A stretch of DNA of 64,000 nucleotides. It comes from Bacteroidota bacterium. Its GTDB lineage: Bacteria; Bacteroidota; Bacteroidia; Chitinophagales; Chitinophagaceae. Numbering within the stretch: the first letter of the stretch is position 1; each line of letters begins with the position of its first letter. This document shows positions 1 through 64,000 of this stretch, one piece after another. The stretch lies in NCBI GenBank assembly GCA_028876495.1, contig JAGWRO010000041.1:62001-126000 (forward strand), read 5' to 3'. The notes below the pieces were generated by a model, which did no database searches, had not been told where the DNA came from, and worked only from the letters and a program-made list of their open reading frames with translations. The translations under genes were made by a program, and so were the position numbers.

Positions 1-73
1 CTCTTTGAATTTGCGCATTGCTATTTGCTATAAAAAAGAGGCCTGCAACTGCAACGAGGAGTAACTTTTTCAT
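1..73 (-). CDS. Exported protein, N-terminal part only
   Basis: Only the first 24 codons lie in the window; the gene runs off the left edge. They read MKKLLLVAVAGLFFIANSNA and then QIQR: a lysine-rich start, a hydrophobic core and a small-residue cleavage site followed by Gln, a typical Bacteroidota Sec signal peptide. The mature protein cannot be identified. It is read in the same direction as glnN, but a terminator hairpin at 114-142 separates the two, so it is probably a separate transcription unit. Confidence 0.6.
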   Translation of the reverse strand, partial: MKKLLLVAVAGLFFIANSNAQIQR

Positions 74-113
74 GTGTGTAATTTTATGTTTTATTTCAAG
101 GATAGATAAAACA

Positions 114-142
114 AACAGGCCGAAGTTTAACTCCGGCCTGTT
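114..142 (-). terminator. Rho-independent terminator of glnN
   Basis: The 9-bp arms aacaggccg (114-122) and cggcctgtt (134-142) form a GC-rich stem. On the minus strand it is followed by tgtttta, a short U-rich tract. It lies 25 bases past the glnN stop codon. Confidence 0.7.
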
Positions 143-167
143 AAAAAAAGTACAACACTTTTGGATA

Positions 168-2360
168 TTAGCGTAAGAAAAGTAACTCTCTGTATTTAGG
201 TAATTCCCAGTACTCATCATCTACCAAAAGCTCCAGTTTATCTACGTGATAGCGTATTTCATCAAAATACTTTTTAACGTCATCACAATACTTAATTGCT
301 TTTTCTCTTGAATCTGATTCTTTATTTGCCTCTTTTCTGGCTTCAATCATTTCTTTAACTTTTGCACCGATTACGCCAATGTGCTCGGATATTTTCTGCG
401 CGATCTGCATCTGGGAAGCATATGCACTTCCATCAAAGCCGAGATCCTTTAAACCTTTTATGTTTTCAATTAAAACATTTTGATATTTAATGGCAGGAGG
501 AAGGATGTAGGTGCTGGCAAGGTCGCCGATAATTCTTGCTTCAATCTGAAGTTTTTTGATATAATTCTCCAGTTGAATTTCATGACGTGCTTCCAATTCC
601 TTTTTGGTATAGATGTTGAAATTCTCAAAAAGTTTCTTGGCACCGTCTGTAACAAAAGCATCTAATGCCAGAGGGGTAGTTTTTACATTGGGTAAGCCTC
701 TTTTTTCAGCTTCTTTTGCCCAGGCTTCGCTATACCCGTCTCCTTCAAATAAGATCTTTTTGCTTTCAACAATATACTTTTGAATGACCTGCATTAAGGC
801 AATTTCTTTCTTTTCTCCTTTATCGATCAAAGCATCAACGTCAGTTTTAAACTGTGTAAGCGCATCACACATGATGGTATTCAAAACTGTCATTGGTGCA
901 GCACAGTTTGCGGAAGAGCCCACTGCCCGGAATTCAAATTTGTTTCCGGTAAATGCAAACGGAGAAGTTCTGTTTCTATCTGTATTATCAAGCATCAACT
1001 CAGGAATACTTTTATGAATATCCAGTTTCAACATTGCTTCATCCTGCTCATCAAAATTATCACCAACACGCTTTTCTACTTCATTCAATACATCGGTTAA
1101 ATATTTACCGATAAATATTGAAATAATAGCAGGTGGTGCTTCGTTTGCTCCAAGCCTGTGATCATTTCCTGCACTTGCTATTGAAGCCCTGAGCAGGTCT
1201 GCATGATCGTGTACTGCTTTTATAGTATTTACAAAAAATGCCAGGAACATCAGGTTGGTTTTCGGAGTTTTTCCTGGTCCGAGGAGATTAACGCCTGTGT
1301 TAGTAGCCATACTCCAGTTATTGTGTTTACCGCTTCCGTTAATTTGTGCAAACGGCTTTTCATGTAAAAGCACAATAAGGTTATGTCTTTTTGCAACCCT
1401 TGTCATTACGTCCATCAATAAAATATTATGATCAACGGCAAGGTTTACTTCTTCAAAAATAGGAGCACATTCAAATTGAGACGGCGCTACTTCATTATGC
1501 CTGGTTTTTAAGGGGACGCCTAATTTATAGGATTCATCTTCAAAATCGCGCATAAAAGCATACACTCTTTCAGGTATTGCGCCAAAATAATGATCTTCTA
1601 ATTGCTGGCCTTTTGCAGGAGCGTGACCGAAAACAGTTCGTCCGGTCATGATAAGATCGGGGCGGGCGCTTGCTAAAGTTGCATCAACTACAAAATATTC
1701 CTGTTCCCAACCTAAAGTTGGTTTTACGGAAGTGATATTTTTGTCAAAATACTGGCAAACATCAACAGCTGCTTTTTCAAGAGCAACAGCAGATTTTAAT
1801 AGCGGAGTTTTAGCATCCAGTGATTCGCCTGTATAAGAAACAAATATAGTAGGGATACACAATGTTCTGCCGTTACCGATTTCTACAATAAATGGCGGAG
1901 ATGAAGGATCCCAGGCAGTATAACCACGGGCTTCAAAAGTTGCTCTGATACCTCCACTTGGAAATGAAGATGCATCAGGCTCCTGTTGAATCAGCGCCGC
2001 GCCATCAAATTCTTCCAAAGCAGTTCCGTCACCTTTAAGAGTGAAAAATGAATCATGCTTTTCAGCGGTAGCGCCTGTCAATGGCTGAAACCAGTGAGTA
2101 TAATGGGTAACATTTTTTGTTTCTGCCCAGCTTTTTAAAGCAGAAGCGATCTGGTCGCCCATTTTGCGGTCTATCTTAGTTTGATTTTTAATAGACGAAA
2201 CAAGGCTTTTGTAAGCTTCATCGCTTAGAAATTCGCGGGCTTTTTTTAAATCAAAAACATTTTCTGCAAAAAATCCTGTGATTTTTCGTGAAGGGTCTAC
2301 TTCGGTACTTCTTGGCGAAGCAAGAAGATCATGAAGTGCATTTAGTCGTAATGATTGCAT
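168..2360 (-). CDS. glnN: Glutamine synthetase type III
   Basis: Makes glutamine from glutamate, ammonia and ATP in the cytoplasm; it is the main ammonium-assimilating step where GSIII is the main enzyme. The protein is about 730 residues, the usual GSIII length and much longer than GSI. Visible family motifs are ENVFDLKKAREFL near the N-terminus, TRHNEVAPSQFECAP, INGSGKHNNWSM and LGANEAPPAIISIFIG (metal, glutamate and ATP sites). I chose the ATG at 2360 (MQSLRLNALHDLL), which matches the family start; the frame stays open seven codons further up to 2381. A TAAGTTTG promoter element lies upstream and a hairpin terminator follows, so it is probably monocistronic. Confidence 0.95.
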   Translation of the reverse strand: MQSLRLNALHDLLASPRSTEVDPSRKITGFFAENVFDLKKAREFLSDEAYKSLVSSIKNQTKIDRKMGDQIASALKSWAETKNVTHYTHWFQPLTGATAEKHDSFFTLKGDGTALEEFDGAALIQQEPDASSFPSGGIRATFEARGYTAWDPSSPPFIVEIGNGRTLCIPTIFVSYTGESLDAKTPLLKSAVALEKAAVDVCQYFDKNITSVKPTLGWEQEYFVVDATLASARPDLIMTGRTVFGHAPAKGQQLEDHYFGAIPERVYAFMRDFEDESYKLGVPLKTRHNEVAPSQFECAPIFEEVNLAVDHNILLMDVMTRVAKRHNLIVLLHEKPFAQINGSGKHNNWSMATNTGVNLLGPGKTPKTNLMFLAFFVNTIKAVHDHADLLRASIASAGNDHRLGANEAPPAIISIFIGKYLTDVLNEVEKRVGDNFDEQDEAMLKLDIHKSIPELMLDNTDRNRTSPFAFTGNKFEFRAVGSSANCAAPMTVLNTIMCDALTQFKTDVDALIDKGEKKEIALMQVIQKYIVESKKILFEGDGYSEAWAKEAEKRGLPNVKTTPLALDAFVTDGAKKLFENFNIYTKKELEARHEIQLENYIKKLQIEARIIGDLASTYILPPAIKYQNVLIENIKGLKDLGFDGSAYASQMQIAQKISEHIGVIGAKVKEMIEARKEANKESDSREKAIKYCDDVKKYFDEIRYHVDKLELLVDDEYWELPKYRELLFLR

Positions 2361-2430
2361 TTTTATAATTTTGAGGCACAAAAAAACGATTTTATTTCCA
2401 TAAAATCCAAAAATTTTTTACTAATGAAAC

Positions 2431-2438
2431 CAAACTTA
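2431..2438 (-). promoter_or_regulatory. Bacteroidota -7 promoter element for glnN
   Basis: TAAGTTTG on the minus strand fits the TAnnTTTG consensus and sits about 70 bases upstream of the chosen glnN start. I see no clear -33 TTG box. Confidence 0.45.
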
Positions 2439-2791
2439 CCTTTTTGTTGGCGAAAAGTAAATATTTTTTTTTTAATAATTTATTTTATACACTTAAACTC
2501 TTAAGCCGGTTTGTAAATAATGATAAAAAAAGTAACCTGTAAACTAACTTTTTTCCTGTTTTTCCTCTTTCTCTTAAAGTATTATATAACTGCTGGTAAT
2601 TTTATCTTCGATAATGGATAATATAGAATCGTGCAACCGGCTTTTCCTGGCTTTAGCCGCAGTTGAAATTTCCGGGAAAAAAATTACCGCAGGTTTACAT
2701 TTGGGTAAAATGAACAATGATAGAAATGAATCTGTTTGTAATAGTTAAGGTAACCTTTTCGGATTTCTTACGCAATTGCTTCGATATTTAG

Positions 2792-2835
2792 ATCGAAGAA
2801 GTATCGAAGATGTATCGAAGGGATATCGAAGGGAT
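2792..2835. repeat. Four tandem 11-bp units
   Basis: Consecutive units atcgaagaagt, atcgaagatgt, atcgaagggat and atcgaagggat make an exact 11-bp periodicity, close to one DNA helical turn. The first six bases are constant and the last five vary. A further atatcgaag-like arm (cttcgatat, 2779-2787) lies inverted just to the left. Confidence 0.7.
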
Positions 2836-2895
2836 AAGGCAGAGAATATAGCAAGGTTTATTTTTAGACATTCTGTTTTATTGCAAACCAAGAAA

Positions 2896-3006
2896 TTATT
2901 TATTGAAGAATTCTGTTTGCCCTTTTTTGAGGCGGCTCTGCAAATCATTCAAGACTTTATGCGCGGAGTAGATGATTTTGTAACCGGAATATTTTGTTTT
3001 CGACAT
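2896..3006 (-). CDS. Possible 36-residue basic protein
   Basis: The frame begins MSKTKYSGYKIIYSAHKV and ends KKGQTEFFNK. It is lysine-rich, low in Cys and His, and reads like a genuine small protein more than the overlapping frames do (a 108-codon frame at 2776-3102 on the other strand is rich in Phe, Cys and His). No family is recognised. It lies just upstream, in its own direction, of the 11-bp tandem repeats. It could be a small regulatory protein, a fragment of a longer decayed gene, or chance. Confidence 0.35.
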   Translation of the reverse strand: MSKTKYSGYKIIYSAHKVLNDLQSRLKKGQTEFFNK

Positions 3007-3280
3007 TTTTTATGTGGTTTTTACGGTCATTTAAAAGGAGGAAAATTGCCCGAATTTATTTATGATCAAAGGAGGAAATGTTTTCCTGAATTCTTTTATT
3101 GATAATACTTTATGAAAATGGTGGGCGCTTTTTTGTACCTTTTCTAATAGAAATTTCTATAATACAAAAAACATTATTTTTTGATAAAAAAAAGTTAAAT
3201 CTTAAGTTTGGTCTCGGAAATCGAATAGCTCATTTGTAAAGCCTTTTTCAATTATTTATTACTTAAACCAAAAAGTTGCT

Positions 3281-3991
3281 ATGAGAACAATTCTTTATTT
3301 TAAGTCTTTCATTAATTGCGTTCTGCTCTTAATCTTAATTTTATCTTTTTCATCGAATTCCTTTTCCCAAACAATTGATTTGACCAAGGCTGTAGGAACA
3401 ACAGCGGGACAGGCAGGAGCTACAGCAACCGGTGGAATTTCTTATACCATTCCTATTGAGGTTTTAAAGGGAACCAATGGCATGGAACCAAAAATTAATT
3501 TAGCGTATAACTCGCAGGGCGGGGAAGGAATTGCAGGATTTGGATGGAACTTATCCGCCTATTCTCTTATAAGCAGGCAGGGCAAGCGACAATATTATAA
3601 CGGAAGCAATGATCCTGTAAATTATACAAATAGTAATGATGCCTTTTTATTGGATGGACAACGTCTATTTCCTGTAACTGGAAACAATGGAGACGATGGG
3701 ACAATTTATGGAACGGAGAATGAAACATTTGCAAAATTTGAATCATTTGGCGGTACTGCAACTAATGGCCCCGATAAATTTGAAGTAACTACGAGAGACG
3801 GAATGATTCTCGATTCCTGGAACATCCTTTATAGTACAGGGACAAGTTACAAATCATATCCTTTCTACTTTCAAAACAGGCCATATCTCGATGGGGATAA
3901 CGGAGGAAGCGCTCATAATATCGTAATTGGAGATTTCAATCATGATGGGAAATCGGATATCTGGCAGGAAGCGAATGGGGGCATCAAGTAA
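3281..3991 (+). CDS. SpvB/TcdB N-terminal domain protein, truncated
   Basis: Has a signal peptide (residues 1-29, ending SFSQ) and then the SpvB-type opening seen in insecticidal-toxin TcB and RHS-linked proteins: GGISYTIPIEVLKGTNGMEPKINLAYNSQ, then GIAGFGWNLSAYSLISRQG. It ends inside an FG-GAP/VCBS-like repeat, GDFNHDGKSDIW. Such proteins are normally well over 1000 residues with many RHS/VCBS repeats, whereas this one stops at 236. The next frame (open through 4242) continues without a stop from inside this gene, which suggests that a large internal part has been lost. Probably a non-functional remnant, or a short secreted protein of unknown role. Confidence 0.7.
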   Translation: MRTILYFKSFINCVLLLILILSFSSNSFSQTIDLTKAVGTTAGQAGATATGGISYTIPIEVLKGTNGMEPKINLAYNSQGGEGIAGFGWNLSAYSLISRQGKRQYYNGSNDPVNYTNSNDAFLLDGQRLFPVTGNNGDDGTIYGTENETFAKFESFGGTATNGPDKFEVTTRDGMILDSWNILYSTGTSYKSYPFYFQNRPYLDGDNGGSAHNIVIGDFNHDGKSDIWQEANGGIK

Positions 3992-4029
3992 AAGAACGTC
4001 AGCTTGAAAGGCAAACTCAGAGTTATCAT

Positions 4030-4242
4030 GTGGTTAATACCGATCAAACTGTAAGTCCCCAGGAAACTGTGCCGGAATATCAAATGGTTAATAAGCCAAT
4101 ACCGGAAAATCCAGTATACCAGTACACACCGTCAGCAAATGCTCAATTACAACAAACTATACACATGGTAAATAGAATGAGAGGAGCATCAAGGGTAATA
4201 AGAAATAACGAGGGTAGAGTAATTAAAATCATTAATCGATGA
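4030..4242 (+). CDS. C-terminal tail in another frame, likely remnant of the SpvB-like gene
   Basis: A 70-codon frame from a GTG, rich in Gln, Asn and Pro (PEYQMVNKPIPENPVYQY) and ending in a basic tail (MRGASRVIRNNEGRVIKIIN). The frame is open upstream into the SpvB-like gene, reading GHQVKERQLERQTQSYHVVN before the GTG, so the GTG is probably not a true start. I infer it is the C-terminal end of the original large protein, now out of frame after a deletion. Its stop overlaps the next start as ATGA, typical of translational coupling. Confidence 0.45.
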   Translation: MVNTDQTVSPQETVPEYQMVNKPIPENPVYQYTPSANAQLQQTIHMVNRMRGASRVIRNNEGRVIKIINR

Positions 4243-4613
4243 AAACTGAAAAAATTAAAGTATTTATTTTTGTGACTCTTCTAATATTAGGTATTGTTGC
4301 TGGATTTTATTATTCTATTAATTCTATATTAGATGGCATTTATTTGAAAAACGATTTTGCCTACACTATTTCCGATAAAATATCTCTAACTTTTGTTAAT
4401 GCATCTGGTGCTGATAAACAATACTCATTTTTTCTGAAGGGGAAATGGTATTCAGGACACACTACTTTATCACTCCGCCGAGATGGAACTAAATACTTTA
4501 TCAAATTTTATCCGCCAAATCCGAACAGAAACAAGGCCACAGAAGTAATAGCATCTTCTGAAGATATTAAAAATTTACCCCCTGATGGGTATAAGAAACT
4601 ACCACATAAATAA
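4239..4613 (+). CDS. Small membrane-anchored protein, possible immunity protein
   Basis: 124 residues. An N-terminal membrane helix at about residues 8-30 (VFIFVTLLILGIVAGFYYSI) is followed by a beta-rich domain with FFLKGKWYSGHTTLSLRRDG and FIKFYPPNPNRNKATEV. I do not recognise a named family. It overlaps the preceding frame by 4 bases and stands directly behind the C-terminal end of a polymorphic-toxin-like protein, the usual place for a cognate immunity gene. That role is inferred from position only. Confidence 0.55.
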   Translation: MKTEKIKVFIFVTLLILGIVAGFYYSINSILDGIYLKNDFAYTISDKISLTFVNASGADKQYSFFLKGKWYSGHTTLSLRRDGTKYFIKFYPPNPNRNKATEVIASSEDIKNLPPDGYKKLPHK

Positions 4614-4745
4614 ACTTAGATGAAAAGAATTAAATTGTATTAAACAAAATATGCGCTTACAAAAATACATTCTTTGAAAAGCAACGTTAATTAAGAAAGC
4701 TTGAGAATATAAATAATTAATTATACAAAACCAGAAATACGAACT

Positions 4746-5801
4746 ATGAGAAAAGCATTTATTATCATTTTCGCATTCAACTCTTATTTTATAAATACCA
4801 GTTATGCGCAGAAAACTATCAGTTTAAATACGGCTTCTGCCGCAGGTTACAATCTGAATGCATTCAAAAAAATAGAAGTTATTAACAACCTTCCTGATTC
4901 TACTTGCCTGGGATTCATTCCCTCGAATGTTATGAATGACAGGAAGTACATAAAACCTTCCGGCGCAATTACCAACTGGCTTCAAGATTTTGTAAATAAG
5001 CAATTCGGTTCCAATGCAGATGCTAAAGCCAATTCACTTTTGTGGGTAATACAGGATTTAAGTTTGGGTACAGATTCTACGCAAAAACAGGTGTATTCTT
5101 TTGTGAAACTAAAAGCAGACATCTATACAGGGGATGAGTTAAATTATCAAATGGTAAATACATTTGACAGTACCTGGATTGTCAATGGCGATGCAGATTT
5201 TGGACAAATGTTAGCTCAATCTTTTATTGAATTGTATAAAAATTCTATTGAGCAGAGCAATGGTACAGCCAATATCCGTTTTCAGCAAATGTTAGCAAAA
5301 CCGGCAGGCACTAAAAATGATATTATAAACGAGGTAAAGCTTTCACATAGCTATCCTATTGTAAAAGCAACTAAATACCCACGCGGCGTTTATACTTCGT
5401 TTGAAGAATTTGAAAATAATACACCCTCCATTGCCAATTTTTATGCTGATGTAAATAAGAAAAATAACCAGGTGGAGTTGTACCAGATAATGGCTGACAG
5501 TAGTAGCCAGCTAATACCAAAAGCATGGGGAATATCAATTAGCAATGAATTGTATTTTTATGCTGATGGGCAGCTTTATCCGATTGAGAAATCGGGGAAT
5601 ACGTTTTATATGGCAAAATATTTAGAGCCACGTACCCGAAAAAACCAAGCCTTTTATTGGAGGCAGATAATTGGTGCAAGGCAGGGAGATACCAACCCTT
5701 ATAATGATGCACATGTATTAAGGAAAACAGTTTTGACGGCAGAAAATGTTTCTTTGGAAGCAACTCATTTGGATTTTGACCAGCAAGATTTTATTTACTA
5801 A
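4746..5801 (+). CDS. Secreted protein of unknown function
   Basis: 351 residues with a Sec signal peptide ending SYAQ at about residue 22. The mature part has no family that I recognise; it shows segments such as SLLWVIQDLSLGTDS and VYSFVKLKADIYTGDE, with repeated mention of a Phe-Asp-Ser pattern, and no membrane helix after the signal. It ends 16 bases before the T9SS-tagged protein downstream and is likely co-transcribed with it. Confidence 0.7.
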   Translation: MRKAFIIIFAFNSYFINTSYAQKTISLNTASAAGYNLNAFKKIEVINNLPDSTCLGFIPSNVMNDRKYIKPSGAITNWLQDFVNKQFGSNADAKANSLLWVIQDLSLGTDSTQKQVYSFVKLKADIYTGDELNYQMVNTFDSTWIVNGDADFGQMLAQSFIELYKNSIEQSNGTANIRFQQMLAKPAGTKNDIINEVKLSHSYPIVKATKYPRGVYTSFEEFENNTPSIANFYADVNKKNNQVELYQIMADSSSQLIPKAWGISISNELYFYADGQLYPIEKSGNTFYMAKYLEPRTRKNQAFYWRQIIGARQGDTNPYNDAHVLRKTVLTAENVSLEATHLDFDQQDFIY

Positions 5802-5817
5802 AACTTAAAACTTTTTT

Positions 5818-6288
5818 ATGAAAAAAATACTTTTCGTTCTTGTAATCTGTATGTTTTCCCAGATTCCTAATTTAAAAGCTCAACTACAGCCGGGGGAATG
5901 CGGTATCATGTTTACTTACGATGCCACAGGCAGTTTAATTCAAAGGGAATTTATTTGTAACAATTCAGGAACCGTTATGTACAGGACAGCCAATAGCACT
6001 ATGAAAAGCAATGATTCAATAAGTACCGGTAATTTATCCGATGAAAAGATTATTAAGGTAAATGCATTAATGCCTAATCCTACAACAGGAAAGTTTACCA
6101 TTACTTTATCTAATAATTTGAAAAATGGAAAAGTAATGTTATTGGATGCTAATGGAAAAATTATAGAAAACAGGACAGAGAACGGTAACAGCATTTCTTT
6201 TGATGTTAGCTCCCGGTCCTCAGGAATTTATTTTATAAGAATAGAAAACGAGGGGGAAAAATTTACTTTTAAAGTTATTAAGCAGTAG
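5818..6288 (+). CDS. Small secreted protein with T9SS type A sorting domain
   Basis: 156 residues. Signal peptide (MKKILFVLVICMFSQ..., cleavage near NLKAQ), a short central part with the RHS-like phrase FTYDATGSLIQREF, then a typical type IX secretion C-terminal domain: ALMPNPTTGKFTITL, VMLLDANGKII and SSGIYFIRIENEGEKFTFKVIK. The tag should direct it through the T9SS to the cell surface. Similar YDATG phrases occur in proteins encoded beside SpvB/RHS genes, which fits the neighbourhood. Confidence 0.85.
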   Translation: MKKILFVLVICMFSQIPNLKAQLQPGECGIMFTYDATGSLIQREFICNNSGTVMYRTANSTMKSNDSISTGNLSDEKIIKVNALMPNPTTGKFTITLSNNLKNGKVMLLDANGKIIENRTENGNSISFDVSSRSSGIYFIRIENEGEKFTFKVIKQ

Positions 6289-6380
6289 CGATCATCAAAG
6301 CCTGATAGTGGCATTGCTTATACTCACAACATAAAGAAGGAATCAGTTGTAGATAATGGTCTTTTTTGAACTGTATCTTA

Positions 6381-7649
6381 TTATTTTTTGCTGTTGATCC
6401 CAGGCATTTTTAAAATTTTGTTCCACTCAATATAACAAACAACGGGGATTAATAAAAAAATAAAATAAATACTTCTATACCTAACCAAGGCTCCGATGAT
6501 AGGAACCGTGTAACCGATAACCATTAACATGCTGAAGCTAAAAAAAAGGCAGAAATGAATTACCGGATCTGCTTTTACTTTTTTCTTATGAAAAAAGATG
6601 AAAAGTATAAGTAGGATTTCGATTAGCAATATTTCAAAGGCAAACGGTGCGTATTGCAAACTTTCGATTCTCGAAAGATAAGGCCGCATCAACATAAGAT
6701 TAAAAGCCTGAGGTGCATTAATAAGAAAACTTTTTACAGTTGGTTTAAGTTCAGCAACGGAAACTGTAGAGTTTCCCATTTTGCCGATCTCAATAAAACT
6801 TTGTTGCCGGCTGCTTACATAATAAGGTAAATTGGTTTTCGGCGAAATTAAACCGGAACTAAAAAATAGGATAGCACCAAAAAAATATACTAATATAAAG
6901 GTTAGAAGTGTACGCTTTGGGTACTTGCTGGCAATAATCCAACTGATCAGAGCAGGAAGAAGCGCTACCAGGACAAAATTCCTTAAAAGAAAAATCAGGA
7001 TGAGAAACAAGGCAATTATTAAGATCCTTTTTATCGTTGGTTGATGCAATCTTATCAAAAAAAACAAGTGATATATGATCATCGAAACCGAAAGAAAAAT
7101 CAGTCCGTCCCGGTGGATCATTGAAGAATAAAATAGCGCTGATGGTAAAAGGAAAATACAAAAAATGAGTTGGTAAAAACCTTTTGGAAAAATCTTTATG
7201 AAAACCTTGTAAAGCGCGACGCAGCCAAAAAATACCAAAAAATTGAAAAACAGCGTGTTGATCCAAAAACTTTTGAAGCTGAAGAAATCAAATAGGGAAA
7301 GCATTTTAGCGATAAGATTGGTGCGGAAGTTATTCCAGAAAGAATGTGAATCCTCAAAAACCCTCGAATAGCCGTGAGCATAAGGATTTTGAAAGATATT
7401 TATAAGATATTCATGGGGATTAGTAAACAATAAGTTGAATTCATCAATACCCATGTGATGAAAAGTCAAAGAATCAGAAACCGGTAAAACATAGATATTT
7501 ACATAACAACTAACGAGCAAAGAAAAAATCCGAATAACAAATAAAACAATAAGGGCCTGGTTAGTTAATCCCGATTTTTTAAAAAATTGGATGCGGGTAA
7601 TTAACCAGCAGAAAAGAACCGAATAGAAAATAAATAAAAGGTAAAGCAA
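6381..7649 (-). CDS. Polytopic membrane protein, EpsG/O-antigen polymerase-like
   Basis: 422 residues, almost all in hydrophobic helices (about ten). A soluble loop follows the second helix (residues about 60-110), and a short motif HRDGLIFLSVSMIIY recalls the R/KDGL motif of EpsG-like and other membrane glycan polymerases. No firm family can be given. It stands alone between two plus-strand blocks; the envelope glycan genes further right make a glycan role plausible. Confidence 0.6.
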   Translation of the reverse strand: MLYLLFIFYSVLFCWLITRIQFFKKSGLTNQALIVLFVIRIFSLLVSCYVNIYVLPVSDSLTFHHMGIDEFNLLFTNPHEYLINIFQNPYAHGYSRVFEDSHSFWNNFRTNLIAKMLSLFDFFSFKSFWINTLFFNFLVFFGCVALYKVFIKIFPKGFYQLIFCIFLLPSALFYSSMIHRDGLIFLSVSMIIYHLFFLIRLHQPTIKRILIIALFLILIFLLRNFVLVALLPALISWIIASKYPKRTLLTFILVYFFGAILFFSSGLISPKTNLPYYVSSRQQSFIEIGKMGNSTVSVAELKPTVKSFLINAPQAFNLMLMRPYLSRIESLQYAPFAFEILLIEILLILFIFFHKKKVKADPVIHFCLFFSFSMLMVIGYTVPIIGALVRYRSIYFIFLLIPVVCYIEWNKILKMPGINSKK

Positions 7650-7723
7650 GCAGCAATTATTTAATTGTGGGAAGTTAGTTAAAATATTTACACCGGATGT
7701 AATGATAGAAGTTTAAGAGATTG

Positions 7724-7731
7724 TAAGTTTG
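7724..7731 (+). promoter_or_regulatory. -7 promoter element for purL
   Basis: TAAGTTTG, 16 bases before the purL ATG, fits the Bacteroidota TAnnTTTG consensus and implies a very short 5' leader. Confidence 0.45.
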
Positions 7732-7747
7732 CGTTTTTAATATAATT

Positions 7748-9955
7748 ATGGAAATAACATTTGAAATGGCTGAAAAGCTCGGGCTTAAAAAAGATGAATT
7801 TGAAAAGATAGTCGAGATACTTGGCCGTGTACCGAATTTTACTGAACTGAGCGCTTACTCAGTAATGTGGAGCGAACATTGTAGTTATAAAAACTCTATC
7901 AAATGGTTAAAAACCTTGCCCCGGGAAGGTTCAAGACTTTTAGTAAAAGCCGGCGATGAAAACGCTGGGTTAATGGATATTGGTGACGGTCTTGGCGTAG
8001 TTTTTAAAATTGAAAGCCATAATCATCCTTCAGCAATTGAACCTTTCCAGGGAGCTGCAACAGGCGTTGGCGGTATTCATCGTGATATTTTTACTATGGG
8101 CGCAAGACCCATCGCTACTTTAAATTCTCTCCGCTTTGGTAATATCGAAAATGAAAAAACGCAACATTTATTAAGTGGCGTTGTTAGCGGCATTGGTCAT
8201 TATGGGAATTGTTTTGGCGTACCCACAGTTGGGGGCGAAATTTATTTTGAAGAATGTTATCATACCAATCCATTGGTAAATGCAATGAGCGCCGGTGTAG
8301 TACGTTTAGGTGAAACCGTAAGTGCAACAGCAACAGGCAAAGGAAACCCGGTTTTCATTGCAGGTAGTGCAACTGGAAAAGATGGAATGGGAGGCGCGGC
8401 TTTTGCATCGGCTGATATAACCGAAAGTAGCGCTGAAGACCTTCCGGCGGTGCAGGTAGGCGACCCTTTCCAGGAAAAAAAATTACTGGAGGCTTGTATT
8501 GAAGTCATTGCAACCGGTGCTGTTGTCGGGATGCAGGATATGGGTGCAGCGGGTATTATTTGCTCAACTGCTGAAACCAGCGCCAAAGGCGGTGTAGGAA
8601 TGAAAATTCATTTGGAAAATGTTCCAACCCGGCAAAGCAACATGAAAGCCTGGGAGTTGTTGTTAAGTGAGAGCCAGGAAAGAATGTTATTAACCGTAGA
8701 GAAAGGTAGGGAAAAGGATGTTATCGAAATATTTGAAAAGTGGGATCTTCCGTGTAAGCAAATTGGAGAAGTTACCGATGGTGAAATGCTTCGTTTTTAT
8801 ATGAATGACGAATTGGAAGCTGAGATACCTGCAGAAAGTTTGGTATTGGGTGGTGGTGCTCCTGTTTATGAAAGAGAATACAGGCAACCTAAATATTTTG
8901 AAAAAATAAAAGCTTTTGATGCCTCTAAAATTCCTGTTCCGGAAAATATTAAATGGGTTGCTGAAAAATTAATTTCATTGCCTTCAATTGCTTCCAAGAA
9001 ATGGATTTATGAACAGTACGATAGTATGGTGGGCACAGCCAATCTGAACACCAACGCACCTTCAGACGCTTCAGTAGTTGCCGTAAAAGGAACCAAAAAA
9101 GCCCTGGCGCTCACCACTGATTGTAATAGTTTGTATGTTTTTGCTGATCCTTTTATAGGCTGTATGATTGCGGTAAGTGAAGCGGCAAGAAATATTGTTT
9201 GTAGTGGCGGACTACCTTTGGGTGTAACCAACTGCTTAAACTTTGGAAACCCTTATGACCCTGAAGTGTATTACCAGTTTGTGGAAAGTATTAAAGGGAT
9301 GTCGAAAGCTTGTTTAAAATTTGATACCCCCGTTACCGGAGGTAACGTTAGCTTTTATAATCAATCTCCTTCAGGGCCGGTTTATCCTACTCCTGTAATT
9401 GGAATGGTAGGATTGCTTGAAGATTTTGAAAATAAGATGACTCTTTATTTTAAAAATGAAGGTGATGTTATTTATTTATTGGGAAAAAATATTGAAGACC
9501 TTAATTGTTCAGAATATTTGCATAAAGTATGTAAGGAAGAATATTCCCCTGCTCCTTATTTTAATCTTGAAGAAGAATTTCGTTTACACGAAACCGTTAG
9601 TTCTTTAATCAGGAATAAAATGATTGTATCCGCTCATGATATTTCAGAAGGTGGCCTGTTTGTAACGTTGGCTGAAAGCGCTTTTTCCAATGATCTTGGA
9701 TTTACAGTAAACCAACAAAAAAAGGAAATTCGTAAAGACGCTTATTGGTTTGGCGAAGCACAGGGAAGAGTAGTGGTAACCATTAGTGCTGAAAAAGTTA
9801 ATGAATTTGAAGGTACTTTAGGTATTCCGTTTGAAAAATTAGGAACCGTTACAGCTGGCGAAATAACTGTTGATGGTGAAAACTGGGGAAATATTAGTGA
9901 TTGGAAAATGAAGTACGATAATGCGATCGGCAATTATTTAAAAACCGGATTATAG
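7748..9955 (+). CDS. purL: Phosphoribosylformylglycinamidine synthase subunit PurL
   Basis: Fourth step of purine synthesis: FGAR to FGAM using ATP and glutamine-derived ammonia. At 735 residues it is the small PurL that works with PurS and PurQ, not the fused enzyme of about 1300 residues; no purS or purQ is in the window. The signature VFKIESHNHPSAIEPFQGAATGVGGIHRDIFTMGARP is present near residue 90, and the second AIRS-like half has VTGGNVSFYNQS and SAHDISEGGL. It is followed 23 bases later by hldD, so the two are probably co-transcribed. Confidence 0.95.
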   Translation: MEITFEMAEKLGLKKDEFEKIVEILGRVPNFTELSAYSVMWSEHCSYKNSIKWLKTLPREGSRLLVKAGDENAGLMDIGDGLGVVFKIESHNHPSAIEPFQGAATGVGGIHRDIFTMGARPIATLNSLRFGNIENEKTQHLLSGVVSGIGHYGNCFGVPTVGGEIYFEECYHTNPLVNAMSAGVVRLGETVSATATGKGNPVFIAGSATGKDGMGGAAFASADITESSAEDLPAVQVGDPFQEKKLLEACIEVIATGAVVGMQDMGAAGIICSTAETSAKGGVGMKIHLENVPTRQSNMKAWELLLSESQERMLLTVEKGREKDVIEIFEKWDLPCKQIGEVTDGEMLRFYMNDELEAEIPAESLVLGGGAPVYEREYRQPKYFEKIKAFDASKIPVPENIKWVAEKLISLPSIASKKWIYEQYDSMVGTANLNTNAPSDASVVAVKGTKKALALTTDCNSLYVFADPFIGCMIAVSEAARNIVCSGGLPLGVTNCLNFGNPYDPEVYYQFVESIKGMSKACLKFDTPVTGGNVSFYNQSPSGPVYPTPVIGMVGLLEDFENKMTLYFKNEGDVIYLLGKNIEDLNCSEYLHKVCKEEYSPAPYFNLEEEFRLHETVSSLIRNKMIVSAHDISEGGLFVTLAESAFSNDLGFTVNQQKKEIRKDAYWFGEAQGRVVVTISAEKVNEFEGTLGIPFEKLGTVTAGEITVDGENWGNISDWKMKYDNAIGNYLKTGL

Positions 9956-9978
9956 AAAATATTTTGCACGAATAAATT

Positions 9979-10977
9979 ATGGATACAGCATCAAATATAG
10001 TGGTTACAGGAGCTGCGGGTTTTATAGGAAGTTGCCTCGTTGGTTTTTTAAATGATAAAGGGTACAAAAATCTAATCTTAGTTGATGATTTTTCACATGA
10101 AAAAAAAGAACCGAATTTAAAAGGAAAAACTTTATTGGAAAAAGTTGAAAGAGAAGCCTTTTTTGATTGGCTGGAAATGGAAAAACCTCAAATTGATTTT
10201 GTATATCACATTGGTGCAAGAACGGATACTACTGAATTTGATTACTCTGTTCACGAACATTTGAACGTAACGTATTCTAAAATGATCTGGCGCTATTGTG
10301 CGCAGTATCACATTCCTCTGGTTTATGCTTCTTCTGCTGCAACCTATGGTGCCGGAGAGTTGGGCTACAAAGATGATGAAGCGCTTATTGATGATTTGAA
10401 ACCATTGAACCCATACGGTATTTCCAAAAACGAATTTGATAAGTGGGTTTTGAAACAAAAATATTTTCCGCCTGCATGGGCCGGATTAAAATTTTTTAAT
10501 GTTTACGGGCCTAATGAATATCATAAAGCAAGAATGGCAAGTGTCATTTTTCATTCTTACAACCAGATCATTAAAAATGGTTTTGTAAAACTTTTTAAAT
10601 CGCATAAAAAAGATTTTAATGATGGTGAACAATTAAGAGATTTTATTTACGTAAAAGATGTATTACAAATCTGTTTTTGGTTTTTGGAATGCTGGCAAAA
10701 AGATCCACAAACATTTATTTCCGGTATCTATAATGTAGGAACTGGACAAGCACGAACTTTCAATGACCTCGTAAACGCGACTTTTTCAGCTTTGGATAAA
10801 CCGGCTCAAATTGAATACATTGATATGCCCGAAGACATACGCGAAACCTATCAGTATTTTACAGAAGCAGAGATGGGTAAGATACGCTCAGCAGGTTACG
10901 CTCAGCCATTTTACTCTTTGGAAAATGGAGTCGAAGATTACATAAGAAATTATCTTTCAGAAGGAGAATATTATTAA
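9979..10977 (+). CDS. hldD: ADP-L-glycero-D-manno-heptose 6-epimerase
   Basis: Converts ADP-D-glycero- to ADP-L-glycero-manno-heptose for the lipopolysaccharide inner core. 332 residues of the extended SDR fold: the nucleotide-binding TGAAGFIGSCL at residues 10-20, LVDDFS, HIGARTDTTEFD (a heptose epimerase hallmark), SSAATYG and the catalytic YGISK. The C-terminal substrate part has QLRDFIYVKDV. It pairs functionally with kdsA downstream, both serving LPS core synthesis. Confidence 0.92.
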   Translation: MDTASNIVVTGAAGFIGSCLVGFLNDKGYKNLILVDDFSHEKKEPNLKGKTLLEKVEREAFFDWLEMEKPQIDFVYHIGARTDTTEFDYSVHEHLNVTYSKMIWRYCAQYHIPLVYASSAATYGAGELGYKDDEALIDDLKPLNPYGISKNEFDKWVLKQKYFPPAWAGLKFFNVYGPNEYHKARMASVIFHSYNQIIKNGFVKLFKSHKKDFNDGEQLRDFIYVKDVLQICFWFLECWQKDPQTFISGIYNVGTGQARTFNDLVNATFSALDKPAQIEYIDMPEDIRETYQYFTEAEMGKIRSAGYAQPFYSLENGVEDYIRNYLSEGEYY

Positions 10978-11136
10978 CCTGATCTGCTTTTTAAAAACAA
11001 GAATTCGGGCCTTTTGTTGGTTCACTATAAAGTAAGATGCCAAGGGATTTTATTTAAAGAAAGCCGGCTTTTTATACCGATTTACTAATTTTTTCCACAA
11101 ATTTGTTTATAACTTTTCCGGCTTAAATATTAGGTG

Positions 11137-11144
11137 TAAGTTTG
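11137..11144 (+). promoter_or_regulatory. -7 promoter element for pyrG
   Basis: TAAGTTTG about 130 bases before the pyrG start. The leader between them contains an imperfect inverted pair tgacc (11148-11152) and ggtca (11184-11188). I see no known regulatory RNA there. Confidence 0.4.
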
Positions 11145-11222
11145 CATGACCTCACGGATTTTTCTATTCGTTTTCTTTCCTGCGGTCAGCTTTTTTCATT
11201 TTCTTTCATGGCAACAATTTGA

Positions 11223-12917
<1,695 letters not shown>

Positions 12918-12995
12918 TATAAGTATTGCCCTCATAATTAACACTTTTCTTTTCCAATTCATTAAACCGGACAGGCGTAAATTACGTCTATAATG

Positions 12996-13003
12996 TATCT
13001 TTG
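12996..13003 (+). promoter_or_regulatory. -7 promoter element for the lolA-like gene
   Basis: TATCTTTG, 32 bases before the start codon, fits TAnnTTTG. An inverted repeat gcgtaaattacgt lies just upstream (12974-12986) and could be an operator. Confidence 0.45.
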
Positions 13004-13034
13004 GCACCTTTATGTATTGTATAAATAATTTATA

Positions 13035-13697
13035 ATGATGAAAATATTACTTATTGGATTTCTCACTTTTTGTGCTTCCAGTGCCTTTTCCCAAAACAAC
13101 CAATTGGGAGTGAGTGACCCTGATGCTAAAGTTATTTTAGATAACGTAAGTGCAAAATTTAAAACCTACAAAACCGTTACAGCAGATTTTACTTTAAGTA
13201 TTACCAATGCAACTGGAAAAGTGGAAGGCACCAAAAAAGGGATTGTGTACATGAAGGGTTCAAAATACCGTGTAAATATTTCAGGGCAGCAAATCTACAG
13301 TGATGGCGACAATATCTGGACGTACGACAAATCTGCAAATGAAGTTCAACTTACTAAATTTGATCCTTCTGCAAATACCATTACCCCTCAAAAAATGTTT
13401 ACTAATTTCTATGATAAAGATTTTTTATACAAACTTAATGGGGAGAAAAAAGAAGGTAATAAGATGGTACAGGAAATTGAATTAACTCCGGTAGATAAAA
13501 CCAAAACTTTTTTTAAAGTCTTGGTAAATGTAGATAAAGCGACAAAAAATATTATATCCAGTAAAGTATTTGAAAAAAATGGGGACCGTTATATTTATAC
13601 TATTAACTTAATGAAACCAAATACCAACCTTCCTGATTCCTTATTTACTTTCGATGCAAAAAAATATCCCAATGTAGAGGTGGTGGATTTGAGATAA
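13035..13697 (+). CDS. LolA-like outer membrane lipoprotein carrier
   Basis: 220 residues with a signal peptide (cleavage after SAFS, about residue 19). The pattern DPDAKVILDNVSAKFKTYKTVTADFTLSITNATGK, then GIVYMKGSKYRVNISGQQIYSDGDNIWTYDKSANEV, is the usual LolA fold start, with the hydrophobic half-barrel that binds lipoprotein acyl chains in the periplasm. Bacteroidota LolA proteins diverge from the proteobacterial one, so the carrier function is by family only. Confidence 0.85.
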   Translation: MMKILLIGFLTFCASSAFSQNNQLGVSDPDAKVILDNVSAKFKTYKTVTADFTLSITNATGKVEGTKKGIVYMKGSKYRVNISGQQIYSDGDNIWTYDKSANEVQLTKFDPSANTITPQKMFTNFYDKDFLYKLNGEKKEGNKMVQEIELTPVDKTKTFFKVLVNVDKATKNIISSKVFEKNGDRYIYTINLMKPNTNLPDSLFTFDAKKYPNVEVVDLR

Positions 13698-13720
13698 ATT
13701 ATTTTTCATTATTGTTTGTT

Positions 13721-13750
13721 AAAAAAGCGCTGAATTTGAAGCGCTTTTTT
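13721..13750. terminator. Bidirectional terminator between lolA-like and ubiX-like genes
   Basis: Perfect arms aaaaaagcgct (13721-13731) and agcgctttttt (13740-13750) with an 8-base loop give a U-run on either strand, so the hairpin serves the two convergent genes. Its right edge touches the ubiX-like stop codon. Confidence 0.8.
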
Positions 13751-14307
13751 TATTGAGGCCAGCTATAAGAATCAATTTTTAATCCTGCCAGGTGAATTAC
13801 CCGGTCTATCACTGTAGATACCGCTTCTTCTATAGTTTGAGGTTTACTGTAAAAGGAAGGGGAGGCAGGGCAAATAATTCCACCTGCTTGTGTAATAGTT
13901 TCCATATTTCTAAGGTGAATTAAGTTATAAGGAGTTTCTCTCACTACGCAAATCAACTTTCTTCTTTCTTTTAAAATAACATCTGCCGCCCTGGAAATCA
14001 AATCGTTAGAAATCCCGGAAGCTATACGTGCAATTGTTCCCATACTGCATGGAACAATGATCATGATATTAAAATTAGCCGAGCCGGATGCAAAGGGAGC
14101 CATAAAATCATTTTTGCCAAAATAGGTTGCGTCATAATTATTATAGTCATTTTTACCAATTTCAGTTTGCCAAACAATTTTGGCATTATCTGTGATAACT
14201 ATATTTAGATCCGACCACTGTGATTTAATTACAGCAAGCTTATCTAATAACAATTTTGCATAAATAGAACCACTGGCTCCGGATATAGCAACGATTATTT
14301 TATTCAT
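13750..14307 (-). CDS. ubiX: UbiX-family flavin prenyltransferase
   Basis: Attaches a dimethylallyl group to FMN to make the prenyl-FMN cofactor used by UbiD-type decarboxylases. About 185 residues. The N-terminal IIVAISGASGSIYAKLLLDKL is the flavin-binding start, followed by FASGSANFNIMIIVPCSMGTIARIASGISNDLISRAADVILKERRKLI, a strong UbiX pattern, and RETPYNLIHLRNM. I chose the ATG at 14307 (MNKIIVAIS); 14 further codons are open but the family starts here. No ubiD partner is in the window. Confidence 0.9.
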   Translation of the reverse strand: MNKIIVAISGASGSIYAKLLLDKLAVIKSQWSDLNIVITDNAKIVWQTEIGKNDYNNYDATYFGKNDFMAPFASGSANFNIMIIVPCSMGTIARIASGISNDLISRAADVILKERRKLICVVRETPYNLIHLRNMETITQAGGIICPASPSFYSKPQTIEEAVSTVIDRVIHLAGLKIDSYSWPQ

Positions 14308-14379
14308 TAAAAGTGATTTAGGTTTAAAATTTTTTTTAAGGAAAATCAAATAAAAATTAATAAGGCTCGTTTAAGAAAC

Positions 14380-14910
14380 ATGGAAAAAAAAGTAGTATTT
14401 GCTTTTATTGCCTGCGTATTTGTTTTTTCTTTTGCCAAAGTTAAACCAACTGAAAAAGAAAAAATAAATTGGTTGACTATGGATGAAGTTAACGCGAAAA
14501 TGAAAACTGATCCAAAACCGGTATTAATTGATATTTATACAACATGGTGTTATTGGTGTAAAGTAATGGAGAAAAGAACCTATTCAAATTCTAAAGTTGT
14601 CTCTTACATCAATCAACATTTTTATGCGGTAAAAATGAATGCAGAAACAAAGGAACCGGTAATTTGGAATAATAAAAATTATAATTATAATGAGGCAAAT
14701 AAAGTAAACGATTTTGCGTTATATGCCACACAGGGTCAATTGGCTTTTCCGAACACGGTCATTTTTCCAGAAATTCAGGAAACTACGGCAGCGATTCCCG
14801 GATTTATGGAACCCAAAGAAATAGAAGTAATTCTAAAGTATTTTGGAGAAGGATATTATAAAACACAGAATTTCAACGAATATTCTGCAAATTTTAAAGC
14901 AAAATGGTGA
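14380..14910 (+). CDS. Exported thioredoxin-fold protein
   Basis: 176 residues. An N-terminal hydrophobic segment (FAFIACVFVFSF) acts as a signal or anchor, so it works outside the cytoplasm. The thioredoxin fold has the active site TTWCYWCKVM with cysteines at about 57 and 60, then FALYATQGQLAFPNTVIFPE containing the expected cis-proline. It resembles the thioredoxin_7/DUF255-like group, in which C-x-x-C is preceded by Trp. The substrate is unknown. Its transcript would run into the duplicated hairpin element downstream. Confidence 0.85.
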   Translation: MEKKVVFAFIACVFVFSFAKVKPTEKEKINWLTMDEVNAKMKTDPKPVLIDIYTTWCYWCKVMEKRTYSNSKVVSYINQHFYAVKMNAETKEPVIWNNKNYNYNEANKVNDFALYATQGQLAFPNTVIFPEIQETTAAIPGFMEPKEIEVILKYFGEGYYKTQNFNEYSANFKAKW

Positions 14911-14921
14911 AAACCATTTCG

Positions 14922-15013
14922 AAAATATAAAAAACTACGTAAGTAGTTTAAACTCGGTTTTTCATAGGATATTGGATTATAACAGGGGTGGATTTCCATC
15001 CGGCCCCTTTTTT
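14922..15013. repeat. 92-bp hairpin element, copy 1
   Basis: Matches 15130-15221 with only 3 mismatches over 92 bases, at a fixed offset of 208. It contains a short inverted pair aactac/gtagtt (14933-14948) at the left, a conserved middle (cggtttttcataggatattg) and, at the right, a hairpin ggggtggat/atccggcccc followed by eight T. On the plus strand the right hairpin looks like a terminator; on the minus strand the left hairpin is followed by a U-rich run. It may be a small RNA gene, a bidirectional terminator or a MITE-like repeat. Confidence 0.75.
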
Positions 15014-15129
15014 TTATTTCTTTTGAAAAATAAATTAAACCAATGCAACGTTTTAAAGTCAAAAGCGGTCTAAGAAACAAAGCAGAAGTGATAATAGAAC
15101 TTAAATATTAATATATAAGCGAAAGCTTC

Positions 15130-15221
15130 AAAATATAAAAAACTACATAAGTAGTTTAAACTCGGTTTTTCATAGGATATTGGATTATAACAGGGGTGGA
15201 TTTTTATCCGGCCCCTTTTTT
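15130..15221. repeat. 92-bp hairpin element, copy 2
   Basis: Second copy of the element at 14922-15013. The three differences are one base in the loop of the left hairpin (g to a, 15147) and two in the loop of the right hairpin (cc to tt, 15204-15205); the stems are intact in both copies. It ends with six T, 54 bases before the kdsA stop codon. Confidence 0.75.
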
Positions 15222-15275
15222 ATTTTATCGTTTCCAGTAAACCTACAAATTATTAAAATTCTTATTTTAAAATTT

Positions 15276-16097
15276 CTATTGCAGTGACTTCCTTATTTTT
15301 ACTAATTTAATAAGAAGTTCTTCAAGAAGATCAAGTCTCAACATATTTGCCCCATCACTTTTCGCAACAGCAGGATTTGGATGTGTTTCTATGAACAAGC
15401 CGTCAGCACCCACAGCAATCGCTGCTTTTGCTATTGTTTCGATCATTTCGGGATTGCCACCGGTTACTCCACTGGTTTGGTTAGGCTGTTGCAGGCTGTG
15501 AGTACAATCCATTATCACGGGAACTTCATGGTTCTTCATGATGGGAATATTTCTATAATCAACGATCAGATCATTATAGCCAAAAGTATTTCCTCTTTCA
15601 GTAAGCATCGCTTTTTTATTACCAGCTTTTTCAATTTTTTCTATAGCAAATTTCATTGACTCGCCATTTACAAATTGTCCTTTTTTTACATTGACGATCT
15701 TTCCTGTTTCTGCTGCTGCTATTAAAAGATCTGTTTGCCTGCAAAGAAAAGCGGGTATTTGCAGTGCATCTACATATTTAGCCGCCATCGCAGCTTCTTC
15801 ATGAGCGTGGATATCGGTAATAGTTGGCAATGAAAAATGCTTTCCAACTTTTGCGACCATTTGTAAGGCTTCTTCATCGCCCAAACCAGTGAATGACGAA
15901 GCGCTTGTACGGTTGGCTTTCCTGTAAGAAGATTTAAAGATGTAAGCAATCCGCAATCTTTTACAAATGCCGGCAACCTTTTCGGCTACTTCAAAAATTA
16001 ATTCTTCACTTTCCACTACACATGGGCCCGCAATGAGAAAGAAATTGTTTTCGTCATATTCCTGGCCTGCAAAAAGTTGCTTTAAATAGTCTGTCAT
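15276..16097 (-). CDS. kdsA: KDO-8-phosphate synthase
   Basis: Condenses arabinose-5-phosphate and phosphoenolpyruvate to KDO-8-phosphate for lipid A/LPS core. 273 residues with the family marks FLIAGPCVVESEE, IFKSSYRKANRTS, PTITDIHAHEEA, MLTERGNTFGYNDLIVDYR, PVIMDCTHSLQQP and GLFIETHPNP. A TATCTTTG promoter element sits 20 bases upstream. It stands alone on the minus strand between plus-strand genes. Confidence 0.96.
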   Translation of the reverse strand: MTDYLKQLFAGQEYDENNFFLIAGPCVVESEELIFEVAEKVAGICKRLRIAYIFKSSYRKANRTSASSFTGLGDEEALQMVAKVGKHFSLPTITDIHAHEEAAMAAKYVDALQIPAFLCRQTDLLIAAAETGKIVNVKKGQFVNGESMKFAIEKIEKAGNKKAMLTERGNTFGYNDLIVDYRNIPIMKNHEVPVIMDCTHSLQQPNQTSGVTGGNPEMIETIAKAAIAVGADGLFIETHPNPAVAKSDGANMLRLDLLEELLIKLVKIRKSLQ

Positions 16098-16116
16098 ATT
16101 TATTTTCCTTTACCAT

Positions 16117-16124
16117 CAAAGATA
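16117..16124 (-). promoter_or_regulatory. -7 promoter element for kdsA
   Basis: TATCTTTG on the minus strand, 19 bases before the kdsA ATG, fits TAnnTTTG. Confidence 0.45.
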
Positions 16125-16244
16125 TTTGTTTAAAAGGTTTTTTATTAAAAGTGTTTTGTGTAAGTAATTAAAATAAATCAACTTTACTTTTACATCAAAG
16201 CCAATTTGCTTTCACTGAAGATTTTAGTAATCTATTTTTAAATT

Positions 16245-17552
16245 ATGCTACTTATCTATTTATATGAAAATTCGCCCAGGTGTCAATACGTTTTTGATCT
16301 GATTTTTAAAGAGGAATCGGGAATCGCATTTCAAACAACTTCAGATGTAAAGGAGTTTGAAGATTATAGCGGTCAAAAAATAAATTACTCAGGTACAAGA
16401 ATATCAAACGGTTTTTTCATAAAAGCATCTCCGCTTTTATTTGAAAATGAAATTAAAAAGCAGGAAATACAAGTTGCAGAAAAAAAAAATGTAAAAGTTT
16501 TATTCCCAAATGAAGAAGATGACCTTGGATTTGATATTTTCTCGGCAGTATTTTATTTGATTAGCCGTTATGAAGAATATCTTCCTTTTAGCGCTGATAA
16601 ATTCGGAAGATTTAAAGCCTCCGATACTTTGGCTTTTAAAAATGATTTTTTGCAAAAACCAATGGTGAATATTTGGATTGAGATCTTTAAAAAAACACTG
16701 AAAGATAAATTTGAGCAAATGGAATTCAACTCATCTGCTTTTACAGCCATCGTAACTTATGATATAGATGTGGCTTATAAATTTAAAGGCAGAAGTTTTG
16801 GAAGAACATTGGGTTCAGCTTTAAAAGACCTTTTGGGCTTTAATGTGCAAGACTTTAAAGAAAGAATACAAACGCTTTTGCAATCAAAAAAGGATCCGTG
16901 GGATGTATATGAAGATTTGGAAAAGATAATTTTACAAAATAAACTTTCTTCAATTTTCTTTTTTTTACTGGCTGATAAATCAGAGCACGACAGAAATCTT
17001 GACTATCAAAATCCGGCTATTAAAAAACTGGTTAACCAGGTTAAAACATTTAGTGAAATGGGGATTCACCCTTCTTTCCATACATCCTCTTTTCCTGAAA
17101 AGATTTTAATTGAGAAGGAAAGGCTTCAAAAATTATCAACTGAACAAATAAATAAAAGCCGCCAGCATTACCTAAAATTCAAATTGCCGGATACTTTCAA
17201 TACACTATTACAATCAGGAATTACAGAAGATTATTCAATGGGCTTTCCTGAAAGCCCCGGTTTTCGCGCCGGCATCTGCAAACCTTTTTATTTTTATGAT
17301 TTAAAAAATGAAAAAGCATCTTCCCTTAAAATTTTCCCGGTAACCTGTATGGATGCTACATTCATTTATTACCTTGAAAAATCACCTGAAAAATCTTTGA
17401 TGGAAATGCTGAATCTTATGAAAGAAGTAAAAAAAGTGAATGGCGTTTTTATTCCTATTTTTCATAACGATATTCTTGGTGGAAATGAAAAATGGAAGTC
17501 AGTTCATGATAAAGTTTTGCTTCAAATAAAATCCTATTTAAAAAGTGTTTAA
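16245..17552 (+). CDS. Polysaccharide deacetylase-family protein
   Basis: 435 residues. The N-terminal half resembles the DUF7033-type domain that precedes a NodB-like fold in Bacteroidota; it has FDIFSAVFYLISRYEEYLPF. The C-terminal half begins TAIVTYDIDVAYKFKGRS (metal-binding Asp pair of the NodB motif 1) and contains MGIHPSFHTSSF in place of the classical HSxxH. It probably removes N- or O-acetyl groups from a surface glycan. The next two genes, at 18 bases and without a gap respectively, are glycosyltransferases, so this is a small glycan operon. Confidence 0.75.
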   Translation: MLLIYLYENSPRCQYVFDLIFKEESGIAFQTTSDVKEFEDYSGQKINYSGTRISNGFFIKASPLLFENEIKKQEIQVAEKKNVKVLFPNEEDDLGFDIFSAVFYLISRYEEYLPFSADKFGRFKASDTLAFKNDFLQKPMVNIWIEIFKKTLKDKFEQMEFNSSAFTAIVTYDIDVAYKFKGRSFGRTLGSALKDLLGFNVQDFKERIQTLLQSKKDPWDVYEDLEKIILQNKLSSIFFFLLADKSEHDRNLDYQNPAIKKLVNQVKTFSEMGIHPSFHTSSFPEKILIEKERLQKLSTEQINKSRQHYLKFKLPDTFNTLLQSGITEDYSMGFPESPGFRAGICKPFYFYDLKNEKASSLKIFPVTCMDATFIYYLEKSPEKSLMEMLNLMKEVKKVNGVFIPIFHNDILGGNEKWKSVHDKVLLQIKSYLKSV

Positions 17553-17570
17553 AATCTTTCAGTATAATCA

Positions 17571-18683
17571 ATGCGTATAATTTTCACAGTCGCCAATGAA
17601 TTAAATCATGATCAGCGAATGATACGTATTTGTAATACTCTTTCTGCAGCCGGTCACCAGGTGATATTGATTGGAGTAAAATTTGGTGACTCGCCTTCTT
17701 TGGAAGAAAAAAAATATGAACAAAAAAGAGTAAAGGTTTTTCGTAAAAAAGGGTTCGGTTTTTATTTTGAATACAATATGAAACTTTTCTTTTTTCTTTT
17801 GTTGCAAAAGGCAGATATTTTTTGCTGTATTGATCTTGATACTATGCTGCCAGTTTACTTCATTTCAGTTTTAAAAAATAGAAAAAGAGTTTACGATGCA
17901 CATGAATATTTTTCTGAACAAAAAGAAATTTTAACCAGGCGGAATGTTTACCGTTTTTGGCATTTTATTGAAAAAAGATTGGTTCCAAAATTTCAAAACG
18001 GATATACCGTAAGTGAAGGGATTGCAAAAGAATTTAAGAAAAAGTATGGTGTAGATTACGCAGTGATCAGAAATATGCCTCTTCTGAAACCTTTAACTGG
18101 AGAACCTTCCAGTCAAAAAAATATTTTATACCGTGGAAGTGTAAATGAAGGAAGAGGTTTTGAATATTTAATTCCGGCTATGAAAAATGTTGATGCACAT
18201 TTATTCATTTACGGTGATGGCAACTTTTTAGCGCAAGCGAAATCTCTGGTTAAAGAGAATCAGTTAGACAATAAGATCTTTTTTAAAGGAAAGGTTTTAC
18301 CAAATGAATTGGATAAAATAACACGACAGTCATTTATCGGAATTAACCTGGTTGAACCAATTGGCGCCAACCAGGTTTTATCTTTGGCCAACAAATTTTT
18401 TGATTATATGCAAAATGGAATTCCGCAGGTAACGATGAATTTTCCTGAATATAAAAAGATAAATGAAGCGTTTGAAGTTGCAGTTTTAATCGATGAGTTG
18501 TCGGTGACTTCAATTGAAAAAGCATTAAACCGTTTACTCCAGGACGAAGAACTTTATTTTCGGTTAAAGCAAAATTGTCTGAAGGCTCGCGATGTTTATA
18601 ATTGGCAAAACGAAGAAATGAAATTGCTCGGATTTTACAACCAGTTCAATAAAATCAATACAGTGAACCAACAAATGAATTAA
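17571..18683 (+). CDS. Glycosyltransferase, GT-B fold
   Basis: 370 residues. The N-terminal donor-independent half opens MRIIFTVANELNHDQRMIRICNTLSAAGHQV, typical of GT4-like enzymes. The C-terminal half has NILYRGSVNEGRGFEYLIPAMK, LFIYGDGNFL and FKGKVLPNEL, the nucleotide-sugar-binding pattern. No membrane helix. The donor and acceptor cannot be told from sequence. Part of the deacetylase-glycosyltransferase set. Confidence 0.85.
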   Translation: MRIIFTVANELNHDQRMIRICNTLSAAGHQVILIGVKFGDSPSLEEKKYEQKRVKVFRKKGFGFYFEYNMKLFFFLLLQKADIFCCIDLDTMLPVYFISVLKNRKRVYDAHEYFSEQKEILTRRNVYRFWHFIEKRLVPKFQNGYTVSEGIAKEFKKKYGVDYAVIRNMPLLKPLTGEPSSQKNILYRGSVNEGRGFEYLIPAMKNVDAHLFIYGDGNFLAQAKSLVKENQLDNKIFFKGKVLPNELDKITRQSFIGINLVEPIGANQVLSLANKFFDYMQNGIPQVTMNFPEYKKINEAFEVAVLIDELSVTSIEKALNRLLQDEELYFRLKQNCLKARDVYNWQNEEMKLLGFYNQFNKINTVNQQMN

Positions 18684-18791
18684 TTTCCTATTTCACAATT
18701 AATCAATAACCAATTAACGAATAAACTAATTAACCCATCTCACCTCCATATTGTTTGCCTTGATGTTCCTTATCCTCCTGATTACGGTGGT

Positions 18792-19850
18792 GTGTTTGAT
18801 CTGTTTTATAAAATAAAAGCACTACATAAAGCGGGTATTAAAATTCATTTGCATTGCTTTGAGTATGGGCGTGGGGAACAACCTGAACTAAATAAATATT
18901 GCGAAGAAGTATTTTATTATCAAAGAAAAAAAAAGGTACCTGCTACTGAATTGCGTTTACCATATATCGTTAGTTCAAGGATGAATCCTTTGTTGATTGA
19001 AAATTTGTTAAAAGATAATTACCCGGTTCTCCTGGAAGGAATTCACTGCACATATTATTTATTTAATAACCAATTAAAAAGCAGGAAAGTACTGGTGCGA
19101 CTGCATAATGTGGAATATGAGTATTATGCCCAATTGGCAAAATCAACCAGGGATTTTTATAAAAAAATCTATTACAAACGGGAAAGCAGGCTGCTTAAAA
19201 AATATGAGAGTGTTGTTTCGGAAAAAGCAAAATTTATTGCTGTTAGTATGAAAGACAAAGAAACGTATGAAACAATTTTTGGAGCAAACGACATCGAATT
19301 TTTGCCTGTTTTTTTGCCATTTGATAAAGTTCAATCTGAAAAAGGAAAAGGAAATTTTTGTTTGTATCATGGAAACTTATCAGTAGCCGAAAATGAAAAA
19401 TCGGCGCTTTGGCTTTTAGAAAATGTTTTTTCTGAAATCGATATTCCATTTGTTATTGCCGGAAAAAATCCGTCTTCTTTTTTAAAAAAACGAGCTGAAA
19501 AAAATAGAAATGTGCAGTTAGTGCAAAATCCTTCACAAAAAGAAATGGAGGAATTAATTAAAAATGCCCATATTCATTTATTACCTTCTTTTAATTCAAC
19601 AGGAATAAAAATTAAATTGCTGAACGCATTATTCAATGGAAGATTTATAATTACAAATGCTGTTTCGCTAGGAAGGACGGAGCTTGGAAGCCTTTGTTAC
19701 ATTGCCGAAAATGCAAAACAATATATTGAGCAGATCAGAGAAATAAAAGAACTTTCTTTTTCTGAAAATGAAATCTTTAAAAGAAAAGATATCCTTGATA
19801 AATTATATAATAATGGAAAAAACGCTAAACAACTTATGAAGTGGCTATAG
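18792..19850 (+). CDS. Glycosyltransferase with unclear start codon
   Basis: A GT-B enzyme: N-terminal PDYGGVFDLFYKIKALHKAGIKIHLHCFEYGRG, C-terminal FCLYHGNLSVAENEKSALWLLENVF and HLLPSFNSTGIKIKLLNAL. The first listed start, GTG at 18792, lies inside the conserved PDYGGVFD motif and would cut off the first beta strand. The frame is open back to the previous stop at 18681 and encodes HLHIVCLDVPYPPDYGG, but has no ATG, GTG or TTG there; ATT at 18729 is one possible start. It overlaps the end of ftsE tail to tail by 17 bases. Confidence 0.8.
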   Translation: MFDLFYKIKALHKAGIKIHLHCFEYGRGEQPELNKYCEEVFYYQRKKKVPATELRLPYIVSSRMNPLLIENLLKDNYPVLLEGIHCTYYLFNNQLKSRKVLVRLHNVEYEYYAQLAKSTRDFYKKIYYKRESRLLKKYESVVSEKAKFIAVSMKDKETYETIFGANDIEFLPVFLPFDKVQSEKGKGNFCLYHGNLSVAENEKSALWLLENVFSEIDIPFVIAGKNPSSFLKKRAEKNRNVQLVQNPSQKEMEELIKNAHIHLLPSFNSTGIKIKLLNALFNGRFIITNAVSLGRTELGSLCYIAENAKQYIEQIREIKELSFSENEIFKRKDILDKLYNNGKNAKQLMKWL

Positions 19851-20523
19851 AGGCATTATCAAATACTTTTCCTCGTTCTGTTTTAATGGTTCTTGCAGGA
19901 AATTTGTTGATAACAGGGTAATCGTGTGTAGCCATTATTATTGCAGTGCCGTAATCCTTGCAGATACTAAAAAGCAAGCGCATAATTTCATCAGAAGTTT
20001 CAGGATCAAGATTGCCTGTTGGTTCATCAGCCAACAATAATTTGGGAGAATTTAAGAGTGCACGTGCCACATCAATTCTTTGTTGCTCGCCACCGCTAAG
20101 TTCGAAAGGCATTTTAAAGCCTTTTGTTTTCAAACCGACTTTGTCCAAAACATCAGCTATTTTTTCATCCATCAATTTTTCATCTTTCCAGCCGGTAGCC
20201 TTCAACACAAATTTGAGATTTTGATTCACATCTCTGTCAGTTAACAATTGAAAATCCTGGAAAACCACGCCAAGGTTGCGGCGCAAATAAGGAATTTGTC
20301 TCCAGTTTAGTTTACTTAAGTCAAAGCCAACCACGGTTCCCTCGCCTTCCTTAAAATCAAGATCAGCATATAAGATTTTCAAGAGGCTCGATTTGCCGGT
20401 TCCTGTTTTACCAACGAGATAAACAAATTCTCCCCTATTAACCGTGATGTTTACATCAGAAAGTATGAGAGATTCTCCCTGGTAAATATTCACATTTTTT
20501 AATTCTACAATAGCTTCAGGCAT
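19834..20523 (-). CDS. ftsE: Cell division ATP-binding protein FtsE
   Basis: ABC ATPase that with FtsX controls peptidoglycan hydrolases at the division site. 229 residues: Walker [11 protein letters not shown] near 37, Q-loop VFQDFQLL, signature LSGGEQQR, Walker [14 protein letters not shown] and switch His in ATHDY. The order [16 protein letters not shown]...D is the FtsE form rather than a lipoprotein exporter. No ftsX lies next to it, which is usual in Bacteroidota. The frame starts ATG at 20523. Confidence 0.88.
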
Positions 20524-20667
20524 AGTTGAAAATGTTCTTTAATTGGTTATTGATGAACAGCCGTAAAGTTAATTGTATAATTATATTTATTATGAAAGAA
20601 ATTTTATACATCTGTTAAAATACAGTGAACAAAGAAATAATTAGGTTTTCTTTTTTTTAAAAGAGGT

Positions 20668-20714
20668 ATAACTAAAAAAATAGTTGTTAAACTAAATAAT
20701 TAGTTTTAATTTTG
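20668..20714 (+). promoter_or_regulatory. Promoter and twin operator of the blaI-like/M56 operon
   Basis: Two AT-rich inverted repeats, aactaaaaaaatagtt (20670-20685) and aactaaataattagtt (20690-20705), stand 20 bases apart, followed directly by the -7 element TAATTTTG (20707-20714). A dimeric BlaI/MecI repressor bound to both would cover the promoter. Similar tandem ctaaataaattag sites precede the XRE/S24 gene near 56692. Confidence 0.6.
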
Positions 20715-20740
20715 TTCTCATAATAAAATATTTACAAAAA

Positions 20741-21100
20741 ATGAAGACACTTACAAAAGCAGAAGAAGACGTAATGCAGGTAGTTTGGAAACTAGATAAA
20801 GCCTTTTTGAAAGAAATCGTTAATGAAATGCCGGAGCCCAAACCGCACCAAAATACCGTTGCTACCATTTTAAAAATTTTAGTGGATAAAGGTTTTGTCG
20901 GGATAGAAGTTTTTGGAAGAATGCACCAATATTATCCTATGGTAAACAAAGAAGTTTACTCGAAAGGAAGAGTAAAATCTTTGGTAAAAAAATATTACGA
21001 AGGTTCTTTCAGCAATATTGTCTCTTCTATGGTGAAAGAAAATAACCTGAGTATTGAAGAACTGGAGTTGCTGCTTAAACAATTAAAAAAAGGTAAATAA
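20741..21100 (+). CDS. BlaI/MecI/CopY-family repressor
   Basis: 119 residues, winged helix: LTKAEEDVMQVVWKLDKAFLKEIVNEMPEPKPHQNTVATILKILVDKGFVGIE, the BlaI DNA-binding domain, then a dimerisation tail (GSFSNIVSSMVKENNLSIEELELLLKQL). In the BlaI/MecI system an M56 membrane protease cleaves or releases the repressor. Here the M56 gene follows after 16 bases. The signal sensed by this pair is unknown. Confidence 0.9.
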   Translation: MKTLTKAEEDVMQVVWKLDKAFLKEIVNEMPEPKPHQNTVATILKILVDKGFVGIEVFGRMHQYYPMVNKEVYSKGRVKSLVKKYYEGSFSNIVSSMVKENNLSIEELELLLKQLKKGK

Positions 21101-21116
21101 CTTAAACCAAACGATC

Positions 21117-23834
21117 ATGATCACCTTTGCATGGTACTTATTGAAAGTAATTATTTGTTCCGGAATCCTTTTCGGTTATTACTATATAGCATTAAGAAAT
21201 AAAGCGTTCCACAGGTGGAATAGATTTTATCTGCTTGCTACAATAGTAATTTCATTAATAGTTCCTGTAATGAAAATTAATATTTTTTCCTTCGGCGAAC
21301 AGAAAGGAACGGTAGTTCAAATGTTGCAAACCATCAGTTACGGCGATGAAGCGGTAATAGAATATAACCGGAACAACAATTTTCAACTTACTACTGAAAA
21401 TGTTACAGAAACGGCTTACTTATTAGTCTGTGTGACTTTCTCATTTATCTTTTTTCTTTCTTTAATCAAAATAAAAAGACTGAAGAAAAAATATCCTGCA
21501 ACCAAATTTGACGATATCAGTTTTATTAACACGAATGCAAAAGGAACTCCGTTTTCGTTTTTTAAATCCATTTTTTGGAATAACGCAATTGAGCTCAATT
21601 CAAAACCCGGACAACAAATTTTTAATCATGAAATAGCGCACGTAAAAGAGAAACATTCTTACGATAAAGTTTTCATGAATATCGTTTTGATACTTTTCTG
21701 GATCAATCCTTTCTTTTGGCTGATCCGAAAAGAACTGTACATGATTCACGAATTTATTGCCGATAAGGATGCCCTGGAAGACAGTGATATCAATGCTTTT
21801 GCAAAAATGATCTTACTAACTGTTTATCCTCGGCAAAATTTTTCACTTACTAATAATTTTTTCTACTCACCCATAAAAAGGAGGTTACTCATGCTCACTA
21901 AAAACAAAAATCCGAGAGTAAGTTACGCAAGCAGGTTATTGGTTTTGCCTTTAGCGGCGATTGTCTTTTTTGCTTTTACACTTAAAGTAAAAAATAAAAA
22001 TTCAAATATTTATAACGGTAAAACAATTACGGTCGTTATAGATGCGGGGCATGGAGGAAGTGATAACGGAGCAATTTCAGCTGATGGTGTTAAAGAAAAA
22101 GATATTACACTTTCCATTGCGAAAAAAGTTGCTGAATTGAATTCAAATTCGCACATCGAAATTTTGCTATCAAGAAAAGGTGACGTCCCTTTATCCGTGA
22201 AAGACAGGGTTGAATTTGCAAAAAGCAATAATGCAGATATGTTTATTTCGATTCATGTGAATTCTGCAGCAGATAAACAATTAAACGGTTTTTCTGTTTT
22301 TGTAGATAAAAATAATAGCGATCAAAATGTTTTGCTTGGTTCTACGCTGATTACCGAATTAAAAAAGTCTTACCAAACAGAAGATAAAGTTGGAGTAAGG
22401 GACAAAGGAGTTTGGGTACTTGATCACAATATTTGCCCGGCTGCCCTTGTACAATGCGGCTTCCTGAGCAATTCCGGTGATTTAGCATTTATTAGCAATA
22501 GTGCGGATCAGGAAAAAATTGCTAAAAATATTTTGAATGCCATAAATGAATATGCTGCAGGAAAAGGAAAATTTGTTACCGAAAACTCAATGACTCTTCT
22601 TGATTCTGTACCACCCACAGACCATGATTCTAATCCCATTCCGGGAGCAGGGAAGTCTGACAAGAATTCCATCTCTCTGGTCATTGTTGACGGAAAAGCT
22701 TCAACATATGAAGAAGCAAAAAGTATTAATCCAAATAGAATTAAAAGTATCAATGTTCTTAAAGACCAAACAGCAATAGACAAATACGGTGAGAAAGGAA
22801 AAGATGGTGTTTTAGAAATATATACAAAAGACAACAACGGAAACGTAGCAATTGTGGAAACAGGTGCAAAAACAAATAACCGAATTCCCAAAAACACTTT
22901 GATATTCATTAATGGGAAAGAATCGACCTCTGACGAAATGAAAAAGATTTCCCCGAACAGCATTCAATCAATAAATATTTTAAAAGGTGAAAGTGCTGAA
23001 AAAAAATATGGTAAGAGAGCAAAGGACGGTGCGATAGAAATTACTACAAAACAATTTGATTTGTCCTCATCAAACAATGATACAATACCCGATAAAGTTT
23101 TTACTAAAGTAGAAACTGAAGCATCATTTCCCGGCGGCCAAATTGCGTGGGTAAAGTATATATCCAGAGCGATTCAGGACAGCATTGATAAATTTACGAA
23201 AGCAGATTACGGAACATGTTTATTAAGATTTATTGTAAACACAGATGGAAAAGTGAGCGATGTTGTAGCAACAACGATGGAGGGAACTGAGTTAGCTAAA
23301 GTATCCATAAATGCAATTAAAAAAGGGCCAAAATGGATTCCTGCTACTCAAAATGGTCATACAATTGCGGCCTATCGGCTGCAACCGGTGACATTGACAA
23401 ATCCGAATACAAAACCTGTATCAACTCCAAACGAAACAAACAAAAATTCTTCAGCAACAAATAATTCAGAAAACAGCGATGAAGCAATTTTTACCAAACT
23501 TGAAAAACCGGCAAGTTTTCCCGGCGGACAATCTTCATGGTTAAAATATATTACACGTGCTATACAAAAAAATGCAAATGAATTAACCGCAGATAAAAAC
23601 AGCCAGGGAGTTTGTAAAGTTCGTTTTATTGTGAATAAGGATGGGAGTGTGAGTAACGTAGAAGCGATTACAAAACAGGATTCAAAATTGGCTGATGTAG
23701 CGGTAAATGCCATTGAAAATGGCCCGCGCTGGATTCCGGGAATGCAAAATGGTCGCGTGGTAAATTCTTTTGTAATTCAACCCGTAAGTTTTGCTTTAAA
23801 TGATAAGCCTGATCTAAAAAATGGGCCCAAATAA
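21117..23834 (+). CDS. M56 sensor protease fused to a degenerate amidase, plug-like and TonB-C domains
   Basis: 905 residues. N-terminal membrane helices and the M56 zinc protease HEIAH (171-175) as in BlaR1/MecR1; a last helix at about 272-290; then an N-acetylmuramoyl-L-alanine amidase (amidase_3) domain at about 303-480 with the zinc ligands GHGG (H312), E327 and H380. The usual catalytic Glu in the E-x-G-F motif is Gln (VQCGFLSN, Q446). Two receptor-plug-like repeats follow (about 518-572 and 594-645, KSINVLK... and QSINILK...), then two TonB-C-terminal-like domains (660-760, 790-893). The amidase fold may therefore bind rather than cut muropeptides. Follows the BlaI-like gene by 16 bases. 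Confidence 0.85.
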   Translation: MITFAWYLLKVIICSGILFGYYYIALRNKAFHRWNRFYLLATIVISLIVPVMKINIFSFGEQKGTVVQMLQTISYGDEAVIEYNRNNNFQLTTENVTETAYLLVCVTFSFIFFLSLIKIKRLKKKYPATKFDDISFINTNAKGTPFSFFKSIFWNNAIELNSKPGQQIFNHEIAHVKEKHSYDKVFMNIVLILFWINPFFWLIRKELYMIHEFIADKDALEDSDINAFAKMILLTVYPRQNFSLTNNFFYSPIKRRLLMLTKNKNPRVSYASRLLVLPLAAIVFFAFTLKVKNKNSNIYNGKTITVVIDAGHGGSDNGAISADGVKEKDITLSIAKKVAELNSNSHIEILLSRKGDVPLSVKDRVEFAKSNNADMFISIHVNSAADKQLNGFSVFVDKNNSDQNVLLGSTLITELKKSYQTEDKVGVRDKGVWVLDHNICPAALVQCGFLSNSGDLAFISNSADQEKIAKNILNAINEYAAGKGKFVTENSMTLLDSVPPTDHDSNPIPGAGKSDKNSISLVIVDGKASTYEEAKSINPNRIKSINVLKDQTAIDKYGEKGKDGVLEIYTKDNNGNVAIVETGAKTNNRIPKNTLIFINGKESTSDEMKKISPNSIQSINILKGESAEKKYGKRAKDGAIEITTKQFDLSSSNNDTIPDKVFTKVETEASFPGGQIAWVKYISRAIQDSIDKFTKADYGTCLLRFIVNTDGKVSDVVATTMEGTELAKVSINAIKKGPKWIPATQNGHTIAAYRLQPVTLTNPNTKPVSTPNETNKNSSATNNSENSDEAIFTKLEKPASFPGGQSSWLKYITRAIQKNANELTADKNSQGVCKVRFIVNKDGSVSNVEAITKQDSKLADVAVNAIENGPRWIPGMQNGRVVNSFVIQPVSFALNDKPDLKNGPK

Positions 23835-23857
23835 AAACACCAAAACTAGCTACGATT

Positions 23858-23938
23858 TCAAAACACCAATTCATTCCCACTCGCATCAATCACCAATTCT
23901 TTTTTGTCACTTACTTCAACTCTTCCGATAACAGGGGC
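23858..23938 (-). pseudogene. Relic of a purM 3' end
   Basis: Reads APVIGRVEVSDKKELVIDASGN then ELVF and a TGA stop. The genuine purM ends IIGRVEASDKKELVIDANGN then ELIF. 21 of 26 codons give the same residue. The two ends are separated by the REP-RAYT-REP element (23947-24682), so this looks like the old end of purM, or of a close paralogue, displaced by the insertion. It has no start and cannot be translated on its own. Confidence 0.75.
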
Positions 23939-23946
23939 GAAAGTTC

Positions 23947-24004
23947 CAGGTGTCAGGCCACTCCAAGTCCAGGTGTCAGGCCACTTCAAGTGGCCAGACA
24001 CTTG
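23947..24004. repeat. REP element, left side of the RAYT gene
   Basis: A partial copy ccaggtgtcaggccactccaag at 23947 is followed by a full palindromic copy aggtgtcaggccact/agtggccagacact (23971-24003). The full copy is the reverse complement of the right-hand REP, apart from a few bases. The arm mismatch a-a fixes orientation, so the two flanking copies are inverted. Confidence 0.85.
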
Positions 24005-24005
24005 T

Positions 24006-24620
24006 TTAAAACAATTCTTTAATTATCTCTTTATCCAGGAATTTATTTGCTTCGTTAAAATCAGCAGGAGATAGTGATAATAGTTGCATCGCCAAATTTT
24101 TATTGCATAAGGTACCATTCCGATAACCATAAAAATCCATGTAAGAGGAATATTTCCATTCATTAAGTTCTTTAATGAGGTTGGCTGCCAATGGATTTTG
24201 ATGAATATAATGAAAGCAGGTAAGCGCATAATCTCTTGCAGAAAATTTATTCTGAGAAATTTGGATTTCACTTAAGCATTTTGCCTTGGTCTTCTTTTGA
24301 AAAAGGTTCCCTGTAGTTTCATTTTGGATATTAATCGCTTTTGTATAAGAACTCAGGGTTTTGCCAATTGTTTTAGAAAGATTCTGTATGTGGGTTAATT
24401 TATCTCCTAAAAAAATATTATCGCAAGCCTTTTCATTTGGAACAATCAGGAAATGAAAATGATTTGGCATTAAACAATAACAAAGTATTTCGCAATAGTC
24501 CCTCCATTCTTCTCTTATTTTCTTTAAAAAGAAAATATAATTCTTATCATTAAAAAAGATAGGTTGCTTGTTATTTCCCCTATTGTAAACATGATATATT
24601 TCATTTGGCGTAAAATGCAT
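24006..24620 (-). CDS. REP-associated tyrosine transposase (RAYT)
   Basis: About 204 residues of the Y1/IS200-like fold. Contains the HUH-type motif MPNHFHFLIVP, the N-terminal YHVYNRGNNKQPIF, and HYIHQNPLAANL with the catalytic-tyrosine region typical of RAYTs. RAYTs are domesticated or slow single-strand transposases linked to REP palindromes. I chose the ATG at 24620 (MHFTPNEIYHVYNRG); 20 further open codons are inside the right REP. The gene is flanked by inverted REP copies on both sides. Predicted to act on the REP hairpins. Confidence 0.9.
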   Translation of the reverse strand: MHFTPNEIYHVYNRGNNKQPIFFNDKNYIFFLKKIREEWRDYCEILCYCLMPNHFHFLIVPNEKACDNIFLGDKLTHIQNLSKTIGKTLSSYTKAINIQNETTGNLFQKKTKAKCLSEIQISQNKFSARDYALTCFHYIHQNPLAANLIKELNEWKYSSYMDFYGYRNGTLCNKNLAMQLLSLSPADFNEANKFLDKEIIKELF

Positions 24621-24649
24621 ATAGCATATTTTAAGCTTGCAGAAGATGA

Positions 24650-24682
24650 AGGTGTCTGGCCACTTTGAGTGGCCTGACACCT
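24650..24682. repeat. REP element, right side of the RAYT gene
   Basis: aggtgtctggccact/agtggcctgacacct, nearly perfect palindrome with a 3-base loop. It overlaps the last two bases of the purM stop codon, so the junction falls exactly at the end of purM. Confidence 0.85.
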
Positions 24683-25817
24683 AAAAAATTAACTCATTTC
24701 CATTCGCATCAATCACCAATTCTTTTTTATCACTTGCTTCCACTCTGCCGATAATTTGGGCTTCGATGTTAAAACTGCGGGCTTCGTGTATAATCGTTGA
24801 AGCGAAATCCTCATCAGTATAAATTTCCATTCTGCAACCCATATTAAAAACCTGGTACATTTCACGATCGTCAGATTTACTGGCTACTTTTATTTTATTA
24901 AAAATATCCGGGGGATCAAATAAATTATCTTTTATCACGCGAACATTTTCCGGAATGTATTTTAAACATTTTGTTTGTCCACCACCGCTGCAGTGAATCA
25001 ATCCATCAATTTTTTCAAAATTATTTTCAAGGATCTTTTTTATTAAAGGTGCAAAAGTTCTTGTTGGAGAAAGAAGATCAGTTGCATCTTTGATCCTGCT
25101 TTTTCCAATGTAAACTACTTCCTCAGGCAAATTGGTATCATAACTTTCTTTAAAATTCTCCGCATAAAATTTGTCCAAAACATCATGCCTAGCAGAAGTT
25201 AAACCGTTACTTCCGATACCGCTGTTATAACTTTTTTCATAAGTGGCTTGTCCAAAAGAAGCCAAACCCACAATTACATTTCCCGCCTTTATCTTTTCAT
25301 TCGAAATTATTTTCGACTTTGGCCACCTTGCCGTCATGGTGCCATTTACGGCAATGGTTCTTACCACATCGCCTACATCGGCGGTTTCGCCACCGAGGTA
25401 ATGGATGTTGATTCCATGAGTTTTCATCAGGTCAAAAAATTCCTGTGTGCCATTAATTACCTGTTCCAACACTTCGCCGGTGATCAAATTTTTATTCCTG
25501 TCGATGGTAGAATTAAAAATAATATTGTCATAAATTCCAACGCACAAAAGGTCGTCAAGGTTCATCACCACTGCATCCTGGGCAATTCCTTTCCATACAG
25601 AAATATCTCCGGTTTCTTTCCAATATAAATAAGCGAGGATGCTTTTAGTGCCTGCACCATCGGCGTGCATTACATTAATAAAATCATTATCATTTCCCAA
25701 ATAATCCGGGTAAATTTTGCAAAATGCATTTGGAAAAAGTCCCTGGTCCAGGTTTTTTACTGCGGCATGAACTTCTTCTTTCTGCGCCGAAACTCCACGT
25801 TTAGAATATAATGACAT
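24681..25817 (-). CDS. purM: Phosphoribosylformylglycinamidine cyclo-ligase
   Basis: Fifth step of purine synthesis, FGAM to AIR, using ATP. 378 residues, the longer Bacteroidota form. Recognisable blocks: MHADGAGTKSILAYLY, AQDAVVMNLDDLLCVG, HYLGGETADVGDVVRTIAVNGTMTAR, GLASFGQATYEKSYNSGIGSNGLTSARHD and HCSGGGQTKCLKY. The stop (TAG) lies within the junction with the REP/RAYT element, and a second, older-looking purM end lies beyond it at 23858. Single gene; purL is elsewhere in the window. Confidence 0.93.
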   Translation of the reverse strand: MSLYSKRGVSAQKEEVHAAVKNLDQGLFPNAFCKIYPDYLGNDNDFINVMHADGAGTKSILAYLYWKETGDISVWKGIAQDAVVMNLDDLLCVGIYDNIIFNSTIDRNKNLITGEVLEQVINGTQEFFDLMKTHGINIHYLGGETADVGDVVRTIAVNGTMTARWPKSKIISNEKIKAGNVIVGLASFGQATYEKSYNSGIGSNGLTSARHDVLDKFYAENFKESYDTNLPEEVVYIGKSRIKDATDLLSPTRTFAPLIKKILENNFEKIDGLIHCSGGGQTKCLKYIPENVRVIKDNLFDPPDIFNKIKVASKSDDREMYQVFNMGCRMEIYTDEDFASTIIHEARSFNIEAQIIGRVEASDKKELVIDANGNELIF

Positions 25818-25900
25818 GATTTGATTTTATAAACTGAACTGCGAAAATAAAACATATCAACTTCTTATCACTTATTGAAAACAGGGACGGATAAATAAAT

Positions 25901-25908
25901 TAATTTTG
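25901..25908 (+). promoter_or_regulatory. -7 promoter element for ribF
   Basis: TAATTTTG, 8 bases before the ribF ATG, with TTG at 25875-25877 about 23 bases further up as a possible -33 box. The leader would be extremely short. Confidence 0.5.
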
Positions 25909-25916
25909 CCACTTCT

Positions 25917-26897
25917 ATGCAGGTACATCGTGATATAAACAACTTACCCTATTTTAAAAACGCCGCCATCACTATTGGCACTTTTGATGGTGTTCACAGC
26001 GGCCATCTTCAAATCATTCAGCAGGTAAAAAGAGAAGCATTACTAAACAAAGGTGAATCGGTTATCATCACTTTTGATCCGCATCCCAGGATGGTTTTGA
26101 ACCGAAAAGAAAACCAGGCTCCCATCAGGTTATTAACTACGCTTCTGGAAAAAACCGAACTTTTAGCCAAACAGGGAATTGATCATTTGGTGGTTGTTCC
26201 ATTTACCCTTGAATTCTCGAATCAATCTGCGCGGGAATATATTTCTGATTTTTTAGTAGAAAAATTTCATCCAAAAACAATCATAATCGGTTATGATCAT
26301 CGCTTTGGAAATAATCGCGAAGGAGATTACCACCTGCTTGAAAAATACCAGCAGGAGTACCATTACGAGGTAAAAGAAATTCCGGAACAGGTGTTAAATA
26401 ATATTACAATCAGTTCTACCAAAATTAGGTCAGCACTTAAGGAAGGCGATATAACAACAGCCAAGGAATGCCTTGGTTATGATTATTTTTTTGAGGGAAA
26501 AGTAGTGGACGGAAATAAATTGGGAAGAACGATTGGATATCCTACGGCCAATCTCGAAATAAAAAATACCAATAAACTGATTCCTGAAAATGGAATTTAC
26601 GCCGTCAACCTGGCTATTGGAAAAGCTTCTGTAAATGAAGATTCCTTGTTTATTCCCGAATCTTTTCACCAGGGAATGATGAGTATCGGTATCAGGCCTA
26701 CCATTGCTGATAACAGGAGAACGATTGAAGTAAATATTTTTGATTTTAACAAAGATATATATGGACGAATCGTTCGTGTGTATGTAAAATATTTTCTGCG
26801 AAACGAAGAGAAATTTGACAGCCTAGAAGAGTTAAAAAAGCAAATCTCTTTGGATGAAATCAAAACAAAAAAATTGCTGTCTGAAAATGAATCTTAA
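25917..26897 (+). CDS. ribF: Bifunctional riboflavin kinase/FAD synthetase
   Basis: Makes FMN from riboflavin and FAD from FMN. 326 residues. The N-terminal adenylyltransferase domain has AITIGTFDGVHSGHLQII, ITFDPHPRMVL and IIIGYDHRFGNNREGDYHLL. The C-terminal riboflavin kinase domain has FFEGKVVDGNKLGRTIGYPTANLE (flavin and ATP binding) and RPTIADNRRTIEVNIFDFNKDIYG. A full-length, intact enzyme. Confidence 0.95.
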   Translation: MQVHRDINNLPYFKNAAITIGTFDGVHSGHLQIIQQVKREALLNKGESVIITFDPHPRMVLNRKENQAPIRLLTTLLEKTELLAKQGIDHLVVVPFTLEFSNQSAREYISDFLVEKFHPKTIIIGYDHRFGNNREGDYHLLEKYQQEYHYEVKEIPEQVLNNITISSTKIRSALKEGDITTAKECLGYDYFFEGKVVDGNKLGRTIGYPTANLEIKNTNKLIPENGIYAVNLAIGKASVNEDSLFIPESFHQGMMSIGIRPTIADNRRTIEVNIFDFNKDIYGRIVRVYVKYFLRNEEKFDSLEELKKQISLDEIKTKKLLSENES

Positions 26898-26960
26898 TTA
26901 TAGTTTTTGAAGTAAACAAACAAATAACACAAATTCTTAGTTTTAGCCTGTAAGGTTTTT

Positions 26961-26968
26961 TAATTTTG
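26961..26968 (+). promoter_or_regulatory. -7 promoter element for the 26992 gene
   Basis: TAATTTTG, 24 bases before the GTG start at 26992, which supports that start. Confidence 0.45.
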
Positions 26969-26991
26969 CAATAAGAATTAAATAACAACCG

Positions 26992-27381
26992 GTGAGCTCC
27001 ACTATTGCCAAACCGCAAATAGAAATTAACGAGGCCATCAAAGAATTGATCGAGCGCGAAACGGAGCGTTGTGTTATCGTGCATTGCAGGTATTTTGTTC
27101 ATGAATTAAGCGCTGTGAGAATATGGCCGAGTACTTATTTAGTGCAGGACAATGGCCAAAAAAGCAAACTTCTTAAAACTTTTAATATTTCGTTGATGCC
27201 TGACTGGACGGAACATTTTGTGATCAATGATTTCATCCGGTTCACACTCGTTTTTGAAGGATTGAGCAAAAGCTGCAAGTCTTTTTATTTATTAGAAGAT
27301 ATCCGGGAACCCTATGCTTTTTACAGCCACGAAATCAAGAGAAACAAAACTGATGTGTACTTTACAGAAGTATTTTGCTGA
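26992..27381 (+). CDS. Small conserved protein of unknown function
   Basis: 129 residues, soluble, no signal peptide. Segments such as CVIVHCRYFVHELSAVRIWPSTYLV, LLKTFNISLMPDWTEHFVIND and FTLVFEGLSKSCKSFYLLEDI are well ordered and suggest a compact beta domain. I do not recognise the family. The start is GTG, placed 24 bases after a TAATTTTG element. It converges with the cys operon end 18 bases away. Confidence 0.65.
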   Translation: MSSTIAKPQIEINEAIKELIERETERCVIVHCRYFVHELSAVRIWPSTYLVQDNGQKSKLLKTFNISLMPDWTEHFVINDFIRFTLVFEGLSKSCKSFYLLEDIREPYAFYSHEIKRNKTDVYFTEVFC

Positions 27382-27399
27382 GAATTTTTTTTGGAAAAC

Positions 27400-28947
27400 T
27401 TAATTCAAAAGCGAAGCAATCACTCTCCACATAGTTGAAAAGCTGGTAAGGATTACAAGTGCGCCAACAAGAATGAACATTGTCTTTAAAGGAACTTTTC
27501 CGACATGCCTGACAGCAATCGGTGCAGCAATTAATCCGCCAATAATTAATCCTGCTACATCAAAAAGAGGAATATTTTTTAAGAAAATAAAAAACGTAAT
27601 GGAGCTGGCAAGCACCACAAAAAATTCTGCAAGGCAAACAGACCCTACCACATAACGCGGGCTTTTTCTTTTTGAAATAAGTGTACTTGTCACTAAAGAA
27701 CCCCAGCCTCCACCGGCAAATGCATCCATAAATCCGCCGGCAGTAGCAAGCCATCCGGCTCTTTTAACTTTATCGTGAAGATTTTGTTTTTTAAACGCTT
27801 TTCTTATGATAAAAAATCCCAGGTACACTGTATAAATTGAAACTGGGATTCGCACATAGTTGGAATATTTTTGCGCATAAAAAGCCAGTGCTGCTCCGAT
27901 GATCGCGCCGACCACTCCGGGAATTACCAATGCTTTAAAAAGCTTCTTATTAAAATTCCCAAACCGGTGATGGCTGTATCCAGACACGCCGCTCGAAAAC
28001 ACGCGCGCCGAATGAACGCGGCTGCTGACAATCGCAGGATTTACGCCATTTGCAAGAAGAAACGTTGTAGAAATAGTTCCATAACCCATGCCTAAAGATC
28101 CATCCGCAAGTTGCGCAAGAAAGCCACAAAGCATCATCAGTAAGAATGATTTTCCATCAACAATAGACGTCACTTTTTTTGCTCCCGCAACTATGTTTTC
28201 AAAAGGAATGAATGACAAAATAGTATGACCAAGTATCATAAAGAAAAAAGCAAGCAAACACCAGGTAACAATCTTCTGCCATTTTTTGGTTTCGGGCTTT
28301 GTTTCTTTGGTTAAAGTGGCTTGCTTAACTACAAGCACTTTTGTGATATCGTTAAGATGCTTCACTTTTTCATCAAAATCTCCATTCATTCCGGAACGGA
28401 TGATGTGCATATTTTTTAATACGTCTTCCATTTCATCAGGAATAAAATGATTGATCACTTCTTTTAAACGCTTGGCAATCGTGGGTGATTTTCCATTGGT
28501 TGAAATGGCAATTTTTAAGCTTCCTTTTTTTACAATAGAACCCAAATAAAAATCACACAGGCCCGGCTTATCCGCTACATTTACCAGTTTTCCTTTTTCT
28601 TTTGTATCTATTTTTATTTGTTCGCTCGTAAGCAGATCATTCACTGCAGCTATTACCAGGTCGGCTTCTTCAATATCATCAGTTGTATAAGAACGTTCAA
28701 ATAGTTGAAGATTGTTTCTTTCTTCTGCAACTTGTTTAATGGAATTGCTTATTTCAATTCCCACTAATTTTATTTTTGTTTTAGGGGAATTATTCAGAAC
28801 AGCATTCAATTTTTCCAATGCAACATTTCCGCCCCCGATGATGAGCAAAGACAGTTCCTCCAGTTTCAGAAAAACAGGAAAAAGATGATTGCTGTCAGAA
28901 ACAACATTTGTAATGTCCGGTTCTAATATGGAGACTTTTGAATCCAA
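27400..28947 (-). CDS. Siroheme-synthase-like domain fused to a TauE/SafE sulfite exporter
   Basis: 515 residues. N-terminal part (about 21-200) resembles the precorrin-2 dehydrogenase/ferrochelatase half of siroheme synthase: FPVFLKLEELSLLIIGGGNVALEKLNAVL (NAD-binding GGGNVA), LVIAAVNDLLTSEQI and PGLCDFYLGSIVKKGSLKIAISTNGKSPTIAKRLKE. After a linker, a membrane part (about 225-515) of the TSUP family follows with CGFLAQLADGSLGMGYGTISTTFLL and GWLATAGGFMDAFAGGGWGSLV. It is the last gene of the cys operon, 2 bases after cysI. It probably combines siroheme completion with sulfite or sulfate movement across the membrane. Confidence 0.85.
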   Translation of the reverse strand: MDSKVSILEPDITNVVSDSNHLFPVFLKLEELSLLIIGGGNVALEKLNAVLNNSPKTKIKLVGIEISNSIKQVAEERNNLQLFERSYTTDDIEEADLVIAAVNDLLTSEQIKIDTKEKGKLVNVADKPGLCDFYLGSIVKKGSLKIAISTNGKSPTIAKRLKEVINHFIPDEMEDVLKNMHIIRSGMNGDFDEKVKHLNDITKVLVVKQATLTKETKPETKKWQKIVTWCLLAFFFMILGHTILSFIPFENIVAGAKKVTSIVDGKSFLLMMLCGFLAQLADGSLGMGYGTISTTFLLANGVNPAIVSSRVHSARVFSSGVSGYSHHRFGNFNKKLFKALVIPGVVGAIIGAALAFYAQKYSNYVRIPVSIYTVYLGFFIIRKAFKKQNLHDKVKRAGWLATAGGFMDAFAGGGWGSLVTSTLISKRKSPRYVVGSVCLAEFFVVLASSITFFIFLKNIPLFDVAGLIIGGLIAAPIAVRHVGKVPLKTMFILVGALVILTSFSTMWRVIASLLN

Positions 28948-28949
28948 AT

Positions 28950-30620
28950 TTAGTTTTCAAATTTTGTGCGATGAGTAAAATCACCAAACGATTCATTCCT
29001 CTTTCTTCCTGTTTTAAAGTCGCCAAATAATTCATCCAGTTCAGAAAGTATTTCTGCTTCGCCCAGGTTTTCTTTATAAAGCCGGTTGAGCCGGTATCCT
29101 TCATGATCGCCGCCCAAATGTAAATTATACTTCTCCAAAGCGGTTCCGATAAATCCGATTTCTGCAGCCGGAGAGCGCCCGCAACCATTGGGGCAACCGG
29201 TCATTCGCGTAATTATATTTTCATTTACGAGATCATGTTTTGTAAGCAACTTTTCAATCTTTGTGATTAACGAAGGCAAATATCTTTGAGATTCCGCAAG
29301 AGCCAAAGGGCACGTTGGTAGTGCAACACACGCAATTGAATTTTTCCTGATGGCAGATGTAGAGTCGGTGTGTTCGATAAGTTTAAATTTTTCTAAAATC
29401 GCATTGATCTCGCTCTTATCTTCTGACTTAACTTCTGTTATGATCAGATTCTGATTAACGGTAAAACGAAAAGAAGCTTTACCTGTTTTTGCTATTTCAA
29501 GTAAGGCGGATTTCATTTGCAACTCACCTTCATCAAGTACGCGGCCATTTTCTACAAAAAGTGTATAATCCCAATTGCCCGAAGGATTTTTTTTCCAGCC
29601 ATATTCATCGGTACGTTCAGTAAACGTAAAAGGTTTTATCTCTTCAAAATCAAATCCAGTGCGCTTTTCCACTTCCTCTTTAAATTTTTCAACACCCATT
29701 CTGTCAATGGTATATTTCACTCTTGCCTGCTTCCTGTCTTCCCGGTTGCCAAAATCTCTTTGAACAGTTAGTACTTCGTAAATCGCTTTAAAGGTTTTTT
29801 CACCAGCTTCTACAAATCCTAACAGGCTTCCTAAACGGGCATACGTTTCGGGATTACCATGCGTAGACGCTAATCCCCCACCAACCGCGAAATTGAATCC
29901 AAGTAATTTATTGTTTTCAACAATGGCGATCAAGCCAAGGTCATTTATAAAAACATCTGAATCATTGTTTGGTGGAATTCCAATTCCTATTTTGAATTTT
30001 CTTGGCAGATAGGCGTCGAGATATAACGGATCTTCTTCGCGTTTTTTGTCGAGAATTTTTTCTTCATCCAGCCAGATTTCGTAGTACGCGCGGGTTTTTG
30101 GTTTTAGCAAAGTGCTTATCTTATCTGCATACGAAGAAATTTCCAGGTGAACAGATAAATCGGAAGGATAAGAACTGCACGTAACATTTCTGTTGATGTC
30201 GCCGCATGTTGCAATGGAATCAAGGTGTGCCAAATGAAATGCCTTAATCGTCGGTTTAATTTTCGACTTCAACATTCCGTGTAATTGCACCGTTTGCCGT
30301 GTAGTAATCTTAATGACACCTGTTGTATTTTTTCCTGCAATTTCGTGAAGTGCGATCCATTGATCAGCCGTTAAAAATCCGCCGGGCAAACGCAATCTTA
30401 TCATGAAGGAAAACAAACGCTCCAGCTTTTTTGAAGCTCTTTCTTCGCGGCGGTCACGGTCGTCCTGTTGGTACATTCCATGAAATTTTATCAAGGCCTG
30501 GTCGTCTTCGTGGATCGCCCCGGTTAATTCATCATTCAGGCTTTCAGCAATCGTTCCGCGAAGACCGTTACTTACAATTTTTACTTTTTCTAAAGGAGAT
30601 AAATCTTTTATTTCTGACAT
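28950..30620 (-). CDS. cysI: Sulfite reductase hemoprotein subunit
   Basis: Reduces sulfite to sulfide using siroheme and a 4Fe-4S cluster, fed by CysJ. 556 residues. The duplicated nitrite/sulfite reductase fold is visible (KFHGMYQQDDRDRREERASKKLERLFSFMIRLRLPGG; ITTRQTVQLHG). The cluster ligands are in CVALPTCPLALAES and MTGCPNGCGRSPAAEIGFIG. A nitrite reductase of this family would look similar; the neighbours (cysJ, cysH, cysDN) decide for sulfite. Follows cysJ after 52 bases. Confidence 0.92.
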   Translation of the reverse strand: MSEIKDLSPLEKVKIVSNGLRGTIAESLNDELTGAIHEDDQALIKFHGMYQQDDRDRREERASKKLERLFSFMIRLRLPGGFLTADQWIALHEIAGKNTTGVIKITTRQTVQLHGMLKSKIKPTIKAFHLAHLDSIATCGDINRNVTCSSYPSDLSVHLEISSYADKISTLLKPKTRAYYEIWLDEEKILDKKREEDPLYLDAYLPRKFKIGIGIPPNNDSDVFINDLGLIAIVENNKLLGFNFAVGGGLASTHGNPETYARLGSLLGFVEAGEKTFKAIYEVLTVQRDFGNREDRKQARVKYTIDRMGVEKFKEEVEKRTGFDFEEIKPFTFTERTDEYGWKKNPSGNWDYTLFVENGRVLDEGELQMKSALLEIAKTGKASFRFTVNQNLIITEVKSEDKSEINAILEKFKLIEHTDSTSAIRKNSIACVALPTCPLALAESQRYLPSLITKIEKLLTKHDLVNENIITRMTGCPNGCGRSPAAEIGFIGTALEKYNLHLGGDHEGYRLNRLYKENLGEAEILSELDELFGDFKTGRKRNESFGDFTHRTKFEN

Positions 30621-30625
30621 TTTTT

Positions 30626-30667
30626 AGTGAATGGAGTGAATAGTAAATGGTGAATAGTCAATCATGA
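30626..30667. repeat. Degenerate tandem repeat in the cysJ-cysI gap
   Basis: gtgaatgga, gtgaatagt, aaatggtgaatagt: overlapping copies of a gtgaatagt-type unit fill the 52-base spacer. The purpose is unknown; similar short repeats fill other gaps in this window. Confidence 0.55.
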
Positions 30668-30672
30668 AAGGT

Positions 30673-32367
30673 TTAATAAACGTCGGTAACATATCTTCCT
30701 TCTTCTTTTAAATTATCCAGGTATTTTACAGCATCTTCTTTCGAACGATCTCCAAATTGTTCGATGATCTTTAAAAGCGTTTGTTCAACATCAACGCTCA
30801 TTGGCTCTTTCGCTCCGCATACATACACGTAACTTCCGGCATGCAGCCATTCAAAAAATTCTGGCCCTTTCTGCAACATTTTATGTTGAACATATATTTT
30901 TTCTTCCTGGTCTCTTGAAAATGCGGTGTCAACTTTTGTGAGAAGATTTGTTTCGACCCAGTTTTGTATTTCTGTCTGGTACAGAAAATCGGAAGTAAAA
31001 TGCTGGTCACCAAAGAAAAGCCAGTTTTTACCGGATGCGCCTGTTGCATCTCTTTCAGCGATGAACGAACGGAACGGTGCAATCCCGGTACCCGGGCCGA
31101 TCATGATCAGGTTTTTATCCTCCTGCGGCAAACGGAATTGGTGATTCGGATGAACATAAAATTTTAGTTCAGTCTCTTCATTCAGCAGCGATAAAAACTC
31201 AGAAGCAAGTCCGTATTTCACTTCGCCGTTTACCAAAAAACAATTTTTTGCAACAGTGATGTGCACTTCACCTGAATGCATTTCCGGTGACGAAGAAATA
31301 GAATAAAGCCGTGGTACAGTTGGTTCCAATTGCTTTAGTACTTCAGTAAATTGCTCCTTGTCTTTTACAGGATAAATTTTTAGAAGATCTATCAGGTCAA
31401 TTTTCGTTGAAGGGATTTCCTGTTGTACAACTGTCGCATATTTGTTTACAACGCGTTCGGGAAGGTTAATGATGTTTAACTTTTTATGCAAAAGATCGTA
31501 CACTGAAACCAGTTCGCCTTTATAATCGATATTTTTTTCGGCATCAATTCCTGTTAATGAAATAATCTTTTGAACGAGTCCTTTTTTGTTTTCAGGAATA
31601 ATCCCAATGGAATCACCAGGCGCGTATGCAACATCTTCAGATTCAATTTCTATGTGAAAAGTTTGTTTACTGCTGTCAATATCATTTAAGTTGATGTGTG
31701 TGAGAATTTTTCCTGTATATATTTTTTTCCCTGAACTTTTTTTGACAGAAGGAGTAACTGAAACTGTTTGTAAATTATTCGATGTATCGTTCAAAGAACT
31801 GATGATACGCTCAAACCATTGATCTGCTTCAGCTTCATAATCAATATCGCATTTTTGCAAAGGAGCAATTCTATTGCCTCCCAGCTTGTTTAATTGTTCA
31901 TCCACATCTTCGCCGGCCTTGCAAAAAAGTGGGTAAGAAGTGTCGCCCAAAGCCAATACACTGTATTTTAATTTCGAAAGTTTAAAACCATTTTGATGAA
32001 CATGATCATAAAACTTTTTGGCGGCGGCGGGCGGCTCACCATCACCATGAGTACTTATCACTGCTAAAAAATATTCTTCTTTTGTGAGATCGCTTAACCG
32101 GTATTGATCAAGGCTTTGAACCTTTGCGTTTACACCATGCTTTTTGGCTTTGGCTGCAAATGTTGTTGCCAGTTTTTTAGAATTCCCGGTTTCTGTTCCG
32201 TAAGTAATCGTGATTTTGTTGATTCCTTTTTTTACTTCAGGTTGAACTTCAATTGTTCTTTGTTTTGCAAGAATTCCGTTCAGATAACCATTGATCCAAA
32301 TGAGTTCATCATTGGTTGAAGTATTGATCAGTTCAAGTAAAGTATTTAATTTTTGCTCAACTAACAT
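30673..32367 (-). CDS. cysJ: Sulfite reductase flavoprotein subunit
   Basis: Transfers electrons from NADPH through FAD and FMN to CysI. 564 residues: flavodoxin domain (about 50-190) with ITYGTETGNSKKLA and STHGDGEPPAAAKKFYDHV; FAD domain (about 215-410) with PRLYSISSSPE and GLASEFLSLL; NADPH domain with MIGPGTGIAPFRSFIAER, FFGDQHFTSDFLY and YVCGAKEPMSVDVE; aromatic C-terminal end YVTDVY as usual. Overlaps the cobA-like gene by 11 bases. Confidence 0.93.
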   Translation of the reverse strand: MLVEQKLNTLLELINTSTNDELIWINGYLNGILAKQRTIEVQPEVKKGINKITITYGTETGNSKKLATTFAAKAKKHGVNAKVQSLDQYRLSDLTKEEYFLAVISTHGDGEPPAAAKKFYDHVHQNGFKLSKLKYSVLALGDTSYPLFCKAGEDVDEQLNKLGGNRIAPLQKCDIDYEAEADQWFERIISSLNDTSNNLQTVSVTPSVKKSSGKKIYTGKILTHINLNDIDSSKQTFHIEIESEDVAYAPGDSIGIIPENKKGLVQKIISLTGIDAEKNIDYKGELVSVYDLLHKKLNIINLPERVVNKYATVVQQEIPSTKIDLIDLLKIYPVKDKEQFTEVLKQLEPTVPRLYSISSSPEMHSGEVHITVAKNCFLVNGEVKYGLASEFLSLLNEETELKFYVHPNHQFRLPQEDKNLIMIGPGTGIAPFRSFIAERDATGASGKNWLFFGDQHFTSDFLYQTEIQNWVETNLLTKVDTAFSRDQEEKIYVQHKMLQKGPEFFEWLHAGSYVYVCGAKEPMSVDVEQTLLKIIEQFGDRSKEDAVKYLDNLKEEGRYVTDVY

Positions 32368-33202
32368 GCGTGTTTATTTCTGGTTGATTGAAAGAAATTT
32401 GTTGTTTTGTCATTGGTTTAAAATAATATTCATTGCTGTTGCTGTTGGTCAACCACTTGAATTTTTCGTGGAGAGAAACCACTTCACCGATAATTACCAA
32501 TGAAGGGGAAATGTATTTTTTTGCTGAAAAATCATTTTTGTAATCATACAAATTGGCAACGTGAACTTTTTGCAGAGGCGTTGTAGCCTGCTCAATTACC
32601 GCAAGCAATTTATCTTCATGAATATGATTCGCGGTTAATTTTTCGACTACTTTTTCCAGCGTTTCTGATGACATGTAAAAGACCAACGTGTCTTTTGTAT
32701 TCGCCAGTTCTTTCCAATAATCTTCTGTAACAATATCAGATTTATAATAAGTGAGAAAACGAACGGAAGTAGCATAGCCTCTTGCTGTAAGGGGAATTCC
32801 TGCAAACGCTGCTGCGCCCAGAGCTGCAGTAACGCCGGGAATGATTTCATAAGAAATATCATGTGCTACCAACGCTTCCAGCTCATCCAAAATATTGGAG
32901 AAAATGGAAACATCTCCACCTTTTAAACGCAACACTAATTTTCCCAATAAAGCATAATGAACCATTAATTCATTGATCGTTTCTTGTGGTGTGGAAATTC
33001 CGCGCCGGCATTGCTTTCCAACATGAATTATTTCAGCATCAGGCGAAACAAAATTCTTTAAAATTTGTTCGCTTACTAAGCGGTCTGTCAACACAATATC
33101 TGCTTTTTGTAAATAACGTGCGGTTTTGAGTGTAAGCAGCTCAGGATCGCCGGGACCTGCGCCGGCAATAATAACTTTTCCTTTTTTGAATGATTCAATC
33201 AT
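32357..33202 (-). CDS. cobA: Uroporphyrinogen-III C-methyltransferase
   Basis: Methylates uroporphyrinogen III to precorrin-2, the first step toward siroheme. 281 residues: SAM-binding AGAGPGDPELLTLKTARYLQKADIVLTDRLVS, VGKQCRRGISTPQETINELM, RLKGGDVSIFSN and IIPGVTAALGAAAFAGIPLTARGYATSVRFLT. With the siroheme domain at 28947 it gives most of the siroheme pathway needed by CysI. Also known as sumT. Lies between cysN and cysJ; overlaps cysJ by 11 bases. Confidence 0.92.
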   Translation of the reverse strand: MIESFKKGKVIIAGAGPGDPELLTLKTARYLQKADIVLTDRLVSEQILKNFVSPDAEIIHVGKQCRRGISTPQETINELMVHYALLGKLVLRLKGGDVSIFSNILDELEALVAHDISYEIIPGVTAALGAAAFAGIPLTARGYATSVRFLTYYKSDIVTEDYWKELANTKDTLVFYMSSETLEKVVEKLTANHIHEDKLLAVIEQATTPLQKVHVANLYDYKNDFSAKKYISPSLVIIGEVVSLHEKFKWLTNSNSNEYYFKPMTKQQISFNQPEINTHVS

Positions 33203-33252
33203 ATTATAGTCTACTAAATAAGTAGGATAATGGGTTAAAAAAATTTAATGTG

Positions 33253-34494
33253 CTATTGAATCATGCAAGCTCCGACGGTTACGCAACTTGTTTCATCAAT
33301 TAAAATGGCGCCACCGTTTTGTCTTAATTTTTTGTAGGAATCAAAAGATACCGGCGATGATGTTTTTATGGTCGCTTTTATAATGTCATTCAACACTGCT
33401 TTTTCAGGAGAATAATTTTTTTCGAAAGTATTTACGTCGAGTTTGTATTCAATGTCTTTCACCACACTTCTCACACGATTACTATTTGTCTGCAGTAAAT
33501 ATTTATTGCCCGGTATCAAAGGTTTATTGTCCATCCAGCAAAGGAGTACTTCAAATTCCTGCTCCGTTTGCGGTTGATTATTTGTTGGAACGATCATATC
33601 ACCGCGGCTTACATCTACATCATCATCCAGGTGAAAAACTACACTTTGCATTGCGTAGGCTTCATTTACTTCTGTTTCACCGATCTCGATTGATTTAATA
33701 GTAGTTTCTGTTCCGGAAGGAAGAACCGTTACCGCATCTCCTTTTTTGTAAATGCCACTGATCACCTTTCCTGCATAGCCCCTGTAATCATGCAATTCAG
33801 GCGCCTGCGGACGAATTACATATTGAACCGAAAATCGTGGATCAGTAAGATTAACATCAGAATCAAGCTGAACATTTTCCAGGTAAGTTAATAAAGGTTC
33901 ACCTTCGTACCAGGAAAATTTTGCAGATTTATCAACAATATTATCTCCGTTCAGCGCACTGATTGGAATGTATTTTACCTCTTTTAATCCGAGTGATTTT
34001 GCCACTTGCTCATAATCGATCACAATATTATTGTACACATCTTCACTGTAATTCACCAAATCCATTTTATTAATAGCAACCACCACATGAGGAATATTAA
34101 GCAAAGATGTAATGATAGAATGTCTTCGTGTTTGCTCCACCACTCCGTTTCGCGCATCAATTAAAATAATTGCCAGTTCTGCATTTGACGCGCCGGTTAC
34201 CATGTTGCGCGTGTATTGAATATGGCCCGGTGCATCCGCGATAATGAATTTTCTTTTGTCTGTTGAAAAATATTTATAGGCAACATCAATGGTAATTCCC
34301 TGCTCGCGTTCTGCACGCAAACCATCAGTAAGAAGCGCCAGGTCAATTTCACCGTTGAGTTTATTTTTCGTTTGTTTTTCAATAGCAGCCAACTGATCAA
34401 TTAAAATCGATTTGCTGTCATATAATAATCTTCCAATCAAAGTGCTTTTACCGTCATCCACACTTCCTGCTGTTATAAATCTTAGTATGTCCAT
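33253..34494 (-). CDS. cysN: Sulfate adenylyltransferase subunit 1 (GTPase)
   Basis: GTP-hydrolysing subunit of ATP sulfurylase; with CysD makes APS from sulfate and ATP. About 413 residues: P-loop GSVDDGKSTLIGRLLYD, REQGITIDVAYKYF, DAPGHIQYTRNMVTGAS and NKMDLVNY. No APS-kinase (CysC) extension, consistent with direct reduction of APS. I chose the ATG at 34494 (MDILRFITAG); the open frame further up runs into the repeat in the spacer. Confidence 0.93.
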   Translation of the reverse strand: MDILRFITAGSVDDGKSTLIGRLLYDSKSILIDQLAAIEKQTKNKLNGEIDLALLTDGLRAEREQGITIDVAYKYFSTDKRKFIIADAPGHIQYTRNMVTGASNAELAIILIDARNGVVEQTRRHSIITSLLNIPHVVVAINKMDLVNYSEDVYNNIVIDYEQVAKSLGLKEVKYIPISALNGDNIVDKSAKFSWYEGEPLLTYLENVQLDSDVNLTDPRFSVQYVIRPQAPELHDYRGYAGKVISGIYKKGDAVTVLPSGTETTIKSIEIGETEVNEAYAMQSVVFHLDDDVDVSRGDMIVPTNNQPQTEQEFEVLLCWMDNKPLIPGNKYLLQTNSNRVRSVVKDIEYKLDVNTFEKNYSPEKAVLNDIIKATIKTSSPVSFDSYKKLRQNGGAILIDETSCVTVGACMIQ

Positions 34495-34524
34495 GTTTTC
34501 TGTTTTGTTATTGTGGTTAGTCAT

Positions 34525-34560
34525 CGGTGGTCGGACAACCGACGACCGTCTACCGACCAC
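34525..34560. repeat. GC-rich inverted and tandem repeat between cysD and cysN
   Basis: Variants of gtcggta/cggtcgtc repeated about four times. The ends gtggtcgg (34527-34534) and ccgaccac (34553-34560) are inverted, so the transcript can form a hairpin between the two coding regions. Its GC-rich composition is unlike the rest of the operon. Confidence 0.6.
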
Positions 34561-34562
34561 GA

Positions 34563-35471
34563 TTAAAAATATCCACCCTTTTTCCGGTCTTCCATTGCTG
34601 CTTCTGAAACCTTATCATCAATCCTTGTTTCGCCACGCTCGCTGGTTTTGGTGGCAATAATTTCTGTGATGATTCCATCTAAATCGTAAGCATTTGATTC
34701 CACTGCTGCGGTACAGGTCATATCTCCGACGGTACGATAACGCACTTTTCTTTTCAACACTACATCAGTTGAATCAAGTTTTATGTGTGCTGAAACAGAT
34801 ACCAGTTGTCCTTCATGTTCTATCACTTCTCTTTCATGAGCAAAATAAATAGAAGGCAATTCGATGTTTTCTCTTTTAATATAATTCCAGATATCCAATT
34901 CAGTCCAATTGCTGATCGGGAAGGCACGAACGTTTTCACCTTTGTGAATTTTTCCATTGTAAATATTCCACAATTCAGGCCTTTGCAACTTTGGATTCCA
35001 TTGACCAAATTCATCTCTTACAGAAAATATTCTTTCTTTTGCTCTTGCTTTTTCTTCATCTCTTCTTGCGCCTCCTATAAGTGCGTCGAACTTGTATTCT
35101 TCAATTACATCAAGCAGGGTAAAAGTTTGCAACGCATTTCTGCTGGCAAATTTTCCTTTTTGTTCTGTAAGATTTTTTTGTTTGATCGTTTCTTCTACTT
35201 TGGCAACGATCAGTTTTTCACCAATAGTTTCTACGAGTTGATCACGAAAATCCAGCGCTTCTGGAAAGTTGTGCCCGGTATCAATATGTACTAATGGAAA
35301 AGGAAATTTTCCAGGGCGAAAAGCTTTTAAGGCAAGATGAACCAGCGTTATAGAATCTTTTCCTCCCGAAAATAATAAAGCCGGATGCTCAAACTGCCCT
35401 GCCACTTCACGCATAATATGAATGGCTTCCGATTCGAGCTGGCCCAAATAATCTAAATGATATTTATTCAT
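34563..35471 (-). CDS. cysD: Sulfate adenylyltransferase subunit 2
   Basis: ATP-pyrophosphatase-fold catalytic subunit that makes APS. 302 residues: PALLFSGGKDSITLVHLALKAF (PP-loop), PLVHIDTGHNFPEALDFRD, DALIGGARRDEEKARAKERIFS, RAFPISNWTELDIWNYI and the tail SERGETRIDDKVSEAAMEDRKKGGYF. Chosen start ATG at 35471 (MNKYHLDYLGQLESEAIHI). Located 21 bases from cysH and 68 bases before cysN. Confidence 0.95.
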   Translation of the reverse strand: MNKYHLDYLGQLESEAIHIMREVAGQFEHPALLFSGGKDSITLVHLALKAFRPGKFPFPLVHIDTGHNFPEALDFRDQLVETIGEKLIVAKVEETIKQKNLTEQKGKFASRNALQTFTLLDVIEEYKFDALIGGARRDEEKARAKERIFSVRDEFGQWNPKLQRPELWNIYNGKIHKGENVRAFPISNWTELDIWNYIKRENIELPSIYFAHEREVIEHEGQLVSVSAHIKLDSTDVVLKRKVRYRTVGDMTCTAAVESNAYDLDGIITEIIATKTSERGETRIDDKVSEAAMEDRKKGGYF

Positions 35472-35492
35472 TTTTTTGTTTTTAAGAATCAA

Positions 35493-36218
35493 TTAAGAGG
35501 CTTGTTGATGAACATGTAAGCCGCATTCTTTTTTACTGTTATCTTCCCACCACCAGCGGCCGGCCCTGAAGTCCTCACCGGGCTTGATGGCTCTTGTGCA
35601 TGGTGCGCAACCGATACTCACAAATCCCCTGTCGTGCAAAATATTATAGGGAATATTATTTTCATTGATATAATCTTTTACTTCTTTTGTAGACCAGTGA
35701 AGGATTGGGTGATATTTTATTACCTGGTTACCTTCATCCCATTCCAACTGTGGCATATTGTGCCTGTTGGCAGAATGTTCAGCACGAAGGCCGGTTATCC
35801 AGATGACATTTCCTTTTAAAGCTCGTTTTAAAGGTTCTACTTTCCTGATATAACAACATCCTTTACGGTTTTCTACTGATTCATAAAATGAATTCGGACC
35901 CTTCTCTTCCACAAAAGGTTCCAGTAAAGAATGATCGGGATAATAACCTTTTATTTCTGTTTGAAAATGTTCATTCGTCGCGCTCCATACAGAATATGTT
36001 TCGCCAAAAAGCCTTCCGGTATCCAACGTAAAAATGCTAACCGGAATTTGATTACTCAGGACAAAATGTGTGATTACCTGGTCTTCAAAACTAAAGCTGG
36101 TAGAAAAAGTAACCTGCCCGGGAAATTGCTCTGCCAGGTTTCGAATTACTTCTGCTATTGGCAAAATATTGGCCATGTCCGCTATTTCAGTGGTATAGTT
36201 TTTTAGTGACTTTGGCAT
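35493..36218 (-). CDS. cysH: APS/PAPS reductase
   Basis: Reduces adenylylsulfate to sulfite with thioredoxin. 241 residues: PP-loop-like STSFSFEDQVITHF, TLDTGRLFGETY, and cysteines CC (121-122) and C204/C207 that bind a 4Fe-4S cluster, marking the APS-type reductase. The catalytic C232 lies in KKECGLH. It is the first long gene of the operon; a 36-base ORF with tandem Cys codons precedes it by 76 bases. Confidence 0.94.
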   Translation of the reverse strand: MPKSLKNYTTEIADMANILPIAEVIRNLAEQFPGQVTFSTSFSFEDQVITHFVLSNQIPVSIFTLDTGRLFGETYSVWSATNEHFQTEIKGYYPDHSLLEPFVEEKGPNSFYESVENRKGCCYIRKVEPLKRALKGNVIWITGLRAEHSANRHNMPQLEWDEGNQVIKYHPILHWSTKEVKDYINENNIPYNILHDRGFVSIGCAPCTRAIKPGEDFRAGRWWWEDNSKKECGLHVHQQAS

Positions 36219-36229
36219 GTTGAGTGGTA

Positions 36230-36300
36230 TGTTGAATTAAAAGTTGAGATTGGAATAATGTATAAAAGACGTTGTGTTTTCGCATAATAATTAATCAACA
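36230..36300 (-). promoter_or_regulatory. Candidate attenuator stem in the cysH leader
   Basis: On the minus strand TGTTGATTAA (36300-36291), which spans the last Cys codon and the stop of the short ORF, is complementary to TTAATTCAACA (36240-36230), 12 bases before the cysH ATG; one base bulges. A weaker alternative pair is CGTTG (36306-36302) with CAACG (36274-36270). A ribosome held on the Cys codons would mask the first stem. No GC-rich terminator is visible, so translation initiation is the more likely target. The pairing is inferred by eye. Confidence 0.4.
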
Positions 36301-36330
36301 GCAACGCATACTGTAGGAGGAAGTGCACAT
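36295..36330 (-). CDS. 11-residue cysteine-rich leader peptide ORF
   Basis: ATG TGC ACT TCC TCC TAC AGT ATG CGT TGC TGT TGA encodes MCTSSYSMRCC: three Cys in eleven residues, two of them tandem at the end before the stop. It lies between a promoter-like element (36383-36390) and cysH, in the right direction. Its location in front of a cysteine biosynthesis operon suggests a leader peptide that senses Cys-tRNA supply. Too short for homology to help. Confidence 0.5.
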   Translation of the reverse strand: MCTSSYSMRCC

Positions 36331-36382
36331 CTTCAAAAAGGAAGTTAATGAGATCATTGTGTTATTTTTGAATAGTCTACCG

Positions 36383-36390
36383 CAAAGGTA
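36383..36390 (-). promoter_or_regulatory. -7 promoter element of the cys operon
   Basis: TACCTTTG on the minus strand fits TAnnTTTG and would start a transcript with a leader of about 155 bases before cysH. The element lies within a 5-bp inverted repeat ctacc/ggtag (36377-36391), a possible operator. Confidence 0.5.
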
Positions 36391-36567
36391 GGGTAATATG
36401 ATTTAAAAAAATCACTTTTTTTAGATCCCGCGATTCAAAGAACTAAAAAAAGCCGGATTTACAGTCGTACTGCGGGTTTGGAAAATAAAAATTAATCAAT
36501 TTTCTTCGTTTGCTGTTTAGCCGGTCACTGGTATTTTCATCCTCTAAAAGGATATTATCTTTACAAA

Positions 36568-37941
36568 ATGTACAATAAATTATCAGGTTGGGATGATACG
36601 ATTGCGGCCATTGCTACGCCGCCCGGAATAGGCGCGATTGGTGTTTTGCGTTTGAGCGGAGATCAGTCTTTTGAGATTGTTCAAAAATTATTTCCTTCCA
36701 AAAAATTAAAAGATCAACCCGCCAATACGTTACATGTTGGTTTTTTAAAAGAAGGAGAAACTGTGCTGGATGAAGTGGTGATTTCATTATTCAAAAAGCC
36801 TTCTTCCTATACCGGCGAAGATGTGATTGAGATTAGCTGCCATGGTTCGCCTTTTGTGCAACAGCAGGTTTTGGGTGCGCTGATTCGGAACGGTGCGCGG
36901 TTAGCAAAAGCAGGAGAATTTACCCAAAGAGCTTTTCTAAATAAAAAATTAGATCTCGCGCAAGCCGAAGCTGTGGGCGATCTTATCGCCAGCAACACCA
37001 AAGCTTCGCAAAATGCTGCACTGAAAAATATGCGTGGCGGGTTTTCAAATGTGTTGAAAGATCTACGAGAAGAACTCATCAAATTTTCTTCATTAATTGA
37101 ACTTGAACTGGATTTTAGCGAAGAAGACGTGGAATTTGCCGACCGCCATCAATTCTCTTTATTGATTGATAAAATTTCAAGAACCGTTCAGCAGTTGCTT
37201 GAATCTTTCAAATTGGGAAATGTGATAAAAAACGGGGTAAGTGTGGCAATTGTTGGTAAACCCAATGCGGGAAAATCAACTTTGCTAAATACATTGCTCA
37301 ACGAAAACCGTGCGATAGTGAGTGAAATTGCCGGAACTACACGAGATACAATTGAGGAAACCATTAACATCAACGGAATTCTTTTCAGGCTGATAGATAC
37401 TGCAGGCATTCGTGAACATTCCCAGGATATTATTGAAAATATGGGCGTGGTAAAAAGTAAAGAAAAGATCAGGCAGGCTGATATTGTGTTGTATTTATTT
37501 GATATAAATGAAATGAGTAAAGATGAACTTAAAAGAACAGTAAACGAACTTTTAACGCAAAAAACTAATCTAATTTTAGTGGCCAACAAAGCAGATCTTT
37601 TCAATAAAGAAGTTCACAAATATTTGGCTAATGAAATTTTTATTTCTGCACAGCAACAAACAGGAATTGAAGAATTAAAAAATACTTTATTTGCAATGGC
37701 GGGTGGAGAAGGTATCAACTATGAAAATGTTGTAGTTACCAATGCACGTCATTATTCGGCACTTTCTGAAGTTGCAAAGAGTCTGAATGAAATCAAAGTC
37801 GCTATGGCCAATAATATTTCAGGGGATTTGCTTTCAATAGACATTAACCGTTGCCTTCATTATTTGGGCGAAATAACCGGTGAAATCACAAACGAAGATC
37901 GTCTTGATTACATTTTTAGTAAATTTTGTATCGGAAAATAA
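36568..37941 (+). CDS. mnmE: tRNA modification GTPase MnmE
   Basis: With MnmG modifies the wobble uridine of tRNAs. 457 residues: N-terminal folate-binding domain DDTIAAIATPPGIGAIGVLRLSGD, helical domain, G domain with NAGKSTLLNTLL (G1), AGTTRDT (G2), DTAGIR (G3) and NKAD (G4), and the C-terminal FCIGK whose Cys is needed for activity. Complete. Also called trmE. Confidence 0.96.
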   Translation: MYNKLSGWDDTIAAIATPPGIGAIGVLRLSGDQSFEIVQKLFPSKKLKDQPANTLHVGFLKEGETVLDEVVISLFKKPSSYTGEDVIEISCHGSPFVQQQVLGALIRNGARLAKAGEFTQRAFLNKKLDLAQAEAVGDLIASNTKASQNAALKNMRGGFSNVLKDLREELIKFSSLIELELDFSEEDVEFADRHQFSLLIDKISRTVQQLLESFKLGNVIKNGVSVAIVGKPNAGKSTLLNTLLNENRAIVSEIAGTTRDTIEETININGILFRLIDTAGIREHSQDIIENMGVVKSKEKIRQADIVLYLFDINEMSKDELKRTVNELLTQKTNLILVANKADLFNKEVHKYLANEIFISAQQQTGIEELKNTLFAMAGGEGINYENVVVTNARHYSALSEVAKSLNEIKVAMANNISGDLLSIDINRCLHYLGEITGEITNEDRLDYIFSKFCIGK

Positions 37942-37983
37942 CAGACTTTTATTGTTGAGAGGTTTCGGCTTTACAATTAGTTG

Positions 37984-38523
37984 TTAAGAAGGTAAAATCA
38001 ATTCTTTATTACCAAAGGATATTTTGTTTCTCCAAAAACCTTCTTCTTCCAATTTTTCTTCAGGCAATTTTGCTACCATGGTAAAACCAAGAGAAGGGAG
38101 CTTCAACTTCATTGTCCTGTTTTTTACCAGCAACATTTGTCCATCCATTAAATAGGTAATATCGGTTTCCTGGGCATTAGAGGTTGAATTCATTTTCTCT
38201 AACCTGATTTCATGGTGGTTAAGCGTAAATTCTTTAATTGCCATAATTTCTTCTTCCTTAATAGTCGCAGGTTTTCCTTTCCAATATAAGATACTCACTG
38301 CATCATTTAGTTGTTTAGTGAGTTTGATAATTTCGGAATCTGTACTCTTTACAAAAACATAGCTATTAAAGATAGGTTCACCCAAAGGTTTACTTGTAAA
38401 GAATTGTCTTGACCTTTTATAGTTCAGAGGACAAAAATTTTCAATATTTTTTTTCGTAAGAGAGAGTGATACTTTTTTTTCGCAGTGTGGTTTAGTGTAT
38501 ACTGCATACCAATTCTTCTGCAT
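37984..38523 (-). CDS. UpxY/RfaH-type NusG-like antitermination factor
   Basis: 179 residues. N-terminal NGN domain: NWYAVYTKPHCEKKVSLSLTKKNIENFCPLNYKRSRQF, PLGEPIFNSYVFVKSTDSEI and LNDAVSILYWKGKPATIKEEEIMAIKEF. The C-terminal part looks like a KOW-related end (MDGQMLLVKNRTMKLKLPSLGFTMVAKL). Such factors let RNA polymerase read through long surface-polysaccharide operons and are usually their first gene. Here no such operon follows, so it is an orphan. Convergent with mnmE. Confidence 0.88.
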   Translation of the reverse strand: MQKNWYAVYTKPHCEKKVSLSLTKKNIENFCPLNYKRSRQFFTSKPLGEPIFNSYVFVKSTDSEIIKLTKQLNDAVSILYWKGKPATIKEEEIMAIKEFTLNHHEIRLEKMNSTSNAQETDITYLMDGQMLLVKNRTMKLKLPSLGFTMVAKLPEEKLEEEGFWRNKISFGNKELILPS

Positions 38524-38841
38524 ATTTAATAATTTAAAATTTGCAGTATTTCAAAGGATTGATATTTGGCTACATTAATAAGATCGGTTACAAAGATAAT
38601 CATTTTAATATAGCTGAGAAGTTTTTCTTAATTTCTTTTTTATTCTTTCTAATACTGTGCCAATTAGCTGATTTAAATGTGTTTATGCCAAAATGAGCGA
38701 AAAATGTCTGTGCAATTTTATTTTTTATATTGAAGGAGAATGTAGAAGGAATTGTAGAAGGAAAATATTTCCCCAATGTGTCTCAATTCCTGCCTAAGTT
38801 TCTACTCTTCTTAAATTCCATTGATCATTTTTTTAATTTGA
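38524..38841. other. Gap between the UpxY-like and AraC genes
   Basis: 318 bases with no ORF of note. It holds a short degenerate repeat gaatgtagaaggaattgtagaagga at about 38739-38763. No terminator or known RNA seen. It contains the upstream region of the UpxY-like gene and the downstream region of the AraC gene. Confidence 0.4.
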
Positions 38842-39681
38842 TCAGGCATATCTCTTTTTAAATGCAGAAGGATTTTCTCCGGTTATTTTTTTAAATAATT
38901 TATTGAAATAGGATAGGCTTTCAAATCCTGATTGAAAGCAAACTTCCGAAACATTCTTATCCTGTAGGAGTAAGGTTTTGGCTTGTGTTATTTTATATTG
39001 GTTTACAAATTCTGTAAAAGTCATTTTAGTTTGCTTTTTAAAATAGCGGCAAAAAGCTGCAGTACTTAAATGAACACTTGCTGCTACTTCATTTACATTG
39101 GTAGTTTCATTATAGTTTGCATGAATATATTTATATATAGCGCCCATCCTTATTTTGTCATTCAAAAATAATTTAACGCTGGTATCCTGCTCATTCAATC
39201 TTATTACTTCAGTTGATTGGGCGAGTATTTGTAAAACTTCGAGCAAGGATAACAACCGGTCAAATTTGCCCTGCCGCTGCATTTTTGCTAATTTATGTGA
39301 AACAATTTTTTTTGTTTCTCCATAAAAGGATAATCCCAGGTGTGCTTTATTAAAAAGTTGTTGTATCGGTAAAAATTCAGGTGTTTGATATAAGGCATCT
39401 GCCAAAAAATTTTCTTTTACCTGAACTACCGTTTGATGGTAGGAAGTTTTTATTCCATAATCAAAATTTAAATGAGGAATATTGGAGCCGATAAAAACAA
39501 GATCGCTGCCCATAAAGCTGGAAATATGTTGACCTACATGCCGGATGCCAGTGGTAGCTTCTACATATACCAATTCAAACTCAGGATGGTAATGCCAGAA
39601 AAAATAATTCCTCAGCCTTGGCTGAAATAGTTTGAACGATTGCCCTTCGGGCATTTCAACTATTTCCTTCTTTATTTTCAT
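38842..39681 (-). CDS. AraC-family transcriptional regulator
   Basis: 279 residues. N-terminal cupin-like sensor domain (FFWHYHPEFELVYVEATTGIRHVGQHI, LVFIGSNIPHLNF) and C-terminal double helix-turn-helix (TTNVNEVAASVHLSTAAFCRYFKKQTKMTFTEFVNQYKITQAKTLLLQ, then VCFQSGFESLSYFNKLFKKITGENPSAFKK). The sensor part is typical of regulators of sugar or related use. It is divergent from the PhyH-like oxygenase gene, which it may control. Confidence 0.92.
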   Translation of the reverse strand: MKIKKEIVEMPEGQSFKLFQPRLRNYFFWHYHPEFELVYVEATTGIRHVGQHISSFMGSDLVFIGSNIPHLNFDYGIKTSYHQTVVQVKENFLADALYQTPEFLPIQQLFNKAHLGLSFYGETKKIVSHKLAKMQRQGKFDRLLSLLEVLQILAQSTEVIRLNEQDTSVKLFLNDKIRMGAIYKYIHANYNETTNVNEVAASVHLSTAAFCRYFKKQTKMTFTEFVNQYKITQAKTLLLQDKNVSEVCFQSGFESLSYFNKLFKKITGENPSAFKKRYA

Positions 39682-39832
39682 TCCCGATTATTTCTATAAA
39701 ACTACTATTTACTTCAATAATTACGTAAAAGTGTCAATACAGAGCAAATAATAGTCACTGAGGATAAATATTGCACATAAGGCATTTCTCAACTTTGTAA
39801 CAATTAATAAATGAATAAATAAAAACGGTATT

Positions 39833-40816
39833 ATGCAAGAACAAACAATGAATCCGACGATGGCTCCCGTAAACAATAATACAAATGCTCATAAGGACAT
39901 CCCGGGAAATCCTTCCACAGCAAAAAGCAGCAAAGTAAAACTCAACGATCGCAGCAATGGTAAACCGCTCAGTTTATTGAATGAAGAAGAATGGCAGTTT
40001 TGGATTACCAACGGTTATAATGTTATAAAAAATGCAGTACCAAAAGAACGGGTAAAACGACTCGCTGATTTCTTGTGGGAATTTGAAGAGAAGGATCCAA
40101 ATGATTCTTCAACATGGTACACACCACCAAGGGCTGAAATGCAAATGAAAGAACTTACAAATACAGGAATGGTAGAAATATACAATCATCAGCTATTGTG
40201 GGACAACAGGCAATATCCAAAAGTGCACCAGGCATTTTCAGATATCTGGGGAACTGAAAAATTATGGGTAACTATTGACAGGGCTAATTTAAACTTCCCG
40301 GTTCGGGAAGGATTTGAACAAAAAGGTTTTATTCATTGGGATTATGATCCTGAAAAAAAACCACAAAATGTTCAGGGAGTTTTGGCACTTGCTGACCAGG
40401 ATGATGAGAATATGGGAGGTTTTCAATGTATCCCTGAATTATTCAGAACCTATGAAACATGGAAAATAACACAGCCCGAAGATCGTGATCACTTTAAACC
40501 TGATGTTTCGGGATTTGATATTGTAAAAGTAAAAATGAATGCGGGGGACCTGCTGATTTTTAACAGCCTTCAGCCACATGGTATCAGGCCTAATAAAAGC
40601 AAAGATAAAGTGCGCATCGCACAATACATTTCGATGATGCCCGCAGAAGAAGATAATGAAGAACTGCGCCAATGGAGAATTTCATCCTGGAAAGAAAGGC
40701 GGGCTCCGGAAGGATACGCATTTCCGGGAGATCCAAGAAAATGGGAACAAACCAAATATGGAACCGCTGAATTATCTCCACTTGGCAAAAAACTGTTGGG
40801 GCTTGAGAAGTGGTAA
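39833..40816 (+). CDS. Phytanoyl-CoA dioxygenase-family protein
   Basis: 327 residues, non-haem Fe(II)/2-oxoglutarate oxygenase fold. Likely iron ligands H168 and D170 in IHWDYD and H249 in NSLQPHGIRPN; R255-N region could bind 2-oxoglutarate. The N-terminus (about 40 residues) is low-complexity and Asn/Pro-rich. The substrate is unknown. The divergent AraC regulator (151 bases between starts) suggests inducible expression. Confidence 0.85.
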   Translation: MQEQTMNPTMAPVNNNTNAHKDIPGNPSTAKSSKVKLNDRSNGKPLSLLNEEEWQFWITNGYNVIKNAVPKERVKRLADFLWEFEEKDPNDSSTWYTPPRAEMQMKELTNTGMVEIYNHQLLWDNRQYPKVHQAFSDIWGTEKLWVTIDRANLNFPVREGFEQKGFIHWDYDPEKKPQNVQGVLALADQDDENMGGFQCIPELFRTYETWKITQPEDRDHFKPDVSGFDIVKVKMNAGDLLIFNSLQPHGIRPNKSKDKVRIAQYISMMPAEEDNEELRQWRISSWKERRAPEGYAFPGDPRKWEQTKYGTAELSPLGKKLLGLEKW

Positions 40817-40936
40817 AAAGCCGTGTTTACCATTCAATTAAATATAAGGAGAGACAATTCGCCTGAAGCTGAGTTTAAAAATTACACATCTTAACTTTAA
40901 AGAATAGCGCATAAGTTTTGTTGTTGTAAAGACCAT

Positions 40937-40944
40937 TAATTTTG
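40937..40944 (+). promoter_or_regulatory. -7 promoter element of the GNAT gene
   Basis: TAATTTTG, 18 bases before the ATG at 40963. The alternative TTG start at 40942 lies inside this element, which argues for the ATG. Confidence 0.5.
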
Positions 40945-40962
40945 CCACTGCAATTTAAACTA

Positions 40963-41415
40963 ATGGCCTTATTTAAAAGAACTTCTTCCGATAATACAGA
41001 TTTTAAAAAACTGGTTGCACTACTTGATAAAGACCTTGCGATCAGGGATGGAGATGAGCACGCTTTTTATGCGCAATTCAATAAAATAGATTCCATCCGC
41101 CATGTAATTGTTTATTATGTTGATAGCAAAGCTGTTGGCGCTGGCGGATTTAAGCAATACGAGATGGGCATAGCAGAAATAAAAAGAATGTTTGTAATGC
41201 CTGAATATCGTGGAAAAGGAATTGCGCTTGAAATTTTAAATCAACTGGAAAACTGGGCAGCAGAATCTGGTTTTTTGGAATGCATTTTAGAAACAGGAAA
41301 TAAACAACCGGAAGCGATCGGTTTATACCACAAAGCTGGCTACAGCATCATTCCAAATTATGGCCAATATGAAAATGTGGAGAATAGTATTTGCATGTCG
41401 AAAAGCATTCTTTAG
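40963..41415 (+). CDS. GNAT-family N-acetyltransferase
   Basis: 150 residues from the ATG at 40963. Acetyl-CoA-binding motif A is visible: IKRMFVMPEYRGKGIALEILNQLENWAAESGF, followed by ILETGNKQPEAIGLYHKAGY, the usual motif B end. The acceptor is unknown. Single gene with its own promoter element. Confidence 0.9.
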   Translation: MALFKRTSSDNTDFKKLVALLDKDLAIRDGDEHAFYAQFNKIDSIRHVIVYYVDSKAVGAGGFKQYEMGIAEIKRMFVMPEYRGKGIALEILNQLENWAAESGFLECILETGNKQPEAIGLYHKAGYSIIPNYGQYENVENSICMSKSIL

Positions 41416-41493
41416 TTGCCACTAAAGGTCGACAGGGTCAGATAAAATAAGAAAACTGTTTTTTGTTTGTTTACTCTGATTGAACTTATACAC

Positions 41494-41751
41494 TCAGTTT
41501 GTTTTCGTTGCTTCTTCTTCTCTTTCCACCGCTATGGTGCATTCACCGATGATAGCAGCAAGAGCACCTATTGCTGCAAGTACAGGAGCAAGCACCGCAC
41601 CCACAACACCAATCGTTAAAGGAAAAGTCATCAATTCTTTTCCTGATTTATCGGTGATGGTTATCCGCCTTACATTTCCCTCTTCAATCAATTCTTTAAT
41701 TTTTTGAAGAAGGTGTTCTCCTTTAATCGTAAAAAATTCTTTTGCTTTCAT
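41494..41751 (-). CDS. DUF4342-family small protein
   Basis: 85 residues. KAKEFFTIKGEHLLQKIKELIEEGNVRRITITDKSGKELMTFPLTIGVVGAVLAPVLAAIGALAAI is the DUF4342 pattern: a soluble N-terminal segment and a glycine/alanine-rich hydrophobic segment at about 44-70. The function of the family is unknown; a membrane-associated role is likely. It lies 139 bases beyond the GH31 gene in the same direction. Confidence 0.85.
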   Translation of the reverse strand: MKAKEFFTIKGEHLLQKIKELIEEGNVRRITITDKSGKELMTFPLTIGVVGAVLAPVLAAIGALAAIIGECTIAVEREEEATKTN

Positions 41752-41890
41752 TGCTGTAGATTTGAAGATAAGTAACGCCGATTATTTTCTTATTAAAATT
41801 AGTGCTATTATTTAAGACTAAAATAAGATTCATCAGTATTTGTTTTTCTGCTATGCTTACATTTTTAAATTTTCACATTTTCACATTAAC

Positions 41891-44293
41891 TCACCACTTC
41901 ACAGAAATTTGTTGGTTTGAATTATTGAAATCAATAAACAACTGTCCATCACTTGCTCCTGTTTTTACAGCGTTTCCATTCATGGTAAAACTTGCATTTG
42001 CGGGGAAACCATGAAGCACTAAATGCACTTTATCGAATTTGGATTCATAAGTTCCTTTTACCCGATCCATTGTTATTTCTTTTTCATTTGGATTGAAATG
42101 AATGTCTCTCTCATAATATTTTCCATCTTCATATTGATAAGTGTTTCCGTCATCTTCATAATAAGTAAAACTGTTCGGCGCATCGCCATACCAAACGTTC
42201 AAATTTAAAATACCATCTCCTTTATCCGCGGTACTTTGTACTACATTTTGCATTGGAATAATGGCGCCTGCTTTAATAAATACCGGTAAATCGCTTACAG
42301 GCGAGGCCGCCCAAATAACAGAATTACCTTCATATTTTTTATCGCTACCAAAGCGGTACCAATTGCCTTCCGGAAGATAAACCTGTTCCGCATTATTTGT
42401 ACTTGCCACCGGCGCTACCAGGATAGAAGGGCCGAATAAAAACTGATTCTCAAAACGGGGGTCATATACTTTATCATTGTGCGTGTAATCTATTGCCAGC
42501 GTACGGTTCACAGGAATTCCCGTTTGATGTGTTGCATAAAAACACGAATACAAATAAGGTAATAAACGATACCTGGTATCAATAGAATTCCTGATCAATA
42601 CTTCGTTATTTTCTCCCCATGTCCACGGCTCATGCGAGGTATTTCCTTTTGCAGTGTGACTGCGAAACATTGGCGTGTAAACGCCGAGAGACATCCAACG
42701 TACCATAAGTTCCGGTGTAGGATTTCCTGTGAAACCTCCTACGTCAACGCCGTCAAATGCTTGGCCTGTTAAACCCATACTGTTGATTAGCCGATACGCC
42801 AGCAACATGTGTTCGTCAGTCGGATTGTTATCACCGGTCCACATTGCAGAATAACGCTGGATACCTGAATAAGCGGCACGCGTTAAAACAAAAGGACGAT
42901 TGCCGTTTAGCAGATCTTTTGTTCCTTCATATGTACCTCGCGCCATTTCCAATCCGTAAATATTTCTGACTTTTTTTAAAGAAGCAGTGTTTTTACCTTC
43001 ACCAAATTCGATCAATGGCGGAATATTTTGTCCCCACGCTGAAGGTTCGTTCATGTCGTTCCAAAAGCCGGTAACACCAGCGTCCACTAATACTTTAAAG
43101 TTTTCGCCCCACCATTTTCTTACTTCCTCTCTTGTAAAATCAGGAAAATGACTCCTTCCTGCCCACACACTTCCTATATAAGGTTTTCCATCCGGGTAGC
43201 GTGCAAAATAATGATTCACTATTCCTGTGATATAAGGCTCATAACCATTGGAATCAATTTTAATTCCAGGATCTATAATAGTGGCAAGGTGCATTCCCAT
43301 TGCTTTTAAAGAATCAGTTAATGCTTTCGGATTAGAATAGGTTTCAGGGTTCCAGGTAAAAACGCGGTAACCTCGCATGTAATCAATATCGCAATACATC
43401 ATATCGCAAGGGATCGAATCTTCGCGCATCCTGCGTGCAACATCCAACAATTGTTTTTGTGTCATGTAACTATACCGTGACTGCTGGTATCCAAGACTCC
43501 AGATCGGCGGCATGTTCATTCTTCCGGTGAGCCATGTATAATCTTTCAGCATTCCGGGAACAGTGGACGAAGAAAAAAAGTAATAATTCATTGCGCCTCC
43601 ATCCGCTCCGAAAAAATACATTTTGCCGTCGGTTGAGCCTCCAAAATTGAAAAAGGATTTATAAGTATTATCATAAAAAATTCCGAACAAACTATTGGAA
43701 TGAATGCCAATAAAAAAAGGCATGGTAGAATACAAAGGATCCTGGTTAAGACCATAACCGTATGCATCTGTATTCCAGTTTACATAAGATTGTTCGCGGC
43801 GATTTAGCGGGCCGGTTTTTTCACCAAGGCCAATAAATTTTTCATCATCTGTTAATTTACGATAACTGGTAATTTCTTTTCCCTGCCATGAAACGCCCAA
43901 TTGGGGAGCATCTCCATCTACCCATTCTCCCTTTGAATTATAAAAATCGAGCCGCAAAGGATTTTTCTGAATAACTATTTTTAAAGAATCAGTAGTTAGA
44001 GTAACCTCGTTTTTATTATTGCTAACATTCGTGAAGTTTTTTTCTGCATCCTGTATCACCGCATAAGAAGAACTAACGGCCAAATCAGTCGGCGCAATTC
44101 TTACTCTTACGATGGTGGGCGAATACACTTCCAGTTGCACTACTTCATTGCCGGCTGTTTTAATCTGCACACCATGAGCCGTTTTTTGTAAAGATTTAAA
44201 AACGCCAAGTTGGTGGCTTAAAAGATTATCCTGGGCGGATCCGCAAAAAGGTAAAAGAAAAAGAGCTGAGATAACTGAAAGAATAATTTTCAT
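41891..44293 (-). CDS. Secreted glycoside hydrolase family 31
   Basis: 800 residues with a signal peptide ending CGSAQ (about 21). The GH31 core has the nucleophile Asp413 in GFWNDMNEPSAW and the acid/base Asp488 in SAMWTGDNN; an N-terminal beta-sandwich precedes it and a DUF5110-like end with YYEDDGNTYQYEDGKYYER follows. Probably an alpha-glucosidase or alpha-xylosidase; the specificity cannot be read from sequence. Last gene of the sugar operon. Confidence 0.92.
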   Translation of the reverse strand: MKIILSVISALFLLPFCGSAQDNLLSHQLGVFKSLQKTAHGVQIKTAGNEVVQLEVYSPTIVRVRIAPTDLAVSSSYAVIQDAEKNFTNVSNNKNEVTLTTDSLKIVIQKNPLRLDFYNSKGEWVDGDAPQLGVSWQGKEITSYRKLTDDEKFIGLGEKTGPLNRREQSYVNWNTDAYGYGLNQDPLYSTMPFFIGIHSNSLFGIFYDNTYKSFFNFGGSTDGKMYFFGADGGAMNYYFFSSSTVPGMLKDYTWLTGRMNMPPIWSLGYQQSRYSYMTQKQLLDVARRMREDSIPCDMMYCDIDYMRGYRVFTWNPETYSNPKALTDSLKAMGMHLATIIDPGIKIDSNGYEPYITGIVNHYFARYPDGKPYIGSVWAGRSHFPDFTREEVRKWWGENFKVLVDAGVTGFWNDMNEPSAWGQNIPPLIEFGEGKNTASLKKVRNIYGLEMARGTYEGTKDLLNGNRPFVLTRAAYSGIQRYSAMWTGDNNPTDEHMLLAYRLINSMGLTGQAFDGVDVGGFTGNPTPELMVRWMSLGVYTPMFRSHTAKGNTSHEPWTWGENNEVLIRNSIDTRYRLLPYLYSCFYATHQTGIPVNRTLAIDYTHNDKVYDPRFENQFLFGPSILVAPVASTNNAEQVYLPEGNWYRFGSDKKYEGNSVIWAASPVSDLPVFIKAGAIIPMQNVVQSTADKGDGILNLNVWYGDAPNSFTYYEDDGNTYQYEDGKYYERDIHFNPNEKEITMDRVKGTYESKFDKVHLVLHGFPANASFTMNGNAVKTGASDGQLFIDFNNSNQQISVKW

Positions 44294-44344
44294 GAATTAA
44301 TATTTAAAAGAGAGTGGTTTCAACAAATGTAAAGCGAGAATGAA

Positions 44345-45262
44345 TTAATCACCAAAATGCTTCAACATCACTTCAGAATACTGTGCTATTGCAATTTCAG
44401 GTTCCGCAATTTCAGGATGCCACAATTTTTCCCACTCAAAACTGTAATAGCCTTTATAACCGCCTTTTGCTAATAAGTCAACAGCAGTAAAAATGGGAAC
44501 TTCGCCTTCGCCCAACAAAGTATAATGTTCTTTACCATCAATCATCTTCAGGTCTTTAATGTGAGTGTGGCGAATGTATTTTTTAAGTTTTGGATACACC
44601 TGCGCCGGTGGTTCTTTAGTGATGGACCACATGTTGGCTACATCCCAAACCAAACCTGTATTTTTATTAAATGCATTTTCCATTATTTTTTGAATATCAT
44701 CGCTCCAAACAACGTCGCCATGTGTTTCCATTAATACGCTTACGTTACTTCCTTTTGCATAATCGCCGAGTTCCAGCAAACCTTTTGTAATAAGGTCCAT
44801 CGTTTTATTTTTATCCTGGTCTTTTGGCAGGTCGTTAGGGAATACTCTTACGTGCGGACAATTTATTTTTTGCGCAAGGTCAATAAACCTTTTTGCTTCA
44901 TCTAAGTTTTTCTTTCTTTTATCCGGATCAGCAATATGTAAATTGGTAGATGAACCAAGATCTATAAAAGCAAGATTTTTTTCTTTCATTAAAGCCAGCG
45001 TTGCTGATATATTTTGCGGACTGCTGAATTCAGGGCATTTGGTAAGATCCATTTCGCGCAGCAGCCCGCGTATTTCAAGGCCTTTATAATGATGCTCCAC
45101 AGCAAAATCAGTGATCTTTTTAAAGTTCCAATCCGGACAGCCGAGCGTAGAAAATGATAGAAGCGGTTTATTATTTTTGACATCAAAAAATTTTGGTGCA
45201 AAAGGCGCTGCCATTAAAAGTGTAGTTGCTTTAAGGAATTTCCTGCGATTAAAATCTCCCAT
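44345..45262 (-). CDS. Sugar phosphate isomerase/epimerase-like TIM barrel, Tat-exported
   Basis: 305 residues. The N-terminus MGDFNRRKFLKATTLLMAAPFAPKF is a twin-arginine signal, so it probably acts in the periplasm. The xylose-isomerase-like barrel has FAVEHHYKGLEIRG, HVRVFPNDLP, METHGDVVWS, VWDVANMW and HIKDLKMIDGKEHYTLLGEGEVP with likely metal ligands Glu, Asp, His, Glu. The substrate is unknown. Confidence 0.85.
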   Translation of the reverse strand: MGDFNRRKFLKATTLLMAAPFAPKFFDVKNNKPLLSFSTLGCPDWNFKKITDFAVEHHYKGLEIRGLLREMDLTKCPEFSSPQNISATLALMKEKNLAFIDLGSSTNLHIADPDKRKKNLDEAKRFIDLAQKINCPHVRVFPNDLPKDQDKNKTMDLITKGLLELGDYAKGSNVSVLMETHGDVVWSDDIQKIMENAFNKNTGLVWDVANMWSITKEPPAQVYPKLKKYIRHTHIKDLKMIDGKEHYTLLGEGEVPIFTAVDLLAKGGYKGYYSFEWEKLWHPEIAEPEIAIAQYSEVMLKHFGD

Positions 45263-45339
45263 AACAATCGTTGTTTATTTAAAATATTTTATTAAGAAAT
45301 GAGTTCAGAAATATTTACTAAAGATACCGCTTAACCTAT

Positions 45340-46023
45340 TTAATTTTTCTCTAAAATGGTAACACCATTTTCTTCTGCAATAATCGCTTTACAGGCAAGC
45401 CCATAAAAAAGTGATGTCTCCACTACCCCGGCAATATTTTTTAAAGATTGGTTGATACCAGTTAAATCAGGCCAGCTTTCAAAATATACATCCAGTAAAT
45501 AATTTCCATTTTGTGTAATAACAGGGCCATCTTTTTTATCTCCTATACGCATAGAAGTTCTTGCGCCGGGGAAAAGATTTTCAATTTTAAAAGGAACAAA
45601 AGACAATGATTGCGGAAGCATTTCAATTACCAAAGGATATTTTACATCAAAGGCGTCAACGAGTTTGGCATCATCACCCACCAATACAAATTGCTTTGCC
45701 ATAGATGCCAGTAATTTTTCCTGTGTATGAATGCCACCGCAACTTTTCAAAGCGTTTAGTTGTTTATCAAACTGATCGCATCCGTCAAAATAAATATCAA
45801 TCTCTTTGAACAGGCTTGTTGGCAAAACCCGCAAATTTTCTTTTACTAATAATTGCTTTGTAGTAAATGAAGAAGTAACCAGCTTTGCAGTAAGCCCATC
45901 CTCAATTCTCTTTTTTAAAAACTCTATTGCGTACGCCATCGTAGAGCCCGCGCCCAAACCAACAATATCATTTTCATTTACTAAAGTGATTGCCTTTGCT
46001 GCAGCTTCCTGTTTAAAATTCAT
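45340..46023 (-). CDS. rpiA: Ribose-5-phosphate isomerase A
   Basis: Interconverts ribose-5-P and ribulose-5-P in the pentose phosphate pathway. 227 residues: VGLGAGSTMAYAIEFL, VTSSFTTKQLL, IDIYFDGCDQFDKQLNALKSCGGIHTQEKLLASMAKQFV (active-site Asp and Lys region) and GNYLLDVYF. The intracellular enzyme in an otherwise export-oriented sugar operon may supply pentose handling. Confidence 0.93.
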   Translation of the reverse strand: MNFKQEAAAKAITLVNENDIVGLGAGSTMAYAIEFLKKRIEDGLTAKLVTSSFTTKQLLVKENLRVLPTSLFKEIDIYFDGCDQFDKQLNALKSCGGIHTQEKLLASMAKQFVLVGDDAKLVDAFDVKYPLVIEMLPQSLSFVPFKIENLFPGARTSMRIGDKKDGPVITQNGNYLLDVYFESWPDLTGINQSLKNIAGVVETSLFYGLACKAIIAEENGVTILEKN

Positions 46024-46041
46024 TTTGAAAAGCTTTTATTA

Positions 46042-47109
46042 TCAGGAAAAAGAAAAATCAATGGTTCGTTTTTCTTTCTCGCTTTGCATTGCCAATTCTA
46101 AAATACGTATGGTGTTCCTCGCTTGTAAAGGTGTAACGATGAGATCCTCTTTCCCCAAAATTGTATGATAAACATTGAGATAATACGCTGCATAATCACC
46201 CTTTTCACTTTCAATCTTACCAATGAAATGTTGCCCGTTTAGTTCTGTATTGATAGTGCCCCAGATATCAGGTGGTTCTATACCCCAGTTATTTTTTGTC
46301 AAAGATGTAAACCCGGCTTTAAGCGCTTCTTCCTGAACATCCATTCCATATTTTACAAACGACCCATCATTACCCAAAAGGATAAACCGTGGCAAAGGTT
46401 CTCTTACCAGCATGCCTCCTTTTATGGAAGCCTTTATACCCGGATAATGCATGATCACTTCAAAATTATCTATCGCCTTCGCTCCTTTTCTTTGTATGCG
46501 TAAATCGGCACTAACGGCTTCGGGTAGCCCAAATAAAATTTGCACCTGGTCGATAAGGTGCGAGCCCAAATCATATAAAATTCCGGTTCCCGGTGCCTCT
46601 TCTTCCCGCCAGGCATTAGGTCTGAGAAAATTTCTGAAACGATCATAGCGGCTTTCTAGTTCAACAATATCTCCTAAAAATTTATTTTTAATTATTTTTT
46701 GAACCGTATGGAAATCGCTGTCAAAGCGCCTGTCGTGATATACTGACAGAATTAATTTTTTATTTTCTGCCAATGCAATAAGTTCATCCGCCTCTTTTGT
46801 ATTTATGGTAAACGGCTTGTCAACTACTACATGTTTTCCCGCTTGCAAAGCCTGCATTGCCAGTGAATAATGCGAAGTGTTGGGCGTAGTGATAACCACC
46901 AAATCTATGTTTTCATCATTACATATTTCTTCAGATGTAGGTACAATTTCAGCTTTGGGATATTTTGTTTCCGCTACATTAATCTGTTCAGGTTTAGTAG
47001 CCCTGATTTTTACGAGTTCCAAACCCTTCACAGTTGTTAATACAGGCGCATGAAATATTTGCCCGCCCACACCAAATCCAATTAAACCCACCCTGATTAT
47101 TTTTTCCAT
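46042..47109 (-). CDS. Gfo/Idh/MocA-family oxidoreductase
   Basis: 355 residues. NAD(P)-binding VGLIGFGVGGQIFHAPVL at the N-terminus, then VVITTPNTSHYSLAMQALQAGKHVVVDKPFTINTKEADELI (family EKP-like DKP motif) and YDLGSHLIDQVQILFG. The typical substrates are sugars or inositols. I chose ATG 47109 (MEKIIRVGLIG); 12 more codons are open upstream. Eighteen bases before rpiA. Confidence 0.9.
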   Translation of the reverse strand: MEKIIRVGLIGFGVGGQIFHAPVLTTVKGLELVKIRATKPEQINVAETKYPKAEIVPTSEEICNDENIDLVVITTPNTSHYSLAMQALQAGKHVVVDKPFTINTKEADELIALAENKKLILSVYHDRRFDSDFHTVQKIIKNKFLGDIVELESRYDRFRNFLRPNAWREEEAPGTGILYDLGSHLIDQVQILFGLPEAVSADLRIQRKGAKAIDNFEVIMHYPGIKASIKGGMLVREPLPRFILLGNDGSFVKYGMDVQEEALKAGFTSLTKNNWGIEPPDIWGTINTELNGQHFIGKIESEKGDYAAYYLNVYHTILGKEDLIVTPLQARNTIRILELAMQSEKEKRTIDFSFS

Positions 47110-47178
47110 TTTATCGTAATTATAAGAATAGAAGCAGTAAATCAATAAATAAAAGAGATTTTAATTTTTTCAAAATGA

Positions 47179-49362
47179 CTAATTGATAACGCTTATCGTC
47201 ACTGTGGATTTAATATCCCTTGATGATGCACCGGTCATTACTTTATATTTACCGGGCTCAACCACCCACTTTTTGCTTTGCTCATTATAATAAGCAAGAT
47301 TTTTTACGGGGATACTTAATCTTACAGTTACTTCCTTGCCCGCCGGAACCATTACTTTTTTAAATGCCTTTAATTCCTTTTCGGCTCTCTCAACTGCTGA
47401 ACCCAACTTGCCGATATATAATTGAACTGTTTCTTTGCCGTCAATCTTACCGGTGTTTTTAACTTTAGTGGTTACAGTTATTGTCTCATTTAATTTATAA
47501 TCTTTTTTGTCGGTATGTAATGGAGAAAAAGCAAAATTGGTATACGATAAACCATAACCAAAGGGATACAATGGAGTAATATTTTTAGTATCGTACCAAC
47601 GGTAACCTACAAGGATTCCTTCTTTATAAATTGCAGTGAGGCTATCACCGGGAAATGTGTGAAGATAATGTGCAGGTGATTCATGCAGCGCAACAGGAAA
47701 GGTAAAAGGTAATTTACCGGAAGGATTTACTTTACCAGTCAATACATCCGCCAGCGTATGGCCTCCTTCTGAACCATTGAACCATGACCACACAATGGTA
47801 TGATTATCCTTTTTTATTTTATTGATATCATAAGGCGCCCCGCCGATAATTACAACAATGGTATTGGCATTAGCAGCCGTTACTGCATCCACCAACGCCT
47901 GTTCTCCAAATGGAAGACTGAGGTCTTTGCGATCACGTCCTTCACTCTCGTAATCACGGTTACCACCGATAAACACAATGGCAACATCACTGTTTTTGGC
48001 GGTATTAACCGCTTCCTGTATCAGCGCCGGATCAGGCTTATTTACATCCACGTCCTTATCATTTTTATTTTTTTGCCACGGGTTTATTACCCGCGCACGA
48101 TAACCCTGGGCAAACTTAATGTTAACCGTTTTTCCCAAAGCATTTTGCAGACCCTGCAATGGAGTGATTTCGTATTTTGCTTTTACACCGGCGCCAAATC
48201 CGCCCAAATGATTCATGTGTGTTGCGTTATCACCAATCACTGCAATCGTTTTAAGACCTGCTGTTTTTAAAGGCAAAAGATGTTTATCATTCTTTAAAAG
48301 CACTATCGATTCTGATGCAATATCATAAACCGTCTTGCTGTGTGCAGGAGTATTGAGTGATCCTGCAGGAAGGTTTTTGCTTAAAGAAGTTTTGTAAAGA
48401 ACCCACAGTATGCGGTGCACCTTATCATCAATCGTTTTTTCACTTACTTTACCGGCTTTTACCGAATCAAGCAAAGGGTTGGCAAAATAATAATTTTCAT
48501 AAGGCGGCCGCGATCCCATTTCAACATCAAGCCCATTATTAGCTGCGGTTACTGTGCTGTGTGTGCCACCCCAATCAGAAATTACGATTCCTTTAAAACC
48601 CCATTCACCTTTTAATATCGTATTGAGCAGGTAATTATTTTCAGAACAATATTCACCGCGAACTTTATTATAAGCAGCCATGATGGTCCACGCATTGCCT
48701 TTTTCTATCGCAGCTTTAAAGGCAGGAAGATATATTTCGCGGAGGGCCCGTTCGCTCACTTCCACATTTATTCTGCCCCTTTCTGTTTCCTGGTTATTTA
48801 ACGCAAAGTGCTTAACGCAGGCTGCTACATGCTGGCTTTGAATTCCCTCAACTGCGGCTACGGCTAACTGTGAATTTAAAAACGGATCTTCAGAATAATA
48901 TTCGTAAGTGCGCCCGCAAAGTGGCGTGCGTGCAATGTTGAAGGCAGGAGCAAGCAACACATTTTTGCCACGTGCCCGCGCCTCTTCACCAATGGCTATA
49001 CCATACCTGTTAGCTAAAGAAGGATTCCAGGTGGCTGCTATTGCTGAACCATTTGGAAAGAAAGTTGCCGAGTCGGTAGTAAGATTAGCCGGTGCCCATC
49101 CACCTCCTGCCTTCAATTCTTCGCGAATACCCAAAGGTCCGTCATCAGTAGATAATCCCGGAATACCAAGCCGGGCCACGCCACTGGTAGTAAAAATAGA
49201 ATTGGCATGTAGCATGGAAATTTTTTCTTCAAGCGTCATCTTTTTTACCAGTTGATCGATCTTTGCTTCTGTTGCTGCATCATTATTTTGTGCAGAAGCA
49301 TTTGCAAACGACATGACTGTTAAAGTGCATGTGAGAATAATTCGCGGAAAATTAATTTTCAT
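47179..49362 (-). CDS. Secreted glycoside hydrolase family 3
   Basis: 727 residues with a signal peptide ending ANASAQ (about 25). GH3 N-domain with STDDGPLGIRE, KHFALNNQETERGRINVEVSERALREIY and the nucleophile D263 in IVISDWGG; the C-domain has VFIGGNRDYESEGRDRKDLSLPFGEQALV and then an Fn3-like end (KVMVPAGKEVTVRLSIPVK). Probably a beta-glucosidase or beta-xylosidase acting outside the cell. First gene of the operon with Gfo/Idh, rpiA, TIM barrel and GH31. Confidence 0.93.
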   Translation of the reverse strand: MKINFPRIILTCTLTVMSFANASAQNNDAATEAKIDQLVKKMTLEEKISMLHANSIFTTSGVARLGIPGLSTDDGPLGIREELKAGGGWAPANLTTDSATFFPNGSAIAATWNPSLANRYGIAIGEEARARGKNVLLAPAFNIARTPLCGRTYEYYSEDPFLNSQLAVAAVEGIQSQHVAACVKHFALNNQETERGRINVEVSERALREIYLPAFKAAIEKGNAWTIMAAYNKVRGEYCSENNYLLNTILKGEWGFKGIVISDWGGTHSTVTAANNGLDVEMGSRPPYENYYFANPLLDSVKAGKVSEKTIDDKVHRILWVLYKTSLSKNLPAGSLNTPAHSKTVYDIASESIVLLKNDKHLLPLKTAGLKTIAVIGDNATHMNHLGGFGAGVKAKYEITPLQGLQNALGKTVNIKFAQGYRARVINPWQKNKNDKDVDVNKPDPALIQEAVNTAKNSDVAIVFIGGNRDYESEGRDRKDLSLPFGEQALVDAVTAANANTIVVIIGGAPYDINKIKKDNHTIVWSWFNGSEGGHTLADVLTGKVNPSGKLPFTFPVALHESPAHYLHTFPGDSLTAIYKEGILVGYRWYDTKNITPLYPFGYGLSYTNFAFSPLHTDKKDYKLNETITVTTKVKNTGKIDGKETVQLYIGKLGSAVERAEKELKAFKKVMVPAGKEVTVRLSIPVKNLAYYNEQSKKWVVEPGKYKVMTGASSRDIKSTVTISVIN

Positions 49363-49867
49363 GTAAGTGTGAGTTTATAGTAATTGGTTTTTTGTAAATG
49401 TTAAGGGTTGATTCGCTTTAATTTTTTCATCAAAATTTGTGCAGCTCATTTATTTCGAATGATGCAAAATTTATTTTACAGGCAATTTATAATGAAGAAT
49501 AAATGATCAAGCTACACTTCCCAATAAAATTTACAAGGTATTAAAATAATGGTTTCATTAGTAAAAATAAATGTGAGTGGTTTGCGGATTAAGTCTGCGT
49601 TGTTTAAATACAAACTGCTTATCAAAATAAAAATCGGCAAAAAATGTTGTTTTACTGGTGGTGATGTTTTTTGAAAACAAAGTAACCTGCTATAATTTTT
49701 TTAAAGATTGGATTGTACAAGCTGCCTGGCTGCAGACAAGTACGAAATGTATTATTGCAAATAGGTTATAATGAATAGTCATTTTTTTTGTACTATTACA
49801 TCTTATTAAAACATAAATACAAACGTTAGTCAAAAAGCAAAATCATCTCCTTATTTGAAAAAGTACT
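49363..49867. other. Gap between GH3 and the PLD/FRG island
   Basis: 505 AT-rich bases. A 41-codon ORF at 49549-49674 (starting MVSLVKINVSGL) is open but has no support beyond an ATG. The left part should hold the GH3 operon promoter; I see no clear TAnnTTTG. No repeats or RNA recognised. Confidence 0.4.
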
Positions 49868-50605
49868 ATGACTGAATCCGAAATACTAGTAAAATTAAAA
49901 GCTTTAAAAACTCAAGTTAATAGTCCGACAGGTGTTTTATCAGGCGTTCATGTTGATGACTATGAAAAATACATCGCAAGTTTTGAAAAATACTTCAAGG
50001 AATTGGTTGACATAAACCCAGAGCTATATGGTGACTTTACTCCTAATAAGTATATCCCCTATATGGCGAATGATGAATATATAGGACTGTATTGCTTGAC
50101 GCCTTTAAATAATAACATACAATATTTGCTTGACATTGCACCAGATATAACAGCAATTAAACCCTCCGATTTTAAAATAACAACAGAAGGTATTTTTTTC
50201 TCAGGTCAATATTTTGACGCATTTGTAAAAGTTTCCGAAATTCTTAAATCAGCAACTAAAGAAATCATATTAATTGATGGATATATCAATGATCAGTTTA
50301 TCGATATTTTCACAGTTGCCAATACAGGAGTTCAAATCAAAATCCTCACGAAATCAAAATCTAATACAGCTGCTGTAAAACTTAAAATTACCTCATTTAA
50401 TAAACAGTTCAATTCACAAGGCATAAATTTAGAGATTAGAGAAAATGAAGACTTTCATGACCGTTTCCTTATTTTAGACCAAAACCAGTTTTTTCATTTT
50501 GGTGCATCCCTTAAAGACTTAGGAAACAAAGGATTTATGTTCTCCAGAATTGAAGAGCCATTTGTGCAAAAATCTTTATTGACAGAGTTTAATACAAAAT
50601 GGTGA
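49868..50605 (+). CDS. PLD-like phosphodiesterase-domain protein
   Basis: 245 residues, no signal or membrane helix. The N-terminal half is helical and unrecognised; the C-terminal half is PLD-like: AFVKVSEILKSATKEIILIDGYINDQFIDIF, VQIKILTKSKS, FHDRFLILDQNQFFHFGASLKDLGNKGF. The motif is H-D-R-F (197-200), a variant of HKD with one copy, as seen in several defence and toxin PLD proteins. Codon use is AT-richer than the neighbours. It precedes an FRG-domain gene by 137 bases. Confidence 0.75.
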   Translation: MTESEILVKLKALKTQVNSPTGVLSGVHVDDYEKYIASFEKYFKELVDINPELYGDFTPNKYIPYMANDEYIGLYCLTPLNNNIQYLLDIAPDITAIKPSDFKITTEGIFFSGQYFDAFVKVSEILKSATKEIILIDGYINDQFIDIFTVANTGVQIKILTKSKSNTAAVKLKITSFNKQFNSQGINLEIRENEDFHDRFLILDQNQFFHFGASLKDLGNKGFMFSRIEEPFVQKSLLTEFNTKW

Positions 50606-50742
50606 TTGGGCGCACTTCTGCTAAATGGAGACTTGCTAAAAGAAGTGCTGACGTGCATTTCATCGACTTTAGTTCTTTGGTCATCTTGGGTTTGGGCAGA
50701 AGGAATTCTATCAACTTTTGTTGTTGTCTTCATCAGTAAATT

Positions 50743-51702
50743 ATGAATCATTGTAGCATGGAAGTAGTAAAAGAAATCTATTTAAATACATGGGAAGAGT
50801 ACGTTGAGCTTTTTAAAAACTTCAATTCAGATAAAAAGGAATATATCTTTAGAGGGCAATCAAATGCTGTTGATAGAACTAAGAAATTCCAAAAATGGGA
50901 ATTAATATCTTCGTTTAATAGAAATCACTTTAAGCTTGAAAATTATTCATTTCACGATTATTTGTCTCAACATTTTGATTCAGGCTTATTCAAAATGTAT
51001 TATGGTAAGTATGAGTATGAGAAAATTGATTTTTTAACTGAAATTTCTTTGTTAGAAAAGTGTTACTTCTTTCAACATTATGGGATTGAAACCTGCTTTA
51101 TTGATTTTACATTCGATCCATTAATAGCTTTATATTTTTCGCTAGCTTCTGTTCAAGGTACAAGCGGAGGAAAATTTGATTTGGATGGAAATCCTCTATT
51201 TTATTCTGAGGAAACTGATCGTGATTTTGTTAGTATTTACCAAATTGATGTATCTAACCTTTTATCAATTATTGGCATCAAAGAAATAAAACCTGAAACC
51301 TTTAGTATATTAAATTTAGATGACTATCTAATTTACCCAACCAGGTATTCGTCGATGAGTGCTAATGTAGGCTTGGATTTAGAACCGAAATCTACAAAAG
51401 CAAATAACTACAATTTAGCTCAACAAAAGGGATGTTTCCTATATTATGACAACGAAGACTTTCAGGATTCGTTTGAAAAGTTTTTAAAATTATTTGTTTT
51501 AGATCGTGATATAAAACTCAGTTCAAGTATTATAAAAGTATACAACATCAATTATAATTCTTTGTTCAAAAAAATGCGAAGCCGAAATCATAGTCATATT
51601 CCCTTATTTCGGTTCTTGAGAGAAAAAGAATTAACAGGACAATATTTATTCAACGATATTCAAGGCCTTAAGTTTGACTTCAATTTTTTTCACAATCAGT
51701 AA
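50743..51702 (+). CDS. FRG-domain protein
   Basis: 319 residues. The FRG domain is clear: IFRGQSN (35-41), then FFQHYGIETCFIDFTFDPLIALYFSLASVQ. A long C-terminal part (QQKGCFLYYDNEDFQDSFEKFLKLFVL and beyond) follows. FRG proteins occur in abortive-infection and other defence loci; the mechanism is not established in general. The start could also be the ATG at 50758 (MEVVKEIYLNTWEEYVELF). Same direction as the PLD-like gene. Confidence 0.85.
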   Translation: MNHCSMEVVKEIYLNTWEEYVELFKNFNSDKKEYIFRGQSNAVDRTKKFQKWELISSFNRNHFKLENYSFHDYLSQHFDSGLFKMYYGKYEYEKIDFLTEISLLEKCYFFQHYGIETCFIDFTFDPLIALYFSLASVQGTSGGKFDLDGNPLFYSEETDRDFVSIYQIDVSNLLSIIGIKEIKPETFSILNLDDYLIYPTRYSSMSANVGLDLEPKSTKANNYNLAQQKGCFLYYDNEDFQDSFEKFLKLFVLDRDIKLSSSIIKVYNINYNSLFKKMRSRNHSHIPLFRFLREKELTGQYLFNDIQGLKFDFNFFHNQ

Positions 51703-51943
51703 AGATTCTGCGACCAAAAAAGCGGCTTGCTACTATGCTTGCTGATCTAAAAATCTGCATATTTTGTAATGCTATCAGCAACGGTTCTGGCTCGACATAC
51801 AATTTTCAGCTTTAGTTCATAACTTCAACAATATATTTTCAAATGGGTATTTTTACCGGACAGAATATTCAATGAATTCCCTTCCTACGTAAATACTCAA
51901 ACGTTTAGCAAACATTCCAAAAAGACACAACCCAATTTATTTT
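51703..51943. other. Gap after the FRG gene with a hairpin
   Basis: 241 bases without a gene. An 8-bp inverted pair ttgctgat (51739-51746) and atcagcaa (51774-51781) with a 27-base loop stands just past the FRG gene. Its composition (gcggcttgctactatg...) is unlike the surrounding AT-rich spacers, as is the 137-base spacer between PLD and FRG genes. Confidence 0.4.
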
Positions 51944-52795
51944 ATGAAAGAAATAATTTTAAATGATGGCAATAAGATTCCTACAGTAGGTTTTGGAACC
52001 TACAAGTCAACTGAGCAAGAGGGAGTTCAATCTATTATAAATGCTTTGGCCAATGGTTATCGGTTGATTGACACTGCAGCTAAATATGAAAATGAAGAGG
52101 CGGTAGGAAAAGGGATAAAGGCAAGTGGTATTTCCAGGGAAGAAATTGTAGTTACCACCAAATTATGGAGAGAAAATTTAGGTTACGAACCTGCTAAAAC
52201 AGCTTTTGAAGAATCTCTCAACAAACTGGGATTGGACTATATTGATCTATACCTGGTGCACTGGCCAGCCAATGCAAGGAATTATAAAAACTGGCAGAAA
52301 ACCAATGCCGAAACCTGGCGTGCCATGGAAGAATTACAAGACGAAGGAAAGATTAAATCTATTGGTGTAAGCAACTTTTGGCAAGAACATTTGGAGGCGC
52401 TTTTTGAGACAGCAAAGGTAATTCCTGCCGTTAATCAAATTGAGTTCCATCCGGGTTACTGGCAACCGGAATTAACCGGCTATTGTAAAAAGCAAGGTAT
52501 TGTAGTTGAGTCGTGGTCGCCTTTGGCAAGAGGTAAAGTATTTGGGAATGAGGTTTTAGAAAGAATAGCTAATGCGCATAACAAATCGGTTTCTCAAATT
52601 TGCCTGCGCTGGGCAATTCAGCACGATGTGATTGTGATTCCGAAATCGAACACGCCAAAAAGAATTGAAGAAAATATCAACCTGTTCGATTTTGAGTTGA
52701 CAGAAGAAGAAATGAAACAAATCAATGATCTTCCCGAGATGGGTTTCAGCGGAGAATTACCTAATATCTGGCCAGACAGGATTTTAAATAATTGA
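51944..52795 (+). CDS. Aldo/keto reductase
   Basis: 283 residues, NADPH-dependent TIM barrel. IPTVGFGTYKS, GYRLIDTAAKYENEEAVGKGIK (catalytic Asp and Tyr), VVTTKLWRENLGY, DYIDLYLVHWP, SIGVSNFWQEHLEALF and VIPKSNTPKRIEENINLFDF are all in place. It looks like the 2,5-diketo-D-gluconate reductase group; the substrate is uncertain. Single gene. Confidence 0.93.
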   Translation: MKEIILNDGNKIPTVGFGTYKSTEQEGVQSIINALANGYRLIDTAAKYENEEAVGKGIKASGISREEIVVTTKLWRENLGYEPAKTAFEESLNKLGLDYIDLYLVHWPANARNYKNWQKTNAETWRAMEELQDEGKIKSIGVSNFWQEHLEALFETAKVIPAVNQIEFHPGYWQPELTGYCKKQGIVVESWSPLARGKVFGNEVLERIANAHNKSVSQICLRWAIQHDVIVIPKSNTPKRIEENINLFDFELTEEEMKQINDLPEMGFSGELPNIWPDRILNN

Positions 52796-53060
52796 ATGAA
52801 ATCGAACTTTGGTCCCGGAAGGTTTTTAAAGCATTTTATATTCCACAGTAAACAAACAATTAAAAGAGATTTTAATTTTGCTCTCCGATGCATCTGTGAA
52901 CAAACACGCTTTTATCTTTTATTATCCCATCAATCTTTCCTGCGCCAAAAAAATATTTTTCATTGTGTCATTAAAACACACAGAATTAGAAATATCTGCT
53001 TTATCTTTAAACCTTGTAATTGCCGCAAGGTATTATTCTACAACTTAAACGATTGATGGT

Positions 53061-54692
53061 ATGAAAAAAATTTTAGCCCCTTTAATTATTGTTATGTTAT
53101 TAAGCCAGGGCGTTTTAGCACAGTTGAACAATGTAAACGGTCCTACAGTAAAAACTAAAAACGGAATGCTTGAAGGAACCTATGTATCCGGAATTGAAGA
53201 ATTCAAAGGCGTTCCTTATGCAGCGCCCCCTGTTGGGAAATTTCGCTGGAGAGAACCACAACCCGTAAAAAACTGGACGGGTGTTCGTAAAGCAAAAAAA
53301 TTCGGTCCCCGTGCCATGCAATTACCTGTGTTTGGCGACATGGATTTTCGTTCAAACGGAATGAGCGAAGACTGTTTGTACCTGAATGTATGGACACCTG
53401 CAAAATCAGCTACTGCCAAACTTCCGGTATTGGTATATTTTTACGGCGGCGGCTTTATTGCCGGTGATGGTTCTGAACCGCGTTATGATGGTGAAGCCAT
53501 GTCGCGCCGGGGCATTGTGGCTATTACTGTAAATTACAGGTTAGGTGTATTTGGTTTTTTCTCCTATCCTGAACTTACTAAAAAATCACCACACCATGCA
53601 TCAGGAAATTATGGTTTGCTCGATGAGGCGGCTGCCATTAAATGGGTTAAAGAAAATATAGCAGCTTTTGGCGGAGATCCCAATAAAATTACAATCGGCG
53701 GAGAATCAGCCGGTTCTTTTTCTGTAAGTGCACAGATGGCTTCGCCTTTATCAAGGAATTTGATAGCTGGCGCCATCGGCGAAAGCGGATCGTTGCTTGG
53801 CCTTACGCCTACAGCTAGTTTGAAAGAAGCAGAAGATGCAGGAGAAAAATTTGCAAAAGGTATCAATAAGAATTCGTTGGACGCTTTGCGCGATATGCCT
53901 GCTGAAGATTTATTAAATGCCACTTCTAAACTCGGTTACGGAAGTTTCCCTGTGGATGTGGATGGTTATTTCTTCCCTCAGTCGCCGCTTAAAATTTTCC
54001 AAGAAGGCAAGCAGGCTCATGTGCCTTTGTTGGTCGGATGGAATTCTGGTGAAATGAATTATCGCATGTTATTGCGTGCTGATGCGCCGACTGTAGAAAA
54101 TTTCACCAACGCGGTTAAAAAAATATATGGTGACAAGGCAGACGAAGCCTTAAAAGTTTATCACGCTTCAAACGATGCTGAAGTGATACCCGTGGCTACT
54201 GCGCTTGCAAGTGATTTGTTTATTGCCTACAGCACCTGGAAGTGGAGTGATGCAGCCAGCAAAACCGGTACTAAACCCGTTTATCGTTATTTCTTTGCAA
54301 GACCACGTCCTCAAATGCGGCCTGAAATGGGCAATGCGCAGGCAGGGCTTGCAGGCGGCATAATAAAAGACAGCAGTGCCAAAAAAACACCACCTCCGCC
54401 ACCTGCTACCGGGGCGGTTCATTCAGCAGAGATAGAATATGCATTGGGTAATCTTCCTACCAACAGGGTTTATGACTGGCAGCCAGATGATTATGAAGTT
54501 TCTACTATCATGCAGATGTTCTTTGCCAATTTTATTAAAACGGGAAATCCAAACGGTTTAGGTGTTCCTCATTGGCCGGCAGTAGACAATAAGACTGGTG
54601 TTGAAGTAATGCACATAAATGTAAATACAAAGGCCGAAGCTGAAACGCATCACGACAGGTATTTGTTCATGAACCAACAAGCTAAAGAATAA
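53061..54692 (+). CDS. Secreted type-B carboxylesterase
   Basis: 543 residues. Signal peptide ending VLAQ (about 21). Alpha/beta hydrolase with FKGVPYAAPPVGKFRWREPQP, SEDCLYLNVWTP, VLVYFYGGGFIAGDGS (oxyanion hole), ITIGGESAGSFSVS (nucleophile Ser), and the late ALGNLPTNRVY end. A catalytic His is likely near VHSAEIEYALG. Probably cleaves an ester of a plant-derived or other carbon source. Single gene, closed by a strong hairpin. Confidence 0.92.
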   Translation: MKKILAPLIIVMLLSQGVLAQLNNVNGPTVKTKNGMLEGTYVSGIEEFKGVPYAAPPVGKFRWREPQPVKNWTGVRKAKKFGPRAMQLPVFGDMDFRSNGMSEDCLYLNVWTPAKSATAKLPVLVYFYGGGFIAGDGSEPRYDGEAMSRRGIVAITVNYRLGVFGFFSYPELTKKSPHHASGNYGLLDEAAAIKWVKENIAAFGGDPNKITIGGESAGSFSVSAQMASPLSRNLIAGAIGESGSLLGLTPTASLKEAEDAGEKFAKGINKNSLDALRDMPAEDLLNATSKLGYGSFPVDVDGYFFPQSPLKIFQEGKQAHVPLLVGWNSGEMNYRMLLRADAPTVENFTNAVKKIYGDKADEALKVYHASNDAEVIPVATALASDLFIAYSTWKWSDAASKTGTKPVYRYFFARPRPQMRPEMGNAQAGLAGGIIKDSSAKKTPPPPPATGAVHSAEIEYALGNLPTNRVYDWQPDDYEVSTIMQMFFANFIKTGNPNGLGVPHWPAVDNKTGVEVMHINVNTKAEAETHHDRYLFMNQQAKE

Positions 54693-54724
54693 AATAAATT
54701 TTATTTGAATTGCTTTATGCATAT

Positions 54725-54760
54725 AAAAATTCCATGGCTTTTAAACGCCATGGAATTTTT
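54725..54760. terminator. Strong terminator behind the carboxylesterase
   Basis: Perfect 14-bp arms aaaaattccatggc and gccatggaattttt with an 8-base loop, followed by more T. It would act on both strands. Confidence 0.8.
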
Positions 54761-55062
54761 ATTTTTCTTAACGAAATGTTTTCATTTCAATATATTTTTT
54801 GCATCCTGAAAGGTCAATTTCTTTATGAAACTAAACTATACTTAAAGCTTAAAATTAAATGCCTGCCTAACTTTTGGGCGCTTTAATATACCCTTTTCCA
54901 GACCTTTCGGTTTTAGGCTAAATAAATCTTAAAAAAACCAAAACTTTCTGTAAACCCAATATAAACAGGCTGTTTTAAATACTAAAAAATTTTCTAAAAA
55001 CGGTAAAAATCAATACGGTACGCTCTTTGCATTTATTATATAAATACAAATTGTTTTGTACT
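54761..55062. other. Gap before the response regulator
   Basis: About 300 AT-rich bases. It holds the upstream region of the response regulator gene; ctctttg at 55022-55028 is only a partial match to TAnnTTTG. No gene or RNA seen. Confidence 0.35.
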
Positions 55063-55413
55063 ATGAAGAAGATACTTATTACTGACGATGACCAAGGGAT
55101 ACTGGATATTTTTAAAATAATATTAGAACAGGCAGGTTATGAAGTCCAGGTATATGGGGATGCAAGTTTTATTCTTGAAAATAAGTATACTTCGCCGGAT
55201 CTGTTTTTTCTTGACAGGAAATTAAGTGGGCAGGATGGATTAAAAATATGCAAATTTTTAAAAAGCCAAAATTCTACAAAAGATATTCCGGTAATCATTA
55301 TTTCTGCAACACAGGGGATAGAAAAGTTAGCAGAGGAAGCCGGGGCAGATGATTTTATTGAAAAGCCCTTCGAGATAAAAGATTTACTGAGTGTAATTGA
55401 AAAATGGATATAA
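55063..55413 (+). CDS. Single-domain response regulator
   Basis: 116 residues, CheY-like receiver only, with no output domain. ILITDDDQG (acidic pair), FFLDRKLSGQDG (phosphoacceptor Asp), VIIISAT and IEKPFEIKDLL (conserved Lys) are present. I chose ATG 55063 (MKKILITDDDQG); 12 more codons are open. The partner kinase is not adjacent, although a PAS kinase lies at 58822. Confidence 0.9.
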   Translation: MKKILITDDDQGILDIFKIILEQAGYEVQVYGDASFILENKYTSPDLFFLDRKLSGQDGLKICKFLKSQNSTKDIPVIIISATQGIEKLAEEAGADDFIEKPFEIKDLLSVIEKWI

Positions 55414-55454
55414 AAAGAGTATCGAAAACCATCTGCAAAAGATTTGTTTGATTA

Positions 55455-56582
55455 TCATTTTCCATTAAACTGGTAAACATGAAAAGACTCGGTTACCAGC
55501 GAAAATTTTCTTCCTCTTGATTTTTTTTGCGGATCAACAATCCATTTGTGCCAATCATAAAGCCCACCAAATTTTATATAATCATTTTGGAAAGTACCTC
55601 CTACCGGACCTTTATTCCTAAAATATTTTTCAACTCCGTCTATTTCTACTTTTACAAAAGCATCCTGGCCGGGATATCCTTCGCCTTCTTTAAATGTGAT
55701 TCTTACGGTGTGGGTTTTATTTATAAAATCAGAATAATTGGCAATCGTAGCACTATCAAATTTTTTGTTTATCAGCAAATCTCCAACATAAATATTTCCG
55801 TGATAACCGAGGCTTAAAGCTAATGGAGGTGGAAGCGAATTGTTGCTATGAATTTGAAAGATGCAAACAATATTTGCCCAGTTTACGCCATGCTCATTTA
55901 TGTAAAATTGCTTTTGCGGAAAGTAACCTTTCCATTCAAAAAGGTAGGTTTTATTGGAGTCAATCAAAAAGCTGCCGCCATAAGTGCATTCACTTCTTGC
56001 ATAGCCGCTGTTGTTCCATTGATATCCGTCTTCAATAGTAGAATAAAATTTTCCTTTTTGCTGATCGATGTGCATCCCACCCAGTCTGCTCCTTTCAAGG
56101 TAGATTACATGTCCAAATCGAGTGACAAACCGATTAGGGAAAACATAACCAATATAACTAGAAGTATCCGACCTATTGTTTACATCGGTTGAGATTGCCG
56201 CTATGGGTAAATTTTCAACCAACTTTGCTTTGGGAGAAAGTTTGTCAAAATCTACATTTACCATCACTGTATCATATACGGTTTTACTTCCTTTTGTAAC
56301 AGCCAATTGAAAATAGAACACCCCTTGTTTTAGTCCTTTTAAAGGGGTGGTTTTTGAAGTCGGAGAAGTAATCTTTGCCGGGCAGGGATAATCGGTAGAA
56401 ATATCGCTCCATTGGTATTTTGTCCCCAAACTTTTGCTGCCATTGAGGACAACCGTTGATGTTTGGGATAAATAGATGTGTTGGTCAGCACCTGCGTTGG
56501 CAATCTGTGCATCATCTTTTTGCAGTAAAAAGACAAATAACAGGCAAAAAATAAATAAAGAGGAAAGGAGAATTTTTTTCAT
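55455..56582 (-). CDS. Secreted PKD-domain protein, polysaccharide-lyase-like
   Basis: 375 residues. Hydrophobic signal segment (1-26), then a PKD-like domain (NAGADQHIYLSQTSTVVLNGSKSLGTKYQWSDIS, AVTKGSKTVYDTVMVNVDF), then about 230 residues with WNNSGYARSECTYGGSFLIDSNKTYLFEWKGYFP and VRITFKEGEGYPGQDAFVKVEIDG, like the jelly-roll of heparin-lyase/glucuronan-lyase-type proteins. Enzymatic role not certain. Faces the response regulator. Confidence 0.7.
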   Translation of the reverse strand: MKKILLSSLFIFCLLFVFLLQKDDAQIANAGADQHIYLSQTSTVVLNGSKSLGTKYQWSDISTDYPCPAKITSPTSKTTPLKGLKQGVFYFQLAVTKGSKTVYDTVMVNVDFDKLSPKAKLVENLPIAAISTDVNNRSDTSSYIGYVFPNRFVTRFGHVIYLERSRLGGMHIDQQKGKFYSTIEDGYQWNNSGYARSECTYGGSFLIDSNKTYLFEWKGYFPQKQFYINEHGVNWANIVCIFQIHSNNSLPPPLALSLGYHGNIYVGDLLINKKFDSATIANYSDFINKTHTVRITFKEGEGYPGQDAFVKVEIDGVEKYFRNKGPVGGTFQNDYIKFGGLYDWHKWIVDPQKKSRGRKFSLVTESFHVYQFNGK

Positions 56583-56691
56583 TCTTTTTAGGTCGAACGT
56601 TTCTCACAAATATATTGATATACAGGTTAGTGGTATGTTATTAATGGTCTCTTCGGCAAAACCCTTAGAAATAAAAATAATATTTGGTCAA

Positions 56692-56730
56692 ACTAAATAA
56701 ATTAGTATTTTTGTCCTAAATAAATTAGTT
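56692..56730 (+). promoter_or_regulatory. Twin operators around the promoter of the XRE/S24 gene
   Basis: ctaaataaattag occurs at 56693-56705 and again at 56716-56728, 23 bases apart (about two turns), each an inverted repeat of ctaa/ttag. Between them is the -7 element TATTTTTG (56706-56713). This looks like autorepression by the following gene product, or control by the BlaI-like factor, which has similar sites. Confidence 0.6.
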
Positions 56731-56734
56731 TCCT

Positions 56735-57490
56735 ATGTCACAAGCAGGACAAAATCTTAAATATCTTCGCAAACTTCGCGGATGGACACAAGAAGAATTC
56801 TCCACCAAACTAGGTATTAAACGTTCGCTTCTCGGCGCTTACGAAGAAGAAAGAGCAGATCCAAGACTGGATGTGCTGGAAAACGTAAGTGAAATTTTTA
56901 AGGTTTCGCTGGATGAACTTTTATTGCAGAAACTCGGTGAAACGGAGGGCAGCAGCTATCTTGCTAAAAGAAGACAAATGAAAATGATGAGCGCCGACAG
57001 AAACATCATTCATTTTGTGCCGGTGAAAGCCGCTGCAGGTTACCTTGCCGGATATGCCGACAGTGAGTTCATCGATGAACTAAATACTTTTACCTTGCCC
57101 ATGCTTACAGGAGGCAGCTACCGGGCTTTTGAAATTATCGGTGATAGTATGATGCCAACGCCAAGTGGAAGTGTCATTGTGGGTGAAAAAGTTGAAAACC
57201 TTGACAGCGTAAAAAACAACGCTGCATATATTGTGGTAAGTAAAAATGAAGGAATTGTTTATAAACGTGTTGTGAAAAATAATAAGAATAAGAACAAATT
57301 AACCCTGGTAAGTGATAATCCGGCATTTCAACCGTATCAGGTTCAGGCAGCTGACGTATTGGAAATGTGGCAGGCACAAGCGATTATCAACAAGGTTACG
57401 CAGCAGCAAAGATGGGATGTAGATTCGCTGGTAAATTTGGTGAGTAACCTGCAGGACCAGGTGAGTTCTTTAAAGAAAAAAATGAATTAG
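56735..57490 (+). CDS. XRE/S24-type transcriptional regulator
   Basis: 251 residues. N-terminal HTH (about 5-62: NLKYLRKLRGWTQEEFSTKLGIKRSLLGAYEEERADP), then an S24/LexA-like serine-peptidase domain. The cleavage site AAAG (Ala101-Gly102), the nucleophile S138 in IIGDSMMPTP and the general base K177 in IVYKRV are all present, so self-cleavage is possible. It ends with a coiled-coil tail (VSNLQDQVSSLKKKMN). Upstream of ssb, so a link with DNA damage is plausible. Confidence 0.88.
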   Translation: MSQAGQNLKYLRKLRGWTQEEFSTKLGIKRSLLGAYEEERADPRLDVLENVSEIFKVSLDELLLQKLGETEGSSYLAKRRQMKMMSADRNIIHFVPVKAAAGYLAGYADSEFIDELNTFTLPMLTGGSYRAFEIIGDSMMPTPSGSVIVGEKVENLDSVKNNAAYIVVSKNEGIVYKRVVKNNKNKNKLTLVSDNPAFQPYQVQAADVLEMWQAQAIINKVTQQQRWDVDSLVNLVSNLQDQVSSLKKKMN

Positions 57491-57514
57491 CAATTGGTGT
57501 ATGTTTGTAATTAT

Positions 57515-57527
57515 CCGAATAATTCGG
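57515..57527. promoter_or_regulatory. Palindrome upstream of ssb
   Basis: ccgaataattcgg, a 13-bp inverted repeat, 70 bases before the ssb start and 24 bases after the S24 gene. A candidate operator; it differs from the twin sites at 56692. Confidence 0.4.
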
Positions 57528-57596
57528 TATCATACAAAATGTGTGATCATTCAAAATAAAACGTAAACATATCTATTCACCAACAAAAACATAATC

Positions 57597-58031
57597 ATGA
57601 TCAAATTACAAATTATCGGGCATCTTGGAGGAGATTGTACCACCAATGAAGTAAACGGAAAAAACGTAATCAATTTCAATGTGGCCCATTCAGAAAAATA
57701 TAAAGATTCACAGGGAAATTTAGTAGAAAAAACAATATGGGTAAAATGCGCTTATTGGACCGATAGAACAGCTATTGCCCAATATCTTAAAAAAGGCCAG
57801 TTGATTTATGCAGAAGGAACACCCGAGGCAGAAGGTTATCTTAATAAAGACAACCAGAACGCGGCTTCTTTAAAAATGAGGGTTTTCCAGGTTCAGTTGT
57901 TGGGTAGTAAAAATGACAACCAGGAAGGATCAAGTCAACCGGCCAGCAATTATCAAGCATCCGGAACAGCTAAGGTAAATCAGCATGCACATGCAGAAGT
58001 TGAAGAGCCTGCAGACGATCTTCCATTTTAA
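57597..58031 (+). CDS. ssb: Single-stranded DNA-binding protein
   Basis: 144 residues. OB-fold start (MIKLQIIGHLGGDCTTNEVNGKNVINFNVAHSEKY), KTIWVKCAYWTDRTAIAQYLKKGQLIYAEGTPE, then a Gln/Asn-rich linker and the acidic tip EEPADDLPF, which recruits partner proteins. All elements of a functional SSB. Terminator directly after the stop. Confidence 0.94.
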   Translation: MIKLQIIGHLGGDCTTNEVNGKNVINFNVAHSEKYKDSQGNLVEKTIWVKCAYWTDRTAIAQYLKKGQLIYAEGTPEAEGYLNKDNQNAASLKMRVFQVQLLGSKNDNQEGSSQPASNYQASGTAKVNQHAHAEVEEPADDLPF

Positions 58032-58055
58032 TAAATTTTGGGTTGTACTTGTTGA

Positions 58056-58083
58056 GCGGCTCCATTTTTGGGGCCGCTTTTTT
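58056..58083 (+). terminator. Terminator behind ssb
   Basis: Arms gcggctcc (58056-58063) and ggggccgc (58070-58077) with one wobble pair, followed by six T. It stops plus-strand transcription 25 bases past the ssb stop. Confidence 0.8.
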
Positions 58084-58821
58084 GTAATAAAATAAAAAAA
58101 TTCTGAAACGAATGAATGGTAAATGAACAAATTCTGATAATTCTTATTTTACCTGATTTTTTTGGAGCATTTATTCTGCTTCGTGCTCTCCTTTTACCCA
58201 ATTTCACAATATTTCCGCCTTTGAATAAGATTGGTTCAAGAACCTTTTGCCATTTTGGTATTTTGCGTTGTTATACCTGGTAAAAATGTTTAGGTCATTT
58301 TTTAAGAAGTTACCAGGTAAGAGGTTTACTTTTATTTGTAGTATTCAGCAGTAGTTTGATAGATCATAGTTTTTATTACCCTTATTTAATTTGATGGAAA
58401 GCTACCTGGTTTTGTATGCCCAGGAATCACTTCATTATTGAACCAAGGTTGCTTAGGCTTTTTAAGTAAGTCAGCTGAATACTTACATAAAAATGCGTAG
58501 CTAAAAATCCTGTTTGTATTTTATTCCACAAATAGAAGTACATTTAAAAAACAACCTGCTACCTTCGTTTTTGAAGGAGAAAACTTAACCGATCAGACTT
58601 CCGGATCAGGTTGTATAAAAAATTTGAATAGCAGTTCTAAACTGGTTTAGTATTTGATCTAAACAACGTTGTTCATCAGTAAACAAACAAATAATCCTGA
58701 TTCTAATTTACTTTCCGGGTTGTAATAAAAACAATATTGTTACTTAGTTTAAGCGACGGTACTGGAGTTGGCCAAAGAAAAGATCGATTTTAAATACTTA
58801 ATAAATCTATAATTTAAATCA
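58084..58821. other. Large non-coding stretch before the histidine kinase
   Basis: About 740 bases without a convincing ORF. Two possible hairpins: tacctggta (58274-58282) with taccaggta (58311-58319), and ccttc (58562-58566) with gaagg (58573-58577). The motif acctgg recurs near 58404. No tRNA, riboswitch or repeat family recognised. It may contain an unannotated small RNA or be decayed DNA. Confidence 0.4.
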
Positions 58822-59082
58822 ATGAAATTAGAACGGCCGGTCGATTTAGAAGGAAATAAGAAGATTCCATTTTCAGGCGATGTTACTCTCAGCCTTAGAA
58901 TGGATGGCACTATATTTAAGTGGAATAATTTAGCTGAAAAGATATTTGGGTATACCGCTATTGAAGCAAAAGGAAAAAAAATTCTATTTTATTTTTTAAA
59001 AAAGATTTCGAAAAGGAAACTAAATTTCTCTATAATGTTATCCGGGGAAATACATTGTCTTATCAAGTATTCTGTAAAATAA
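58822..59082 (+). pseudogene. N-terminal PAS part of a frameshifted histidine kinase
   Basis: Opens with a PAS-like segment (LRMDGTIFKWNNLAEKIFGYTAIEAKGKKI), then turns into an unrelated Lys/Phe/Ile-rich frame and stops. The shift point is a run of eight A at 58974-58981; with nine A the reading frame would continue as SILFFKKDFEKETKFLYNV and on into the next ORF. Either a sequencing or assembly indel, a true mutation, or slippage. Confidence 0.65.
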
Positions 59083-60281
59083 AATCTGGTAAACGTGTAT
59101 TAATTTCGTTTTGTGCATTTCCTATTAAAGATCAAAAGGGGAAGATTATTGGAATATCAAAAATTGCCAAGGATATTTCAGATGAGAAAGAAGAAGCAAA
59201 AAAGCAATCAATTTTGGCGGCGATTATAACCTCATCTGAAGACGTGATTGTCAGCAAAACCTTAAATGGAATTATTACGAGCTGGAATAATTCAGCCCGG
59301 AAAATGTTTGGATATACAGAAAAAGAAGTACTGGGAAAACATATTTCAATCATTATACCTAAAGACCGGCCAGATGAGGAAAAAAAGATTATTGATAGTA
59401 TCAAAAAAGGTAAAAGAATTAATCATTTTGAAACGGAAAGGATTGCAAAAGATGGGAGCAAAAAATTTATTTCTTTAACTGTATCACCTATAAAAAACAG
59501 CAAGGGAAAAATTATCGGTGCTTCAAAAGTGGCAAGAGATATTTCGGTGAGATTGGAAACCGAACGGGAACGGGATTTATATACTAAACGTTTGCAGGAA
59601 TTAAACAAGTACAAGGATGAGTTCATGGTGATGACAAGTCATGAATTAAAAACGCCACTTACGGTAATAATGGCCAATCTGCATGTTTTGAGTGAAGTGA
59701 TGGCAGAAGAGGATTATAATACCGTTTTTATAAAAAATTCTGTAAGGCAGGTAGAAAAATTATCAGATCTCGTAAACGATTTGCTTGATGTTTCAAAAAT
59801 AGTAGCCGGAAAATTAGCACTGAATTTTACATTATTTGACTTACGCGATTTAGTGTATGAGGTGGTTAATAATCTGCAGCAGATTACAAAAAGTCATACT
59901 ATCGTTTTTAATAAAAATACAAATATTTTAATGGTGAATGCCGATAGGGAAAGAATCGGGCAGGTGATCATAAATATTCTTGGTAATGCCATTAAGTACA
60001 GCAGAAAGCAAGGTAAAATTGTAGTAAATGCTTTTGAAAAAGAGGGCGATGTTGAAGTAAATGTTACTGACCAGGGAATTGGAATTCCCCCAAAAGATAT
60101 TACTAATATCTTTCTTCGCTTTTACCGCGTGAGCGGCTCAGCAAGTTCTTTTTCCGGTTCGGGTATAGGATTGTACATCTCTTCAGAGATTATTAAGGGA
60201 CACAGTGGCAAAATATGGGCTGAAAGTAAAGTGGGAAAAGGTTCTGTTTTTCATTTTTCACTTCCGGTAGCCAACAAATAA
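59055..60281 (+). CDS. PAS-domain sensor histidine kinase (main part)
   Basis: At least 408 residues from a TTG, but the frame is open further up and continues the PAS of 58822. Two PAC/PAS units with VSKTLNGIITSWNNSARKMFGYTEKEVLGKHISIIIPKDR, then the kinase: H-box MTSHELKTPLTVIM, N-box VIINILGNAIKYS, DQGIGIP and GSGIGLYISSEII. No membrane helix, so it senses an intracellular signal. Partner could be the receiver at 55063. Confidence 0.85.
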   Translation: MSYQVFCKIKSGKRVLISFCAFPIKDQKGKIIGISKIAKDISDEKEEAKKQSILAAIITSSEDVIVSKTLNGIITSWNNSARKMFGYTEKEVLGKHISIIIPKDRPDEEKKIIDSIKKGKRINHFETERIAKDGSKKFISLTVSPIKNSKGKIIGASKVARDISVRLETERERDLYTKRLQELNKYKDEFMVMTSHELKTPLTVIMANLHVLSEVMAEEDYNTVFIKNSVRQVEKLSDLVNDLLDVSKIVAGKLALNFTLFDLRDLVYEVVNNLQQITKSHTIVFNKNTNILMVNADRERIGQVIINILGNAIKYSRKQGKIVVNAFEKEGDVEVNVTDQGIGIPPKDITNIFLRFYRVSGSASSFSGSGIGLYISSEIIKGHSGKIWAESKVGKGSVFHFSLPVANK

Positions 60282-60325
60282 TAAATCTGGTTTTTATTGG
60301 CCCATCCAATTGTTTGAGTAAGGCT

Positions 60326-60592
60326 CTATTGCTTAATCTGAGCATGTTTCTCCGCCGGTTTTAATTTTTCCAAATATTCGATACCATCATTTGTAAGATG
60401 TATACAATGTAAGAGCTTATTATCCACAATCTCCTTTTTTACTTCAATAAGCCCTCTTTTAAATAATGGGGCTACTGCATACCTCATATCTTCCATCATA
60501 TATGGCTTCTCATTCGTTTCATCCAGTTCGGCCTCGTGGCATTGTTTTAAGTTTTGAATCATAGATTCTGATAGAGGGCGAAAATACTTCAT
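60326..60592 (-). CDS. Small winged-helix-like protein
   Basis: 88 residues. MRYAVAPLFKRGLIEVKKEIVDNKLLHCIHLTNDGIEYLEKL reads as a winged-helix wing and recognition region; the short N-terminus SMIQNLKQCHEAELDETNEK may be a helix. No firm family. It is convergent with the kinase gene. Confidence 0.6.
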   Translation of the reverse strand: MKYFRPLSESMIQNLKQCHEAELDETNEKPYMMEDMRYAVAPLFKRGLIEVKKEIVDNKLLHCIHLTNDGIEYLEKLKPAEKHAQIKQ

Positions 60593-60830
60593 TGTATTTT
60601 TTTTAATTTGCTCAAATAATTTGAAGCAGATTGATCTGATTTTTTTATTACAATTTTGTTGCCATATCTATCTTAAAGGAATTATTTTTTTCTTAAAGAG
60701 TTATTTTGACTTGGAATTGAATTTGCCGGCCTCATAGCTTCAATATAGAATTATTGAAAATTATTTTATTTCGGGAATAATTTCTACAAAATCATAGCTT
60801 TAAAAGTGAGCCAAAGCTATTTTTCGGTAT
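60593..60830. other. Gap before mtaB
   Basis: 238 AT-rich bases with no ORF, hairpin or motif that I recognise. Confidence 0.35.
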
Positions 60831-62102
60831 TTAAATTTTCCAGTCTACAATTTCATTGGTCCACTCTTCATTATAGGACGTGGTAATTTTGATATAATTA
60901 TCAGTATAGCCTTCCATCATGCCGTTTTTGCTTTTGGTTTCAAACAAAACTTTTCTTGTTTCGCCGGAATGTTTTGCTTCAAACTGTTGCATTTTTTTAT
61001 AGGATAAAGAACGCAAAATTTTGGTGCGTTCATGGCGTGTATGCGAAGGAACAACAGGCTCTATCGCTAAAGCATCCGTGTTTGCTCTTTCAGAATAAGT
61101 AAATACATGCAAATAAGAAATATCAAGAGAAATTAAAAATTCAAGTGTCTCTTTAAAATCCGTATCTGTTTCACCGGGAAAACCCGTAATAACATCCACG
61201 CCAATACAACAGTCGGGGATTAAATTTTTGATGAGCTGAACTTTTTCTGCATATAATTCTCTTTTATAACGACGGCGCATCATGCCAAGAATTTTATTGC
61301 TGCCGCTTTGCAGGGGAATGTGAAAATGCGGCATAATTTTTTTGCTGCTGCTTACGAAACGAATAATTTCTTCTGCTAATAAATTCGGTTCTATGGATGA
61401 AATCCGGTAGCGCACAATTCCCTCCGTTTGTTCTATTGCTTTTAACAATGAATAAAAGTTTTCGTCAGTTTTATGGCCTATACCATCTTTGCCAAAATCT
61501 CCAAGATTAATTCCGGTGAGTACAATTTCTTTTACGCCTGCCTTTGATATTTTTTTAATTTCTGATAAAACATTTTTTGTGGAGTTACTCCTGCTTTTTC
61601 CACGCGCCATGGGTATGGTGCAGAAAGAACAATTGTAATCACAGCCATCCTGAACTTTTAAAAAAGTTCTTGTACGGTTGTTTAGCGAAAAAGAAGAATG
61701 AAAACCTTCTAAGTCCTCAATTTCGCAACTGCAAATTTTGGCGCTGTCGCCATGTGTCAATTCTTTTAAATGAGAAGTAATATTAAATTTTTCTGCGGCA
61801 CCTAAAACCAGGTCAACCCCGGGAATTTCTGCGATTTCTTTTGGTTTTAATTGCGCATAACAACCCATTATAACCACCATTGCTTCGGGAGCTTTTTTTT
61901 GAACACGCCTTACCAATTGCCGGCATTCCTTATCGGCATTTTCGGTTACAGAACAGGTGTTGATTACATACACGTCAGCCTTATCTGTAAATTCTTTCGT
62001 TACAAATCCATCTTCTTCGAGCAATCTTTCAACCGCCGACGTTTCTGAATAATTCAATTTGCAACCTAATGTGTGCAGTGCAACTGATCTCCCGTTTAAC
62101 AT
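60831..62102 (-). CDS. mtaB: tRNA-t6A37 methylthiotransferase
   Basis: Adds a methylthio group to N6-threonylcarbamoyladenosine 37 in tRNA; radical SAM with two 4Fe-4S clusters. 423 residues from ATG 62102 (MLNGRSVALHTLGCKLNY). UPF0004 domain with the three Cys of HTLGCK, NTCSVT and MGCYAQ; radical SAM CDYNCSFCTIPMARG; C-terminal TRAM-like end with ENYIK-like pattern (YTDNYIKI). The open frame upstream (31 more codons) is not conserved in the family. Confidence 0.92.
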   Translation of the reverse strand: MLNGRSVALHTLGCKLNYSETSAVERLLEEDGFVTKEFTDKADVYVINTCSVTENADKECRQLVRRVQKKAPEAMVVIMGCYAQLKPKEIAEIPGVDLVLGAAEKFNITSHLKELTHGDSAKICSCEIEDLEGFHSSFSLNNRTRTFLKVQDGCDYNCSFCTIPMARGKSRSNSTKNVLSEIKKISKAGVKEIVLTGINLGDFGKDGIGHKTDENFYSLLKAIEQTEGIVRYRISSIEPNLLAEEIIRFVSSSKKIMPHFHIPLQSGSNKILGMMRRRYKRELYAEKVQLIKNLIPDCCIGVDVITGFPGETDTDFKETLEFLISLDISYLHVFTYSERANTDALAIEPVVPSHTRHERTKILRSLSYKKMQQFEAKHSGETRKVLFETKSKNGMMEGYTDNYIKITTSYNEEWTNEIVDWKI

Positions 62103-62341
62103 AGCGGCAAAAATAATCAATCCATATTTAAAAGGTTCTATCTGCGTTACATCGGGTGGATTAAATATTTGATAAAAACAGAAAGGAAATCCCAAGAATT
62201 TGTTTGTTTAATAAAAAAATCATTTTTCGCTTTTAAAAATTATATTATTTATTCATTAATCCTTAATTTGATTATCTTTTTGTATGCACTTTATTGTAAA
62301 AAACTGAAAAATAAAACGTTTTAATATTTAAAAAACTGACT

Positions 62342-63514
62342 ATGAACAAAATAATATTAGCTTTTTTACCGCTTCTCTTATTTGCAGGATGTACCAAAAA
62401 CAAAAGTGCTGATCCGGTAGTAACTGCTGATCCTTTAATAAATATCAAATCTGTAAAACTTAGCAGGAATGGTACTTCTGTAATTACTTTTCCTTTTTAC
62501 ATTACCTTAAATAATGCTTCTTCAAAAGAGGTGAAAGTTGATTATAAAACAGTGGATGGCACTGCTAACAGTAATGACTATACGCAGAAATCAGGTACAT
62601 TAACCATTCCTGCAAATCAAAAAGCAGCAGAGATCGATATTTCCGTAAAAGGTGATACCCTTCGTGATGTGGATAAAGTGTTTTATTTAGAATTAAGTAA
62701 TCCTGTTAACGCCAAATTGAATACAACACAAGCAACTGGTACTATTATTTGTGATGGCACCTATTTACCGGTTAATGATTCAGGATATACAGCTCCTGCA
62801 AGCTATCCCGGTCTTTCATTAGTGTGGAGTGATGAATTTAATGGTCCAAATTTAAACCCCAATACCTGGAATTATGAAACAGGCGGAGGCGGCTGGGGAA
62901 ATAATGAATTGGAAAATTATACAAACACCACTAAAAATGCATATATCACCGATGGTGGGTACCTTGTAATTGAAGCCAGGAAGGAACTCGATGGTAGTTA
63001 TACATCTGCCCGTTTGCAAACGAAAGGGAATAAAGAATTTACTTATGGCCGAATGGATATAAGAGCCAAACTACCTAAAACAAAAGGCATCTGGCCGGCG
63101 ATATGGATGTTAGGAAGCAACATTTCTACCACACCGTGGCCTGCCTGCGGCGAAATTGATATTATGGAATTACTGGGTCATCAACCTAATACAGTTTATG
63201 GAACTATGCACTGGGGGCAGGCAGGGCAGGGAAGCACGCATATTGGTAATAGCTATGTTTTATCTGATGGTGACTTTTCCCAGAAATTTCATGTGTTTAG
63301 CATTGTATGGGATTCCAGCAAGATTGAATGGTATGTTGATAATGTAAAATATTTTACAGGCAATAAAAGTGATGTGACCGGTAATTATCCATTTGACAAA
63401 TCTTTCTTCTTTCTTTTAAATGTGGCAATAGGCGGCAACTGGCCCGGAGCTCCCGATGCGTCAACAGTTTTTCCGCAGCGCATGATTGTGGATTATGTAA
63501 GAGTGTATCAATAA
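62342..63514 (+). CDS. GH16 lipoprotein with Calx-beta domain
   Basis: 390 residues. Lipobox LFAGC puts the lipidated Cys at about 17. Calx-beta domain (about 35-140) with VDYKTVDGTANSNDYTQKSGTLTI, then GH16: LVWSDEFNGPNLNPNTWNYETGGGGWGNNELENYTN and the catalytic GEIDIMELLG (E-x-D-x-x-E). Probably an endo-beta-1,3- or mixed-linkage glucanase at the cell surface. Confidence 0.9.
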   Translation: MNKIILAFLPLLLFAGCTKNKSADPVVTADPLINIKSVKLSRNGTSVITFPFYITLNNASSKEVKVDYKTVDGTANSNDYTQKSGTLTIPANQKAAEIDISVKGDTLRDVDKVFYLELSNPVNAKLNTTQATGTIICDGTYLPVNDSGYTAPASYPGLSLVWSDEFNGPNLNPNTWNYETGGGGWGNNELENYTNTTKNAYITDGGYLVIEARKELDGSYTSARLQTKGNKEFTYGRMDIRAKLPKTKGIWPAIWMLGSNISTTPWPACGEIDIMELLGHQPNTVYGTMHWGQAGQGSTHIGNSYVLSDGDFSQKFHVFSIVWDSSKIEWYVDNVKYFTGNKSDVTGNYPFDKSFFFLLNVAIGGNWPGAPDASTVFPQRMIVDYVRVYQ

Positions 63515-63548
63515 AGCGGTCGGCATTGAGGTTGCTTGGGGAAAAATG

Positions 63549-63587
63549 GTTTAGAAAGTTTAGAGGAACAGGTTTAGAGCGTTTAGA
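63549..63587. repeat. gtttaga repeats
   Basis: gtttaga occurs four times, at 63549, 63558, 63572 and 63581, alternating 9- and 14-base spacing. Another of the short degenerate repeats found in spacers of this window. Confidence 0.55.
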
Positions 63588-63665
63588 AATAAAGGTTGGA
63601 ATGGTTGAGTGCCGATACAAAACAATTATTCCGTTTAATTCAATCGTTGATAATCCTTAAATTAA

Positions 63666-64000
63666 ATGAAACTCTTTATAAAAAATATGGTTTGTCCGCG
63701 CTGCATAATGAGTGTGGAGCAGATTTTAAAAGAAAATAAGCTACCCACAAAATATGTGCAACTGGGCGAAGTGGAATTACTAAAAGATGCCTCAAAGCCA
63801 CAACTGCAAAAGCTTTCAGAAGCTCTTGAAAAGGTAGGTTTTGAATTATTAGACGACCAAAGAACGCAATTAATAGAACATGTGAAAAATTTATTAATTC
63901 AAAAAGTGCAGGAAGGAAATATTCCCGAACATTTCAGTATTCAAAAGTTTTTAAAAGGAGAAATATTTAAAGATTATTCTTCGGTGAGCAAATTATTTTC
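63666..64000 (+). CDS. HMA-like/AraC regulator, start only
   Basis: The first 111 codons, cut by the window edge. MKLFIKNMVCPRCIMSVEQIL resembles a heavy-metal-associated domain start with C-x-x-C (Cys10 and Cys13); the later part EGNIPEHFSIQKFLKGEIFKDYSSVSKLF is the beginning of an AraC-type helix-turn-helix. Such proteins are common in Bacteroidota. Starts 151 bases behind the GH16 gene. Confidence 0.75.
   Translation, partial: MKLFIKNMVCPRCIMSVEQILKENKLPTKYVQLGEVELLKDASKPQLQKLSEALEKVGFELLDDQRTQLIEHVKNLLIQKVQEGNIPEHFSIQKFLKGEIFKDYSSVSKLF

What the first reader, a model, noticed from the sequence alone, without database searches (positions are those of the whole stretch)
36230..36390. Possible cysteine-sensing leader peptide in front of the sulfate assimilation operon
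An 11-codon ORF reading MCTSSYSMRCC lies between a TACCTTTG promoter element (36383-36390) and cysH. It has three Cys codons, two in tandem just before the stop. The last Cys codon and stop (36300-36291) can pair with 36240-36230, 12 bases before the cysH ATG. A ribosome paused at the tandem Cys codons would mask that strand; a fast one would let the stem form. Poly-Cys leader ORFs acting as cysteine attenuators are known in mycobacteria. I know of no equivalent described for this phylum, but I cannot search.
Basis: partly seen in the sequence, partly recalled or inferred. Interest (0 to 1): 0.8.

Follow-up and report, generated by a model that had tools for sequence, protein, structure and literature searches.

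The report
Cysteine-codon leader peptide before sulfate genes
In front of a bacterial operon that makes cysteine lies a tiny gene ending in cysteine codons; many relatives keep such a tiny gene at the same place, often with longer cysteine runs, which points to a switch by which the ribosome itself senses cysteine shortage.

Summary
The ORF is real and longer than reported: 20 codons (36357-36295, minus strand), MISLTSFLKMCTSSYSMRCC, 76 nt before cysH of a cysHDN-SUMT-cysJI operon, behind a TACCTTTG promoter. In the window's family 44 of 110 cysH loci have a short ATG ORF with at least 3 Cys among its last 8 codons within 200 nt upstream, against a shuffle mean of 0.5 and 2 of 498 other gene starts. 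All 77 distinct (TGY)3+ runs upstream of cysH follow an in-frame ATG; 42 abut a stop. Similar leaders precede cysS (7 of 30 loci). A cysteine-sensing leader is thus well supported by sequence. The window's copy is Cys-poor and fails the strict criterion; it counts by homology. No intrinsic terminators (0 of 68). The output step is inferred: Rho-type termination in a G-poor spacer, or, in some clades, Cys codons pairing near the start codon. Poly-Cys leaders are known in Actinobacteria; my library searches found none reported for Bacteroidota. No expression data exist here.

The parts
36383..36390 (-). TACCTTTG, match to the Bacteroidota sigma-A -7 box TAnnTTTG
   Evidence: Sequence; consensus TAnnTTTG from passages of PMC9723704; TANNTTTG within 80 nt upstream of the leader ATG in 57 of 68 nonredundant loci against 2.9% of random 80-nt windows
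36375..36391 (-). GTAGAC element (36380-36375), also the right arm of an imperfect inverted repeat CTACC-TTTGC-GGTAG (36391-36377); putative operator overlapping the promoter
   Evidence: Sequence; GTAGAC near the leader start in 35 of 68 loci against 2.0% random, palindrome GTCYA-N5-11-RTRGAC in 23 of 68 against 0.5%; operator role inferred
36295..36357 (-). Leader ORF, 20 codons plus TGA: MISLTSFLKMCTSSYSMRCC; inner ATG at 36330
36270..36306 (-). Local hairpin: Cys codons (36306-36302, 36300-36298) with 36274-36270 and 36277-36275; does not touch the cysH start
   Evidence: Pair probabilities 0.74-0.79, in the MFE and centroid structures; only weakly conserved in the clade (z -0.84)
36230..36300 (-).
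   Evidence: Pair probabilities 0.04-0.06, duplex -5.4 kcal/mol
36219..36294 (-). 76-nt spacer between leader stop and cysH start, G-poor, no intrinsic terminator
   Evidence: Spacers of 68 loci: C 25.1%, G 11.2%, against C 19.8%, G 17.1% upstream of 232 control ORFs; terminator-like sites 0 of 68
35493..36218 (-). cysH, phosphoadenylyl/adenylyl-sulfate reductase
   Evidence: NF002537 263.8 bits over cut-off 154; PF01507
34563..35492 (-). cysD, sulfate adenylyltransferase small subunit
   Evidence: NF003587, TIGR02039 over cut-off
33253..34560 (-). cysN, sulfate adenylyltransferase large subunit
   Evidence: TIGR02034 over cut-off
32357..33202 (-). uroporphyrinogen-III C-methyltransferase (siroheme)
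   Evidence: TIGR01469 over cut-off
30673..32367 (-). cysJ-like sulfite reductase flavoprotein
   Evidence: TIGR01931 551 bits, below its cut-off of 668; flavodoxin, FAD and NAD domains
28950..30620 (-). cysI-like sulfite reductase hemoprotein
   Evidence: NF010029 748 bits over cut-off 457

Best explanation
A translated leader ORF that reads the supply of Cys-tRNA for the sulfate assimilation operon. Transcription starts just downstream of TACCTTTG and a ribosome translates the 20-codon leader. With enough Cys-tRNA it passes the Cys codons, stops and leaves, and the operon is damped in the G-poor, terminator-less spacer; with too little it pauses on the terminal Cys codons and the operon is expressed. 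Shown by sequence: the ORF, its recurrence, codon reading of the TGY runs, promoter placement, absence of intrinsic terminators. Inferred: translation, stalling, direction of the response, output step. For the window the likeliest output is Rho-type premature termination in the spacer (about 45%), then start-region occlusion or loss of ribosome hand-over (about 35% together), else something not considered. In some other clades the Cys codons can pair next to the cysH ATG, so occlusion is likelier there.
For: Family survey: 44 of 110 cysH loci pass the leader criterion, shuffle mean 0.50, maximum 4; 2 of 498 other ORF starts. All 77 distinct (TGY)3+ runs within 200 nt of cysH have an in-frame ATG within 45 codons; 42 are directly followed by a stop and 73 have one within 8 codons, against 6 and 67 of 157 runs elsewhere in the loci. 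Leader presence is clustered on the cysH tree: 15 changes against 35.1 shuffled, 0 of 500 as low. Promoter element upstream of the leader in 57 of 68 loci. The same kind of leader precedes cysS in 7 of 30 family loci, plus L255 found by pattern, and cysH in 3 of 30 loci of another family of the order, one of them (G349) found by pattern. No terminators, 0 of 68 against 0.6 in shuffles; spacers C 25.1%, G 11.2%; C exceeds G in the first 45 nt in 65 of 68. A rho gene is present. Window leader codons 10-stop unchanged in L002, 36 of 36 nt.
Against: No expression, ribosome-profiling or 3'-end data. The window's own leader has only 3 Cys codons and fails the strict criterion; it was kept by homology. 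65 of 110 family loci lack a leader by the criterion, including 32 where cysH seems to be the first gene, all 37 rows of one clade, and L083 and L092 in the window's own four-row clade. No other convincing leader in the own genome: 28 pattern hits, of which the only free short ORF lies 644 nt before a lipoprotein-like gene (this search misses CC-only leaders), and own cysS (L319) has none. Of 22 free short poly-Cys ORFs found by pattern, only 2 precede cysteine genes and 3 a PhyH gene, so the motif alone is not specific. Rho control rests on composition alone and might reflect plain lack of structure.
Confidence: 0.7

Rival explanations
1. Start-codon occlusion: in cysteine-rich cells the Cys codons pair with the spacer next to the cysH ATG and block initiation; a stalled ribosome frees it.
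For: Across 68 loci, masking the Cys codons eases opening of the start region by 1.10 kcal/mol against 0.43 in shuffled spacers (Wilcoxon p 0.012), 12 of 68 loci at the 5% level. Hand-picked clades show stems joining Cys codons to sequence next to the ATG: L136/L149 z -9.9, L017 group -4.0, L042 group -2.3, L038/L050 -2.0. In L038/L050 a synonymous Cys codon change is matched by a change downstream (one compensatory pair, in the hairpin at the leader stop). CAACA occurs in 0.32 of spacers against 0.13 of shuffles.
Against: In the window: opening cost 0.4, relief 0.1, stem probability 0.04-0.06, clade z -0.84. 8 of 68 loci go the opposite way at the same level, and the opening cost itself does not differ from shuffles (p 0.71). 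Mean duplex z is only -0.37, 22 of 68 below -1 and 10 above +1. Other clades put the best structure elsewhere (Puia and L096 groups inside the leader; L097 group z +0.16; joint L017+L042 groups -1.1).
Confidence: 0.25
2. The TGY run is a nucleic-acid motif (protein-binding site or structural element), not codons.
For: Cys codons are the G-bearing part of an otherwise G-poor region (inference), and hairpins form on them in some clades.
Against: All 77 runs have an in-frame ATG and 42 abut a stop, against 6 of 157 elsewhere; TGT and TGC interchange freely (313 and 155).
Confidence: 0.05
3. The leader encodes a small Cys-rich peptide that works in trans (metal or redox peptide).
For: Cys makes up 26% of residues over 68 leaders.
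Against: Length and the rest of the sequence vary widely while the Cys run stays near the stop; different leaders precede cysH and cysS.
Confidence: 0.05
4. In the window the ORF is a decayed or chance remnant, and regulation is by a repressor at the GTAGAC element alone.
For: Only 3 Cys; L083 and L092 nearby lack a leader; GTAGAC in 35 of 68 loci; an Rrf2-family gene lies near leaderless cysH clusters.
Against: Codons 10-stop are unchanged against L002 (36 of 36 nt) while cysH is at 269 of 300; same place and frame as the Cys-rich leaders of L082 and L003.
Confidence: 0.15

Closest known systems
Actinobacterial cys leader peptides (Mycobacterium, Propionibacterium acnes; cbs of Bifidobacterium longum), PMC1262725, passages seen
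   Same: Short ORFs with runs of Cys codons near the stop, before cys operons; no terminators found; polyY motifs in the leader-gene interval, for which the authors suggested Rho while calling the prediction weak
   Different: Another phylum; leader sequences not alignable by eye; also before cysS here; two thirds of the spacers' letters tested for composition rather than read as motifs
Mycobacterial Cys-rich uORFs with ribosome profiling (PMC4633059, passages seen) and poly-Cys attenuators of M. smegmatis (Canestrari et al. 2020; paper not held; title and a citing sentence seen)
   Same: Terminal Cys cluster, cysteine-metabolism genes downstream; attenuation at the level of translation according to the citing paper
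   Different: Those are leaderless short ORFs; here the -7 box lies mostly 20-35 nt before the leader ATG, so the cysH leaders are not leaderless. Bacteroidia ribosomes do not use Shine-Dalgarno (PMC9976891, abstract in listing), so occlusion would have to act on the start codon region
tnaC of E. coli, Rho-dependent attenuation (recalled; named in passages of PMC1262725)
   Same: Leader stop next to an unstructured spacer without intrinsic terminator
   Different: tnaC responds to free tryptophan by nascent-chain arrest (abstract of PMC8429421 in listing); here the cue would be lack of Cys-tRNA
Amino-acid leader peptides noted in Flavobacterium psychrophilum (PMC9723704, passages seen)
   Same: Same phylum; leader-peptide attenuation suspected before amino-acid operons and structured 5' ends before aminoacyl-tRNA synthetase genes
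   Different: The passages seen name no cysteine leader; supplements were not available to me

Membership tests
Cysteine-codon leader peptide (as in Actinobacteria) | Short ORF upstream of cysteine-metabolism genes with Cys codons clustered before its stop | tested here: met
   window copy marginal (CC before stop, 3 Cys in all)
Cysteine-codon leader peptide (as in Actinobacteria) | Conserved in place among relatives | tested here: met
   44 of 110 family loci against 0.50 in shuffles; absent by the criterion in 65 of 110
Cysteine-codon leader peptide (as in Actinobacteria) | Transcribed with, and upstream of, the operon | tested here: inconclusive
   Promoter element upstream of leader in 57 of 68, in the spacer in 4 of 68; no transcript data
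Cysteine-codon leader peptide (as in Actinobacteria) | Leader translated and expression responds to cysteine | not testable with these tools
   Needs ribosome profiling and reporters
Classical transcription attenuator (trp type) | Intrinsic terminator between leader and first gene | tested here: not met
   0 of 68 spacers, shuffle mean 0.6; a strict single-hairpin plus T-run test, so unusual terminators could be missed
Translational attenuator (start occlusion by control codons) | Control codons pair with the start region of the downstream gene | tested here: not met
   Window: relief 0.1 kcal/mol, pair probability 0.04-0.06. Met in part in other clades
Rho-dependent leader attenuator (tna type) | C-rich, G-poor spacer after the leader stop, Rho present | tested here: inconclusive
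   C 25.1%, G 11.2% over 68 spacers, 65 of 68 with C over G in the first 45 nt, rho present; no functional test. Window spacer itself is only moderately skewed (0.11)
Known riboswitch or RNA family | Rfam match in the region | tested here: not met
   0 matches at gathering score in the window

The most novel reading that the evidence does not exclude
Bacteroidota use poly-Cys leaders as a general Cys-tRNA sensor that drives sulfate assimilation and the cysteinyl-tRNA synthetase together, with an output that works without Shine-Dalgarno recognition: start-codon occlusion by the Cys codons in some lineages and Rho-type termination in a G-poor spacer in others, each lineage replacing one with the other while the sensing ORF stays.
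Probability: 0.3. Interest if true: 0.75.

Novelty: new member of a known kind. Interest (0 to 1): 0.58.

Why it matters
Cysteine attenuation by leader peptides is documented, as far as I could see, in Actinobacteria. A recurrent version in Bacteroidota, on cysH operons and on cysS, would give a ready, reporter-testable case of ribosome-mediated control in a phylum whose ribosomes do not use Shine-Dalgarno, and would let one ask how the same sensor is coupled to different outputs. It also flags short genes that annotation leaves out.

Tried and rejected

Intrinsic terminators in the spacer: none by a strict hairpin plus T-run test (0 of 68).

Pairing of Cys codons with the spacer as a general rule: weak (mean z -0.37); 12 of 68 loci for and 8 of 68 against at the 5% level. 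The 15 groups were chosen by eye, so their z-scores are not corrected for choice.

Two output modes: loci with relief of 2 kcal/mol or more (18 of 68) have fewer YC dinucleotides (0.098 against 0.150, p 0.009) but no different C-G skew (p 0.31); exploratory.

Leader hidden upstream of an earlier operon gene when cysH is not first: 0 found; 33 loci inside apparent operons had none and 9 of the scans ran into the end of the fetched stretch.

Unbiased pattern scans: TGY runs are common in other frames of coding sequence; I examined 148 loci (88 given by the scans and 60 fetched by me out of a longer, partly unlisted set), giving 22 free short ORFs, 5 of them before cysH, cysS or PhyH. In one search the search gave loci for 30 of 98 matching genomes.

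PhyH gene of Flavobacterium-like genomes: a strong match in 1 of 80 genomes of that family, the query genome itself, and 3 weak ones, so its leader is a narrow case.

Known families: no NCBIfam match for five leader peptides; no Rfam match in the window. Literature: no Bacteroidota cysteine leader in searches; a 2010 survey of attenuation (Lopatovskaya et al., title seen in a reference list) was not available and may cover the phylum.

Full report
What is there. On the minus strand, TACCTTTG (36390-36383) is followed 25 nt later by an ATG (36357) that opens a 20-codon ORF, MISLTSFLKMCTSSYSMRCC, with TGA at 36297-36295; cysH starts 76 nt further on at 36218. The genes downstream are cysH, cysD, cysN, a uroporphyrinogen-III methyltransferase, a cysJ-like and a cysI-like gene (the cysJ-like one scores below its NCBIfam cut-off). 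mnmE lies upstream on the other strand.

Recurrence. I fetched 80 cysH loci from named assemblies (162 encoded a relative, the best 80 were kept) and surveyed 195 genomes of the window's family, 125 of which have a match. Of these I analysed 110 loci (L001, L082-L190; 29 given by the search besides L001, 80 fetched); the remaining weaker matches and a few others were not fetched. Nearest named relatives are Chitinophagaceae, Ferruginibacter and the like, so the family is probably Chitinophagaceae (inference). Criterion: an ATG ORF of 8-45 codons, at least 3 Cys among the last 8, within 200 nt of cysH. 44 of 110 pass; 100 rounds of dinucleotide shuffling give a mean of 0.50 and a maximum of 4; 2 of 498 other ORF starts in the same loci pass. 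The window's own ORF does not pass (2 Cys in its last 8) and, with L002, was added by hand, giving 45 of 110 and 87 of 190 over all loci; 68 remain after removing near-copies. The two locus sets overlap in part (for example L004 and L084). By cysH identity to the window, leaders are found in 23 of 41 loci at 65% or more, 20 of 30 at 60-65% and 2 of 39 below 60%. Named examples outside the immediate family include three Rufibacter species.

Codons, not a motif. In the 200 nt upstream of cysH there are 77 distinct (TGY)3+ runs; all 77 have an in-frame ATG within 45 codons, 42 are directly followed by a stop and 73 have one within 8 codons. Elsewhere in the loci the figures are 6 and 67 of 157. 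TGT and TGC interchange (313 and 155). The leaders contain hardly any Gly, Asp or Glu.

History. On a cysH tree of the 110 loci the leader needs 15 changes against 35.1 for shuffled labels (0 of 500 as low). One large clade of 37 rows has none; in the window's four-row clade L001 and L082 have it and L083 and L092 do not by the criterion. Thus it has been lost or gained several times. When cysH is not the first gene, I found no leader before the upstream genes (33 loci; 9 scans truncated), and 32 loci with cysH apparently first have none; several of these have weaker Cys-bearing ORFs, such as L086 and L091.

Other targets. A similar leader precedes cysS in 7 of the 30 loci taken from a survey of 60 family genomes, among them the same-genus G045 (L331, MNTRFSFLFYCCSCCP), plus L255, which I first met by pattern; the own genome's cysS (L319) has none. 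In most cysS cases a second TAnnTTTG-like element lies between leader and cysS by eye, so cysS may have two promoters. Another family of the same order has 7-Cys leaders before cysH in 3 of 30 loci, all among the 5 with cysH at 47% identity or more to the query; one of the three is the genome found by pattern. Flavobacterium-like genomes (three loci; the genus is my guess) have one 52-53 nt before a PhyH-family gene, a gene rare in that family.

Promoter and operator. TANNTTTG lies within 80 nt upstream of the leader ATG in 57 of 68 loci (random windows 2.9%), most often 20-35 nt before it, and inside the spacer in 4 of 68. GTAGAC occurs near it in 35 of 68 (random 2.0%) and a palindrome in 23 of 68 (random 0.5%); leaderless cysH loci have GTAGAC in 13 of 102 within 400 nt. 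An Rrf2-family gene sits near some leaderless cysH clusters (Pfam-confirmed for one, L173). A repressor working beside the leader is a plausible but untested addition.

Output step. No intrinsic terminators: 0 of 68 (shuffles 0.6). Spacers are rich in C and poor in G (25.1 and 11.2%) compared with control ORF upstreams (19.8 and 17.1%, n 232) and leaderless cysH upstreams (19.7 and 19.3%, n 103); the skew starts right after the leader stop and 65 of 68 have more C than G in the first 45 nt. Related species are not independent, so the p-values overstate. This is the picture described for actinobacterial cys leaders, where the authors suggested Rho but called the case weak. The own genome has rho.

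Pairing of the Cys codons with the spacer is patchy. Mean duplex z is -0.37. Masking the Cys codons eases the cysH start by 1.10 kcal/mol against 0.43 in shuffles; 12 of 68 loci are beyond the 5% level in favour and 8 of 68 the other way. Some hand-picked clades give clear conserved stems next to the ATG (L136/L149, L017 and L042 groups, L038/L050), others fold inside the leader (Puia, L096 groups), others show nothing.

Verdict. A cysteine-codon leader ORF on the sulfate assimilation operon: likely real and regulatory, of a kind known from Actinobacteria and, in the searches I made, not reported for Bacteroidota. Nothing here shows expression, translation or a cysteine response.

Noticed in passing
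36375-36391, and L013, L031, L036, L038, L050 upstream of their leaders: GTAGAC and GTCYA-N5-11-RTRGAC palindromes overlapping the leader promoter (35 and 23 of 68 loci); putative operator of an unidentified regulator
   Followed up: partly
L173, L163, L162, L174, L190, upstream of leaderless cysH: Rrf2-family-like regulator gene on the same strand 140-886 nt upstream of cysH (Pfam-confirmed for L173); candidate for the operator above
   Followed up: partly
L331, L330, L329, L332, L327, L323, L318, L255 upstream of cysS: Poly-Cys leaders before cysteinyl-tRNA synthetase; in several the promoter-like element is within about 10 nt of the leader ATG, so they may be nearly leaderless, and another promoter-like element follows the leader
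   Followed up: partly
L263, L264, L267: Nearly identical leaders ending in 6-9 Cys codons 52-53 nt before a PhyH-family gene in three Flavobacterium-like genomes; link to cysteine unknown
   Followed up: partly
L169, L101, L150 and others: AhpC/TSA peroxiredoxin gene directly upstream of leaderless cysH (Pfam-confirmed for L169)
   Followed up: no
Leader ORFs of 68 loci: Leaders nearly lack Gly, Asp and Glu (0.4-0.6% each), as if G were kept out of the RNA except in Cys codons
   Followed up: no
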